Part shown: piece after piece, positions 1 through 64,000 of the stretch
Numbering within the stretch: position 1 is the first letter of the stretch
Layout of the letters: each line of letters begins with the position of its first letter
Origin: Lodderomyces elongisporus
Lineage: Eukaryota; Ascomycota; Pichiomycetes; Serinales; Debaryomycetaceae
Assembly: GCF_030384665.1 (NCBI RefSeq)
Contig: NC_083673.1
Location: forward strand, 1,187,501 to 1,251,500
DNA: 64,000 bases
Direction: 5' to 3'
Notes under the pieces: model-generated
The model's database searches: none
What the model saw: only the letters and a program-made list of their open reading frames with translations
What the model was told of the DNA's origin: nothing
Program-made: the position numbers and the translations under genes

Positions 1-455
1 CTCCCTCCCTCCCCTTTTTACTGCCACACTCTTTTTTTTCCTCTCTCATATTTTCTCTAGTTCTTACTTACTTCTCGTTCAAAAGTACCGGAAAAAAAAA
101 TTAGTTTCTTGTGCGTCACCAACGTCGCCGACAAAGGCCAAGAAGTAACTGAGTAGACTATTACTCACCACATAAATTTTTACAGAAGAAAAAAAAAAAA
201 AATACAACAATTAAGAAGCAAAATAAATCTTATAAAAAGAAAGAAAGAAGAAGTGGAGGAGGAAGCAGAAGTGATATATTTACTATTCCTATTTCTATAA
301 AGAGAACAACATTATTCATATTTTATATTCTTGAAAAAAAGAAAAAAAGATTTGAACATTAGGTAACTCTTTTCTTTTTATCGTTTAATAATTGGTCTTC
401 AAAGCATATACATATACATATACATATATATATATATCTTATTTTTTTTTTGGAA
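1..455 (+). promoter_or_regulatory. SER33 upstream region
   Basis: No gene is seen here. The stretch is pyrimidine-rich at its left end and becomes A-rich toward the start codon, with a short TA-rich run at about 409-437, as in yeast promoters and leaders. A perfect inverted repeat, TGAGTA and TACTCA separated by 6 nt, lies at 150-167. It resembles but does not match a Gcn4/AP-1 site, which would be TGACTCA. A polypurine stretch lies at about 236-275. Confidence 0.5.
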
Positions 456-1847
456 ATGTCTTCTCCTCAACAGATTGTTAATACTTTTCAGCAGGCCATG
501 AACATTTCTGGTTCTCCAAATGCTGTCTCCACATCTCCAACCACTTCATACTTGAGCCAGTATGTCCCTTCAAAGCCAACAAAGGCATTGAAACCATTTT
601 CAACTGGTGACATCAAGATCTTGTTGTTGGAAAATGTCAACCAAACTGCCATTAACATATTCAAAGGACAAGGTTATCAAGTTGAATTTTACAAATCTTC
701 TTTGCCAGAAGATGAGTTGATTGAAAAGATTAAGGATGTGCATGCCATTGGTATCAGATCCAAAACCAAATTGACCGAAAAGGTTTTGAAACAAGCCAAG
801 AACTTGGTGGTTATTGGTTGTTTCTGTATTGGAACAAACCAAGTCGATTTGGAGTTTGCTGCCAAGTTGGGTGTTGCAGTCTTCAACTCGCCCTTTTCCA
901 ACTCAAGATCTGTTGCCGAGTTGGTCATTGCTGAGATTATCACATTGGCCAGACAATTGGGAGACAGATCAATCGAGATGCACACTGGAACTTGGAACAA
1001 AGTCAGTGCCAAGTGTTGGGAAATTAGAGGCAAGACCTTGGGAATTGTGGGATATGGTCACATTGGTTCACAATTGTCAGTGCTTGCAGAGGCAATGGGT
1101 ATGAATGTTATCTACTATGACGTCAACACAATCATGGCTCTTGGTAACTCCAAACAAGTTGATACCTTGGACGAATTATTAAAGAGAGCCGATTTCGTTA
1201 CTTTGCACGTGCCAGCCACACCAGAAACCAAAAACTTGTTGAGTGCTCCTCAATTCGCCGCTATGAAGGATGGCGCGTATGTTATCAACGCTTCCAGAGG
1301 TACAGTTGTTGATATCGCAGCATTGGTGCAAGCCATGAATGCCGGTAAGATTGCTGGTGCCGCATTGGACGTGTACCCACACGAACCAGCAAAGAATGGT
1401 GAAGGTTTGTTTAATGACGACTTGAATGGATGGGCTAGCGAATTGACTTCACTTAGAAATGTGATTTTGACTCCACACATTGGTGGATCAACAGAAGAAG
1501 CACAATCTGCTATTGGTGTTGAAGTGGCCAACGCTTTAACCAAATACATCAATGAGGGTACCACACAAGGTGCCGTCAATTTCCCAGAGGTCTCGTTAAG
1601 ACCATTGGATTTGGACCAACAAAATGTCGTCAGAGTATTGTACATCCACCACAATGTTCCTGGTGTGTTAAAGACAGTCAACAACATTTTATCCAACCAC
1701 AACATTGAGAAGCAATTTAGTGACTCACAAGGCGACATTGCATACTTGATGGCAGACATTTCAGATGTCGATATCAGTGATATCAAGTCCTTGTATGAGC
1801 AATTGGAACAGACCCCATACAAGATTGCTACTCGTCTATTGTATTAG
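456..1847 (+). CDS. SER33: D-3-phosphoglycerate dehydrogenase (serine biosynthesis)
   Basis: Encodes 463 aa, the usual length for yeast Ser3/Ser33. The enzyme oxidises 3-phosphoglycerate to 3-phosphohydroxypyruvate with NAD+, the first step of serine synthesis in the cytosol. An N-terminal extension precedes the 2-hydroxyacid dehydrogenase fold. The Rossmann motif GIVGYGHIGS lies near residue 195, followed by the family sequence INASRGTVVD near residue 280 and the catalytic HIGGSTEEAQ near residue 345. A C-terminal ACT domain (about 390-463, containing HHNVPGVLKTVN) is the expected regulatory module. I chose the ATG at 456; the in-frame TTG two codons earlier is not a plausible start. Leucine is mostly TTG and codon use is that of a well-expressed gene. 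SER3 and SER33 cannot be separated from sequence alone. Confidence 0.95.
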   Translation: MSSPQQIVNTFQQAMNISGSPNAVSTSPTTSYLSQYVPSKPTKALKPFSTGDIKILLLENVNQTAINIFKGQGYQVEFYKSSLPEDELIEKIKDVHAIGIRSKTKLTEKVLKQAKNLVVIGCFCIGTNQVDLEFAAKLGVAVFNSPFSNSRSVAELVIAEIITLARQLGDRSIEMHTGTWNKVSAKCWEIRGKTLGIVGYGHIGSQLSVLAEAMGMNVIYYDVNTIMALGNSKQVDTLDELLKRADFVTLHVPATPETKNLLSAPQFAAMKDGAYVINASRGTVVDIAALVQAMNAGKIAGAALDVYPHEPAKNGEGLFNDDLNGWASELTSLRNVILTPHIGGSTEEAQSAIGVEVANALTKYINEGTTQGAVNFPEVSLRPLDLDQQNVVRVLYIHHNVPGVLKTVNNILSNHNIEKQFSDSQGDIAYLMADISDVDISDIKSLYEQLEQTPYKIATRLLY

Positions 1848-1948
1848 AATTAGTGGATTGTGTTAATAATCTTGTTTATACTTTTCTGTACCCTTGAGCA
1901 ATTGTCAATTTTTTTCCCAGTTTTAATTCCACATATATATATATATAC

Positions 1949-1980
<32 letters not shown>

Positions 1981-2331
1981 AAATAATTAAATAGTTAACT
2001 AAATAATACTAGGAGTAGCAATTTCGATTTTCATTAACGATTCACGTCCAATTGCCATTTTTTATATCAGCTCGGTTCTTTTGTAGAATCAGATTGTGTT
2101 GAAACAAGTATTTCGTGTATTGTTGTACTTTGCAACAAAATATTATATACTGACAAAAGATTTCTGGTAGCGCACTTTAAACCGCACGAGTGTTTTAAAC
2201 TGGAGAAGTTGAATTTAATTTTCCAAAATCTGGTGGCAACAGATTTTCTTTTAAGAAGAACAATAAAACAAGAGAGAAAGAAAGCGAGACAGCATTTAAT
2301 CGGTGCTGATTTTGCGACGAACCCAAAAAAA

Positions 2332-2366
<35 letters not shown>

Positions 2367-2511
2367 ATTAAAAGGAACTTCTACCACCCCAGCAGTATAC
2401 TGAATTTGTTTGATTTCAAGAGTTACAAGCTTTAGAAACTAGAATAAACGAAGTTAACTACAATTAAGAGAATACATATATATATAAATATATATACATA
2501 GATATACAAGA
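1848..2511 (+). promoter_or_regulatory. SER33 3' region and RPN2 promoter
   Basis: No gene is seen. After the SER33 stop there is an AAAT microsatellite (about 1946-1980). A TA run followed by a CA run lies at about 2332-2366, and short TA runs precede the RPN2 start. The only element I can name is a PACE-like site at 2232-2240, listed separately. Confidence 0.5.
2232..2240 (+). promoter_or_regulatory. PACE-like (Rpn4-type) element upstream of RPN2
   Basis: GGTGGCAAC lies 272 bp upstream of the RPN2 start codon. It differs from the proteasome-associated control element GGTGGCAAA, bound by Rpn4 in Saccharomyces, only in the last base. Placement upstream of a proteasome subunit gene is what raises it above a chance match. 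CUG-clade Rpn4 is known to prefer somewhat shifted variants of this motif. Confidence 0.4.
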
Positions 2512-5445
2512 ATGGCGTTGGTTTCAGCAGCTCCATATATGGCGCTCTTAACAGAGCCAGACACGAGCGTCAAGACATACGCATTGTCATCTTTGAACGA
2601 AGTCGTGGATCAATTATGGGCAGAAATTGCCAACAGCATCACCGAGCTAGAGGAATTATACGAGGACGAGTCATTTGAAAAGAGAACACTTGCTGCCTTG
2701 GTCATTTCAAAAGTATACTACAATTTGGGTGACTTTGATGCATCTGTGAAATATTCGCTCTACGCAGGTGACGAATTCAACGTCGATGAGCAATCTCAAT
2801 ATATGGAGACGATTGTTAGCAAATGTATTAATTTATACAACTCATTATCGCAAAAAAAGTTTGACGATTCAGCAGTGGTGATTGATCCAAGATTGAAATC
2901 TATCTACGAAAGAATGTTGGATAAATGTCTTAATGCCAATGAGGTAAAATTATCACTCGGCATAGCATTGGAGGCGTACAGACTAGATTTGGTTGAGTCT
3001 ATATTGAAAGATCAAATTGCACAGAATGAAGAGACTGGATTGAGCTTGATCAGTTACGTTTTGAAATGTACAAACACAACCATTGAAAATCCAAGTTTTC
3101 GGACAAAAGTGCTCAATTCCTTAATTTCATTACTCTTGGGATTGAAAAAACATCAAGACTTTTTCACAATCACGAAAATCATAGTTCAGTTGAACGATTC
3201 GGAATTGGCTACAAAGTTGTTTAAGGAGTTGATTGCACAGAGTGAGGAATTAACAGCATACCAAGTGGCGTTTGATTTGGTTCATACTGCGACCCAGCAA
3301 TTATTAGACGCTGTCTTGAAGTCATTATCGACAGATTCAAGCTCGGACAATGTGATTACACGCAAGGTGTTGAACATTCTTTCTGGTGTGCCAACGTGTG
3401 ATTTTGACAATACTTTTCTTTACAGAAATAATAACACCGATATCACTATATTGAACAAGACGAAAAACTTGCTTGATGGTAGAAGCTCAGTGTTCCATTC
3501 TGCAGTGACATTTGCTAATGGATACATGCATGCAGGAACCACAGATGATTCATTTTTTAGAAAGAACTTGGAATGGTTGGGTAGAGCTACAAACTGGTCA
3601 AAGTTCTCCGCAACAGCCGCACTCGGAGTTATTCACATGGGCAATTTGTCACAAGGTCGTACAATTTTAAAGCCATACCTTCCTGGTTCGTCGAGTGCCG
3701 CACATACTAAAGGTGGATCTCTTTTTGCATTGGGGCTTATTTTTGCCGGTCATGGAAGAGAAGTGACCCCATTTTTGAAAAAATTTATTGATAACAATGG
3801 TAATTCTGCAGGTTCAAACGACATTGATATCCAACTTCATGGTGCTTCATTAGGTGCTGGTGTTGCAGGTATGGGCTCAAGATCAGAAGAGCTCTATGAG
3901 TCTTTGAAAGTTGTTCTTTATTCCGACTCTGCAATTTCGGCTCAAGCTGCTGCATTGGGTATGGGTTTGGTTAAGCTTGGTGCAGGAGATGAAGCAGCCA
4001 CTCGTGACATGCTTACATATGCTCTAGAGACTCAGCATGAAAATATCATTCGAGGCTTAGCTATTGGTATTGCGTTGGTGCAATATGGACGTGAAGATAA
4101 AGCAAACTTTATCATTGACGAATTGATGCAACAAGAGTCTTCGATCTTGCGATATGGTGGTGCATTCACTATCGGTTTAGCATTTGCCGGTACAGCCAAC
4201 GAGTCAGCAATCAAGAAATTACTTCATTATGCTGTGTCTGATCCAAGCGATGACGTGAGACGAGCTTCAGTGATGAACTTGGGTTTTGTTTTGATTCGTG
4301 ATTATACTGCTGCCCCTCAATTGGTTAAATTGTTGTCTCAGTCACACAACCCACATGTCAGGTATGGTACTGCTTTGGCTTTGGGTATTGCATGTGCTGG
4401 AAGAGCTTACGAGCCTGCCATAGAGGTCCTTGAGCCATTGACCAAGGACTCAGTTGATTTTGTGAGACAAGGTGCCATGATGGCGTCTGCAATGATTTTG
4501 ATTCAGCAAAATGAATTTATCTATCCTAAAGTAAAACAATTTACAACTCAATATGCTGACACAATCAAAAACAAGCATGAGGATGCATTGGCCAAATTTG
4601 GTGCCACTTTGTCGCAAGGTATAATTGATGCAGGTGGAAGAAATGTCACAATTAATCTAGAGAATGCCCAGACAACGACTTTGAATGCAGGCGCTATTGT
4701 TGGGTTGGCAATATTTGCTCAATCATGGTATTGGTTTCCATTGGCTCATTTCTTGTCTTTATCCTTTTCGCCGACTTCCATAATTGGTGTTCGTGGTTCC
4801 GACTTGAAAATCCCCAAGTTTGAATTAAACTGCCATTCGAACCCTGAGTTGTTTCAATATCCACCCAAGATTGAAGAGCTGAAGGAGAAGCAACCTGATA
4901 AGCTTGCTACTGCTGTTTTGTCAACTACTGCAAGGGCCAAGACCAGAGCCAAACAGAAGCAATCCAAGAAAGATGAAGAAGACGGACAACATGTGATGGA
5001 TGTTGACGAGAAGGAAGAAAAGGGTAAGAAGAGTAATATCACCACTACCAAGCTGCAAGAATCTGACACGAAAAAAGGCGTTGATGGTAGAAGCACAGAC
5101 GAGAAAGAAAAGGAGAGCAAGAACAACAAGGGCAAAGAAGATCTGGGCTCTCACCAACCAGCACTGCAGCAACCAGCCACAGTTCGCTACACCAAGAGTG
5201 CCTACAAGATTGAGAATTTGTCGCGAGTTTTGCCACAACAAGCTAATTATGTATCCTTTATAAAGGATGATAGATTTGTACCTATTAGAAAGTTTAAAGG
5301 CAGCGGAGGAATTATTGTTTTGAAGGACACAAAACCAGAGGAAAAGGCTGAATTCATCAAGACAGTGAGACAATTGAACATCACTGAGGCACCAGTGCCA
5401 GAGCCATTTACCTTGAGCGGAGAGGATTTGGAAGATGACGAATAG
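2512..5445 (+). CDS. RPN2: 26S proteasome regulatory subunit Rpn2
   Basis: Encodes 977 aa by the first ATG, close to yeast Rpn2 (945 aa). Rpn2 (PSMD1) is the largest non-ATPase subunit of the proteasome base; it scaffolds ubiquitin receptors, including Rpn13 at its C-terminus. An alpha-helical rod occupies roughly residues 1-400. Proteasome/cyclosome repeats follow at about 400-720, seen as recurring GxxLGxG-type units such as GASLGAGVAGMGS, AALGMGLVKLG and GTALALGIACAG. A charged KEKE-type linker (about 790-890) precedes a conserved C-terminal strand region containing DDRFVPIRKF. Several CTG codons fall in the variable charged linker and would read as serine. The PACE-like site upstream fits proteasome co-regulation. 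Confidence 0.96.
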   Translation: MALVSAAPYMALLTEPDTSVKTYALSSLNEVVDQLWAEIANSITELEELYEDESFEKRTLAALVISKVYYNLGDFDASVKYSLYAGDEFNVDEQSQYMETIVSKCINLYNSLSQKKFDDSAVVIDPRLKSIYERMLDKCLNANEVKLSLGIALEAYRLDLVESILKDQIAQNEETGLSLISYVLKCTNTTIENPSFRTKVLNSLISLLLGLKKHQDFFTITKIIVQLNDSELATKLFKELIAQSEELTAYQVAFDLVHTATQQLLDAVLKSLSTDSSSDNVITRKVLNILSGVPTCDFDNTFLYRNNNTDITILNKTKNLLDGRSSVFHSAVTFANGYMHAGTTDDSFFRKNLEWLGRATNWSKFSATAALGVIHMGNLSQGRTILKPYLPGSSSAAHTKGGSLFALGLIFAGHGREVTPFLKKFIDNNGNSAGSNDIDIQLHGASLGAGVAGMGSRSEELYESLKVVLYSDSAISAQAAALGMGLVKLGAGDEAATRDMLTYALETQHENIIRGLAIGIALVQYGREDKANFIIDELMQQESSILRYGGAFTIGLAFAGTANESAIKKLLHYAVSDPSDDVRRASVMNLGFVLIRDYTAAPQLVKLLSQSHNPHVRYGTALALGIACAGRAYEPAIEVLEPLTKDSVDFVRQGAMMASAMILIQQNEFIYPKVKQFTTQYADTIKNKHEDALAKFGATLSQGIIDAGGRNVTINLENAQTTTLNAGAIVGLAIFAQSWYWFPLAHFLSLSFSPTSIIGVRGSDLKIPKFELNCHSNPELFQYPPKIEELKEKQPDKLATAVLSTTARAKTRAKQKQSKKDEEDGQHVMDVDEKEEKGKKSNITTTKLQESDTKKGVDGRSTDEKEKESKNNKGKEDLGSHQPALQQPATVRYTKSAYKIENLSRVLPQQANYVSFIKDDRFVPIRKFKGSGGIIVLKDTKPEEKAEFIKTVRQLNITEAPVPEPFTLSGEDLEDDE

Positions 5446-5612
5446 AGGTTTTGTAAACAGTAATGTATAGGAATCGAAGAAGACGAAGAGCAATCAATAC
5501 ATTGAAACAAAAGTACCAGTTTGCATCTCTTTTTCTTATATATTTATTATAGTATATATTTTTTTTTCCCTCCCTCTTTTTCTCATTTGTTTTTTTCAAA
5601 TCGTTAGAGTTT

Positions 5613-6401
5613 TTAAATACTACTGCATTGTAGATACTTTGGATTGGTTATACAAGCGATTTGAATCTCGTTTCTAGCAATTTGTTCGTATGCATCAAAT
5701 AATTTCCAATCTCCATATACAACTTTGTTTCTCGTGCTTTTCTGTACAGATCTATGCTTTACACCATTGATCATATACCTTTGGTACATTATCACAAACT
5801 GTAGCGTTTTACCAGGTTTCAAGTCGCACGAATAGCTTCCTCCTACACCCTTTCCCACCAAAAATTCGTTTTTTACACCCGGTGCAGCATTGATAAAGAA
5901 CTCACTTATCCCAAGTCGGAAATCAAACCCAACATCTAGTTCTAAAGACCATGATTGTTTGTAAGTTGCTTTATCTCCGGCAAAATTTGTCACACAATCG
6001 CCTAGTGGGGTCCATGTAAATGAGGTCAAATCTCTCAATTCCAATATTGCTCTTTGATTTACAAATTGGCGAGACAACGATGTAGACGCATTAGAATATG
6101 AAATCTCTATATATTTTGGCATGTCTTCAGTGTTGAGTATATTTTCATTAAATATTATCGAGTTTGTCGACCCAATGTGTATTATATTTGTGGTGGACAA
6201 ATCTTTGGCGGTAAGTGCAATCTCCGTATCGAAATATGTGTGGAATATGTCAAGAGAAGTTAACTTGTGGAAAGTAGACTGCAAACTTTCATCGTTGTAA
6301 TGAAGCAACTTGAGAGCACAAACATACCGTAGTATAGGTGGAGTAACAAATAGAGCAAAGAAAAGCTGATGAATACAGATGTAATGAAGAAATGACTGCA
6401 T
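5613..6401 (-). CDS. small secreted protein, function unknown
   Basis: Encodes 262 aa if started at the ATG at 6399-6401. The N-terminus (MQSFLHYICIHQ, then LFFALFVTPPILRYVCA) reads as a signal peptide, so I prefer this start over the open but low-complexity, T-rich extension upstream to 6575. The mature part is moderately hydrophobic beta-type sequence with cysteines, including LGDCVTNFAGD, SYSCDLKPG and, at the end, ACITNPKYLQCSSI, which suggests disulfides. There is no C-terminal hydrophobic GPI signal, so it is probably soluble and secreted or wall-associated. The gene is convergent with RPN2, with stops only 167 bp apart. I do not recognise a named family; it may belong to a fungus-restricted secreted family. 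Confidence 0.7.
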   Translation of the reverse strand: MQSFLHYICIHQLFFALFVTPPILRYVCALKLLHYNDESLQSTFHKLTSLDIFHTYFDTEIALTAKDLSTTNIIHIGSTNSIIFNENILNTEDMPKYIEISYSNASTSLSRQFVNQRAILELRDLTSFTWTPLGDCVTNFAGDKATYKQSWSLELDVGFDFRLGISEFFINAAPGVKNEFLVGKGVGGSYSCDLKPGKTLQFVIMYQRYMINGVKHRSVQKSTRNKVVYGDWKLFDAYEQIARNEIQIACITNPKYLQCSSI

Positions 6402-6706
6402 GGTCAACAAACTTGGAGTTTTGGCTGCCAAAAACTGAACCAAACCAAAAAAAGAAAAATGAAAAAAAAAATAAAACGAAAAATAAATGCTTACGATTAT
6501 ACGAAAAAAGAAAACAATGAAACAAACAAACAAACAAATAGAAAATAAATCATCTAATTTCTTACATTTGCACATTGTAAATCATCCTAGATGTAAACGA
6601 TATGTCACTCTAAAATCAAAAGCAAAAAAAGAAAGAAAGAAAAAAAATTATAAAAAAAACAAAAAATGTCTTTATTTTTCTTGACTTTAACTCTATACTT
6701 TGATGT
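6402..6706. other. A-rich spacer between two minus-strand genes
   Basis: No gene is seen. The stretch is A-rich on the plus strand (short repeats such as CAAACAAACAAA and GAAAGAAAGAAA), corresponding to T-rich 5' and 3' untranslated sequence of the two minus-strand genes flanking it. The open frame that runs through it is low-complexity Phe/Ile and lacks coding character. Confidence 0.5.
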
Positions 6707-7606
6707 CTAGATTTCAATAATGGCAATGACTGGGCGATGGTCACTACACAAACATCCGCAGCAGTCTTGACTTATAGTGCAGTGTTGCAAAATGGGAATG
6801 TTTTGACTAGTCCAAATAAAATCAATAATTGATTCTCCATCACCTTTGAATCCCGTGCATGTGCGTCTGTCACCTTCGATTTTTGTTGCATGTTTCCCAG
6901 ACTCCTTCAAATAAGCATCAAGAGTCTTGTAGCCTGGGTCTTTCAATTCTGAGTTCAAGTCACCGGTCAATACCTGGTTTCCAGCGGGTGCTTCTTTCAT
7001 CAATTTCTCAATCAAAAGTGAGGACTTTTCTCTTGCTACTTTACCCTTGTGGTCATAATGGGTGTTGAAGAAATTGATTGTTTTTCCTTCTACTTTTCTA
7101 TTCTTCAACACCACATTTGTGACAATACGATTCAAGGCAGCGTCCCAGCTCTTACTTGGTTTACCAGGTGTTTCACTCAACCAAAAAGTATTGGAAGTCA
7201 CTGCCTCCCAGTCTTGCGTGTTGTAAATCACTGGTGCAAACTCTCCTTTAGACGATCCATCATTTCGACCAACACCAAAATATGTCCATCCAGGACCCAA
7301 TCCGTGGATTATATCGGTCAATTGCTCAATTAGAACCTCTTGCAACCCAATAATAGTTGGTAAGCTTGCATTTGAAGTTCCTTGTTTAAGGAGAGAAATC
7401 ACGCCATGTTTTCTATCCGACCAAGGTTTCTCACCTTCAGCTAACTTGCTTGTAGCATTACGTATGTTGAATGAGTAGATCTGCACTTGTAAGGGAGCCG
7501 TTGGAGCGTTGGGCACTTTTGTTGCTTCTGCAATCTTTTCCAAATCGCGTTTGGAATAAGTCTCTGAACCATCAAGCTTGTGTACAAAATGTTTTAACTT
7601 GTCCAT
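6707..7606 (-). CDS. endonuclease/exonuclease/phosphatase (EEP) family protein
   Basis: Encodes 299 aa. It carries the full EEP (DNase I-like) core in order: an asparagine strand motif (YSFNIRNAT) near residue 46, the metal-binding glutamate in GLQEV near residue 88, the catalytic histidine region NTHYDHKG near residue 182, TGDLNSE near residue 214, an aspartate in DFIWTS near residue 261, and the terminal SDHRPV. All expected catalytic residues are present, so it should be an active phosphodiesterase or phosphatase, but the substrate (nucleic acid, phosphoinositide or sphingolipid) cannot be read from sequence. No signal peptide or membrane segment is apparent, suggesting an intracellular enzyme. 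It is divergent from LCB4 across a 2 kb spacer. Proteins of this type are widespread in fungi and mostly uncharacterised. Confidence 0.88.
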   Translation of the reverse strand: MDKLKHFVHKLDGSETYSKRDLEKIAEATKVPNAPTAPLQVQIYSFNIRNATSKLAEGEKPWSDRKHGVISLLKQGTSNASLPTIIGLQEVLIEQLTDIIHGLGPGWTYFGVGRNDGSSKGEFAPVIYNTQDWEAVTSNTFWLSETPGKPSKSWDAALNRIVTNVVLKNRKVEGKTINFFNTHYDHKGKVAREKSSLLIEKLMKEAPAGNQVLTGDLNSELKDPGYKTLDAYLKESGKHATKIEGDRRTCTGFKGDGESIIDFIWTSQNIPILQHCTISQDCCGCLCSDHRPVIAIIEI

Positions 7607-9093
7607 GGTTTTATCTTGGTGAAAATGCTTTTATTTTTTGGGGAGGGGGGCCGGGAATTAAACTTGGGTTGGTTCAAAGAAGGAGGTAAGAGCTTGAAAA
7701 TTGGTTGTTTAATTTGTGAAAGCAAAAAAAAATGGAAAGAAAGATCAAACAAAGAAAGTTTAGGATTGGTGGTTGCAACAATCGGTTATCCTTTTTCTTT
7801 TTGAACTTGTATTCTAGTGCGCAAGAAGAAATTAAATGATCCTATGGAAAATCCACACGATATATATATATATGTACCCTAGGTTCAGGATAGTCATTCT
7901 TGTTTGTCCATTATGATTCTTTTTGTTTGTTTCATTGTAAAATTTGATTGTGATGTTTGCTTTTCCATTCAATTGCTTCTTATTATTTTTTTCTTAATTT
8001 CTAATTTTTAGTTTTTTGTTTTTAGCTTTTTGCATATTCATTTTTTTTTGTGGGGTGGTAAAAAGAAAGAGCAATTCAATTTGAGTAAACAAAAGGATCT
8101 TGCATATATAGATAGCAATCATTATCGTTGACACTAGACTTAGACTGTATCGATTTCATTGTAATCGCTTTGGACTAATATAAGCCATACCAAGTATCCA
8201 TAGCTTTCCATAGTCCTCTCCCCTCCACGTTAAATTTCAGGTTGATGCACTTTGATAAGGAGAATTCATTTGGTTTGCATGACACTTTTCCCTATTTGCA
8301 GCAATGTAATATTCTGGTACTAACTTTCTTTTTTTTTCTCGGAAATAGGTGGACTTGCAATTTCGTGCTCGTTCCATCTCCTCCCTTGCGCCTCCTTTCT
8401 TCGCCCCCACCCCATCACCACTACAGCTCACGAGATAACAAACAGACAAACAGACAAACAGACAAAGACACAGACACAGACACTCGCCTTCTCTTTCTCG
8501 TTCTCTTTTTCCATTACTTTTTTCCTCGGGGTTAGTGTTACGTAAAACTCCATCGGCATTAAAAAAAATAAAAATTTTTATCAAATAAAGCAGACGCGTT
8601 AGAGAGTTTACTATAACAGTCAAAACACACGAAATGACAATTGAACTAACAAATCATAAAAAAGTATACGATCTCAACATATTTCTTTACCTTGAGCAAC
8701 AAAACGTATTGCCCATAAGGTTATGAGATAAATGGATAAATTTGAACAGACAAAAAGCAAAATGAAAATTAAGAAACTAAAACCAAAAAAGAAAAAAAGA
8801 AATGGAAAAAGAGAATAAGGATTTACCAAACCTGGCTTTAATAACCTTCCATGCTTCGCCTTGGCCAAATTTTTGCCTTCTCTCCCTTCGCCTTCCGCTG
8901 CCCCCCTCCTCCTCCATTTCTCACCTTAAGCCAACCCTACTACTCTTATCACCTCGTATTAAATACACGCTAATACCCATTCCCTCCCCCTCCCCCTGCC
9001 CCGCGCCTCTATAAATAGTTTGGGCTTCTGTCTCCATAAACACGTACCATTTTTGTAAAATATAGGACAATCAAACAAAACTAAGTATAATGA

Positions 9094-9126
<33 letters not shown>

Positions 9127-9570
9127 GGTACAAGTATCCCAAACTTACTTTCTCTTTTTTTTCGTTTGCATTTCATTAGCCTTGGTCGGACTGGAACATA
9201 ATAGGAAACAAAAACCGCATCAGTATTCGGCCACAAAGTCCAACAACCACTATTCTCAGTCATCGGCCTCTTTCACTGGACTTAGCTACCAATACTTTGA
9301 CACATTGATCAATTTCACTTTTCGTCTATGTTTTTTTCATCTTTGGTGATTTAATTCTACTTTACTTTTTTGCAGGGTAATATAGAGTATAACAAACACA
9401 GGCAATTGTTTTATTTTCTTTTTTTTTTTATATAAATTTTAATTTTTGTCTTCCATACATTTTGTTTGTTTTTGATTTTTGATATTTTATTATATTTTAT
9501 TATTTTTTATTTTTTATATTTTTTTATTTTACGTTTTTTTCCTTTCCCCAAAGAGAAAATTAAATAAAAT
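7607..9570. promoter_or_regulatory. divergent intergenic region, EEP gene and LCB4
   Basis: About 2 kb with no credible gene; the short open frames are low complexity. It holds a GACAAACA/GACACA array (about 8438-8482), pyrimidine-rich blocks (about 8375-8410 and 8876-8925), a C-rich block at 8981-9007 followed by a TATA box at 9010-9017, a TA run at about 9100-9126, and a long T/A-rich stretch before LCB4. The two core promoters are presumably inside it. Confidence 0.5.
9010..9017 (+). promoter_or_regulatory. TATA box preceded by C-rich block
   Basis: TATAAATA directly follows a run of CCCCCT units (8981-9007) that contains STRE-like CCCCT cores. This is a convincing core-promoter arrangement, about 560 bp upstream of the LCB4 ATG. 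Intervening ATGs at about 9091 and 9328 mean it may serve a different or alternative transcript. Confidence 0.4.
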
Positions 9571-11520
9571 ATGTCTAGTTTTAGATACTACTTGTCAAAA
9601 CCACCATATCAAATCATCACCCACTTTTTCTTTACAACTGTTCATTTCTTCAAACATTGGGTTTTGCGGTTTGTTGGATTCTTCACAAATATGTCTTCGG
9701 AGCAATTACTTTATCGACAAATTGACGTTGTGCTGGCTACATTATCATCACAAGGAGTGGTTATCAATAACCAACAAGATTCGGCTATACAACTGCGGAA
9801 ACAAAGCAAGTCTCAGCTTTCGTCACCTACAAGAGAGCATTTAGGAGAAGCAGGAAGAGGAAGAGGTGAAGAAGAAGAAGAAGAGGAAAGTACAAATGGT
9901 GGCTATTTTGGAGGAATTTCTAGCTGCATTGGTTTTGGACCATCTTCAGTATCCAGTCATCATGCCCCAATACCAAAATTTATTGCTTACAAGTGCATAT
10001 TGTACGTGGAACAGAAAAATTCCACTAGCGAAGGACACAGCGATGGATCGGATGAAATTTCAATTACATATGTCACACCAAATCACCCTGAATATTCTAG
10101 CAAAGCCACTAAAGTAACAATCAATACCATCAATGTCCAGATTCAAAATTTCAAGCCGCTGCAACCAAAGTTTAATGGTGAAGCCAAAAACTTGGTAAGC
10201 CATATAATGAACAAAGCTTACCACTACCCAGTAATGCAACAGCCACGCGTGCTCGTACTAATCAATCCACACGGTGGCCAAGGAAAAGGTACAAAAATAT
10301 ACAATAACCACATTAAACCAATTCTACAAGCTGCACGATGTAAAATAACATACCAAGAAACAAAGTATTCGGGTCACGCAACAGATATTGCAAGAGAATT
10401 AAAATTGTCAGATTACGATGTTGTTGTATGTTGCTCTGGTGACGGTATCCCGCATGAAGTCATCAACGGACTATACCAGCGTCCCGATAAAGGACTCGAA
10501 GCCTTTAATAACCTTATAATTACGCAGTTACCCTGTGGATCAGGCAATGCACTTAGTTTAAGCACTCTAGGCGGATCAAAGTATCCCGAGATAGCCACCT
10601 GGATGATGCTCAAGTCAAAGCCATCCAAAATGGACTTGATGGCAATTACTCAAAAGACACAAGACAGCCCATCAGGCTCGACAACAAAATTATCATTTCT
10701 CAGTCAGTGTTATGGTATTATTGCTGACTCTGATATAGGAACCGAGCATTTGCGATGGCTTGGCGCAATTAGATTCGAGATTGGTGTGGCTCAGAAAGTA
10801 TTGACCAATGCAACCTATCCATGTGATTTGCACGTTGAGTTTTGGACAAGGGATAAAGCTGCCATTGCTCAGCATGTTGAGCAACACTTGTCACAATCCG
10901 ATAATAAGTCAAAAACAAAACAAAAAAATAATGAAGAAGCAGCTGGCATCAAGAGCACAAACGTTGCCGCGGCCCATGTCAATGGTAGCAGTAGCGACGA
11001 TTTCAATGGTACCACAACCACTTCAGAAGATCACACAAGCAATAGTTTTCTTCCTCAAGTCACGCAAGAAAACCTTCAACTCTGTTATCCGTCACTTGAC
11101 CAGCCTCTTCCGCTGACGTGGCAGACACTACCAAATTTAACTACTGAAAACCTCAATATTTTGTATGTGGGTAAGATGCCCTATGTATCACTGGATGCCC
11201 AATTCTTCCCCGCTGCACTTCCAAACGATGGTTATATGGACATGATTGTGACTGATACGCACACTACATCGATGTTGAGCCTAACCTCAATCCTATTAAA
11301 TGTTGAACAAGGCAAACACATTGATGATGAGAATGTCCTACACGCAAAAGTTAAGGCTTATAGGTGCGTACCTCGTGTGAGTAACAGAAATAAGAATCAC
11401 TACATATCTGTGGATGGTGAAAGCTTTCCCTTTGAAGCATTTCAAGTGGAGATTTTGCCCAGAGTTATGACTGGACTACTACAAGATGGAAAATTTACAG
11501 AAACACTGTTGACCAAGTGA
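9571..11520 (+). CDS. LCB4: sphingoid long-chain base kinase
   Basis: Encodes 649 aa, similar to yeast Lcb4 (624 aa). The enzyme phosphorylates dihydrosphingosine and phytosphingosine to long-chain base phosphates at ER/Golgi and plasma membranes. The diacylglycerol-kinase-type catalytic domain starts near residue 220 with LVLINPHGGQGKG. The lipid kinase signature SGDGIPHEV lies near residue 288 and LPCGSGNALS near residue 320. A low-complexity insert (about 440-490) interrupts the C-terminal half, and the family ends with VDGESFPFEAFQVEILP. The N-terminal 40 residues are aromatic and hydrophobic and could help membrane binding. An alternative start is the Met at residue 41 (9691). LCB4 versus LCB5 cannot be settled; many yeasts of this group carry a single gene. 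Confidence 0.9.
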   Translation: MSSFRYYLSKPPYQIITHFFFTTVHFFKHWVLRFVGFFTNMSSEQLLYRQIDVVLATLSSQGVVINNQQDSAIQLRKQSKSQLSSPTREHLGEAGRGRGEEEEEEESTNGGYFGGISSCIGFGPSSVSSHHAPIPKFIAYKCILYVEQKNSTSEGHSDGSDEISITYVTPNHPEYSSKATKVTINTINVQIQNFKPLQPKFNGEAKNLVSHIMNKAYHYPVMQQPRVLVLINPHGGQGKGTKIYNNHIKPILQAARCKITYQETKYSGHATDIARELKLSDYDVVVCCSGDGIPHEVINGLYQRPDKGLEAFNNLIITQLPCGSGNALSLSTLGGSKYPEIATWMMLKSKPSKMDLMAITQKTQDSPSGSTTKLSFLSQCYGIIADSDIGTEHLRWLGAIRFEIGVAQKVLTNATYPCDLHVEFWTRDKAAIAQHVEQHLSQSDNKSKTKQKNNEEAAGIKSTNVAAAHVNGSSSDDFNGTTTTSEDHTSNSFLPQVTQENLQLCYPSLDQPLPLTWQTLPNLTTENLNILYVGKMPYVSLDAQFFPAALPNDGYMDMIVTDTHTTSMLSLTSILLNVEQGKHIDDENVLHAKVKAYRCVPRVSNRNKNHYISVDGESFPFEAFQVEILPRVMTGLLQDGKFTETLLTK

Positions 11521-11530
11521 TGAAAAAGTT

Positions 11531-11564
<34 letters not shown>
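11531..11564. repeat. (TA)n microsatellite after LCB4
   Basis: An uninterrupted TA dinucleotide run lies just after the LCB4 stop codon. It probably lies in the 3' UTR, where TA-rich efficiency elements help yeast 3'-end formation. Confidence 0.7.
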
Positions 11565-11565
<1 letters not shown>

Positions 11566-11808
11566 GTATACATTATAGAAGCACAGCAGGCTATTGTCTA
11601 GAGCTGGTGAAACAAGGTGTATAATGAGAGATAAATAGAGTGTGAATAGAGTACAATTATAGTTAAAATTAACAACAAAAAAAATAAAACATTCCTGGAA
11701 CTAAAACAAATTAATAGAGTAAACAGTATACGAAACGAAAAGGATCAAAGAAAAAGAAAAATAAAATTTTAAAAAAAGCATACACACGCAAAAGGCAGTT
11801 CCATCTAC

Positions 11809-13875
11809 TTAGTGACGATATTTTTCGTGTTGTACTTGAGAAACTTTTTTCAACTCAGCCAATCTCTCCTTTAACACTGGCATATCCCTCAATACTTTCT
11901 CCAACGCTATTCTTTCCTTTTCTAATTTCAATCTCTTATCAGCATCCAAAGGTCCAAAATAGTAGCCACCTTTGCCGTCAAACTTGAGCAAATACTTGTG
12001 GAAATGCCATAATGCAGGTCTATGTGCAACAGAAAGTAAAGTGATACCCAACTCTTGTGCATGTTCATACATGAATTGTTCCATATCGGGACTCACTGCA
12101 GAGGTACACTCGTCTAGAACAGCAAACTTTGGCTCATGATAGTATAATCTTGCCATTGCAAGTCTTTGCTGTGCACCAGTAGACATTTCCTCGTCCCAGC
12201 TCTTGACCTCATCTAGTTGATCTACAAAGTCGTCGAGTTTAAGCACGCGCAAGATTTGTTTAAGTTCGTCATCGGATTTCTTTTGTTGGTCTGGTGCATG
12301 TGGGTATAAAATTTGTTCACGAAGCGAGCCTTGAACCAAGTATGCTCTTTGTGGAAGATAAAACATATTATCTGATGTTGGAATGGTAATGACACCTTCT
12401 TTAACTGGCCAGAGCCCACCAAGCATTCTAAACAATGAGGATTTACCAGAACCATTGGGCCCTGCTATAAGCAAGTGGTCTCCAGATTTGATTTGAAAAC
12501 TGAGTGAGGGAATCAATGTAACGTCTGCCGGAGTGAGTAGTCTGACCTTGTCAAAGTTGATTTCATCGTTATTAAATTTGACATTGGATGTGATTGTTTT
12601 CTTTTTCTTTTCTACATCTGCCAAAGTATCTTGAAAGTCAGAGACTCTTGTGGCATGGCCAACAATTTGCAAGAGGTATCTTCTCGCATAAATCAATCTA
12701 TCCAAAGAGTCTGAGGCACTTAAAAGTAATCTCCGATTTGTGATAAAGTTTCCGGCAGAGTTCTTGTCATCGGCCTCGCCAATATATTTGCCAATAAAGA
12801 TTGGTGCCGAACACAAAACCAAGCCAGCAGCGCCCCAAAAGTACTTGACAATAAAGGTTTGTGCAATCTCGTGGATGGCTTTCTTCCAGTACTCGCCTTT
12901 GGAGAATCTCTCTAATGTGTAGTAGCAGTAGTCAATATAGTCCAATTCTCGATAGTGTCCTCTCAAAAAGGCAATTTCCTCATTGTTGGTCACGATCTTA
13001 GAATGTGCTGATCTTAATTGGCCTTCCAAGTTTGCACGTTCACTAGCCAATTTGGCAAAAGGCGGAGAAAAGAATCTTATAATGGTTGTTGAAAAGTGGG
13101 CAAGAATACCCAATGCCAATGTTCCCTCGCCATTACCTACACCACTTTTGCTCAATTGTCTTGCGCACAAGAGTAAGTCCAATGTAGGTTTCAATAATTG
13201 GCCTGGTAAACTACTTAGTGCGTATGCCAATCTTGACACATCTGTGGTGATTCTTTGGTTTGGGTCTTTGATTTTGTTTCCGCTCAAGTGGATCAAGGAG
13301 TAGTAGTTTGCATCTAGATTATCTGGTAAATATTCCGAGATGATGGATCTGTTCATGTTTTCTCGGAGGCTTTGACTCAAGTTGGATTTAGTCCATGTGA
13401 TAAGTGCATTGGTTACTGATGCTGGTATGCCAATGAAAAGCCATGCGAGCAAGTATTTGCTAAATACTCTTAGTCTTCTTGAGACGAGTGCGCCAACTAG
13501 TTGACCATCCAATGTGGCAACTTTGATGGTGAGCATTGCTCTAATGACTAGCAAAACCAAATGAGCCAAGAGGTAGAGCACACTTTTGTCGCCCAACGAA
13601 GGGACGCATGCCTTGAATAACCGATCAAATGCCTGGCGTGTTAATTTTGGGTGTTTGTTTTTGGATTTTACATCTTGTTCCAATTGTTTATCCGACTTGT
13701 CATTCTTGGATGATGAGGGTGTGTTTTTTCCACCGGTGCTTGCAGCACCAGTGAATGCTGCGGTAATTAACACTATATATGCAGTGTTTAGTAGCAATGA
13801 TCGATTGGCTCGATATACCTTGAGGAGGGACAAGGCCATTGTATTATCGTGTAGTTTGGGATTAGCAACCGTCAT
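11809..13875 (-). CDS. PXA2: peroxisomal ABCD-type half ABC transporter (fatty acyl-CoA import)
   Basis: Encodes 688 aa, one transmembrane domain plus one nucleotide-binding domain, as in ABCD half-transporters. Yeast Pxa1 and Pxa2 dimerise in the peroxisomal membrane to import long-chain acyl-CoA for beta-oxidation. Visible marks: an N-terminal hydrophobic segment (about 26-45); the ABCD-type NPDQ-like motif DPNQRITTDV near residue 204; the EEA-like motif NNEEIAFLRGHYRE at 297-310; Walker A GPNGSGKSS at 472-480; a signature of STGAQQR type near 565 instead of canonical LSGGQ; Walker B FAVLDE at 584-589; and the switch histidine in SVAHRP. The N-terminus and length fit Pxa2 better than Pxa1. 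The atypical signature may indicate asymmetric ATP sites in the dimer. Convergent with LCB4. Confidence 0.85.
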   Translation of the reverse strand: MTVANPKLHDNTMALSLLKVYRANRSLLLNTAYIVLITAAFTGAASTGGKNTPSSSKNDKSDKQLEQDVKSKNKHPKLTRQAFDRLFKACVPSLGDKSVLYLLAHLVLLVIRAMLTIKVATLDGQLVGALVSRRLRVFSKYLLAWLFIGIPASVTNALITWTKSNLSQSLRENMNRSIISEYLPDNLDANYYSLIHLSGNKIKDPNQRITTDVSRLAYALSSLPGQLLKPTLDLLLCARQLSKSGVGNGEGTLALGILAHFSTTIIRFFSPPFAKLASERANLEGQLRSAHSKIVTNNEEIAFLRGHYRELDYIDYCYYTLERFSKGEYWKKAIHEIAQTFIVKYFWGAAGLVLCSAPIFIGKYIGEADDKNSAGNFITNRRLLLSASDSLDRLIYARRYLLQIVGHATRVSDFQDTLADVEKKKKTITSNVKFNNDEINFDKVRLLTPADVTLIPSLSFQIKSGDHLLIAGPNGSGKSSLFRMLGGLWPVKEGVITIPTSDNMFYLPQRAYLVQGSLREQILYPHAPDQQKKSDDELKQILRVLKLDDFVDQLDEVKSWDEEMSTGAQQRLAMARLYYHEPKFAVLDECTSAVSPDMEQFMYEHAQELGITLLSVAHRPALWHFHKYLLKFDGKGGYYFGPLDADKRLKLEKERIALEKVLRDMPVLKERLAELKKVSQVQHEKYRH

Positions 13876-15702
13876 GATGAAGTTTACAATATCTGTGTGT
13901 CTATATTTATATATTTATATATATGTGTGTGTGTGTTGAGGATAATAGTATATGTGTTGGTGAGTGATGATGATGATGTTGTTGTTGTTGTAGTTGGTGG
14001 TGGTGAGTGGAGGGTAGTATGTGGAGGAGAGGAAGTTGGTGGTAATCAAATGGAGGGTTGTACTTTTCTATTTTTCTATTTATTTTTAATTTTGCTACCT
14101 TGTGAGTGTGGGGATAATTCTGTCACATGAAATCTCATATTTAACCGAGAGAAATACCACAAAGTTTACATAGTAATTTAGTGTTGTTTAGTGTAGTGTC
14201 ATACAGTACAGTGTCGCAGTTTGAGTTATGCGACACAGACACACAAATACAAATATACACACAAAGTACATACTAGAGAACGTTCGGAATGGGGTACAAG
14301 AAAAAGCGTTTAACGGCGTCAATTTCCCATGAATATTCATTTTTCTCAAGTGGATATAACTTCAGTATTTATGGATAGCCTAGGTCAAGCTGAGTAAACT
14401 TTGTATGGGCCATAATTTGTGGTTTCATACAAAATAAACTCAAGTAATTCATTTCCTGTTCTCTTCAGATCATTTTACTCTAGAAAGAGAGAGAAAAGAA
14501 GGGAGAGCCATCTCTCTCTGTTTTTCTCTCTGTGTGTTGAAACCGAAAAGAAAAGCATATTAATTTATGAGCTGTGCAATGCCAAGTCCGATATTTGTAT
14601 AACAATAACAACAGGTGATTTAGCCCTAAATAATCAGTGTATATTTCTAATATTGGAGAAAGGATAAAAAGATAAAAAGTAAAAAGTGATTGGAACATTC
14701 GCAACACAAGTATGGAATGTCATCTATTGAGAGAAAACCACCCTTGTCTTTTCCGTTTGTATTCCTTTAACAACGACATCAAGCCCAAAAAAAAGAGTAA
14801 TAAAGGACGGACAGGACGGGACAGAATAAAAAAAAAACGGAAACTAGTACTGGTGATCGATAATATAATCCATAATCTACATATCGTCTTTAATAGTTTT
14901 TGTTGATCTATTGAAACATATAAACTTTGTAAAAAAAATATAACTTTGTACAACACAATATAAGACAAGACAAAGGATAAGGGTGGGTGGGTTCGAAGGA
15001 GTAGAAGGTTTAACCGAACGGAATTGAAATGAGCTGCATAGTAAAGCTTCTTCTTGTATTTCTTTGCAATTGCAATTGTTGTTGTAGTTGTTGTTGTAGT
15101 AGCTGCTGATATTTTGCAATTCTTTCTTTTTGCCACTTTGCATTTTCAGACACTTTTATAGCTGCTATTTCAGACACTAATTGGTTCCATTCTTTTTTTT
15201 TCGTTTCTTGGTTTGCAAATCTCACAATTGATGAAATGTGAAGTTGAAAAGAGGTACCAAGTATTCAAAAGTAATGCAAACAGACATAGAACAGTTGATT
15301 TGTAATTATCAAGGGTATACAAATTATTCAGTAAATCTTTTGGCCGCAACACCCACACACATAGTCCAACACAGCTTATCCAAGACTTTAAACGGAACAG
15401 GTCATATACTTTACTTAATTGATACCTACAACCATTGAAACACTGCTTCCACTACAAAATTTGAAGCTTTGCGACAATTATGAATCTTTAGAGACAAGTA
15501 GCATTCTACTTGACTATTCTCTCAGCTATAAAAATTTACCCTTTCTTTTTTTTTCTTGTGTCTGAAATAATGAGATCAAATCAGACACTAAATGTTTTTG
15601 CTGTTTGCCTTTATTTTTTTATAATTTTTAAATTTTTTACAACAAAAAGAGAGAGAAAAAGTAGAAATAAGAAGAAATATGCAGATATAAAATTTTACCA
15701 TG
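13876..15702. promoter_or_regulatory. PXA2 promoter side of a 3.6 kb gene-free stretch
   Basis: No gene I can support. Next to PXA2 are a TA run, a TG run and GATGATGATG/GTTGTTGTTG repeats (13905-13993), followed by AT-rich sequence. A reading frame on the minus strand at 15010-15225 gives a charged, Gln-rich helical peptide but lacks an ATG. The right part merges into the ATG-poor leader region of the surface-protein gene. Confidence 0.4.
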
Positions 15703-16358
15703 GAAAAGCGCATCTCGAGATTTGATTTTGTAACTCCCAAAAAAGGATTTCCTGTCCTTTGACAAAGACAAATTTATCGAACTTTGCCAAATATCTTGCA
15801 GAGCCATATAGTTAACTGAACAAAAAGGACTTAGAAAAAGAAACAGGAAATAGAAAAAAGGAAATAGAAAACAGATCTGCTATCCCTAGATCTAAGAATA
15901 GATCAAGATTGGTGTAATTTTTTCATTTATTTATTTATTAATTTATTTATATCTTTCTTTCAATCCATATTGAGAAACAAAGTGGAGAAGGATACCAAAG
16001 CAACATCACCATCATCAACAACAGTCATCTAGTACCAACAGTTGAAAGTAAATTTTTGTTAAAAAAAAAAGAAAGGGAAAGTCCTTGGCCCTTTTCCTTA
16101 GAAGAGACAAAACGCAAATCATCATCTTTTTCTTCTTCTTCTTCTTCTTCTTCTTCAACTTCTTTTAGTCATCTTTTCTTGTTCCTCGCTTTTACCCCCC
16201 CCTTCCCCCTTACCTTTTCCTCGTCCCCCCAAATTTCAAAAAAGGTGGGAGACGCAGACAATTAGTATATAACAAAGCAACAAAAGCAACAAAGGAAAGG
16301 AAAGCAATGTAGAGAGAGAAGTGAAATTGGACACAAAGCTGAAAGGAGTGGAAAATCT

Positions 16359-16565
16359 ATGGAAGTAAAAAACAAAACAGACAGACAGAGAATTCAGTCT
16401 TTAATAAAAAAACAAAGTGTTGCTCATTTCCTCTACTTCCTTGGTACACAAAACTCAAAAAGTGTCTGTGTGTCTGTTTTCTCGAGGAGTAACAGAGAAA
16501 GAAAAAAAAGAAAACAAAAGAAAATAATTTTGAAGAAGGAACTTCAAATCAGACAGACACTGTAG
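16359..16565 (+). other. 68-codon upstream ORF in the putative leader
   Basis: Begins with ATG and ends with TAG, 924 bp upstream of the surface-protein start. The peptide is rich in Lys, Arg and Ser, has no recognisable domain and is probably not a conserved protein. A start-stop ATG TAG at 16307-16312 precedes it. If both are in the mRNA they would limit translation of the main ORF. Confidence 0.3.
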
Positions 16566-17115
16566 CCACACCCTTTAATTCCCGACATTTTTTTTTTTAA
16601 CTTTATTTTTTTTAATTCCTTTATTTTATTTTATTTTCTGTTTTGCAAAGTAAAGGAAAGAACCCTTTACCCAACGTGGGCTTAATTTCCAACTAACAAG
16701 GTCACATTTAACAAATCTAAAAAAAGTAATTTTGATAGATAAACCGAGGAACTACACAATTTCGAGTAAGATACTTTAACCAAGTATATTTTTTTTTTGG
16801 TTCATAGAGCAACAGAAGATTTAACTTGAAAACAAAAGTTGGAACTGGAAACTGGACCAGAAAAGAAAACAAAATAAAAGAAAAATAAAATAAAATAAAG
16901 TAGAGGGAAGTTGGTTAATAGTGGATAAAGAGGTTAAGCAACAATTCGCAAGGCTGAGGTTTATACATCCATATCACCATTACGACTAATATTCAATTTG
17001 AAAAGTAAACAATAATAGAGAATAAGAGGATAAAATAGTGAACTAATAAATTTAAGGGGAAGGAGACATACAAACAGAATACAGAGAATCTTCGACCGAT
17101 AGTCGATCATCAATT

Positions 17116-17420
17116 GTATGTTTATCACCTCATCAAATACAAAGGAAGAGAAAGATCAAGTAACGGTGGGAACAGCAACATCAACAACAACATCATCATC
17201 GTTGTTACCGTTATCTATATATATATATACAAGATAAAATTAGTCAGACACTAAAATTTCAAGAACAGACTGTTAGTGTCTGCCTCGACTATTATTAGAG
17301 ATAGGTAAACATTACACAAAAGTGGAATATTTTTTTGCTCTTCTAATTATTTTCTAAAATACACAATACACAATACTAACTAGTAAAGTGTATTGTACAC
17401 ACTCACAAACACAAACACAG
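17116..17420 (+). other. candidate 5'-UTR intron of the surface-protein gene
   Basis: The consensus 5' splice site GTATGT lies at 17116-17121, the exact branch site TACTAAC at 17374-17380 and the 3' splice site CAG at 17418-17420, 41 nt after the branch A. The resulting 305 nt intron would remove the only ATG (17118) in the last 1.1 kb before the start codon. No coding frame upstream is linked by it, so it would be a leader intron. Confidence 0.45.
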
Positions 17421-17488
17421 ACACAAATACACAACGAGAAGGGGGGGGGGAAGGAGAAAAAGAGTAAGTAAAGGACTATTTGTAAGAG

Positions 17489-20400
17489 ATGAAATTCATT
17501 AATAGAAACGACTTTCCCTTTCGCTTTTCCTTTCGCATATCGAATAATGCATTTATAAAACCCTTGTTTCGAAGAGTTTCAAATTCTTCATCATCTGCCT
17601 CCAATTTTCTGAAACCATCTTCTACAAAAGTTTCTTCTTCTTCTTCTTCGGCATCGCTAGAAAATCGAGATATCCAATCTGATAACGATTCAGCAACAAA
17701 TACCACACCATTCGCATCACAACTGTCTGCCACACAAACTGAAAATAATATTACTTATAATAATAATACATCAGAAAATCAGACAGAAAATACTTCACAA
17801 AAACAGACACTAAATTCTAATTTTAATTCAATTTCCTCGTCTGCATCTCCCACTACAACTACAACTCATAGTTCAAGTCAAGGAGAATCGCAGTTTCCAT
17901 CAAATACAATTTCAAATACATATACAATTTCTTCACCAACAGAAACTACACCACTAACAACTCCTACTTCCTCAAGTATAGGTAGTATAGGTAGTATAAA
18001 CAGTAGTGCAAGTTTTATAATAACAACAACAACAACACCACCACCCTCCACCACCACCGACAATTCATCACCTTCCACACTGTCGTCATTAAATACAACA
18101 CCACCCACATCTTCTACGGAGACAAACAACTCAACACCGCCATCATCGCAGCAGCAGCAACAGCAGCAGCCGTCGTCCTCGTCATCAACGTCGATAGATA
18201 ACTCTGAAACTACAGCAACACCAACATCAAGTAGTGCCACTAGCAGCACCACTAGCAGCACCACTAGCAGTACTGGTAGCAGCACTGGTAGTACCAGTGA
18301 TACACCCACAACGAGCCTGAGCTCCTCAAGCATGGATTCAAACTTGACATCGATTGTCGAGCCAAGTAGTGCGGTGATTGACCCACTGAGCTCAAACTCA
18401 CCATCACCAACATCTGCCTCCGAGACAAATTCGACTCCATCTTCATCTTCATCTTCATCAGACTTTGTGTCATCTTCACAACTGCAACAAGAAAATTCTC
18501 TGTCAGATATAATATCATCATCATTATCATCGTCGATGGAATCATTTTCCTCCTCAGCAAGTGAGTCCACTCCTTCATCTTCATCACTGGCGCCTCCTTC
18601 TTCTTCTTCATCTTCTTCTAGTGAAATGTCAAGCTCCTCCACGTTTTCATCATCATCTACATTCGAGAGCACATCTTCGGAGACTAGCAGCGAGAGCTCA
18701 AGTGCTTTTGTTTCATCCTCAAGTTCTAGTGAGAGTTCCACTGAAATTTCAAGTTCAAGTTCAAGTTCAAGTTCATCAGAAAGCGTTTCATCCAGCTCTT
18801 TTCCAAGTTCATCCCTGGAATTTGCAACACTGACTGAGTCAACCGATTCATCATCATCATCATCATCTTTTTCACTGTCACTGTTTACACCAGAGTCATC
18901 AAGTTTCTCTTCATCATCAGAACCAGAATCATCATCATCGTCATCACCATCATCGTCGAGCTCGTCGGAATCATCAAGTTCCTCCTCATCATCAGAAGCA
19001 TCATCCTCTTCATCGTCCTCTTCTTCTTCTTCACGCTCTTCATCATCTTCATCGTCTTCTTCTTCCTCCTCCTCCTCGATAGTTGCTGCTACAACCACTT
19101 CATCAAGCCGTACAAGAACCACTTCCTCATCAACAACACCAACATCTACAAGTGAAACATCCACCACAACATCAAACGATGAGAGCCTGACAACTTCTAT
19201 TGGCCCTCACAGCAAACTCACTTCTTTCACCTCCTCATATACATCGGTTGTTACTAATGCCGATACTACCATCACCACAGTAGTTGCAATACCCACCTCA
19301 GCAGTAGTATCCGCCAACACTGGATCAGTCGCTGAAAGAAACTCTAAATTGATTGGAGGCTTGGTTGGCTCGATTGGTGGTATTATCCTCATTGCATGTT
19401 TGGCAGTGATCTTTATCTTTTTCAAAAAACGTAGAAGAAGAAACATCACTAACCAATCACCAGACTTTAATAGTGGTGCTGCCATCACTGATGGCGCCAA
19501 CGGCGACGATGAGGAAGAAGACACTTCGTTTGACGACAAAAATGATCACATCTTCCATGACTCTGCCAATGAAAACATGAAACAATCAAAATTGAGCTGG
19601 TTGAAATCAATGTTTGGCGCAGGTAATGGAGCTGGAGCTAACGGTGGGAACCATACTAAATTGCTTGGAAGTGCCGGTGCTGGTAGTGCAGCTGCTGGTG
19701 CAGGTGCAGCAGGTGTTGCAGGGGCTGGGGCAGGGGCTGGCATTGGTGCTGGTGCAATTGGTACATTTAGAAGATTAAGAAATGATACTGGTGATTTGGA
19801 AAACCAAACGTATGGAGCCACACCGCAAGGTGGTCGCCGCAACCATGAGGATGAAGGAAGCACTGCAACAACCGATTTTGAATACCGCGGTGTTACCAAT
19901 GCAAATAACTTGGATTCAGTCTTTCGTTCTTCGGGTAATGCAACTACAGCAAATTCGGGGACAAATAGAAACTCCATGATGTTTGGTAAGTCTACACGTA
20001 CTTCATCGATGTCTGGTGGTGATAACTCGGCAGGTGCTTTCTACTATGACCCACAGTCTCCCGTGCAACCCCAGACACAAGAGCAACAACATCCATATGA
20101 TCCTAGACACACGAGGATGAATTCTTACGGCCACCCATTGGCAAATGCAAATGATTTTAATTTTGAAGAGGATGCACAATCTCCATTTGGTGAACAAACT
20201 GCTGCTTCCAATTCTGCGCCTGTAGGTGCAACCACGGGTCCAAGTCAGGATCGGGGTATGGGCGCTGGTGTGGGTGTGGGTGTGGACACAGGATCTGCAG
20301 CAGCAGCATCAGCAGTACCTACTACCAATACTACTGCTGGTGTTTATCCACAACAATCACAACAATCACATCAAACGCAAGGATCATCAAATTATAATGA

Positions 20401-20737
20401 TAATGCCTCTGATGCTCCTTCCAATGCGTCTTCTTCGGATGATGAGTTCCATCCAAGTGATTATGACGATGAGTCGTTTATTCTTCCAAGTGACGATATG
20501 AATCATCCACGTTCAACGCTGAGAAGCAACAACTACAATACCACCGACTATGCTCTGCCTGCAAACTATCAATTTTACAACGATAGTGCAACTAGTCAAG
20601 AGCAACCATTTGGTGCTGGGACAAGCACCGAGCAATTGAACCCACATCTGATTATGCAGCAGTACGTCATGGGTCAAGGTCCTGGTGGAAATGGATCTAC
20701 TAATTCTTTATCAAGATTCCAAGAGGAAATCAACTAA
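17489..20737 (+). CDS. large Ser/Thr-rich mucin-like single-pass membrane protein
   Basis: Encodes 1082 aa. Residues about 30-590 are almost entirely Ser, Thr, Pro and acidic residues, with long serine runs; heavy O-mannosylation would be expected. A single transmembrane segment (about 620-645, LIGGLVGSIGGIILIACLAVI) is followed by a stop-transfer cluster KKRRRR. The cytoplasmic tail of about 430 residues has an Ala/Gly repeat block (about 705-755), acidic stretches and Gln/Asn/Ser-rich sequence. No cleavable signal peptide is visible; the basic N-terminus would stay outside if the TM acts as a reverse signal-anchor. The topology recalls Mid2/Wsc/Msb2-type sensors or Tda7-like proteins, but I see no cysteine-rich WSC domain, so the family is unassigned. 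At least seven CTG codons interrupt serine runs, consistent with CUG being Ser. Confidence 0.85.
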   Translation: MKFINRNDFPFRFSFRISNNAFIKPLFRRVSNSSSSASNFLKPSSTKVSSSSSSASLENRDIQSDNDSATNTTPFASQLSATQTENNITYNNNTSENQTENTSQKQTLNSNFNSISSSASPTTTTTHSSSQGESQFPSNTISNTYTISSPTETTPLTTPTSSSIGSIGSINSSASFIITTTTTPPPSTTTDNSSPSTLSSLNTTPPTSSTETNNSTPPSSQQQQQQQPSSSSSTSIDNSETTATPTSSSATSSTTSSTTSSTGSSTGSTSDTPTTSLSSSSMDSNLTSIVEPSSAVIDPLSSNSPSPTSASETNSTPSSSSSSSDFVSSSQLQQENSLSDIISSSLSSSMESFSSSASESTPSSSSLAPPSSSSSSSSEMSSSSTFSSSSTFESTSSETSSESSSAFVSSSSSSESSTEISSSSSSSSSSESVSSSSFPSSSLEFATLTESTDSSSSSSSFSLSLFTPESSSFSSSSEPESSSSSSPSSSSSSESSSSSSSSEASSSSSSSSSSSRSSSSSSSSSSSSSSIVAATTTSSSRTRTTSSSTTPTSTSETSTTTSNDESLTTSIGPHSKLTSFTSSYTSVVTNADTTITTVVAIPTSAVVSANTGSVAERNSKLIGGLVGSIGGIILIACLAVIFIFFKKRRRRNITNQSPDFNSGAAITDGANGDDEEEDTSFDDKNDHIFHDSANENMKQSKLSWLKSMFGAGNGAGANGGNHTKLLGSAGAGSAAAGAGAAGVAGAGAGAGIGAGAIGTFRRLRNDTGDLENQTYGATPQGGRRNHEDEGSTATTDFEYRGVTNANNLDSVFRSSGNATTANSGTNRNSMMFGKSTRTSSMSGGDNSAGAFYYDPQSPVQPQTQEQQHPYDPRHTRMNSYGHPLANANDFNFEEDAQSPFGEQTAASNSAPVGATTGPSQDRGMGAGVGVGVDTGSAAAASAVPTTNTTAGVYPQQSQQSHQTQGSSNYNDNASDAPSNASSSDDEFHPSDYDDESFILPSDDMNHPRSTLRSNNYNTTDYALPANYQFYNDSATSQEQPFGAGTSTEQLNPHLIMQQYVMGQGPGGNGSTNSLSRFQEEIN

Positions 20738-20887
20738 TTTACGCGTGGGAACAGTTATTCCTAAAATGTTATGATGATAATGAATGGAAAACATTAGTCA
20801 TCAAACAAATAATTTAATACTTTGCATCGTTTATCTTTACTTCTTTAGTTCATTTATCGTTTTACAATTTGATTGTCTTTTTTTTAT

Positions 20888-20926
20888 TTTCCTTTCCTTT
20901 TCCTTTTCCTTTTCCTTTTCCTTTTA
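20888..20926. repeat. (TTTTCC)n array
   Basis: Tandem 6-mer pyrimidine units about 150 bp after the surface-protein stop codon, probably within its 3' UTR or just beyond it. Confidence 0.7.
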
Positions 20927-21913
20927 TTTGTTGTTGGTTTACAACTGTATAAGTTAGAGTAGTTACTTTTTATTTTTCCGATAAAAATAAATATAAAATA
21001 AAACTTAGTAATTATTGACCAATGAATGGTGATAAATTTGTTTCGTTCTTTATTCTCTTTTTCTTGGTAAGTGTTTTTTTAAAAAATTGGTTTTTTTTTC
21101 ACTTTCCTTTTTCATTCATTTTCAAACAAAAAAAAAAAAAACAAAAGGAATAGATTTGTTAATGCTCACGATTGAATGCTTTGACTGTGAGAGATCCTAG
21201 TTTTTTTTTTTTTTTTTACCACGACAACAGTTTTAGGATGCTCAAATTGAGAGTACCAAAAACGCATTACCTTCTTATCAACACGCTTGCCTTCTTTTCC
21301 TCTCTCTTATTTTCTTTTATCGAAGTGTTCAAAAAAAAAAAAACAATAATTTGTTTTCACATTTCCATCATATATGCCGAGTTCTCCAAGCCTCCTTTGT
21401 TAGGTAATAACATTCATTTTTAGACAGTTTATTTCAATCTTTTTTAATTTTAATTTTTTTTTTTAAATTCTGCAATTGTAGAGACATTAATTTTTAGGAA
21501 ATGTAAATTGGGTTTTAAAAAATGCTTCTTAGTGTACTGCAAAGGAAGCACATTTCCATAAAGTGTTCTATTTTTTGCAGTCTAATTCTGCTAGCAGATT
21601 AGTATTTAGATAGAGCATACATTATGGCTTTTGCAGTATACCTCAAGGTCTCTAGCGTACGTGATAATGCAACTATGCCAAACAAACACTTGCATTCTTC
21701 TTTGCTCCAATAAAGTGTATATCTCCTATTGCCATAATTCCACACTTTCATACTTGCTCAATTGCACAATTAAAAAAAAAAATTGCAAAAAAATTGCAAA
21801 AAAAATAGCCTGGGTTCATAGTGTTTATAGTATTTATCTACTTTTGGATACAATCACATTTCCATCTCAAGTGGGGACTAAGACGCCTTTCTTTCCAGGT
21901 GTCCTAAAGACTC

Positions 21914-21949
21914 TTTTTGTTTTTGTTTTTGTTTTTGTTTTTGTTTTTG
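21914..21949. repeat. (TTTTTG)n array
   Basis: Five to six tandem TTTTTG units within the gene-free region; no coding meaning is apparent. Confidence 0.7.
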
Positions 21950-24900
21950 CTTTCTAATTCCCTTTGGCAAATCAACTTCCCCTCGATAGTTACAACTTTC
22001 TTATGCATTATGTCCTTTTTTTCTCTTTTCCTGGGTTACAGTTGACAAGTGCGTTTGTTTCATATGCTTAAAGGCTCATTATGGCTTACAAATGATACAT
22101 ACTTCCGTTGCAAATACCTCTTGCAACTTTATAGTCTGAGAAAAAAAAAATTGGAAAAACAAACCAAAATACATCAGTTTCAGTGGAAGACTAAGGAGAT
22201 TTTCAGAGTAGATGTATGTGCCACCCTTATTACGATATATTCTAGATAAGAGTGTCAAATGTAAACAATGTAGAATGAGTCTGTGCGGTCCAAATAAAGT
22301 AATCAATAATATATATATATAAATGAACATGTATGTTATTATTATTATTATATATTTCGGAAATGTGACTTGGGTTAATTAGAGAAAGCTGCATCTCAGG
22401 GAATCGCTAGTATGAGAATTCCGAAGATTAGAAGGCCAAACTAGAAAGGGTAAGGCAGAGCAATGTCGAATCGGTAATATTAGAGCTGGAAAAGAGCAGG
22501 GTGTTGCAAAGCATAGTCAAGTAAAGCAAAATGAAGTAAAGCAAGGTAATTCTTTATTTGAAGAGCAAAGAAAACAAAAAGTTGATGGTGGCAACCGGAA
22601 ATGGGAGGGCGGAAGAGGGAGGTGTTTCTGCGGGATTGAGAGTTTGCTGGCGGATATGTGAATTCCATTAATATTTTTTATTTTTAATTTTTTCTCGGCT
22701 TCTGTTTTGTTCCAATTCTCGGAATTCGCGGGGGAGGGGTGTGTGTGTGTGTGTGTGTGTTTAGGGTCACGGGTTTCGTATTCCGCACAATCATTTAGTC
22801 TTATGATTTTTCGTGCTATTCTGTTTGTTTCTTTTTTTTTTTTACTTCTTCTTATTTTAAAAGTGTATTTGCGGATAAGTGACATTCCAAGAATGGAGAG
22901 TGTTTGAAGAAGAACAAAACAAATAGTTGTAATGGAAGCTCGAATGGTGAATTAAATCTTCTGCTGCACTTCTCATAACTGTGCTCAAGTTAACATATTA
23001 AGGGGACTATGTTCAGGGTAATAATGCACACCCATTCTCTAGCTCTCTTCTTTCCTCTATCTTTAAATTTTGCTTTTTAATCTCTTTACACTTTACACTT
23101 TACACTTTTGTAGTTTTAAATGATACTTAGTAGTCTTGACATACAAGTTTGTATTTTGCGAGAGAGGCGGGGGAATGAGAGATAGCAGAAGTTTATTTGC
23201 AGAGGAAGCTCTATTGAAGTTAATTCACAATGCAGATTGAAGGAAAAGCTAAATCAAATCTCAAAATATGAAAAACAATAAACAAAAAACAAATAGCAAA
23301 GAACACCTTGACCTTCTATGTATGGTGTGTGTTTGAGATTGCAACTTGGTAAATGTTAACCATAGGTGCGACCAAGGCGCAGTAAATGAGGGACACGAGA
23401 CATGAGAAAGGGGATAAGGGATAATGGATAGGAGATAAGAGATAGAGGACGGAACATAATAAAGTAGTGAATGCATATGGTAGACATCTAGTAGTTTATT
23501 TCGAGGTAAGAGGTTTGTTGTATCTAGAAAAAGAAACAAAAAAAAGGTAAAACAGATTGGTTTTCACTCATACTTAGATCTCAGTATGATTGTTGCCATA
23601 ATCCAGTCACTGCTATTCTTTGTCTACTTTTTTTTTTTCTTTATTTTTCTTTTACAATGGCATTGCCTATAGTTTTGCTTTCCATCCAAATCTCTAACTA
23701 ATGGGTTCATTGGACATGTACTGCCGTGTTTTAAAGCTACGCTAAAGCCAGTGTTAGAATCATCAATCATCAGCTCAGTTTTTTTTTTTACTTTTTACTT
23801 TTTACTTTATGCTTTTTTTTTCTTTAGTCCAATTCTTATTTCTTTTTTGGAAGTTTGAGAGGTTTTAAGACCTGTGTTTGTAATTGGCACATCACCGCTA
23901 TTTAACCTTGCCCGCATTTAGTTGGTTAATTTTTTTATTTCGTGTCTCCTTCCCTCCTTTTAAGCTCTTTTTGACTTTAGTCCTCTGTTTGTGCAATTCA
24001 TTCCTTACCAATTCATACATATTTTCTATTCTTACAAATGAATTACTAAAAAGCCATTTTGGTTTATAAGTAGTTGTTTTTTTTTTTAATTCTTTCAAGG
24101 GTATTGTCCAATGTTAGCCTTAAAAGGTAAAGGTAAAGCTTTTTTTTTTTTTAATTTTTCTCAAATTAAAGGTAATGCACAGTTGGCTGTTTGGTGGTGT
24201 ACCTTGTGTATTTTGTATTCTTTTGAGTTTCTTCTTGGTAGAGTCTGAGTGCGCAGTGTGGTTTATATATTTGGGTGCAATCCACACTGACTTGTTGATT
24301 AAATATGCCTTAGTTTCCCAATCAATGCATTTGCCACACAAATTATCGAGGCACAGCAAATTTATGTTTTCGAGCTCGAAAAAAAATCAAATTTTTTTGC
24401 ACACTGTGAATTAGATTAGAAACAGAAAAATAAATAAAAAAAAGAAGATAAACGAAAGGAATATATTTGCAGAAGACATTTGGCATAGCCACATTGTAGA
24501 GGAGTATATGTAGTTTCTAGTTGAGCCAGTACAATTTTCAAGTTGTTATTCTTTTTGTTTTCGATTTTCTTTGTTTTTTTTCTTTCATATTTGTTGGGTG
24601 TGGGTGGGGGACACTCATCTCTTTGTTGTTGTTGTTGTTGTTGTTGATGATGTTTTTGTGCCAACTGCTTGCACGGAGTTATGAAAAATTGGCAAATTCT
24701 TGCATCCAATGTGCAACTCTTACTTTGTATTAACCTTTGTAATAACCTTTGTAATAACTTTTTGGTTTTTGCTCTGTTTTTATTTTTTATAGTATGGTCG
24801 TTCACCAAATCGTATCTCCTTCTGTTTTGTAACTCAGCACAAGACCGGATCTCCTTCCATCATCGGTCACCTTCCCTCTTTTATCAACAGTGAGAGGTAG

Positions 24901-27216
24901 ACGAAGAAGAAGATGAACGTGAAATAGTGGGACCATTTTTTTTTTCTTTTGCTATTTCACTTTTTTTCAGATGAAAAACACGCAGCTCTTATCTGGTGAT
25001 GGATGCACTCAAGCAAAAAAGAAAACAAAAATGCCCAAACAACCCCAAAAAAATATTGAGGAAAGGTTCTTGGTTATGAATCGGTTGTACTTTTAAAACA
25101 TCAAGGGCAAAAAAGATGGTTGGAAAGAGGGTGTAAGTCTTTCATATTTTTTCAATTTTTCTCTTGTTGATGAAGTGTGACAAAAAAACAACAACAACAA
25201 CGTTTAAGAAACATTATCTACAGCAAATCAAAACCATAATCTCTGGCTTGTACTTGAATCAAAAAAAAAATAATAAAAGTTCGTATTCTGTTTTGGTCTT
25301 TGTTTTATTTTGCAAGTATGTACTCTGAGTTGAAACAACAAGATATGCAGAAACATAACACAATGTATACATATTACATATACATAGAGAGGATGGGAAC
25401 AGAAGGCAAAACAGAATGACTTTTCCTTTTTGCATTACACCATTTGGCAATGACAAGGTAAAAATAATAGATAAGTAGTACAACTATCAGCCGAAACCAA
25501 GTATTTATACCTATGGTGTTTTGGAAGGTAAAGATGTATAAGAGGCTGGGCATATACAAGTAGATATAATGAGAGAGAAAGAGAAGGTCAAAAGCCAAAA
25601 TTTATACTGCCGATGTGGTTTGAGACCTTGTATTATTGAGTCACTAATAATCAAGTTAACCCACTGGACATAAGATGCCTTATTTTATTTCTAATTTAAA
25701 CTCTCTCGGGTTTTTCCCACGGTGATTTTCCATTTTGTACTATTACACAAACGTTGGTGCACTACAGAAGGGCATCTAAATATATTACTACAAAAGGACA
25801 TCTACATCTACACACATATATATATATATATGTATATCGGATCTAGTAATGAATTTTATTTTTTTATTTATTTATACTTTTTCACTTCAATATATTTCTG
25901 TTTACTATTTTTGTTTCTGCTTTTAGAAGGTGTTGTTGGTGGGTAAGCACAAGTTTTGTTACACTTGTAGAGGAGGAGTCTCATCGTCCCCTCTCGCCTC
26001 GCCTCGTCTCGCCTCCATGCTGATTCATAAGTATGGTGATGACTTCTTACTTGCTATGATCAATGGAAGATATATGTCCAAAAAGTAGCAGTTCCAGCTT
26101 AGTGTTGATGCTGATTGTAAGAGATTAGATTTACAGCACTGCAGACAGAGGCTATGATAGGTTAATTGGTATACAAGGATTAGAAATAGAAATAGAAATG
26201 GTATTTAATCGTTCGATGGGGGTAGCCTTGTGCCATATAGTGTTTTTTGGTCCCCGCCTCTGTTCCTATGAAAAAATAAAAAAATATATATATTTATTAA
26301 TACACACTAGTAAACACTAGTGCACACTGTATATCTAATTTTGAGACACGGTATTCCGTATGCTGGACCTTGTAGTATTCTGGTTACCTAAACATAATTT
26401 TAAATGTACTTTAGTGGTTATAGTCTTACTATATTGTATGTCGGTAGTGGTAAAAGTAAAAAGAGTATAAACAACAGAGGGCAAAAAAGAGACTCTGGAC
26501 CATGTGTTTTATTTTTATGTTCTATTTCTTCTTCTTCCTTGCAGTGGGTCTAAGACACACATGTAGTAGTATAAGACACACACATGTAGTGAAAACTTGG
26601 TTACAGTGCAAGTGCTTCTAGTCTACTTGGTTTTATGACAAAAGCTTCAAAATAAAGGAGTAAGAGAAGAAAAATTACTAGAACAAAAAAAAAAACAGAT
26701 GACCAATAATTTTTGTTCTTTTTGATCCTTTTTTCAATCTGTGTGTTATGTACCTTGTGTTTTGGCAGTATATACATATGTGAATCTTTTCACTAGTTTT
26801 ACATTAATAGTAATTGTAGAGGTAGATAGAGTCAAGTACTGTTGCTAAGTCATGGATATTGTCATCTGTTCGTAACTCCGCCTAGAGTGAGGAGAAGAAG
26901 AGCAGAGGGGGGGGGGTAAAAAGAGGGGTAGTAGCGTAAACGGGGATAATGTCTAGTAATTGATTGATTCATAAACAACTTGTAAAAAAAAAAATAATAA
27001 ATAATAAATCAAAATTTGTAGTAAAATATTAATGAAAAAAAACAAAAAAGAAAGAAAATCGCGCTATTTTGTTTTCTCTTTTTAGTACGATGCACACTAC
27101 CTTAAAACGGGGAAGGGGAAGGGGAGGGGAAAGAGAGAATAATTAAAAAAAAATAAGCAGTAACAAGAAGAAAGGGGAAAGCGGCAGTACAGAGAATTAA
27201 TAATATAACAATCTTT

Positions 27217-27239
27217 AGAGAGAGAGAGAGAGAGAGAGA
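27217..27239. repeat. (GA)n microsatellite
   Basis: An uninterrupted GA dinucleotide run, potentially a GAF-like or nucleosome-excluding element; function unknown. Confidence 0.7.
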
Positions 27240-28008
27240 AGTACATTACACAAAATATTTATTTTGGTTGCAGCATTGAAGTATTATATCATATATATAT
27301 CTTATATATACTGAGTCAGTGATATACTTATTTAGAGAGTAGTGGTAGCTAATTGCTATGTAACCAGATCTGAGATCCGTATCCGTACCCAAAAACATTG
27401 AAGTAGAAAACCAAAAGAGTAAAAGAGTAAAAAAGAAAAGCATTAGCATGAGTATTAGTTTGAGCTGAGTCAAGTATTGTCTAGAACAACTAGAAAGTAT
27501 GCATTGTTTTATTATCTTTTTTTTCTTTATTTCTCTCCTTCGTGGTTCTCTTTCTTGTTTGCATTTAGGAAGGTCGGAAATGTGAACAATTGTATGATAC
27601 ATAGTTGATACAAATGATGTATCCAACCACCATTTGCCATTTACTCTTGCTAGTGGTTGCCACTGCTACTGTTGTTCTTGTTGCTCTTGTAGTTGTTGTA
27701 GTTGATGTTGCCACTCAAATATCAAGATAAGGTGTTTTCTCTTCTGTTTGGTTCATCCTTTGACGAGAAATTATTCATGATATATATTAACATTGCTTGC
27801 ATATTTAAAAAAATATTATTATATGCACTAAATGCTATAAGCACATAATGCAAAGTTTGTAAATGTTGAAATTTTCGTACTAAATTGCAAATTAAAAAAA
27901 GTTAAAGTGAAGGCTCTAGGCTAAGAAAAAAAAACCAAATTAAATTTTAGTTAAAAAAGGTTCATTTTTTATTTCTCTTTACATTAATCATTCGACATAT
28001 TAAGGTTT

Positions 28009-28036
28009 GGTTTAGCTACCATATGATGGCTAAACC
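28009..28036. promoter_or_regulatory. 28-bp inverted repeat in the WOR1 upstream region
   Basis: Outer arms GGTTTAG and CTAAACC are perfectly complementary, and inner CCAT/ATGG extend the pairing across a 3-nt bulge around a 3-nt centre. A partial direct copy of the left arm (AAGGTTTGG) precedes it. It could be a dimeric transcription-factor site; no known consensus was matched. Confidence 0.3.
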
Positions 28037-28314
28037 TTATTTTCATATACAGTCCAAGTCAAATTACGTAATCAATTGAGTTGAGACGCATACACTTCTT
28101 TTTGCTTTAGTTTTGTACATTTAAGCACTTACGCATATATTTCAACTCGCTTTCAAATTTTATAAAAAATTCAATTTTGAAATTTAATTTAAATTTTTAT
28201 TTTTTTATTTATTTAATTCTGATAAAAAAAGTTTTCATTCTTAATTGAAGAAGATGAAGAAGAAGAATGATTATGTAACTTTTGGTATTTCTTGAAATAC
28301 ATTGAATTTCCAAA

Positions 28315-28336
28315 GTGTGTGTGTGTGTGTGTGTGT
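28315..28336. repeat. (GT)n microsatellite
   Basis: A run of GT dinucleotides, one of several GT/GA microsatellites in the last kilobase before the putative WOR1 core promoter. Confidence 0.7.
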
Positions 28337-28757
28337 AAATGTCTTTTTCACTGTACTATGCACAGACCCAAGTCATGTAACACCACCACTTACATGTTGT
28401 GACCCTTAGCAGAAACGAGACCGGAAATGTGAAATCACTTGTAGTATACAAGTTTGAGGCGGAGACAGTACTGTAGCATATGAAGAAGATGAGTAGGACA
28501 GAGAGAGAGAGAGAGAGAGAAAGAGTGTGTGTGTGTGTATGTGTTTGTGTGTCCTTACAAGAGAAAACTGTCACAAAAACAAAAGTTTATGGAGGTCTAC
28601 TCCCTACTCCCTTTACTTTACTCCTCCCATCCCCAAATAAATAATTTAATAATATATGACGTACACTCTATTGTCTATTGTCCTTATCATACACAACACA
28701 CATCATCATCTTGAAATGCCTACCAACCAATATATGTGTATATCACAAATATAGAAA

Positions 28758-28765
28758 TATATAAA
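28758..28765 (+). promoter_or_regulatory. TATA box, putative WOR1 core promoter
   Basis: TATATAAA lies 36 bp before the last plus-strand ATG of the upstream region (28798-28800), exactly at the edge of the 4.26 kb ATG-depleted stretch. Yeast transcription usually begins some 40-120 bp downstream of TATA, which would place the start at about 28.8-28.9 kb and give a leader of about 4.2 kb. TATA-like strings are common in AT-rich DNA, so the match with the ATG boundary is the main support. Confidence 0.45.
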
Positions 28766-28990
28766 TATGTAGGAAAGGACGGTTTAAGGTTTTTCAAATG
28801 AGCCATAATAGCCAACAAATAGCCAAAAAGGCAAAAAAATAATAAAACTCAAACTCAAACTTTATTTCTTGAGTTAAAAGGTTAAGAGACGGAGAAAGTG
28901 TTACAGCCAAAGCCTTTACACCAAGACACACCAACACACAATTGAGTGTTCTGCTCCTCCCCAACCTCCTCCTCCTCCTCCACCACTAAA

Positions 28991-28999
28991 TTAAAGTTT
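28991..28999 (+). promoter_or_regulatory. Wor1-type motif TTAAAGTTT
   Basis: An exact match to the core I recall for WOPR-domain (Wor1) DNA binding, lying at the promoter-proximal end of the putative leader. One of two exact matches in the 12.3 kb region, about what chance could give, so support is weak. Confidence 0.3.
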
Positions 29000-30017
29000 A
29001 GGTTTTTTAAATCATACACAAGTGGGTGTCGTTCCATTGCTTTCCGTGAAACAAAACACAGACAGACAGTATAAACAGACGGAGAGTATATACACAGTCA
29101 GACAGACACAAACCAATAGAAACAGACCCAAACAAGTACTGTGTGGTAACATCAGACAAGAATAGCTGACACACATACAATAAGCAGATCTTGTTCCTTC
29201 TTCTTCTTGTTTATTTTCAATAGAATTGAAAAAAAAAAAACACAACCACACAAACAAACAAACAAGGAAACAAAGTACTGGTACGATACACCCTTGGTGC
29301 TGCTACTAAACTACACAGGAGTAAACGCAATTTGTACATTTCTAGTACAAAGCCAGAACACAGTAACTCTATCGTCCATTGTTGATCCTTTGATTCCGCC
29401 ATCCACTACCAGCAAAATATAGGGCTAAATTTATTAGGAAAAAAAGGGAAACCAAATATTAATACAAGATACCAGAAGGAAAAAGAAATAGTAAAAATTA
29501 AAAATAAACAAACCAAACAAATAAATAAATAAAAAACGAACAAAACTTGGTTACAATTGTTTGACCAACGGAAAGCTACGATAAACCTGGGATTCCTAGT
29601 TTTTTTTTTTTTTTTTTTTGTTTTGTATTATTTTCACTATTTTTATTTATTTCACTTCACCTATTCTTCAACAATTTATCTTTCCCATTGATACTTGTTG
29701 TTGTTGTTTTGTTTTTTATTTATCCTTCTTTATTTGAAAGAAAGATACCAAGCAAAAGCAAAGGGCAATAAAATTTTTTTTCCTTTTTTTTTGGGTATTA
29801 AGACATAGAGGCAACCTTCAACAAAGGTCTATCATAAATCCGAAATCTTACAACTACCTTCTATAGTGGCTACTTAATTTGCTTACTGCTTGTCCAAATT
29901 TAACACCTTTGTTCCCCACCACCCCACCTTTCCACCTCCCTTGCAGTATTTAAATACAAGCAAGTATCGGCAACAGAATCCTCAATTGGAGAACAAAAAA
30001 AGAAAAGGAAAATAAAT

Positions 30018-30026
30018 AAACTTTAA
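30018..30026 (-). promoter_or_regulatory. Wor1-type motif, reverse orientation
   Basis: AAACTTTAA is the reverse complement of the Wor1 core TTAAAGTTT. It lies about 1.2 kb inside the putative leader. If Wor1 binds here it would fit the positive autoregulation known in C. albicans. Confidence 0.3.
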
Positions 30027-30123
30027 GCTTTTGGAACTATAAACAACATACATCCATATACTTATAATCATTGACAACAAAACAGTCCTTGTGTTTGACT
30101 CGGCTCAACCTGACCAGACTTGA

Positions 30124-30154
30124 CCAGACCAGACCAGACCAGACCAGACCAGAC
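30124..30154. repeat. (CCAGA)n tandem array in the WOR1 leader
   Basis: Six tandem CCAGA units, flanked by degenerate TGACCAGACT and CCTGACTTGACTT copies. The array has no ATG in any register on the plus strand. Confidence 0.75.
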
Positions 30155-30482
30155 CTGACTTGACTTTGCCTGATAGACAGATATACAGAAACCACTGGTG
30201 AATCCTTATACAACCAATTGCAACCACAACGACTCCTACTTTTTGCTCAAGATTTCACTAAAAAAGGATTCAGAATCAATTTGTATTTCATTCATCAATC
30301 CAACCTACTTGCTTATTCTTTTGTTTTGATTACACTTATTGTTTGGCAAGACCCAAATAAATCAACAAAAGAAGCAAGAAAAAAAAAAGAAGAAAGGTTG
30401 TACAGATTTTGGAGTATATACAAACAAAAATCTTAAAGCTAAACTTGTCCTCGTCTCCAACCCAAGTTTCTTGTCCAAGACA

Positions 30483-30494
30483 ATGTCTAGCTAA
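30483..30494 (+). other. three-codon uORF (ATG TCT AGC TAA)
   Basis: This is the only ATG in the 4.26 kb before WOR1. An A at -3 gives a favourable initiation context, and the stop follows after two further codons. It lies 2,578 nt upstream of the WOR1 ATG, leaving ample distance for a scanning ribosome to reinitiate. A minimal uORF far from the main start is the arrangement least harmful to downstream translation. Confidence 0.4.
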
Positions 30495-31557
30495 AACACA
30501 GCAGACACTTAGAATAACATAATACAAAAACCTACCTACCCCCCAAAAGAAAGAAAGAAAGAAAGAAACTAATTATAATTATAATAATAATAATAATAGT
30601 AGTAAACAAAGACCAACTAACACTCAGCTGGCAACAAGAACAGCAGAAGGCAAGATCAAACATATCAAGAGCATTAACCAGTCAACACTAGTTGTATTCA
30701 TCACCAACAACAACAAGCAGTCCAATTCAAGAAAGTTTGATTACCCCCAAAAGAAGAAGAAAGAAAAATAAACGTACTCATACAGAGCAATCAGAGAAAG
30801 AGTTTTCCTTTCATTTTTTATCTTTATTTTTTAATTTTTATTCTTAATTTTGGTTTATTGCAACATCCATTACAATCCACACAGTGCTTTTTACCCTAGA
30901 ACTTTATTTTCGTCGTCGATATCATTTCCATATAAACTTACAACAAGTTATATCTTTACATCACCTTCTTGGATCATACGACTTTAAAGTACTACAAGCA
31001 CACATACAAGCTTAAACCGAATTTGGAAAAAAAAAAGAAGCCAACAAATAAACATCAAACTTAAGAGTTACCCTATTTGCAACTTTATTTATAAAAGGAC
31101 AAGGTTTTTTTTTTGGCTCAAGGGAAATAAAACAAACTGAAAATAAAAATTTGAAAAATTAAAAACAACACCAAGCCAACAAAAGCTAGCTTAATTTTTC
31201 TTTAATTTTTGTTATCTTTTTTATTTCTTTTTTGCAATTATTTCACCGCGTCAGCAGCTTGCAATACTGAACAGGTTCAATTACATACCTCCTCCCCCCT
31301 CTTTTTTTCTGCATTTCAGCACGTATTATTGTTTACCATTACGGTGAAAAAACTCAACCCTTGCAAACGAATTTTACCCTTTCAAGGAAAAAAGAAATAG
31401 CAGAAAAAGAGACTGGAAAGACATAGAAACTACCTGATAAGATAATAGACTAGAACTAAAGGTATTTATACAAGCTCAAAGTTCACTAAAACCACTTGAC
31501 TATTTAAAAGAAACCTTCATATCTTTAGTTCAACATTAACTTTGACTTTGACAGCAA

Positions 31558-31597
31558 CTGAAACTGAAACTGAAACTGAAATTGAAATTGAAACTGA
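31558..31597. repeat. (CTGAAA)n tandem array in the WOR1 leader
   Basis: Tandem CTGAAA units with ATTGAA variants. Again no plus-strand ATG is created in the array, although one base change in each ATTGAA unit would create one. Confidence 0.65.
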
Positions 31598-32950
31598 TAC
31601 AGGAACCATCAAATCAACTTTCACACTAGCTTCAACTTCAACCTCAATTTCAACTACAACATCATATCCCCACTTTTACACTTTTTCATACAGCTTTTTT
31701 TTGTTTTTTTTTTGCTTTTTTTAAACCAAACGCTGAATATATTTGCAAAGCTTACATCACCCCCAACACATATTTTATTTGCTTACTGACGCACATTTAG
31801 TGGGGCTCCGATTTCAGTATATTTTTATTACCACTATCTATATTTTTTTTATTTTTTTTGCTTTTCTTCTCCTCCAAGAGTCAAGAAATTTAAACAATCA
31901 TAGACCATACATTTCAAGTGGAAATATAGGGCCAAATTTTGCACAAGCACAATTTGCATACATATACCAATATCAATTTAGTCATTACCACAAAACAATT
32001 TATTCTTGATCAATTGGGACCACATAAATTAACAATTGTTGCCAATAAATCAGAACAAAATAACTAGACAGCAACACAGCAACACATCAACACAGCAAAA
32101 CAGCAAAACAGTAACATACCCCAAATATTATAATTCCGGTATTTACAGGGTTCTATATTGACCATAAATTGCTGTTTATTCTTCCCTTTGCGCCTTCCAA
32201 TTTTGTTCTTTAAAACATTATTATCAATATTTTCATCATCATTATTATATTTTTTTTTTCATTTTTTTTTCAAATTTGCAATTGAATTAAAAAAATAAAA
32301 AAAATTATTGCAGCACCGAGGTTTTGGTCCGGCGCACAAAAACTAAATTACCAATATTACTTTATCAACTTTGAATTTTTAATTTTAATTTTTTTATTTT
32401 TTTTTTCAAGAAAATAAAAAAAAGGAATAAAACAGAAATAGACAAATTATCCAAGAAAGAACCCTTGTTCTCAAGAAGGCCGGCAATTTTCTTTTCATCA
32501 CAAACCCCACTAGATCCATTCTACTTTTGAACTTACCCCTAATTAAGTTCAAAACATATACTTGCTTTTGATACATATTTGCTACATCAATCAATTTAAA
32601 GCAAAGCTTAGGGTTGAACTATTTTTTTTTTTTTTTCCTTTGCTTTATTACTTTCTCGCCACATTCTAATAAGATTAAGAATAAGAGAAAGAAGAAAGAC
32701 AAATTCATATAAAACCCTCGTCACGTCTTCAACTTCATCCTACAATTGAGTTTTCAAAAACTTCTTTTTTTTCTTTTCTTTTGGTTCGTTCTACAAACCT
32801 TTTTATTTTATTACTTCAAAGCTGTCAAAATTTTTATTTAAATTTTTTTTTTTAATTTTTTATTTTTTTTTGCTGGTTTCAAAAAGTGTATTGAAGTAAC
32901 ACACTTAATCACACAGCGGCTGCGAAAACTCAGGAGGCCAAAAGGAAAAA

Positions 32951-32985
32951 AAAAATTAAATTAAATTAAATTAAATTAAAATTAA
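32951..32985. repeat. (TTAAA)n array just upstream of WOR1
   Basis: Tandem TTAAA pentamers about 75-110 nt upstream of the WOR1 start codon, in otherwise A-rich leader sequence expected to be unstructured. Confidence 0.7.
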
Positions 32986-33060
32986 AAATAAATTAAACTG
33001 AGACAACAAACCGGAATAATTTTTAAATTAGTCGCACAAACATATTCGACAACACCTAGT

Positions 33061-35601
33061 ATGTCTGCAACAAAAATACAGCCGACATATCATGGCTACA
33101 TTGGGTCTACCAAAGATGCTTTATTGGTTATACAACAGGCTTTGAACAAGCAAGTAGAGTTAGTACCCCGAAGGCCGCAAGAAAAGGAAAGACCACATTT
33201 GATACAGTCGGGAAACGTGTTTGTATTCATTGAAGAACATTCTGGGATTAAGAGATGGACAGATGGAACTGCATGGTCGCCGTCGCGTATCTTGGGACGC
33301 TTTTTGGTGTATCGCGAACTAGATAAAAACACAAAAGACGACAAAGATGATAAGAAAAAGAAGAAGCGGAAAACAAGCACAAGCAGTGTTGGCGCCAACA
33401 ACAGCAATAGCCAAGAACAATTGGTTGATCCATTGGATTCTCAAAGACGAACACCCCCTTTACAAGCACTACAACTGTTACATCCACTACCTCGAAGTGA
33501 AGTTAGTATTCACCACGGTGGTCAAGAACAACAACACCACATCCAACCACACCAACACCAACAACAACTGCTTTCGCTGTATCCACAAAGCATGATCCCA
33601 GCAAACTCCATTCCTGCTGCTAACGCATATGGGAATTCCAATACTACTGATTACCAGAAAAGCTTGCTTAGTGGTCCGTTGGTGACTTCGTATGTATTCA
33701 AAGACCAAGGCTTGATTAAAAAGACATTGTCGCTCACTACAAAGACAAAAGCTTTAAACTTGCATGGCCGAGACGAGAAGCAAACAGTTCATTTGATCAG
33801 TTATTATAATGCACAGGAAGTTATGAATGGGAAACTTCAACGTCCTTCAGAGTCGGATTATAGGAATGTGCAGATATCTCCGGCATTGTGGAATGCAGTA
33901 AAGGACAGTTCATTGGGTGGTAAAGTACCCATTGAAGATGAGGCATTCTACTTTCTTGATAATAATTATCAGTTGCAGAACATGTCTTCGATGCAGCCAC
34001 CAATGCCATCAACACTACCAACATCTGTGGGTAATAGTGCCGACTATTTCAGTCAAAAGCAAGGATATAATAGATTCAATCAGAGTTTGCTACTGCAGCC
34101 TCAATATCATGCACCACCTCAAAATCCAAATCAACAACCGCAACAACTTCTGCTATACCAGCAACAACAGCAACAAATGCATCAGCGCCAAGGCTCGCCG
34201 CAATATTTTGCTAATGAAACTCAGCTGATAAAGAGAGAAGACGACAATAGCGGAGATGTGAATTTTATCAATCCATTTGGGAACCATCAACAAAATACAG
34301 GAGGCAACGGGTACCCTTTTAATAACACAACAGCGCACAATCACAATCCCTATTTTGTACACGGCCAGCACCAACTACAGCAGCAACAAGTGCTACAACA
34401 ACAACAACAACATAATCATCATCATCATCAAAACCAGCGGCAGCAACAGCAACAGCAGCCGCATTTGCCACCACACGGTCCATCACAGTTTTCCAGCTCA
34501 AACCAGATTCCACAACAACCACAGTTCAACCAGTTTGTTCAACCTAATTTTCAACCTCCGGTAGGGTCGCATACTCAAGATATATATCAAACTCATTACC
34601 AACCACAACAGTACAATGTACAAAACCAAGCACCTATTCTGGCTGTCCCTACACCGATGCCTCAAGGGCAACCAAATCATTCACTCCAATACGGTTCTAT
34701 TGGCTCAACATCCACATCCACCTCATCATCAGATCACTACCCACATGGAACATCAGTCAGCTCAGCTGGTAGTGGTGGTCCGATTCAGCACTCAGGATCT
34801 ATCGGCACAAGCATGAGTGGTGCTCCGACTCTCGGATCAAGTGCTAGCAGCATACCCACTGTAAGTAGTGCAGGTACTTCTATATCTGGAAGCAATCGGA
34901 AATTGAGCCATTTCAATTCTAGTAGCTCGGGTAAAATTCCAACAACTTCGACCCTTGCGCATTCAAATAGTTTTGGTGGTGCAGGCAGTGTTAGCGGTGC
35001 TGGGATTGGTACAGGTAACAATGCCGGAAATAACTGGTTCGGCAACAATTCTGCTGGGTCAATTCCGACTATTAGCGAAGGGTTCTCTAATCAAGCAACT
35101 CCTGCTCCAAATGCTTTGAACTCTGGAACAAGCAGCATTGGTGATTTAAACTCTTCATCAACGTCCATTGTACCAAGTGTTGCTCAAAATCAAAATTCGC
35201 AACATGACTCGCAGTTGGCACACTCTCATCAAGTAGGAGGGAACAATGCGTATCCCCCACGCCAGCCACACCACCAACAACAAGGTCACAATCAGACAAT
35301 ATATACTTCAGCTTCTTCATTGCCACCTCAACAGCAAAAATGGACCGGTGGTTTTAATGCTCCACCACCTGCACCTCCTCGACCACCACTGCATTTGCCT
35401 CTGCTGCTGCTGCTACAACAACAACAACAACAACATCAATACCAGAATCAGCCACCGTCATCTGCAGCAGGAACTGCACCAAACCACCAGTCGCCTGATA
35501 CAGTTGGCGTGGCAGCAAATGCAAGTGCGGGTGGTTTGCTGAGACCTATAGCAAGTGAGCCCAATGGCGCAAGCAGTGGCTCATATTTTCCAAGCACGTA
35601 A
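33061..35601 (+). CDS. WOR1: WOPR-domain transcription factor, white-opaque regulator Wor1
   Basis: Encodes 846 aa. Wor1 is the master regulator of white-opaque switching in C. albicans; relatives (Ryp1, Mit1, Pac2) control morphology and mating in other fungi. The bipartite WOPR DNA-binding domain is clear: WOPRa at about residues 8-90, including VELVPRRPQE and KRWTDGTAWSPSR, and WOPRb at about 200-280, including KKTLSLTTK and HLISYYN. Between them lies a Lys-rich, then Gln/His-rich linker. Thr67 in KRWTDG is at the same position as the reported PKA site of C. albicans Wor1. The remainder is Gln/Asn/Ser/Gly-rich, prion-like sequence of the kind that drives Wor1 condensates. Four consecutive CTG codons (about 35400-35411) would read Ser, not Leu. 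The only ATG within kilobases upstream that is not a 3-codon uORF is this start. Confidence 0.93.
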   Translation: MSATKIQPTYHGYIGSTKDALLVIQQALNKQVELVPRRPQEKERPHLIQSGNVFVFIEEHSGIKRWTDGTAWSPSRILGRFLVYRELDKNTKDDKDDKKKKKRKTSTSSVGANNSNSQEQLVDPLDSQRRTPPLQALQLLHPLPRSEVSIHHGGQEQQHHIQPHQHQQQLLSLYPQSMIPANSIPAANAYGNSNTTDYQKSLLSGPLVTSYVFKDQGLIKKTLSLTTKTKALNLHGRDEKQTVHLISYYNAQEVMNGKLQRPSESDYRNVQISPALWNAVKDSSLGGKVPIEDEAFYFLDNNYQLQNMSSMQPPMPSTLPTSVGNSADYFSQKQGYNRFNQSLLLQPQYHAPPQNPNQQPQQLLLYQQQQQQMHQRQGSPQYFANETQLIKREDDNSGDVNFINPFGNHQQNTGGNGYPFNNTTAHNHNPYFVHGQHQLQQQQVLQQQQQHNHHHHQNQRQQQQQQPHLPPHGPSQFSSSNQIPQQPQFNQFVQPNFQPPVGSHTQDIYQTHYQPQQYNVQNQAPILAVPTPMPQGQPNHSLQYGSIGSTSTSTSSSDHYPHGTSVSSAGSGGPIQHSGSIGTSMSGAPTLGSSASSIPTVSSAGTSISGSNRKLSHFNSSSSGKIPTTSTLAHSNSFGGAGSVSGAGIGTGNNAGNNWFGNNSAGSIPTISEGFSNQATPAPNALNSGTSSIGDLNSSSTSIVPSVAQNQNSQHDSQLAHSHQVGGNNAYPPRQPHHQQQGHNQTIYTSASSLPPQQQKWTGGFNAPPPAPPRPPLHLPLLLLLQQQQQQHQYQNQPPSSAAGTAPNHQSPDTVGVAANASAGGLLRPIASEPNGASSGSYFPST

Positions 35602-36451
35602 CAAACTGTGGAAAAAGATCAGATACCAAAATTTGCAGAAGCAAAAGCCAAAAAAAAAGAGGCCAAAAAAATAAAGAAATAGAGAGTATGTGTGCTTGGT
35701 GAGGTACTCAATAATAGTTTGGTAAGATTAAATAGATATTGTAAAGTATAGATACTAGATAGCTTAGAATTTACTGTTTTTTGTTTAATTTATAAATTGT
35801 TAAGTTTTTTTTTTATGTAAATTATATATATATCAATTCATTACTCTACTCCTTATTTTGTTCTGTTGTGTTCTGTTTGGCTTTGATTGGTTTTACATGT
35901 AAAAACTTTACCTTGGTGATTTTGATAAGTAAGAGATACTATGGTAATTAGCATTCATTAGTTGGCTCATGGATTCTAAATATCACTCTGTGCTTTTGAG
36001 AGAAGAAAACGAAAACCAAAAAAGAATAAAAAATTAAAAAAATAATGTAAGAAAAAGAACGCGCAATATGGTATTCTCAAAAAAGTTCTGCAACAACCCT
36101 TGAATTTCGAAATCATTTCTTGTTGCTTTCAAGACAATTTCTAGAAAAAAAAAAAGCAAGCCAAACGGATCTTTCCAAAATCAATAATACTATACTTATA
36201 ATAAAGATTCAACTGATCCAATTTCTCACTAAATTTTTCTTCTTTTTTCTTGCTCAGGTGATACTTGTTATCTGAATTTAAAAACTACATTGTTCACAAC
36301 TGGTTTTAGATTGGAACCCAATTGTGGAAAACAAAAAAATATACTCACGTATCTAAAGCTTCATCTTTAACCTCTTCTTTACTGCCCTACCTGTCTACCC
36401 TGCTTCCCCCCTTCCCTACCTAGTCACACTGCACATATCTCATCTGACAAA
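35602..36451. promoter_or_regulatory. WOR1 3' region and promoter of the dsRBD gene
   Basis: No gene is seen. The left half is TA- and T-rich with likely WOR1 3' UTR signals (a TATATATATA string at about 35825). The right part is AT-rich, then becomes a pyrimidine-rich block (about 36363-36420) directly before the next start codon, typical of yeast transcription start regions. Confidence 0.5.
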
Positions 36452-38392
36452 ATGTCTACATCGAATGGTAATCAATCAATCAAATCAAATAAGGATGCAA
36501 ATAAGAGCAACAATGAAAATACAAAGAATGAGCTAGCTGTGTTGGACAGCACTAGTCTTTTACACGTAGTGGATGAACTCATCAGACTTCGTGCCACAAT
36601 CTCACAAATCCAAGCTTCGCTCAAACAGTTATTGCAATTGACACCAACGCTTGATAGATATAAGCAATTGATTGAAGTTGCTAGTGGAGTAAATGGGAAA
36701 GGAAACTTTCTGAAATTTGCAGTTGATCGCCTCAATGATGTCCTATTTGCCCCGCAATTGAAGGTTGCGATTAGATTGAAACTTTTATTTGAGTCACTGA
36801 AGTTGACATTATTGCAAAAGTTGTGTGATTTGAATTTCAAAAACATGACAACGAATGACCGTGCACTTGATGAATTTATGCTGATTGTTCCTTGGGAAGG
36901 AAAGTCGGGCGTGGATCAACAGAAATCATATGCTACAGGTGTGAAAATCGATGAGGCACATTTGCTCCCATATCCTCCAATTTTGCCAGAGATTAAAGAC
37001 CAGAAGTTGCTAATACGTGTTACCACGGATAAACTGTATCGACAACTTATTGACTTTGTAGAGCTGCCCCCTATGAAGTTCAATAATTCCCATAATTCAA
37101 AACTAGCAATGCGTGGGAAAAATATATTGAATATGATATTGTTTGAACTTTTGGATGAACAACTACAGGACGAGTATCTGGAAAATTTGTTGTACATGCA
37201 AAAGAGACTAACTTCCAGAGAGTTGCTTGCTAAGTTTGCGATGGGTTATAACTTAATTGATTGGTTGAAATATAATCTTTCACAAGAGGCCGATGTTGAT
37301 GAAAAGATAGACATTATGAGTAATGTGTTTTTGGCATATATTGCTGGTTTGCAAGAGGAAAAGTACAGCTTGGATTCGATACGCGAGTGGGTCAAAAAGT
37401 TGTATGCGCCTATTATCAACGAATTGATTGGCACGGAGAAACCATTACAAAAGGTTGCCATGGCTGAACTTGAATCATTGTTTAGACTGGCTACAAATTT
37501 GAATAATTTGTCTTATAAGGAATTGGATTTGCGAGTGACTCAAATTCAGAGTGATCCTTTTGTTGTGCAAATTTCATTGGATAACGTAATATTGGGTCTA
37601 GGTACATCGCTGAATAATTTTGATGAGGCCCAAGACAAAGCCGCGATGGGTATTATAGGCGACAAGGCAAAAGTGGCGCAAATATTTACAATGATTATAA
37701 GAAACTATGTACAGAATTCAGAAAGATTAGTGGAGCATGGGAGTACTGGGGTTGGTAAAATTATATACCCACAGACCTCCTCGGCATCAGAAACTTGTAT
37801 ATCACCAAACCTCAAAAAGGGAAACGAGTTAGGTGCTGAACACAACTCGTATCCAGTTGTTGAAGAAGTCGGTCTGCCATTATTACCGAAAATGAACCAT
37901 CATGCTCAGCCTGGTAATTTGATTGCACCAGATGCATACCTGGGCCAGTCAGTAAATGCTAGTCCCAATCAACTGTACCCCTTTACATATGAGCTGCGAT
38001 TTCCCGATTTCCAACAACACCAACAACACCAACAACACCATCAACAACAATACCAACAGCAATACCAGCAACAATCTCAGCAGCAAATCAACGAGCAATT
38101 TATGATTGATCCTATTACCAATGTTTCCAACATTCCCACGATTCCGCTTACGTTTGAGAATGTTGATATGCTGGCTAAAAATACATTTTATGCTATTCTT
38201 GGCCCTTTACAGCTCAAGGCCAACTATGAGGATAAACAAGTTGGTCTGGAATTCCATTCAGTGTGTTTACTTAATGGTGTCAAATTGGGCTATGGAATCG
38301 ACAGGTCGAAGCAACGCAGTTCACAAAAAGCAGCTATGGCAGCAATGAGCAATAGAAATGAGTTGGCAAAGCTTGGTGTCCATATCAAATGA
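36452..38392 (+). CDS. degenerate RNase III-like protein with C-terminal dsRNA-binding domain
   Basis: Encodes 646 aa. A helical N-terminal region (about 25-130) precedes an RNase III-like region (about 215-330). Its helix MRGKNILNMILFELL aligns in my reading with the RNase III signature ERLEFLGDAVL, but the acidic residues are replaced. The second metal motif, canonically DxFEA, reads NVFLAY, so both catalytic acidic clusters look lost. The C-terminus (about 570-646) is a dsRBD ending in KQRSSQKAAMAAM, the expected Lys-rich helix. A Gln/His/Tyr-rich linker (about 520-560) separates the two. It could be a pseudo-RNase III scaffold, a relative of Rnt1/Dcr1 or of mitochondrial ribosomal protein L3; the catalytic assignment is by eye. 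It lies between WOR1 and MIR1 on the same strand. Confidence 0.75.
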   Translation: MSTSNGNQSIKSNKDANKSNNENTKNELAVLDSTSLLHVVDELIRLRATISQIQASLKQLLQLTPTLDRYKQLIEVASGVNGKGNFLKFAVDRLNDVLFAPQLKVAIRLKLLFESLKLTLLQKLCDLNFKNMTTNDRALDEFMLIVPWEGKSGVDQQKSYATGVKIDEAHLLPYPPILPEIKDQKLLIRVTTDKLYRQLIDFVELPPMKFNNSHNSKLAMRGKNILNMILFELLDEQLQDEYLENLLYMQKRLTSRELLAKFAMGYNLIDWLKYNLSQEADVDEKIDIMSNVFLAYIAGLQEEKYSLDSIREWVKKLYAPIINELIGTEKPLQKVAMAELESLFRLATNLNNLSYKELDLRVTQIQSDPFVVQISLDNVILGLGTSLNNFDEAQDKAAMGIIGDKAKVAQIFTMIIRNYVQNSERLVEHGSTGVGKIIYPQTSSASETCISPNLKKGNELGAEHNSYPVVEEVGLPLLPKMNHHAQPGNLIAPDAYLGQSVNASPNQLYPFTYELRFPDFQQHQQHQQHHQQQYQQQYQQQSQQQINEQFMIDPITNVSNIPTIPLTFENVDMLAKNTFYAILGPLQLKANYEDKQVGLEFHSVCLLNGVKLGYGIDRSKQRSSQKAAMAAMSNRNELAKLGVHIK

Positions 38393-39218
38393 TTGTTGAG
38401 CATTCCAAACTATTTAATGAATAGGTGCAGAAAGCAGGTATATAGAGTATAAATTTTTATATGCTAAGAAGGTACAGGATATAAACCGGTGATACATCAT
38501 TCAGGTTGTTTTACCCTTCTTTTTCCCTTTTCCTTTTTCTCCCCCAACCTCATCAGCAAAAAATCAATCGAATGTTTCTCTACCACTATATACTTTTTTC
38601 AAATACAAGAATCAATTGAACAAAATATAAAACTAAACATAAAGAGTGTAATTTGAATGTATCTTGACGCCAAAAGAAAGAAAAGAAAAGAGCCAAAAAA
38701 AAAATACAAAATTTAAAGGTTATATCATATCAATGGCACCTATGAAATGTGCAAGTATTTCACAACATGTTGCAACTCCATTTTATTTTCGTATATATTT
38801 ATTTTGTTTTGTAGTGGTAGTAGTAGTGGTAGTAGTGGGTGTTAAGTTTTATTTTTTTTCTATTTGGCCTTCTTCCTTTTGGTTCCGAGCTCCTAGATCT
38901 TCCGGGTGTGGAAAAGTGAAGAAAAGTACATAAAAATTTATTATTCAAGATTAATTCTTAGGCTAACATTTACTACGAAATTGATTATATTTTAAAGTTG
39001 GAAGACAGCAGCTGCAAAAAAAAAAAGGGAAAATATCAAAACATATTTAAACTAACCAACAACCAAGTATGTTGCAGGAATCGTGGTATTGAAGTATGAA
39101 CTGACAAAGAAAATAAGTCCTTCCCCTCAAAAAAAAAAAAAAGAAAAAAGAAAAAAACAGTATAATAGGAATTTGAAAAGTTGTGGGAACTTTTATTTAA
39201 ATGCTAATGACGCGGTAG

Positions 39219-39223
39219 CCAAT
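39219..39223 (+). promoter_or_regulatory. CCAAT box (possible HAP complex site)
   Basis: AGCCAATCAC is a strong CCAAT context. The HAP complex regulates many mitochondrial genes in yeasts, and the next gene is a mitochondrial carrier, but the distance of about 0.9 kb makes the link uncertain. Confidence 0.3.
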
Positions 39224-39339
39224 CACAATGCGCAAAAAGTAAATGCGCACAAAGGAAAATAATTTAAATAATAAATACTACAATGTGCTATGGTAAAACA
39301 CGGTGAAACACAATTGAAAAAAGAAAACAGAAAAAAGAA

Positions 39340-39424
39340 ATGAAACGAAACGAAACAAAACGAAACAAAACGAAACAAAACGAAACGAAACAGAACGGAA
39401 CAAAACAGAACAGAACAGAACGGA
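39340..39424. repeat. (GAAAC/AAAAC)n pentamer array
   Basis: About seventeen pentamers of the type AAACG, AAACA and GAACA. The period of 5 gives low-complexity frames on both strands, none of which looks real. Confidence 0.75.
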
Positions 39425-40151
39425 ACGAGATATCAATAAAAGCGAATTTCGATTTGCAGCCGGGTCGAAAATTCCACGTTTCCCACGCCAAGGGTTTTGG
39501 GAACTACACGCACACTTGCTTGTACCAAATATACCATACATACATATCTGAAAGACCTTTGCTTGATGCAGAAGTAATTTTCTTTGTAACACTCTGAGCA
39601 ACGTCTTCTAGTACAACCAATGACTTGTCTCTTTGTTGTTTTTTTTATATATTATTATATCGACCAGTGGGTGTGCTTGTCATTACCGTGGATATGTGCA
39701 CCGAAAATACTCGAAAGCCCTTTATCTACATCTACATTTATATCTATGTACGGTTCAATATTAGTGAATCTACTTGAGATAATTGTGTAACAAAAGAAAT
39801 TCACATATTTATTGCGTTTTGAACTACATAGAGAGAGAGGAAAATTAAATACAAAAATTAAAATAAAAAAATTAAATAAAATAAAATTAAAAGACACAAA
39901 TAAAAGAGATTGGGAAATCAACAACGTTTTCCTGCGAGCATTGTCTTTCTCCTCTGAAAAAAAAAAAAAGAGGGAAAAAAAAAATTTATAATCATTGACG
40001 TTCTGACTATTCGCCCTCTTTTTTTTTTTTCTTCCTTCTTTCTTTCTTTCCTTCCCTTCTCTTTCTTTTTCTTCCTTTTTCTTCCTCTTTCTTTCTCTTT
40101 CTTTCTCCATCCAACGAGTACAGGTTCATCCAATCTATTCATAAACTCATA

Positions 40152-41075
40152 ATGTCTGCCGTTTCTGTGCCAAAGGTTCCTGAATATACCGCCACCGACT
40201 ATGCTAAGTTTGCTTTAGCTGGTGCTATGGGATGTGGTCTTACCCACGGTGCTATGACACCAATTGATGTCGTCAAGACCAGAATCCAATTAGACCCACA
40301 AGTTTACAACAAGGGTATGGTTGGTTCATTCAAGCAAATCATCAAAACTGAGGGTGTTGGTGCTTTGTTGACCGGTTTGGGCCCAACTGTCTTGGGTTAC
40401 TCCATGCAAGGTGCTTTCAAATTTGGTGGTTACGAATTCTTTAAGAAACAATTTATTGGCTTCTTGGGTTACGACACTGCTAAACAATACAAGAACTCCA
40501 TCTACATTGGTTCATCTGCTTTGGCTGAATTCTTTGCTGATATTGCTTTGTGTCCTTTGGAAGCTACCAGAATCAGATTGGTTTCCCAACCAACTTTTGC
40601 CAATGGTTTGATTGGTGGTTTCTCAAGAATCGCTAAGGAAGAAGGTATTGGTTCATTCTACAATGGTTTCACACCAATCTTGTTCAAGCAAATTCCATAC
40701 AACATTGCTAAGTTTTTGGTCTTTGAAAGAGCTGCCGAAGCCATCTACACTGCTATCCCAACCCCAAAGAACCAATTGTCCAACGGTGCTCAAACCGCTG
40801 TTAACTTGGGTGCTGGTATCATTGCCGGTTGTGCTGCTGCCATTGTCTCTCAACCAGCTGACACTTTGTTGTCCAAGGTGAACAAGACCAAGAAGGCTCC
40901 AGGTCAATCCACCATTGGTTTGTTGGGTCAATTGGCCAAGCAATTGGGATTCAAGGGTTCATTCGCTGGTTTGCCAACAAGATTGGTTATGGTTGGTACC
41001 TTGACCTCATTGCAATTCACCATCTACGGTTCATTGAAGAAGGCTTTGAACTGTCCACCAGGTGTCGAATTGTAA
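40152..41075 (+). CDS. MIR1: mitochondrial phosphate carrier
   Basis: Encodes 307 aa, close to yeast Mir1 (311 aa). It imports inorganic phosphate across the mitochondrial inner membrane for ATP synthesis. Three tandem mitochondrial-carrier repeats are visible, each with the signature at the end of its odd helix: [10 protein letters not shown] (about 37), [10 protein letters not shown] (about 136) and PADTLLSKV (about 236). The N-terminal [21 protein letters not shown] is typical of phosphate carriers. Codon use is extremely biased, with TTG for almost every leucine and no in-frame CTG that I could see, marking a very highly expressed gene. In C. albicans, as I recall, MIR1 is also a near neighbour of WOR1, so this may be conserved gene order. 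Confidence 0.95.
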
Positions 41076-41572
41076 GCGTGATTACACTATTACTACTTGT
41101 TACAATATTTCATCTTGTACATTTATTTAAAGAAAAGAAAAAAAGAAAAGAAAGGAATATCCTTGACAATGTAGAACAAAAAAAACAACGAATGAAAAAT
41201 AAATTGATAAACAAACAATTACACATTCTCTGTTTAGTTTGTGATTTCTTTTTTTTTTTCTGTCTCTTTGGTTATTCCATCCCACACCGCGTTGGGATAG
41301 TTTACTGATCTTTTTGCTCTTCTTCTTCTTCTTTGATTAACATACACCCTTCTTATCTCCATTTTTATCCACAGAAGTACATTTTATTATTATAAATTAT
41401 TTCTTCACTAGCGGTTGAATTTGCAGTATTTCCTGCGCTGTATTAGTTTATGAAAAATTGGCTCTCCTTTTTTTTTTCTGTTTTTGCTTTTGTTTTTGTC
41501 TTTGTCTTCTCTTTGTTCATTCATTGTAATTTAATATCAGTTATAGAGTTTAAAATTGACTATAGTATCTAC

Positions 41573-41617
41573 GTTCCTAGGTCCTCTCGTTTGTGTCGCA
41601 ATTATGGGACTCGGAAC
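41573..41617 (+). other. potential RNA hairpin
   Basis: Arms GTTCCTAGGTCC (41573-41584) and GGGACTCGGAAC (41606-41617) pair with one mismatch and one bulge around a 21-nt loop. It sits in a GC-richer island of the MIR1 downstream region and could be part of a structured RNA. Confidence 0.25.
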
Positions 41618-41832
41618 CGGTTCTTTAATTTGTGTTCTTCAATATCGGTTGGATCTAAAACTTTCGTACAAAGCTTTATTTGTGATATAAACTCACGGTA
41701 TAGATTAAAGACCTCGGCCGAACCAATGAAAATAAATTGTTAGGAATAGAGGAATATCGGAAAGAAACGCGAAAATACAAAAGAATAAAAAAATATTGGA
41801 AGCAACATAAACTCTACCAAAATTCTTTTGAT

Positions 41833-41861
41833 CACGTGCACATGTTTATCTTTATCACGTG
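41833..41861. promoter_or_regulatory. paired CACGTG E-boxes
   Basis: Two TCACGTG sites at 41832-41838 and 41855-41861, spaced 23 bp (about two helical turns). CACGTG preceded by T is the preferred site of the bHLH factor Cbf1. Together with the CRE downstream they mark a likely promoter, although no annotated gene starts within 2.5 kb. Confidence 0.45.
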
Positions 41862-41936
41862 CTTGCTACTTATCTTTCTCTCACTCTTCTCTTTTTTTTT
41901 GGTGGTTTTTTTTTTGTTTAATTATTTTGTTTGAAA

Positions 41937-41944
41937 TGACGTCA
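41937..41944. promoter_or_regulatory. CRE palindrome TGACGTCA
   Basis: A perfect 8-bp CRE, the site of ATF/CREB-type bZIP factors (in yeast Sko1, Aca1 and Cst6). It lies 76 bp downstream of the second E-box. Confidence 0.45.
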
Positions 41945-42446
41945 TATCATTAATTGTGCAACAAATTGACAAAAGAAAAACGTTTTATATTTTTTTTCTT
42001 CTTCATGTTTCTTTGGTTTGGTATTCTTCAAGTACACTACTTGGTTAGTCAATGTACACGACTTTGTAATAGCTCATGATATCATAGAACTTTTGGAAGA
42101 GGAAAACAGAAGGTTGAAAAAATTGGAAAAATTGAAAATTAAATTATTCACAGAGAGAGTAATAGGCGGAGTAGTGGAACAGGTTTACATCTGCTTACTG
42201 TTTCTTCTTCTTTTTTACTTTTTTTTTTAAAATTTTAAGTTTCCATCTCTTTGTTGCTATCGTAATCAAATTGCGAATAATAAAGTTGTGTGTGTATTTT
42301 ATTTTTTTGTTCTCTTTTTTCTTTTCGATATATTGGCAGGGTATATGCTTTGTCTTTTATTTGTATAGTATGTGTAATCTCAGCCGAAGTCGCCATGGTC
42401 TAGACCTGATAGCTACTAGAAAGATACCCAACCATTCCATACTAGG

Positions 42447-42466
42447 CCCCGATATTGGGGTTTTTT
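42447..42466 (+). other. short hairpin followed by T6 (Pol III terminator-like)
   Basis: CCCC (42447-42450) pairs with GGGG (42457-42460) and is followed at once by TTTTTT. A perfect 10-bp palindrome GGTCTAGACC at 42397-42406 lies 41 nt upstream and loosely resembles a B-box. This looks like the 3' end of a small RNA gene, but no known family was recognised. Confidence 0.25.
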
Positions 42467-44263
42467 ATTTTTCTCTAGTTCTTTTTTTTAACGAAGCAAT
42501 ATACAACAATCTGAAGAGATATCGAAAGATTTCGAAATTTCTGCTAATGAACAATCACATGTCGTTGGGGTAAGAAAAATGTGGTTCGGAGGGGGATGGG
42601 GGATGGGGGATAGGGGCGTATGGTCTGTAAAGAGAGTGTAAACTTCCTACGCTATAGTTGCTGCCTTTGATTCGGTCCTAAGCTTAGCGCCTAACAAAGT
42701 CGGTTATAAATTCTTCTTTTTTCTGACTTTTACTTTTACTTTTACTTTTACATTCATTTTTTTATTTTATTTTATTTTGGAATTGGTTTTCTTCAATCTA
42801 AACTTTTAACAAACCCATTGGCTTCAGTCTTGGTATAACCTTTTCCAGACTCATAACCATAAATCACATTGCTTTGGAAAAAAAAAATGTTATATTTCAC
42901 TTTTTATATTGTCAAGACTATTTTCAATTTGGATCGTTCAAGAAGGAAGTCGCCAGTGGAAATGGAAATGGAAATAGAAAGTAGAATGAGTTAAAACTGT
43001 GATAGCAATTAATTATCCTATTAGGGATGAGATGTACACTAATTGAGAAAATGACAAACTACTTGTGTAATGTTTTTGATTGTTGTCTTATTCGCCTGAT
43101 ATCAACTATGTACCCCTAAATTTCTTCTAAACTTCGCTATTCAACATTTCCTATTCCTGTTATTTTTCATTGTAAAAAAAAAAAAAAATAAACAAAAAAA
43201 AGGGTGCTTTCTATATTGTTGAGCAAGGCGAAGGTCTGGTTTTGGGTTTTGCCTTTTAGTTTAGTTAGCATTGTTGTGAGGGAATTTTTCATTCCACTTC
43301 AATTTTTTTTTTACAATTCATTTTCATTTTCTTTGTGATTTTTTTCATTAGGCTTTACAAAAGCATCGATTCCTCGAAAAGCTTCTATTGCTTTATTAAA
43401 GTCGGAAGAAGAAGACGAGGAATAATACACCTCATATACACTGGTACCCAAATATAAGCTGCTCTAACCGAGTAGCAAATGCAACTAAAATTCTTTTTCA
43501 CCTTGCAATGACTAGTTGCTACGGCTACCACTGAGAAACGAACAAGGTCAGTTTCTCTAACTTTGCTCTTTAGCGTTGCTGAGGTAGAGCACATGGGTGG
43601 GGGTAGGGGGGTTAAAGGGTAATCTTCGATATACATGTGTGTGGGTGTGTTTGTGGGTGTGTTTTATTTGTTCTTCTCTATTTTCTTTTGCTTAGTGGTG
43701 GTATCTACTTCCCCCCATCGCCAACTTCGGATGAGAAATCGTGCATTTCGATGACACAAATCTCGCTTACCTAATCGAAAAGTACCAAAGCAGCATATAA
43801 AAAACATTTGTACAATTTATGTTTACACACATAGATAGAAATATGAAATAATCTATATATGTACATAAACATAGTTTGGAAGACGAAAAAGAAAAAAAAA
43901 AAGGAGCAGCAACAGTAACAGTAACAACAGTAGTGACACTAGCAGTAGTACTAGCATCAGCAACTGGACCGCTTAATGGTGTAAAACTATAAGCATTATG
44001 CAATTCTTTTTTATTTTATTTTTTAATTTTTTAACTTTTTTTTTTAACATTGCCATTCGGCTTTTTTTTCTTTATTTTTTTTTTTTTTTTTGAAATTCTT
44101 CAATAATTGTCTAACCACCATAAACTTGGGTTGTAGTAGGTTCGGAAAGTATACAAATCGGGGCGATGTGGTATCCCCCGAAACTGAATTGCATCTTGAT
44201 TGCTACTCGAAGATACCGTCAACCACAATTTATTGTTCCCCTATACATCCGAAACCAAATGTG

Positions 44264-44271
44264 TATAAATA
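44264..44271 (+). promoter_or_regulatory. TATA box upstream of the secreted-protein gene
   Basis: TATAAATA lies 172 bp upstream of the ATG at 44443, a typical position for a strong yeast promoter, and fits the strongly biased codon use of the gene. Confidence 0.5.
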
Positions 44272-44442
44272 TTTGCTTCAATCTCTCTAAATGTAATTTT
44301 GCAACTTCTTTCATTGTAATTTTCTTTTCCTTTTTCTTTTTCTTTTCCTTTTTTTGTTTCTCTTCTTTATTCCAACCACTAGTTATAGTTGCAATACGAA
44401 GTTACATCTTTAAATTTTTCTAAATCAGATTTCAAAATCACA

Positions 44443-45156
44443 ATGCAATTCATTTCTACTTTGTTGTTGGCAGTCTACTGCTTGCTTTTACAAGTTGAGG
44501 CTGCTCCATTGGCCAAAAGATACTTTGCGCCTTCATCGCCAACCTTTTCATTGATTGCAATCCACAAGGGTGATAAATTCAATTCCCACTTGGTCAAGTT
44601 CAACGGTACTGCCATCAAATTGGGTTCAGATGACAAGGCCTTTTTCGGTACTATTGAAGCCGATAAGGGTTACATTTTGAACTTGCCAAATACCAATGGC
44701 TCAAACTCCTCATCAATCACCGACGTTGTTGTTTCCAACAAGACCCACCAATTGGAAGTCACCACCAAGAATGGCTCTGCAAGTGAACATTTCGGTATCA
44801 CTAATGGATGGTTAACTTTCTTGAACTCAACCAACTTTTTGGCTTGTCCGGAAGTTTTGTCATACTCCAACTCTTCCTCAAACAGTTCAGGATCTGCTAG
44901 CAACATCACCTCCAAATCTAGATCCAGATTCGCTAGAAGGGCCTTGGAGAACAGCACTATCCCTGCCAATGCTACCGGCGACTGGGACTTGTACCACAAC
45001 CCAACCAACCAAACCAAGTGTCCTGTTGGAACCGGTTACGACGTTAAGTTGTTGGTGCAATTGAGTCTTCCAGTTTCATTCTCACCAGAGACTAACAATG
45101 GCGACCTCTTTAGCGGAGAGAGCATTTTCAAGAGATTATTGAGATTATTCAAGTAA
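44443..45156 (+). CDS. small secreted, N-glycosylated wall-type protein
   Basis: Encodes 237 aa from the ATG at 44443. I prefer this over the upstream in-frame ATG at 44389 because it places a classic signal peptide (MQFISTLLLAVYCLLLQ) at the N-terminus. A dibasic Kex2-type site (LAKR) follows at about residues 24-27. The mature protein starts with a beta-type region (about 30-125) resembling the hydrophilic domain of small Candida wall proteins such as the Rhd3/Pga29 group, then an Asn/Ser-rich stretch with many N-glycosylation sequons, then a second dibasic site (ARR) near 167. The C-terminus is KRLLRLFK, not a GPI signal, so it is probably secreted or non-covalently wall-bound. Codon use indicates high expression. 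Family assignment is tentative. Confidence 0.8.
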   Translation: MQFISTLLLAVYCLLLQVEAAPLAKRYFAPSSPTFSLIAIHKGDKFNSHLVKFNGTAIKLGSDDKAFFGTIEADKGYILNLPNTNGSNSSSITDVVVSNKTHQLEVTTKNGSASEHFGITNGWLTFLNSTNFLACPEVLSYSNSSSNSSGSASNITSKSRSRFARRALENSTIPANATGDWDLYHNPTNQTKCPVGTGYDVKLLVQLSLPVSFSPETNNGDLFSGESIFKRLLRLFK

Positions 45157-46249
45157 AAAAAAAAAACAAAAAAAAAAAAGAGCAACAACAATCAATTGAG
45201 AATTTATTAACCATTGAGTTGGTGAGTTTGACTCATTAATGATATAGAGTAAGAAATTGTTGAAGAAAAAAAAAAATTGGGTGAACATGGTCTTGCATAT
45301 GTTGGTTATTTCTTACACTCTTCCGGCTGCGAAAAAAAAAAAAAAAGAAGAGAGAGAAACAGAGAAAAAGAGAGAAAGCATTTTGAAACAAATATTGTTC
45401 AACTTGTTGTTCTCTCTTTTTGGTTGGTAATTGAACAAAAAAAGAGCCCATGTTCTACTCCTTGCTTGTATCGTTTGATAACTTGATTGGTTTCTTCCAT
45501 TCTTTCCCTGTTTGATTTTTATTTTTTTGTTTGGTTTGTTTGTTTTGCCATATTTCAATTTTTTTATTATTGTCCTTTTCAGATTCTTCCACGTTGCCAA
45601 TTTTTAACAAGTTTTCGAAGGTTACATATTATAAATGTATAGTAACATAATAGTTATACCCGTATAGTTTAATATACTTGATTAAACTTTTTATTTCTCT
45701 TGATAAATAACGGAAAAGAAAAGAGTAGAAAAAAAATAAGTAGAAACAAACCCTTTTCACACTTGTCTCAACTGCAATGGTATTCTGGACTAGTTTTTCA
45801 ATGTGTCTTGATTGAAAAAAAAATTTCAGAGCATTCTAATTATTTATCTTGGAATGATGTACACTTTAGCAAAAAAAATAAAGATAAAAATAAAAAGGTA
45901 CAACTTTCCATTGACAATCTCTTTTTCATGAGCTAGTCGCCAGATGTCAGTCTCTATACCAAGGTTGAGTTGTTCTCAATTCTGGTGACCTATATTTACT
46001 TTCCTTCATTTTTCTTTTTCTCTTTCTGTTGTTTTTTTTTTTGTCGTTCGTTTGTTTGTGTTTGATTGTTCTTCTCTTTACAGTGTTCAATACTAGCGCT
46101 TGATACAAATTTTATGTGCAGGCTAATTTTTTTTGATCAACTCTTCGCACGATGATTTCAAACTCCAGTGATATAGCATACCTCTAGCCTTTAGTTAGCT
46201 TTACTCATCATCATTGGAATTACTCAATACAATTACAACACTGCAAGCC
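45157..46249. promoter_or_regulatory. spacer between secreted-protein gene and RPA34
   Basis: No gene is seen. Oligo-A and A-rich runs directly follow the stop (about 45155-45180 and 45264-45276), then alternating A-rich and T-rich low-complexity sequence. The last 250 bp would contain the RPA34 promoter; I see no complete PAC or RRPE element. Confidence 0.5.
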
Positions 46250-47053
46250 ATGGGCAAGTCAAGCTATAAATCCAATGAATATGTTGGTGATTCTGATTTA
46301 GAGGATTCAGGTACCGAAGACGTGTCTTTTCAGCCGCCAAAACATTACACCAAAATTAGCACACCATCTTCACAAAAACTACCAAAAATCAAAGACAACG
46401 ACAAAGAAGTATGGTTGATCAAAACACCTAAAGGCTTCCCAATTCACAAATTGAAATCTTTGCCCATATCATTTAAGAAAAGCAAAAAAGCTGAAGCTTT
46501 TGAAGTAAATGATCATCTTTTTGAAATAAGTGAGGAAGTCACAGCTGGAAAACAGGCTGCAAGCGGTGACGATGATGAAGATAAAAAGCACACAATCTTC
46601 AAAGCGGGCAAAAGCGATACATTCAGGCCAACATCGTATAAGATTTCCAGATTCTACAATATTCGAGAAACAGTAAAGATTCCTGAAATAAACTTTGAAG
46701 AGGCGGTTGTGCCACGAAAAGATGTACCGCAAATCGAAGGTTTGAGAATGAGACATTTTCCTACAGGGTATGGTCAAAAAGACTACGGTTTGATGGCAGA
46801 AAGTGGGAAAAGAAAAAAAAACGAAGATGATGAAAAAGAAGAAAAAGAAGAAGAAGAAGAAGAAGATAGGAGTAGAGATATAGAGGAAGGTAAAATCTTG
46901 AAAAGGGCTAAGGTAGACAAAGACGAAGGTTCACCAAGGAAAGACAAGAAGGAAAGAAAAGAAAAGAAAGAAAAGAAGGAGAAAAAAGAGAAAAAAGACA
47001 AGAAAGATAAGAAGGAAAAGGAAAAGGAAAAGAAGAAAAAGGACAAGAGTTGA
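46250..47053 (+). CDS. RPA34: RNA polymerase I subunit A34.5
   Basis: Encodes 267 aa from the ATG at 46250 (MGKSSYKSNEYV); an in-frame TTG further upstream is not a credible start. Yeast Rpa34 is 233 aa. A34.5 pairs with A49 as a TFIIF-like heterodimer on RNA polymerase I in the nucleolus and supports rRNA transcription elongation and RNA cleavage. The dimerisation region (about 35-180) includes KEVWLIKTPKGFP, typical of the family, and ends with a conserved segment near LRMRHFPTGYG. After an acidic Glu run (about 205-220), the C-terminal tail is almost pure Lys/Glu/Asp, the expected nucleolar basic tail. The tail's A/G-only DNA also creates a spurious Phe/Ser frame on the minus strand. Confidence 0.88.
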   Translation: MGKSSYKSNEYVGDSDLEDSGTEDVSFQPPKHYTKISTPSSQKLPKIKDNDKEVWLIKTPKGFPIHKLKSLPISFKKSKKAEAFEVNDHLFEISEEVTAGKQAASGDDDEDKKHTIFKAGKSDTFRPTSYKISRFYNIRETVKIPEINFEEAVVPRKDVPQIEGLRMRHFPTGYGQKDYGLMAESGKRKKNEDDEKEEKEEEEEEDRSRDIEEGKILKRAKVDKDEGSPRKDKKERKEKKEKKEKKEKKDKKDKKEKEKEKKKKDKS

Positions 47054-47239
47054 TATACCTTGGATCTCTCGTAGTTACGCATATATGTATATATATATGT
47101 ATATGTTCAAATGTGATAAAAAGTATATCTAGCGATCTCTGTTAATGAAAAATGGATCTTATATTCACAGCAGTTACCATTTGTTTCTTTGTTTTTTATT
47201 TTTTTTTTTTCTTCTTCTTCCCGCGCAGTAAGTTTGAAA

Positions 47240-47254
47240 GATATATATACGCAA

Positions 47255-47285
<31 letters not shown>

Positions 47286-47286
47286 A
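47240..47286. repeat. (TA)n microsatellite upstream of 47353 gene
   Basis: Nearly pure TA runs broken by CGCAAA and CATA, ending about 65 bp before the next start codon; probably functions as a TATA/nucleosome-free element. Confidence 0.65.
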
Positions 47287-47352
47287 AGGCAAAAGAAAAG
47301 TAAATATTTAGCATCAGAAGCACCTTGCTCTAATTAAACTACGAGTCACATC

Positions 47353-48300
47353 ATGGGATCCTCTGCGTCTAAACAGTCGGGTAGGATTTTGTCCAAGACG
47401 GCATCAGAGAACTTGACAAAGCCAATCCATCGTACAAATGCAAACCCCTTGCTTCATCAGCACCAGCAGCACCCGCAGCAGCACCAGCAGCAAGTACCTC
47501 AAACGCAATCACTGCTTCGCAATGAACTGCATCATCTTAACACATCATATCCTCTAAATGGAGCAAATTCTGAAGGCACTGCACCAACACATGTTGAAGA
47601 CAAGCAGCCTGAAACTGCATTTGGTGCCAACACTTCAACATCCTTTGACCCTGCGTACTTGCATAAAAAACTCAACTCACCACAAGTGCAACTTCCGCAA
47701 CTGCAACAAATACCTCAAGAAACAGTACCAGAAGGTAAGGACGGCGGCGATCCACATGAGCTAGGAACTTCAACTTACGAGCCAAGCTTTATTGACTCTA
47801 TTAACAAGTTGGGTAAACAAATCAAGACACACGAACACAAACTATCAAAGTCCGATTTAAATGCTCTTGCTGTGCGGCAGTTAAGATCCAGAAAGGCTCA
47901 GTATGATATGGGTGAAAAGGAAGTGAAGGCACAAATGGGTCAATCTGCTAATCACCTACACAATCTGCAGCATGAATTGCAAAAAACTATGGTTCATCCG
48001 CAAACTTTGACGGCAATTTTGAGGGACTTGAAGGATCCAAAAGTTGATAACGGTACCATTATTGGAGACTACCAACTCAAACCAACCTTCTTAGCTGAAC
48101 TTGGCTCTATATATAGTGTTCCTACGAATGTGGTTCCGGTTGAGGATGAGACAAAGCCAGATGAAGTTGGACACAAGGTTCAGGTCCCGAAGGAGAGGAA
48201 AATGACTGATGATATCGAGGATGGCGCACCAGATGGACCGGAAAGAGTAAATAAAGAGACTTTTGACAAACTCAAGAAGAGATTGAGCATAGATGATTAG
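47353..48300 (+). CDS. putative N-myristoylated protein, function unknown
   Basis: Encodes 315 aa. The N-terminus MGSSASKQ fits the N-myristoylation consensus (Gly2 with Ser at position 6), with nearby Lys residues that would favour membrane association. A His/Gln/Pro-rich stretch (about 35-52) is low complexity. A conserved-looking helical core (about 140-235) includes SFIDSINKLGKQI and DLNALAVRQLRSRK and may form a coiled coil. A short segment near 245-265 (GDYQLKPTFLAELG) and the C-terminus KLKKRLSIDD also look constrained. No enzyme motif or transmembrane helix is seen. I do not recognise the family. Confidence 0.78.
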   Translation: MGSSASKQSGRILSKTASENLTKPIHRTNANPLLHQHQQHPQQHQQQVPQTQSLLRNELHHLNTSYPLNGANSEGTAPTHVEDKQPETAFGANTSTSFDPAYLHKKLNSPQVQLPQLQQIPQETVPEGKDGGDPHELGTSTYEPSFIDSINKLGKQIKTHEHKLSKSDLNALAVRQLRSRKAQYDMGEKEVKAQMGQSANHLHNLQHELQKTMVHPQTLTAILRDLKDPKVDNGTIIGDYQLKPTFLAELGSIYSVPTNVVPVEDETKPDEVGHKVQVPKERKMTDDIEDGAPDGPERVNKETFDKLKKRLSIDD

Positions 48301-48508
48301 TCAGTAGAATGGTAAATAGAGTTTTAAATATGGATTTTTTTTTCAAAAAAATAATAATAAAAAGAAGAAATAGAAAAGCTTTAAACATGTAGTTGTAATT
48401 TGTCTGATTGGCAAAAGAAAGAAGAGAGAAATGAAAAGAAAAAAAAAAAAAATAATAAAAAAAAAATTGGAGAAATTGGAAAAATCCGGGGTCAATTTTG
48501 AGGTACAC

Positions 48509-48539
<31 letters not shown>

Positions 48540-48729
48540 CACATACAATAAAATGAACGCCAGGAGTTAGTATCGCATATACTTCGACTAGACTTGGTTA
48601 GACACAAGTAATATATTCTTCAAACAAAAAAAAAACCCAAAAAAAAAGCAAACACATCAAACCTTACTTGAACGACCTAAAAAAAATTGTCTCTTTCCAT
48701 ACTTTTCCACTGGATACATACAATTCGAC
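48301..48729. promoter_or_regulatory. promoter of the RraA-like gene
   Basis: No gene is seen. Contains oligo-A runs (about 48438-48470), a CATACATACA then TA run (about 48508-48540), and an A-rich leader up to the next ATG. Confidence 0.5.
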
Positions 48730-49491
48730 ATGCCACCAATTCCATCCACTGCAAAGCAATTGACATCCAAAGAAGTTGTTCTGTTCCTTTCGAGGTTCAC
48801 ACCATGTGATGTCTCCGACTCTTTGAATAAAGCCGGAATCGCAAATGGTGGATTTATACCAAACTTGGTCAACCAATCACCAGTACCCAACGAAACTAGC
48901 TCAGCGTGTGGCAAAGCATATACAGTTCTTTACGCTCCAAAGTCTGACCCACGTCCAGCAGTGAAACAAGCATATATTGATGAAGTTCCTGAAGATGCTA
49001 TAGTAATGATTGGACTTCCATTGGAATTGCAGACTGTGAATGCACCATATGTCAAGGTTAATAATGCCCTTTATGGTGGCTTAATGTCGACACGTGCACA
49101 ATATAGAAAGGCAAATGGATCTGTAATCTTAGGACGCATTAGAGATTTGGATGAACATAATGACTTGAAGTATCCTGTTTGGTCGTATGGTGTGGGAACA
49201 AGTGCACCAGGGCCATTGGTCAAAGTCGTGGGTGTTAATGTCCCCTTGCAAGTCAAGGTAGCAAGTATCGAAGATGCTTCAAATGACGGGGAAGAAATCT
49301 TGACCATAAATCCCGGAGATTACATAATTGCAGATAAGAATGGTGTTGTTAAGTTAGAAGACAACGATAAACTTGCAGAAGTTCTCGAATACATTCCAAA
49401 GCGAGTTGAAGCTGATACAAGAGTCAGTGAAGATATAAAACGCGGGAAACCAGCTGCAGAAGCACAAAAACATTGGAGAAGTAAAATTTAA
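48730..49491 (+). CDS. RraA-like 4-hydroxy-4-methyl-2-oxoglutarate aldolase / oxaloacetate decarboxylase
   Basis: Encodes 253 aa, similar in length to the yeast homologue YER010C. The RraA-like fold, a metal-dependent class II HMG aldolase relative, cleaves 4-hydroxy-4-methyl-2-oxoglutarate and can decarboxylate oxaloacetate in characterised members. Marks in order: the N-terminal helix with TPCDVSDSLNKAG (about 33), GKAYTVLY (about 61), a glycine-rich NNALYGGLMSTRAQYRKANGSVILGRIRD (about 110-140) that contains the substrate-binding segment, and PGDYIIADKNGVV (about 200), the typical final strand. One departure is the segment after the glycine loop, where canonical proteins have GxxTDGxxRD; here it reads GRIRDLDE, keeping Arg-Asp. 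Probably cytosolic; physiological role in yeast is not established. Confidence 0.88.
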   Translation: MPPIPSTAKQLTSKEVVLFLSRFTPCDVSDSLNKAGIANGGFIPNLVNQSPVPNETSSACGKAYTVLYAPKSDPRPAVKQAYIDEVPEDAIVMIGLPLELQTVNAPYVKVNNALYGGLMSTRAQYRKANGSVILGRIRDLDEHNDLKYPVWSYGVGTSAPGPLVKVVGVNVPLQVKVASIEDASNDGEEILTINPGDYIIADKNGVVKLEDNDKLAEVLEYIPKRVEADTRVSEDIKRGKPAAEAQKHWRSKI

Positions 49492-50136
49492 ATTACTTGG
49501 ACGTTTTAGTATTGCATTAGATGTTACCCAATTCTGTCGATTTAATGTTCATTAAGCAGTTGACCCATTTTATTGTATTTATATTTTGTTGTTGTTGTTG
49601 TCTTTGTCTTTTTTTTCTGAATAGTCCAAGCTTTAATAAATGTTCTATTATATTTAACGATACAGACACAAGGAGCTTCAGAACCCAATAAATCTTACTT
49701 CTCTAATCTTATACTTTGGCGTCTTCGTGTTGTGTTTCTGTTTTTTTTTTCTTACTTTAAACTTCTTTAAGATCGTGAAAATGTTGTTGGGGAGATAACT
49801 TGAGGGGTAGAGAACAGAAAATGAATGGAAGGTAAACCGCACCCCCTTTAATTTCTTGTACTATTTCTCTTGACGTTTATATCCTTGTTTCTCACTCGCT
49901 ATCATTATCATTCTTTATCTGCCACAAAGTGTGGGCAACAAACTTAAGTTTCTGTCAAAATACAACCAAATTTAAACATCACTTGGTTCTCAGCCACAAT
50001 AGCAACTACAATTATAAACACACCCACAACCTCAACCTCAACCTCAACCTCAACTACAACCTCAACTTCAACTACAACAACAACCTCAACTACAACAATA
50101 ACAGTCACAACAACTATAAATATAGCAACAAACAGT
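49492..50136. promoter_or_regulatory. spacer with CAACCT array before the VID28-like gene
   Basis: No gene is seen. The last 110 bp form a CAACCT/CAACTA minisatellite-like array (about 50027-50100) on the coding strand. The frame of the next gene is open through it without any ATG, so it is leader, not coding. Confidence 0.5.
50027..50100. repeat. (CAACCT)n array in a probable 5' UTR
   Basis: Tandem CTCAAC hexamers with CAACTA and CAACAA variants, ending about 37 bp before the start codon. G-free on the plus strand, so the leader would be unstructured. Confidence 0.7.
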
Positions 50137-52338
50137 ATGCCCATGGATATTGTCACGAACGAGGCTGATGAGGGCAACAACGAGCGTTTATTTGACTTTA
50201 TCAAAATAAGACTGGATATTATAGGAAACAATGAACTCAAACACAAGCTAGCAACGAACTCAGCATTTACAAAAACTCTCGTGGCAACGTTTAGCAAATC
50301 TGTAAAGAACTTTGAGGAAAATAAGACAATACAGGATTCCAGTTTATTAGAAATACTTTTTGACCTAGCAGTGATACTCAACATATTTTGCCTTCATATT
50401 AGCGAAGTAGATGAATTAGGTGACAGTTCTGTAGCACCAGCCATCAAAGAAATAGAGAATGCGATAAGCCCATTGATAGATTTACTTTTTTGTGGTATAG
50501 AACAAGTTAAATTGCTACTGGGGAAGAAACGGAGCTCAACTCAAGTGAACTTCAGAGATCATGCTATTTTAGCTCGTATTTGTTCATTAATGGAGTCTTC
50601 TTTAGATACTCTTTTGATCTTATACAACTTGAGAAATTACCCCCTTGATGCAAAAGTTATATGGAGATTTATCACACTTATCTTGATTGAGACAGACCAC
50701 AATCATAGCAACAACAGCAACAGCAACAATGGAGACAACGATAATATGAATGGTATTTCACCGCGGATTGTCATAAAAGCCTTGCAGTTGTTACCTTTGG
50801 CTTTAAAAGCCCAAGAGCAGTCATCGGTGAATAAGGATGCCAAACTTGTAGTATTGATGGCTTTAATCAGTATTTTAAATATTGACTGTATTGCCATAAT
50901 TAATACACATTTGAAAAAGAGTCAAGCGAATCAATATAGAGAGCGTGAAAAAGCCATTTTTGAAGAAGATTCACTACCTACTTTTGAATTGAATGCGACG
51001 GAAATAGACACGCAAGTCTCGTTTGAACTATTGCTTCAGGTTATCACAGGGGTAGTTCAGATCCTTCTGCATTATGAATCGTCTGATTACCTGCCAATAG
51101 TTGCCATAAATTGGAGCAATGACAGAAACGAGGCCAATATAGCGACAGATAACACAAAGAATGGCATCGGCAACGGCTCCAGCAGCAGCAGCGCCAATGG
51201 GAACTTGCATACAAATAATAACATCATTTACATTCATCCTTACGTCTACCTCACTTTACTAATGTTTCTCAGAATAAACTCAAATGCTGTAAAATGGACT
51301 GTGTTGAACTTGTTGGTTATGCTATTGGATAAGTGGAAAGACCTGAACTCTATATCCCCAAATCAAGTTTTAAAAAACCAAATAAAGATACTTCCGAGTA
51401 TTATTTCTAGTCTTGAGGTTAACCATATAGAATCTGCTAAACTCAACGGGGTTGATACGCATCGACCAAGTAGTGCCGCGCTTATTTTTCACAAAGGACA
51501 TACAATGCCAATAGGATTAAAATCCGCTACACGTATTTTAGCAGATTTATCAGTAAGTAGTCTGAAAGTATTAGACCGTCTTGTTGAAACAAATGTGGAT
51601 CACAGAATCATCGACAAGTCAATATCTTCATTTAAAAAAAGTCTGGTTTTAAAAAATTTGAAGGAGTTGAAAATGCAGTCCAAGCATGGTCAGTTCTTGG
51701 TGAACTTTACAAACATCCAAAATGGTGTTCATGAGCAAGAGTTAGCTGACTCGTTATTGTTATTGAGTGTTATCACGAGTGATCGCGAAGATTGCCGCCA
51801 TAAAATCTTTAGCTACCTGCAATTTCATGCTCACGATTTACCTGAGACCATCTTTGAAATATTTGATACGTTTCATTTTCTTTGCCAGCAATTGCACTTG
51901 ACATATTTACTTCTGAAGTCTTTGACTAAAAACTCTTCATCAAATCGTGTGCTTCCAGAGAGGGATTTAACATGGCTTGGAAAAAACTTTGGTGCCATTT
52001 GTGCTCTTATGTGCTCGCCCATTTACACCAATTGTCTTTACTTTCTCAGATCAATTTCAAGATCCGTTTCCACTATGCGCACCTTTTTTGTTGAATGCAA
52101 TGCTTTTCAAAGTTTCATTTTATCGGAACCAGAGAGCAAGGTACCGATCAGTTCAGAAGTCTTACTAATTACGGGTCACATTGATGAAAATCTGCAGTTT
52201 CAATCAGACTCGTTGGTGCTGAAAACCAATGTGAAAATGGCTGCAGGTGGATTTGTTACAGATTTACTTGAGGTTGTTCATCTTTTTGAGAATATAGATC
52301 TGGAACTACAAATGCTCTTTAATATCAACAACAACAAC

Positions 52339-52373
<35 letters not shown>

Positions 52374-54201
52374 CAACAACAGCAGCAGCAGCAGCAGCAG
52401 TGGCGACAGCGACAGCGTTGGTGGTAATAATGACAAACATTATATTAGTTCGAAACAAACTAAGCAGCGCATGGTTGAGGACAAAGTGTTGTGTATTGGG
52501 TTGCTTGCCAACCTAATTTTAGATTTCAGTTCTTTTAGATACAAGATTGTTGGTTACGAAAATTTTTTGTCAAGCTTGGCAACAATATACCTGAACTCTT
52601 CATACTATACAGAGCAAAGTTTTCAAAGGTGGCCAGCTGAAGAAATTAGTCAGAATAATGTGGTCCAACTCAAAGTATTACAAGTGATCAAGAATTTCAT
52701 GTTCAATGAAGCTGCCGAAAATAAGAAAGAAGCCATCAGTTATCTTCCGCTAAGCTCCATTTTTGAGAAAGCATCTTTTGGATTATCGAGTGATGATCTT
52801 GAAGATACTGCATCTGAAATCCAGTATCTTCGAATACAACAAAAGATTGTTGCGTTTGAGATATTGCGTAACTTTACCGGTGGCTCGCCTCCCTTGTGTG
52901 AAATATTAAAGAAATCATTCGCCACGGAGTATACCATAAATCAACAGCAATTAAGCGAAAACACTAATAGCACGAATTTTGCTTCACATCATCAGTCGTT
53001 GCTTGGTTGGAATGAATTTGTTTATGCAAGTCTTGTCAATGTTCGTGGATTCTTGCCATCCTCAAAAGATATGGCCGATTGGTTTGATGATTCGATTCTT
53101 TCGGAGTTACTACTCAATGACGATTATGTCAAGTATATTAATGCCATAAATTTTACCGAGGATCATTTGTTCACTAATGTTGAAAATTTTGAGAAGGAGC
53201 TATTTCCTAGTGATGACATTTTGAGAGTATGGTTACGATTCCTCAGATTCAAGTTACCAAAACAACCTGCTGAGCAAATATTCAAAGGCAATGATGGCAA
53301 TAAGGGTAGTAACAATAAAGTTGATGTTAAGTTATTGCGCATGGCTAATAACCTCAATTCTATCAAACTATCTATTGGTTGGATTCTTGGTAATCTCACT
53401 TGGAAATCTTCCGTTGGGTACTATGATCCAAATGATTATGATATATACGAAGTTTATCAGACTGTAGATCAGTCGATTGCAAATAAGAGAAACGGATTCA
53501 ACCCTACTCGTCAGCGACTTTTAGAGAGAAGAAATCTGGAATTTCATAAATCTAAAGAAGCTGCGGCCTCTGCTGTTGCTGCTGTGGACGAAATGACCGT
53601 ATTTGACAGAGCTCAGTACCTTCACGACTATGGATTTACGCATGCAATAACTGATATATTACATAACTTTACTGAACAACGTTTACTGAAATTTAACAAG
53701 AATGGTCTCTCTCATAATATGATGGAAATTGTGCTGGAAAATGAAGCATTTGAAAAGCTAAGGACGGCTTTCCTCCAGATAAGCTATTTGTTGAAGTTAG
53801 ATACGCATAAGAATGATACAAGTATCAAAAAGTTTGAAAATAATGCGATGAAACTACATCTAAATCCGGATAATTTGAACAATGGAATTGGAGGTGTTGG
53901 CAGTGGTGGAGGTACTGGCGGTGTTGGAAACGGTAGAGAGAAAGAGGTTACTGAAGAAGACGAGTCGCGTTACGAGCGGTCGCGCAGAAGGGAAGCCATA
54001 AACTCAGAGGATGAAGGGGATAATGATAGCATGCTTCTTGATCAAGAAGAGGAAGCTGAAGAAGAAGATGATGATGATGATGTCGATGAGGTTGATGATA
54101 TTGAAGAAGATCCTGAAGTAGATGAAGAAGAGGCTTTTGTTGATGAAGGCGAGAATACAGATTCAGATGACGAAATTCCTCATGAATACTGGGTGATGTA
54201 A
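50137..54201 (+). CDS. VID28: probable Vid28/Gid5 armadillo-repeat subunit of the GID ubiquitin ligase
   Basis: Encodes 1354 aa, larger than yeast Vid28 (921 aa), partly because of low-complexity insertions. The body is helical repeat sequence of ARM type. Segments such as FMRINSNAVKWTVLNLLVMLLDKW, ILRNFTGGSPPLCEILKKS and LSIGWILGNLTWKSSVGYY resemble the ARMC8/Vid28 family, which scaffolds substrate receptors of the GID/CTLH E3 that degrades gluconeogenic enzymes. A homopolymeric Asn then Ser run (about residues 731-755) comes from an AAC/AAT then AGC microsatellite. A Gly-rich stretch (about 1250-1270) precedes a very acidic tail ending in HEYWVM. Assignment rests on fold type and these segments and is not certain; another ARM-repeat protein is possible. 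Confidence 0.6.
52327..52401. repeat. in-frame AAC/AAT and AGC microsatellite
   Basis: Eighteen AAC/AAT codons followed by seven AGC/AGT codons inside the VID28-like gene. It encodes Asn and Ser runs and is likely to vary in length between strains. Confidence 0.85.
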
Positions 54202-54696
54202 AGCTAATAGTATATTGAGTGTTTTGTATGTATCAAGGTTTGAAAACAAACGATACACAAATACACAAAACCCACATATGCAAATATATCATATATATAC
54301 CAATATATACAAATATATACACACGCCTGTATGTATGTATATAAAGAGGAGAAAGTAGAGAAGCGAACCAGAGTATCACTTTTTTCGATCTAGTCCCATT
54401 CTCTTCTTCACTTATCCCCTTTAATAGATTGGGTTTAGTACGTAAGCAGCACATGAAATCATATTATTCCATGGCACATTCTGGAAAGTTCTTTGGTAGC
54501 GATGCGCTCGATAAAGAAACATATAACTTTACACAAGTATATATTACACTGACACACGTTTTACATACATACTTATATATATATATATATATATATATTT
54601 CCGTATATCTACATTTGTATATAGGTGGTCCGAAAAGAACTATCCACAATTTAAAGTCTTTCTTCTTGACACCAAATACAAACACTTTCAAGTCTA
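54202..54696. promoter_or_regulatory. CPR6 promoter region
   Basis: No gene is seen. Short TATATA-containing blocks (about 54283-54345), a perfect heat-shock element (54479-54491) and a TA run (about 54575-54598) occur upstream of the CPR6 start. Confidence 0.55.
54479..54491 (+). promoter_or_regulatory. three-unit heat-shock element upstream of CPR6
   Basis: TTC-TG-GAA-AG-TTC is a perfect Hsf1 site of three inverted 5-bp units, 206 bp upstream of the CPR6 start. Cyclophilin-40 is an Hsp90 co-chaperone and a known Hsf1 target in yeast, so position and gene agree. Confidence 0.6.
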
Positions 54697-55806
54697 ATGT
54701 CAGCAAACACAAATAGTTTGGTATACTTTGACCTTTCATACGATGGGAAACCAAAAGGCCGTGTCGTTTTCAAATTATACGACGATATTGTGCCCAAGAC
54801 CACTGAAAATTTTAGACAACTATGCACTGGTGAAAAAGGTGTTTCTCCCACTTCCGGAAAGCCATTGACATATAAAGACTCCATATTCCACAGAGTGATT
54901 AAAGACTTTATGTGTCAAGGTGGTGATTTCACTCACGGGACAGGAATTGGTGGTGAGTCCATTTATGGGGAGAAATTTGAAGACGAAAACTTTGAAAAGT
55001 TACATGACAGACCATTCCTTTTGTCGATGGCTAATGCAGGTCCAAATACCAATGGGTCTCAATTTTTCATAACCACAGTACCCACCCCACATTTGAATGG
55101 TAAGCATGTCGTGTTTGGTGAAGTTATTCAAGGTAAATCGATTGTGCGCCAAATGGAGCGTTGTGAGAAAGATTCTGGTGATAAGCCTTTGAAGGAATGG
55201 AAAATTACCGATTGCGGTCAATTGCCAAAAGACTATCAATTAACAGGTTCTGGATCAGATGATGGTACCGGAGATGTTTACGAAGAAGTTCTCCAAGACA
55301 ATGACAATATTGATGTGAAAAATCCACAATCGGTGTTTGATGCCATTAGCAAATTGAAAGATATTGGTACTAAGCTTCTCAAGGAAGGAAAATTGGAGAA
55401 ATCTTTAGAGAAATATTCCAAGGCATCTGGTTACATCGATGACTATTTCCCCGATGACTTGAGCGAAGCAGACTTGTTGCAAAGAAACAAGTTGAAAATT
55501 TCATGTAATTTAAATGCGGCATTGGTGGCATTAAAGTTGAAGCAAGGTAAAACTGCCATTAGAACCGCAAACGCTGCACTTGAGACAGATGATCTTGATG
55601 ATAAATCAAAGGTTAAAGGTTTGTACAGGAAAGCATCAGGATACCTCTTGGCTAAGGACGAAGAGCTGGCGCAAAAGTATTTTGAAGAAGCTTTGTCTTT
55701 GGAGCCGAATGACGCAGCAATTAAAAAGGGGTTGCAAGATGTAAAGACTCGTTTAAAGGAAAGAAAGGAAAAGCAAAAAAAATCTATGGCCAAATTTTTT
55801 AGTTAA
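54697..55806 (+). CDS. CPR6: cyclophilin-40 peptidyl-prolyl isomerase, Hsp90 co-chaperone
   Basis: Encodes 369 aa, matching yeast Cpr6 (371 aa). It catalyses proline cis-trans isomerisation and docks to the C-terminus of Hsp90. The cyclophilin domain (about 1-175) keeps the active-site series [23 protein letters not shown] and [10 protein letters not shown] histidine replaces the cyclosporin-contacting tryptophan (PHLNGKH), as usual in Cyp40s. A linker leads to three TPR motifs (about 215-350), with family features such as [14 protein letters not shown] and [11 protein letters not shown]. The basic C-terminus ([16 protein letters not shown]) is typical. A perfect heat-shock element lies upstream. 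CPR7 is the less likely alternative because the cyclophilin active site is intact. Confidence 0.94.
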
Positions 55807-56526
55807 AAATAGTCCCCCTTTTCTTTGTATTTGATTTGAATCCTTTCTTTTGCCTTCCCCCCCCTCCCCCTCCTTTTTTTTCTCTTTTTGTTCAAATATG
55901 TGGTTTTAGCTAGATCAATAATATAGATAATTCAAGAAAGAAGAAGATTTTGAAGAAAAAAAAAATTGAATGGAAATAAAGTCAAAACTAATAATGTAAA
56001 TAAAATAAAGACTCCAAAAAAAAATTTAGGTACAATAGCAAAATACTTCAGTTCAGTTAAATCTTTTGCATATTGACTGAAACCAACGGCTTCTCAACGA
56101 TGTAACGTCTAAATAATAATAAATTTTTCTTTGCTAGAAAAGTCCATTGACACCTCTTCTGTCGAAGGAGCGATACAAATAATTTCTGAGGTGAAAAATA
56201 TTTGTAGAGCCGAGCGCGGAGTCTAAGTATTGTCCTTCCCCTCCTTCTTCGTCCTCCCCACAAATATTTTTTATTTTTTCCATTTTTTTTTTAGGTGTGT
56301 AGAAAATCATACGAAACAATTGAGTCTCTATTTGCGACTGTTGAGCGCAAACCAATTTTCCGACCGACTCAACCTGATTTCCGATATACATCTTTGGTGC
56401 AGGGGGTTTAATTCAAACACTTCTTTTTATTCAATCATTTTTTTTTCAGACTTATACTTCCCTCATACTAAAAGTCATAAGAGACACAGTCAGAAGAATA
56501 ATTGAAATCATATATCTATTCAAAAT
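55807..56526. other. spacer between CPR6 and FAD1
   Basis: No gene I can support. A pyrimidine-rich block (55815-55890) follows the CPR6 stop. An 85-codon minus-strand frame (56134-56391) starts with ATG and is not low complexity, but shows no family features and would sit in the FAD1 promoter; I leave it unannotated. Confidence 0.45.
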
Positions 56527-57622
56527 ATGACAAGTCAGAAGATTACCCCGCAACAGCAAGGCTTTTTCAAGAGATGTGAAGAATGCTACAACTTGGTACT
56601 GGCTTTCCTTACTGATGAACTACCTCATGGCTTTGTGCCAAGTAGACACACCGGTTATATGTTTGACTCAAAACTAAGGGATTCAGTTAAGGAGAAAGTG
56701 AAAGCAACGATACAAAGACTAGAAAATTCTATTGATCTTCATGGGTATGTATTTTATGAGAAGAAAAAATGGCGACTATGTGTTGGTAGTATATGACACA
56801 AGAAGTAAAGTGGAGAGCGTGTGAAAGTGGAGTGAAAGTGGATGTGAAAGTGGATGTGAAAGTGGATGTGAAAGTGGAGTGAAAGTGGATGTGAAAGTGG
56901 AGTGAAAGTGGATTTGGATTTGGATGTGAATCAAATATGATTGTGTAACTGTGATATCGTGCATGATACTAACAAACCACTCTAGGCTTCAAGAAATCGC
57001 AATTTCTTACAATGGGGGCAAAGACTGTCTCGTGATGTTAATTCTTTTGATGGCAACGATCTTTAAAATGTACTTGACCGCTCACAACAATGGCAACTTT
57101 TACGACAACGAAATTATTCCAGCTGACTATAGACTAGATTCCGTGTATGTCAATGCCGAGAAGCCTTTTCCCCAGTTAACAGATTTCATCAAACAATCTA
57201 CAGAATACTACTATTTGAACCCCGTTATATTAAAAGATTCTATGAAACAAGGGTTTGAGCACTACTTATCTGAGGTCAACACTAACATTAAATCTGTGAT
57301 TGTGGGTATCAGATACTCCGATCCATTTGGCGGTACGCTTAAGGAAGAACAATTCACAGACCACGACTGGCCAAAGTTTTTGCGGATACATCCTATTCTA
57401 GATTGGAAATATACGGAAGTTTGGGATTTTCTTATTGGAACCGATGTGGAGTACTGTAAATTGTATGACTTGGGCTATACGAGCCTAGGTGGAATCGATA
57501 CAACGGTACCGAATCCGAAACTTAAACTTCCAAACAACGATGGGTACTTACCAGCATATATGTTGCGTGATAATGCAGATGCATTGGAACGGTTAGGAAG
57601 GATAAAGAAACCACAAGAATGA
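56527..57622 (+). CDS. FAD1: FAD synthetase (FMN adenylyltransferase), spliced
   Basis: Two exons, 56527-56744 and 56986-57622, give 284 aa, close to yeast Fad1 (306 aa). The enzyme adenylates FMN to FAD in the cytosol. Exon 1 ends within a glycine codon completed by the first base of exon 2, joining ...SIDLHG to LQEIAISYNGGKD. That restores the PAPS-reductase/adenine-hydrolase-like P-loop SYNGGKDC, proof that the join is right. Further marks are IVGIRYSDPFGG (about 155), the family-typical DWPKFLRIHPILDWKYTEVWDFL (about 182-205) and YTSLGG with the downstream PNPKL (about 220). Without splicing the frame ends shortly after the donor. No CUG or catalytic anomaly is noted. Confidence 0.95.
56745..56985 (+). 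other. FAD1 intron
   Basis: 241-nt spliceosomal intron with GTATGT at 56745-56750, branch site TACTAAC at 56967-56973 and 3' splice site TAG at 56983-56985, 13 nt after the branch A. All three signals match the yeast consensus exactly. Its middle is filled by a tandem repeat. Confidence 0.95.
56821..56913. repeat. intronic minisatellite (GTGAAAGTGGAT)n
   Basis: Eight tandem units of 11 or 12 bp (order 11, 12, 12, 12, 11, 12, 11, 12), differing only by a terminal T. They occupy more than a third of the FAD1 intron and are followed by TTGGAT copies. Confidence 0.85.
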
Positions 57623-57988
57623 TTTTTTAAACATAAAAGAGCACAAGGAAATAGGCTCTGGAACACGGGGCACGGAACACAGGACACAGGACACAGGACA
57701 CTATTCATTTAAATCATAATTTCTTTTTTTAAAATATAGACGTTGTTTTTTGATTTGTAATTGTTTTTGTGTTGTTGTTGTTGTTGTTGTAGATTTTCCT
57801 TTCGTGGTTCTCTAGCATTAGTAATTATTGTGTTATCATCATATTTCCCCTTCCTTTCTACCTCCCTTTCTTCCTTCCATTGTTTTATCCTTTCATCATT
57901 TCTTAAAAAAAATTTTCTTAACTTAAGTCAAGATTACCCGTAAAAGAAATAATTTTTGGTTTAACCCATCTTTTTGCTCTTGCTTTGC
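57623..57988. other. convergent 3' spacer, FAD1 and RTG1
   Basis: No gene is seen. GGACACA/GGAACAC repeats (about 57657-57700), a GTTGTT run (about 57770-57790) and pyrimidine-rich sequence; probably overlapping 3' UTRs of the two converging genes. Confidence 0.5.
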
Positions 57989-58906
57989 TCAAATGCTGTT
58001 CTTCCTTCCAGATTTGTTTGAGTTGGCACTTTTCACAAGCACACTCTTGAAATATTCGTCTGAGCAAGGACCGACGCCGATTTCCCCCAAGGCACGTTCC
58101 GCGCTGGTGTATCCTATCCTAATGGGAACTCCATCCTGGACTTTCCCATTGTTTCGTTTCTTCAACTTGAGCGTCTCCAATTTCATAATAAGTTCTACCT
58201 CCTTCCGATTATTCTCGTCAATTAGATTCTGCAAGTTTTGTAGATACTCAACCGATTTCGTCAAGATCTGCCCTTTGTTCGGTTTACCATCCTTCGTTCC
58301 GGTTTTGGCTACTGTATTATTCACATCGTCATCAGTGGGAGAAGCCGCGCTGGGACTTGCTTCCTTCTTCATCAAGGACTCGTCCTTACCCGTTGCGGAG
58401 TTTGTAGTTGTCGCTGGTGTAGCAAAGTATTCGCTGGGTATTAGTGTCAATAACTCTTGAATCTTGTCATTGATATTATCCCTTCTCTTTCTTTCATTGC
58501 CCTGTTCTTTGTCTTCCTCGGTACCTTCATTATCTTCAGCATCGCTTCCTTCCTGGGACTTGATGTAAACTGAGCTGCGCCGAGATTGGGGTTTCGATAC
58601 ACCCCCATGGTGTGTAGATCCTCCGCTTCCTCCTCCGAATGATTGAGAAAGCTGTCGCTTGATATCAACCGAACTGTTCAAAAACTCGTCAATCTCCTCG
58701 CGCTTAATATTCATATTGTTATTGTTATTGTTATAATTATTGGTATTGGTATTGGTATTGATGTTGTGAACATTATTACTGTTGCTATTAAAAGTACTCA
58801 TTGTGTTGTTACCTACTTGCCTTTCGTCGTGACTGAAGCCAGTTGCATCTGTTGGAGGAAAGTTCCCCCCTGAATAGCTCTCGAGAAACGATTCAAATTG
58901 TGACAT
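57989..58906 (-). CDS. RTG1: bHLH transcription factor Rtg1 (retrograde response)
   Basis: Encodes 305 aa, longer than yeast Rtg1 (177 aa) by an Asn/Ser-rich N-terminus. Rtg1 dimerises with Rtg3 and activates retrograde-response genes (R-box GTCAC) when mitochondria are impaired. The basic/helix 1 part is RKRRDNINDKIQELLTLIP (about 138-157). A long loop follows, then the family-typical GTKDGKPNKGQILTKSVEYL (about 205-225), helix 2 and a leucine-rich helix (NRKEVELIMKLETLKLK). The C-terminal motif ALGEIGVGP (about 275) matches the conserved end of Rtg1 rather than Rtg3. The loop has an Ala/Thr/Ser/Asp-rich insertion. The AAT-rich N-terminal codons form a small microsatellite. Confidence 0.92.
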   Translation of the reverse strand: MSQFESFLESYSGGNFPPTDATGFSHDERQVGNNTMSTFNSNSNNVHNINTNTNTNNYNNNNNNMNIKREEIDEFLNSSVDIKRQLSQSFGGGSGGSTHHGGVSKPQSRRSSVYIKSQEGSDAEDNEGTEEDKEQGNERKRRDNINDKIQELLTLIPSEYFATPATTTNSATGKDESLMKKEASPSAASPTDDDVNNTVAKTGTKDGKPNKGQILTKSVEYLQNLQNLIDENNRKEVELIMKLETLKLKKRNNGKVQDGVPIRIGYTSAERALGEIGVGPCSDEYFKSVLVKSANSNKSGRKNSI

Positions 58907-59411
58907 GGTGCTCTAATATCAATAGCCGAAAAATAAAAAAAAAAGGATTCTTTCTAAAAATTAAGCAAAATATGAAAACAAGATGTTAAAAATTACAAAT
59001 TATCTTTTGTTATTATAATTTCAGTAACTTGTTCGAAGCAAATTGAATAAGTTTGTAAAATAACGCAAAGAACTTGTTGATTAAGTTTCTAGACTTGCAA
59101 ACGGAAAGTAGAGTATAGTCTCCACTGTTTTTTTTTTTTGAAGATAAACAATCCAAGGTCGTGTATAAGGGTTATAGTTGAAGACCTCTAGTACCGCCAT
59201 ACTTTACTTTTCTTTTTAACCGGATTTACATGAATATACTGAGAAAGAAAAAAAAAAAAAAAAAAGATAAAAAAGATATATATACATACTCACTTAAGAA
59301 TATATATTTGTCTATACGTATATATATATATATATATATACACACACATATATTGGTGTATGGAAAAAAATTATATACAGATTACTTTAACATCCTACAA
59401 GTATTCTTATT
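58907..59411. promoter_or_regulatory. RTG1 promoter and downstream region of the MTF2-like gene
   Basis: No gene is seen. AT-rich, with an oligo-A run (about 59246-59264) and TA then CA microsatellites (about 59322-59348). Confidence 0.5.
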
Positions 59412-60818
59412 CTACGTATAAGTTTGTTTCCTGACATCATTTCCGTGGAGAAAATCTAACGATCTAGCTCTGGTATTTGCTACCGTAGAGTCTAATGTCC
59501 TTGATTCTATAATCTTCAATCTTTGTGCTTCAAATTCTCTAGTGAAGAAATCAATTCTAGCATTGTCGTCCTTTGTGAAAACTCTCGCCCCAAACTTGTT
59601 GAGCACGGATTTTCCTCTTGCCATAGCATTGTACTGATCAATTACCACTTTGAGTATATTGCAAGTAGACACATCTCCGGGGAAACCCATGAATTTCATC
59701 TCGACAAAGACTTTTTCAAACTGCAAGAGATCCACACTTCCATAATAGATCCAACATATCTTTAGCACTTGATTGTATGTTTCCTGATTGCAGCATAATG
59801 TGTGCAAATAGACATTCTCTTTCAATAGATGGAAAAGTGACATTAACAACTCTCCATTAAAAAATCTGAAACCCAAAATTTTGAAAATGTGATTGGTAAT
59901 GATTGGAAGAGAAATGGCATTCAATACAGGATCTTTGGGTGAAAGTAAGCTTTGTTTGGCAATCTGATCAACCACTGCCTGATGTTTGTCGCTCCACTGT
60001 TTCCTATCCAAAGCAAGAACCAGCCTAAGATAAACCTGTTCATTCAAATTTCGTTTGTCTCTAGCTTTATCAATCTGCACGCTCGCATTCTTCAATAAAC
60101 TAAGATAGTATTCGTTCACCTCGCAAGAATTTTTGAGCTCATTGTCAATAAAATCGAGAGTGGGTCCTAAGGCATCCTTGCTTTGGCTTTCTAGCTCTTC
60201 ATAAACTTTCAGAGTGGTACCTTGAACTCGCAAGCTGTCTTTGTATCCTCGCGCAGAAGCCAGGCTATCAGAATTTGTATAATGTGCTTCATATTCCGCA
60301 AACAATGAATTTACATTTAACTGCTTGGAACCACTTCCAGTACTATTAGTTGCAAATGTCCCGGATGTATCTGTATCTACTCTGGATTTCACCCCTGCTA
60401 CCGCTGCTGCATTTGCTGTTGTATTTGCTGTTGATTTTGCTGTTGAATTTGCATTTGCGTTTGCGTTTGCGGTTTTTTCAGACTTGTTATAGGCATCTCG
60501 AATAAATTGTGTCAATTTGTCAAAATTCATGATTTCTGTCTCATCAGTGTCTTGCCTCTCTGTATCTAGTTTAAAAGTATCCACGTCATTACTAATATCA
60601 TTGGCCTCTTTTGTATTGTTAAAGTCGTTTGAACTTTTTAAATTAAGCAAAGGTAAACCTGTTGATCCCCTGGCGTAATCTTCTGTCGTTAAAGTTTTTA
60701 ATTCTTCAGGTTTTCCTGAATTGAGTGTGATTCTGGAACAGTGTAAACACCTTCTATATAAACTTCCCGGGTTTGCCTTTCGACTAGCCAGTAACATTAA
60801 ATACTTTGAGAAAGACAT
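59412..60818 (-). CDS. mitochondrial protein, possibly Mtf2-like
   Basis: Encodes 468 aa from the ATG at 60816-60818 (MSFSKYLMLLASRKAN); the frame is open a little further to a TTG. The N-terminus is basic and hydroxylated with few acids, typical of a mitochondrial presequence, and includes RRCLHCSR. An Ala/Asn/Thr-rich stretch (about 115-145) is low complexity. The C-terminal half (about 220-450) is helical repeat sequence with PPR-like features, for example NQETYNQVLKICWIYYGSVDL and GFPGDVSTCNILKVVIDQYN. This architecture resembles Mtf2/Nam1, which couples mitochondrial RNA polymerase to mRNA processing and translation, but I cannot confirm it. Other mitochondrial RNA-binding factors with PPR-like repeats are possible. 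It is upstream of RTG1 on the same strand. Confidence 0.75.
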   Translation of the reverse strand: MSFSKYLMLLASRKANPGSLYRRCLHCSRITLNSGKPEELKTLTTEDYARGSTGLPLLNLKSSNDFNNTKEANDISNDVDTFKLDTERQDTDETEIMNFDKLTQFIRDAYNKSEKTANANANANSTAKSTANTTANAAAVAGVKSRVDTDTSGTFATNSTGSGSKQLNVNSLFAEYEAHYTNSDSLASARGYKDSLRVQGTTLKVYEELESQSKDALGPTLDFIDNELKNSCEVNEYYLSLLKNASVQIDKARDKRNLNEQVYLRLVLALDRKQWSDKHQAVVDQIAKQSLLSPKDPVLNAISLPIITNHIFKILGFRFFNGELLMSLFHLLKENVYLHTLCCNQETYNQVLKICWIYYGSVDLLQFEKVFVEMKFMGFPGDVSTCNILKVVIDQYNAMARGKSVLNKFGARVFTKDDNARIDFFTREFEAQRLKIIESRTLDSTVANTRARSLDFLHGNDVRKQTYT

Positions 60819-61275
60819 ATCCCCAATGGAACACGCCAAACTATGTATTCTTTATTATACTCTTGAGATGATAACTTGCAACAACTATTTGTAGTCCCGA
60901 ATCGCGGGAAATTTTGGTGTTTTCGAGATGGCGCATCACATCTTATAATTTACCAGATTGTGCTAGAAAAAAAAATCAATCATTTGATCCACTATTTTAT
61001 GAAAATAACACATTATATCTATAAAGCATTTCTATACAAACGACATTTTGTCGTTATATACCTTATGTATTTACGCTGGATGGCCTTAAATTATTTTTAT
61101 TGAAACTTACCGCTGTTTATTCTTTCCACTTCAATTTTCCTTTCGGCTTATGTATATATATATATATATATATTCATTCAAAGGTGTGAAAGAGAGAGAT
61201 ATAAATATATTTATTTAATAACGAAAATTAGAAGTGTGAAACAAAATTAGGGTTTATTAGTCCAGCTGAACCCTT
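60819..61275. promoter_or_regulatory. spacer between SIR2 stop and MTF2-like start
   Basis: No gene is seen; the 75-codon plus-strand frame lacks an ATG. A TA run lies at about 61151-61172. A short palindrome-like GATTCG/CGCGGG context near 60899-60910 is the only GC-rich spot. Confidence 0.45.
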
Positions 61276-62982
61276 TTAAACATTCATGTTGTGCTCTTCA
61301 GCAATATGTTCTTCCTTAGATCGTTGCTCAGCATCATTGCTTTCGATTTTGTACTCTCGCAACTGCGAATTGATCAATCGCACTGTCAAATTCTCACCGT
61401 CTTTACCTCGGATTATATCAAAATCCTTGTGAGGTAATTTCCAATCATCACCCAAACGGTGCGATATTAAAGCCGCAACATCATCACAATACCCCAAGAG
61501 ACTGATATCGAAGTTGCAATGGTCAATTGGATCCCTATTGATCAAGATTTGAGGAATATTTTGTGGAATTTTATCAACGATATCTGCCACAGGCGCCACT
61601 TTTAAAGACGTACCTATGCTGATTAACAAGTCACACTCGGAGATATCTGTATTGATTAAATCATGGAACCGCGAAGGTAATGCTTCGCCAAAGAATGTGA
61701 TATCAGGCTTATAAACTCCATAACTCTCTGGAAAATAGTAATCATCATTCTTCTTGAGTATGCTCTTTTTCTTTGCCTCGCATCTAGGGCAATATGGAAT
61801 TTCCTTTTGCCTTATGGTTTTGAAAATAGTTTCGCCAGCAACGGTGTTTCGACATGTAACACACGTCGCAGTAGCAAATGACCCATGACATTGTACCATC
61901 TTCTCAGGTACGATTCCGGCATAACTCTCCAAATTATCAATATTTTGAGTATAGTTTCTCAATAGCTTCCCTTTTTGCTGTAATAGATAAATGAAGGAAT
62001 GTAACGGACTAAATGTGTTTTCCGGTGGTAGCACCATGTGGGCTATGGAATAAAATAAGCTTGGATCAGAATTAAAAATGAGCAAGTCAAATACTTCCTG
62101 TGGATCACTTAGTCCCAAATGTTGTACCATAGAGTAAAAACCTTGTGAGGATCGAAAATCAGGTATACCCAAACTAGTTGAAATCCCTGCCCCCGTGATC
62201 ACCAAGATCTTGTGACTCTTTTGAATTAAATCCAACGCATCTTCAAAAGTCTTTGCAGTTGGTAGTCGATCTCTTTCAGCACTCACTTTTGTCATTGCAT
62301 GCTGTAATATCTTGACATATTCCATAATGTTTCTGTTATCATCTTCCATATATGACTGCTGCCTCAACACAAACCCCAATTTGGATATAAGACCTACGAT
62401 ATCACTTGCCGTTGCAGTTGTAGGTAGATAGGTTTCAAGAAATCTCACGCTTCCATGTTTTTTAAGAAACAGTCTGGTTTTTTCAACAACCTCTGGAGAT
62501 GCCGGTGGAATAAGATTCCCCTCGACATCTCCAATGCTCTCATCCAGACTTGCACCATCAGACTCTTCCAATACTATAGAGCCTTCAGAATCTTTGCAAC
62601 CATTGACGTCGTTTCGACTATAGCGACTTGGTTCCCCCGATCCTTTTCTGACACTCGACTTTGTATTTTCCACGCTTTCTGCGCTCCTTTTATCATTTTC
62701 TTCGACATGATCATCGCTGCTGCGTCGGTCGCTACCCTTTTCAACATCCTCACCAAATCCTTCCCATTCTTCCAAATCATCTTCCAAGTCAGCTTCCGAA
62801 CTATCTGCCATAGCCATGTTCACATCATTTTGTTCATCCAAAAGATCCTGCACGTGATTAATTGCACCGCCATCTTCTTCCAAACTTGCAGGACCACTGA
62901 AATCTACATTCAAGTAAATAACATCATCATCATCATTGTTTCCATCACGAGAATCGCTATTATGAGCAGTACCATCGGACAT
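61276..62982 (-). CDS. SIR2: Sir2-family NAD-dependent histone deacetylase
   Basis: Encodes 568 aa, close to yeast Sir2 (562 aa) and Hst1 (503 aa). Class I sirtuins deacetylate histone H4K16 and other targets using NAD+, silencing chromatin and stabilising rDNA. An acidic, probably disordered N-terminus (1-160) precedes the sirtuin core. The NAD motif [15 protein letters not shown] begins at about 264, [10 protein letters not shown] lies near 343, the catalytic histidine is H366 in QCHGSF, and a zinc module has Cys374, Cys377, Cys398 and Cys401. The later [15 protein letters not shown] (about 470) completes the cofactor pocket. All catalytic residues are present. It is closest to the Sir2/Hst1 subgroup; Sir2 and Hst1 cannot be separated here without a tree. 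Confidence 0.9.
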
Positions 62983-63634
62983 TTGATGGTAAGTCTTTGA
63001 GTATCTAGCACGTGTTCCGAGGGTTGGGGATGTATTTGTAGTTTTCTTGTTCTTCTTCTAGAAAAAAAAAGAAAAATAAGATAAAAGAAGAAGAAAAAGA
63101 ATAACAGCAAAAGTGCGGATGTGTAAACGAGAAAAACACGGGTTGATGTAACTCTATATTCTGGTCAATGATTATTGTTTTATTATTACTATACTTATTG
63201 TTGTTGTTGTTGTTGTTTTTATGAAAGAAGAAAAAAAACATCATTTCTTGATAAGCATAAATTAGTGCTCGCCGCGCGCGCCTCAATTTCCAAAAGCTAA
63301 GCAGAATCAAATTCAAAAATACTAAATTACAAAGAAAACAAAAAAACAAAAAAGCAAAAAAGCAAAATAAAAAATTGGAACGAAAACCTATACATTACTT
63401 GAACAGATTAAGGAAAAGTATTCGTCAATGGAATTATAAATTGTAATCAATCTATAAGGTTTATAAATATATAAAAATAAATATATATATATATACGTAA
63501 AAGGAAGGAACACAGTGAGATACGACGCAGGAACTGTACAACGAAATGGTGATGAGGAGGTGTAAATAAAAGAAGGAAAAAACTGAAGGAAAAAATTGAT
63601 GTGCGTTTGTAACTTCACAAAAGACCCTCTCCTC
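62983..63634. promoter_or_regulatory. SIR2 promoter and NTH1 downstream region
   Basis: No gene is seen. Contains GAAGAAGAA/AAAG-rich sequence, a GTTGTT run (about 63200-63218), the alternating CG block listed separately and short TA runs (about 63482-63496). Confidence 0.5.
63270..63282. promoter_or_regulatory. CGCGCGCG block upstream of SIR2
   Basis: CGCCGCGCGCGCC stands out in AT-rich surroundings, about 290 bp upstream of the SIR2 start. CGCG words are bound by Rsc3/Rsc30 in yeast and are related to the MluI cell-cycle box. It could define a nucleosome-free promoter. Confidence 0.35.
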
Positions 63635-64000
63635 CTATTCGTATCCTTTCCTTTGTGTTGGATGCATGTTTTTAAAAAACACTCTTGGTGGGGTCAATGT
63701 TCCCAAAGCACGTTGAGCATAGAGATCCAAAAACGTCAATCCAATCAAGTACGACGCATTAACCCAACCAAAACCTTCAGTGGCGACGCCCTTAAAATCT
63801 AACCCTTGGTTACCATACTCAGCATCAACTCTGTGTGGCACAGCTCCTTTTGTGACATTATACTTCTCCACAACGACACCATTGTAGTCAACAAAAGACT
63901 TGGTCATCATAAATAGCCAGCGGTAAGCTAATCTTCTTGCTACACCCATATAGCCATAATTTACCAATCCGATCCATGCCAAGATCTGTTGTGGGGCCCA
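63635..64000 (-). CDS. NTH1: neutral trehalase, C-terminal part (cut by window edge)
   Basis: The last 121 residues of a protein whose start lies beyond the right edge. Neutral trehalase hydrolyses trehalose to two glucose molecules in the cytosol and is activated by PKA. The visible part reads [17 protein letters not shown], then [29 protein letters not shown] and [15 protein letters not shown], the highly conserved glucosidase C-terminal sequence of fungal neutral trehalases (GH37). The end [18 protein letters not shown] is also family-like. No stop or frameshift is seen in the visible part. Regulatory sites and calcium-binding region are outside the window. Confidence 0.93.

Follow-up and report, generated by a model that had tools for sequence, protein, structure and literature searches.

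The window, the whole stretch of 64,000 nucleotides analysed here, carries on its plus strand at 33061..35601 a coding sequence of 846 aa, in whose translation CTG codons were assumed to stand for Ser, as in the clade. Residues 9-250 of the product matched PF09729 (E=5.8e-57), and a second match was found to PDB 4qtj, White-opaque regulator 1 (E=4.8e-71). Among the best 120 of 170 matches, the homologues from related yeasts bear the names Wor1/TOS9. The best named ones came from Candida theae, C. orthopsilosis and C. oxycetoniae, with 45-49% identity where identity was given among the matches listed; an ENA protein of 850 aa, also among the matches listed, was 96-97% identical. Judged by its domain, structure match and homologue names, the gene is WOR1, the orthologous regulator.

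The 12.3 kb between position 20737 and the WOR1 start codon at 33061 contained no ATG-started ORF of at least 150 aa, and fell into two parts. At 20738..28798 on the plus strand lies a putative promoter or regulatory region in which ATG occurred at normal density (149 versus 135.6 expected). The remainder, 28799..33060 on the same strand, is a desert with a single ATG versus 36.2 expected. A sequence-only reading of this DNA had reported one ATG (30483) in 28801-33060, none in the last 2575 nt, about 68 CAT on the same stretch, and, immediately before it, ATGs at 28767 and 28798. An exact recount agreed on all points: it returned one ATG and 68 CAT, 2575 ATG-free bases directly 5' of the start codon, and both upstream ATGs at their positions. 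The only ATG in the desert opens a uORF of three codons (ATG TCT AGC TAA, 30483..30494, plus strand, by direct count).

Base composition or low complexity could in principle make ATG rare by chance in a G-poor stretch rich in A/T tracts, and the desert does contain only 496 G in 4260 nt (28801-33060), together with frequent tandem and homopolymer tracts. The sequence-only reading had denied this explanation and proposed a comparison with shuffled sequence, which bore out the denial: 2000 dinucleotide shuffles of 28801-33060 gave a mean of 36.2 ATGs (sd 4.8) and never fewer than 20, against the one observed, and none of them spaced its ATGs more than 1204 nt apart, versus 2578 nt in the real sequence (30483 to 33061). 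The Poisson probability of the observed count was 7e-15. Moreover, CTG, GTG and TTG share the TG of ATG and yet were not depleted. Composition is thus refuted, and we leave it next to no probability.

The loss was specific for the triplet and for the strand. When all 64 trinucleotides were compared, each with an expectation above 5, ATG stood at 0.03x of its expectation, whereas the others ranged from 0.66x (GCC) to 1.50x (CGG). The near-cognates CTG, GTG, TTG and ACG showed no clear depletion. CAT counted 68 versus 80.3 expected (25 versus 35.7 in the first half), so that any loss on the opposite strand was slight at most. Two one-step neighbours of ATG were in excess, ATA with 121 versus 83.2 and TTG with 98 versus 71.0 expected, as if ATGs had been swapped for them, an impression that is in part an arithmetic result of the missing ATGs. 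Across ten bins of 426 nt, nine held no ATG and one held a single one, with 1.9 to 5.1 expected in each; little can be read from two of the empty bins, in which only about 2 were expected. The fraction of ATGs left over corresponds, under a simple mutation-selection balance, to scaled selection of around 5 (3 to 9.5).

The limits of the desert emerged from the data without reference to the gene. To look for ATG loss blindly, we ran a maximal-segment scan over the window plus 200 kb of the same genome, 264 kb in total and each on both strands; these 200 kb come from one continuous stretch of C2 and were not sampled at random. The top segment of the scan, with a score of 33.4, was 28799-33060 and ended one base before the WOR1 start codon. 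Of the 40 segments listed, the runner-up scored 12.3; this segment, 1796-2511, held no ATG versus 12.9 expected and ended at the start of RPN2, but CAT was low there as well (6 versus 14.0 expected), which makes it weaker evidence for strand-specific selection. We also ranked upstream regions by their ATG-free run. Of 109 ORFs of at least 100 aa that were called mechanically, 101 entered the ranking (the other 8 had no upstream neighbour or a gap below 50 nt). WOR1 ranked first with 2575 nt, the second region reached 1008 nt and the median was 154 nt.

Elsewhere in the window, the stretch 16360-18331 was also poor in ATG (3 versus 17.0 expected). It extends past ATG 17489, the first in a Ser/Thr-rich ORF of 1082 aa, for which a Pfam search gave no match. 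This ORF may possess a long leader, or it may use a start codon other than 17489.

Near the left edge of the desert lies TATATAAATA (28758..28767, plus strand), a candidate TATA box of the TATAWAWR type that begins 41 nt before the edge. The 12.3 kb contain seven TATAWAWR clusters, so the chance of meeting one in a given 60 nt is 0.034. Transcription would start just after this TATA-like box at 28758. The mean neutral spacing of ATGs is 118 nt, which places the true start between 28799 and about 29150 at 95% and gives a predicted leader of about 3.9-4.26 kb. The motif TTAAAGTTT, which we take to be the Wor1 motif, occurred three times in the window versus 3.77 by chance, with two occurrences inside the putative leader, and was not counted as support.

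A second TATA-like box, TATAAAAGGA, was found by motif search at 31090..31099 on the plus strand, inside the putative leader, and is a possible internal promoter of a shorter isoform. It would suit a locus at which WOR1 is transcribed in at least two forms, the long one starting near 28.8 kb and the short one, from 31090, making most of the protein. Such an arrangement would be compatible with a long scanned leader, and EFG1 of C. albicans is reported to have both a large and a small transcript. However, 28799-30900 contained one ATG versus 19.5 expected and should have kept its ATGs if the long form were irrelevant to translation, so that the long isoform must matter for translation also in this case. 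We regard a predominant short transcript as a minor possibility, albeit one to be taken seriously.

Loss of ATG on one strand and in one triplet, between a TATA-like box and the WOR1 start codon, fits a scanned leader better than the rival explanations that we weighed. The segment 28799-33060 is very probably an unspliced WOR1 5' leader of about 3.9-4.26 kb that is scanned from end to end and from which selection has removed the ATGs. The proposal of the earlier reading, that a one-strand purge of ATG outlines a scanned leader of about 4.2 kb, is thereby supported by the edges at 28799 and 33060, by the triplet specificity and by the EFG1 gene discussed below, all of them features of the DNA; the WOR1 transcript, its start site, its scanning and the function of its leader we infer from these. 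Small ribosomal subunits would enter at or near the 5' end, presumably in a cap-dependent manner, and scan until they meet the first effective AUG at 33061. Any AUG newly arising in the leader would open a decoy frame and lead to lower Wor1 output or to decay, so that selection would remove AUGs on this strand only, and would do so along the whole length of the leader. If the analogy with C. albicans holds, such a leader would throttle Wor1 output per mRNA and may thereby contribute to the threshold of the Wor1 positive-feedback loop.

Four kilobases would be very long for linear scanning, which may speak for an IRES or for ribosome shunting that bypasses the leader, and IRESs are named among the possible mechanisms for the EFG1 leader in the part of PMC6034079 available to us. 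A skipped part would, however, keep its ATGs. On this basis a bypassed stretch of more than 353 nt, if named beforehand, was excluded at p=0.05, and one picked afterwards was excluded only above about 1.3 kb. We consider a bypass of the leader very unlikely; exempt stretches of less than about 350 nt (about 1.3 kb if picked afterwards) may exist.

The predicted folding of the putative leader was weaker than that of the upstream DNA and the coding sequence, a point in favor of a scanned leader. Mean folding energies per 120 nt were −11.9 kcal/mol in the leader, the weakest of the three regions compared, −16.4 in the upstream DNA and −20.4 in the coding sequence. Of the segments of 120 nt, 5 of 70 in the leader folded better than their shuffles at z below −2.5, compared with 1 of 67 in the upstream DNA and none of 41 in the coding sequence; the mean z was −0.38. 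The lowest z (−4.4, at only −9.3 kcal/mol) was found for 30479-30598, the folding window that holds the sole uORF.

The desert might also comprise an exon and one or more introns and so yield a much shorter mature leader. Leader introns occur in yeasts, and non-consensus splice-like sites such as GTATAT and CTAAC are present. A motif search of the leader, however, returned none of GTATGT, GTAAGT, GTATGA and TACTAAC, and ATGs within an intron would be neutral, yet the bins were nearly empty throughout; we consider splicing of this kind improbable, to about the same degree as a bypass. Less credible still is a separate non-coding RNA upstream of WOR1 that lacks ATG by chance. Three Rfam matches (E up to 1) might be quoted in its favor, though all of them lay upstream of the desert and below the gathering score, and Rfam gave zero matches above that score in 20700-33200. 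Against this explanation, the desert continues right to the WOR1 start codon. We know of no need for non-coding RNAs to lose ATG over kilobases.

Other genes of the same genome served as a check on the scanned leader. EFG1, EFH1, TEC1 and XOG1 are names that we assigned by resemblance, and the domain matches obtained were KilA-N (APSES) and TEA, EFG1 and EFH1 being the two APSES genes; XOG1 (locus L042, start codon at 8027) resembles an exo-1,3-beta-glucanase and was chosen because it came second in the ATG-free ranking. EFG1 was free of ATG over 1398 nt upstream (13.6 expected), with the nearest ATG 1401 nt from the start codon, and the next 1500 nt beyond its desert held 17 ATGs versus 19.8 expected. 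For EFH1, the ATG-free stretch measured 906 nt (8.6 expected) and the nearest ATG lay at 909 nt; TEC1 had one ATG in 921 nt (9.2 expected) and XOG1 none in 1008 nt (5.4 expected). We defined the edges of these four by the very ATG positions, which makes their probabilities too favorable; the figures serve for description more than for testing. At −1299 EFG1 has a TATATAAACC; this position and −825 of EFH1 carry TATATAAA sites. No long desert was seen in front of a PAC2-like WOPR paralogue, with just 428 ATG-free nt upstream, or of one GATA gene, with 93 nt. The check genes are few and EFG1 alone among them has a known leader length, which comes from C. albicans, with start sites at −1112 to −1170 according to the accessible text of PMC6034079. 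If the two species agree, the EFG1 desert overestimates the leader by about 230-290 nt. Its length is close to that of the C. albicans EFG1 leader (about 1.1-1.2 kb), which fits, and lends support to, the reading of a desert as a leader.

Strand skew was also considered as an independent start-site marker. The G share of G+C dropped from 0.54 to 0.39 (repeats masked), a switch from G to C, with a change-point at 28596 (28496-28608, repeats masked), some 200 nt 5' of the edge of the desert; 0 of 300 block permutations matched its strength. The change-points at EFG1, EFH1 and TEC1 missed the ATG edges, so skew was rejected as a marker and not counted as support at WOR1, where its offset from the edge is a point against the leader reading.

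Long WOR1 leaders are already known, and what would be new here is the length, the near-complete loss of ATG over about 4.2 kb and the presence of such a leader in L. elongisporus. The locus would offer a natural test of 40S scanning distance, since the reach of selection apparently extends to about 4 kb from the start codon. It further suggests that long leaders may be predicted from sequence only, checked so far on one gene with a leader length from another species. Taken together, that a cell-fate regulator is productively translated by linear scanning over more than 4 kb between cap and AUG, and that ATG deserts can reveal hidden kilobase leaders across yeasts, is in our view about as likely as not. 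In our literature search, which covered few subscription papers, an ATG-free WOR1 leader was not found mentioned. The accessible part of PMC5542550 states that no mating-type a1, a2, alpha1 or alpha2 gene was detected in L. elongisporus, which would place the upkeep of the WOR1 leader outside the known white-opaque circuit under a1/alpha2 control.

Leaders that are long or extended at their 5' end and that affect translation are found in LUTI and in GCN4 uORF control, from which the present case nevertheless differs: both act via upstream ATGs or uORFs, and the WOR1 leader is nearly free of them. The several upstream AUG frames of the GCN4 type are replaced here by one 3-codon uORF in 4.26 kb, and upstream AUGs that block the main frame, by which LUTI is defined, are not what we see with 1 ATG versus 36.2 expected. 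LUTI and NDC80 are names tied to repressive 5'-extended mRNAs. Such mRNAs are the subject of PMC5655150, as far as its accessible text goes.

A close known counterpart is WOR1 of C. albicans, an orthologous gene with a kilobase-long leader that is reported to cut translation efficiency there. A scan of prokaryote genome contigs for orthologous leaders returned none. The primary paper on that leader is reportedly Guan and Liu 2015. The sequence-only reading had put its length at 2 kb at least, and this agrees with the 2,978 nt given in passages of PMC6034079 and the '2-kb' UTR, said to lower translation efficiency, in those of PMC8546583. The former source also lists UME6 (3,041 nt), CZF1 (2,071 nt) and EFG1 (1,139 nt) in the part available, and reports there that the WOR1 and UME6 leaders lower translation. 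The leader of about 4.2 kb here derives from ATG loss and not from RNA; it would exceed the longest of those quoted, UME6. UME6, CZF1 and EFG1 resemble our case as long leaders on morphology regulators, with an EFG1 desert also in this genome, but all are shorter than the leader proposed here. Finally, the same selective force would be at work where upstream ATGs are avoided in eukaryotic leaders, which PMC3708879, from its accessible text, analyzed genome-wide. C. albicans leaders are typically short (median 76 bp, with 180 genes above 500 bp, in the accessible part of PMC3626586), whereas avoidance in front of the L. elongisporus WOR1 gene extends over about 4.2 kb.
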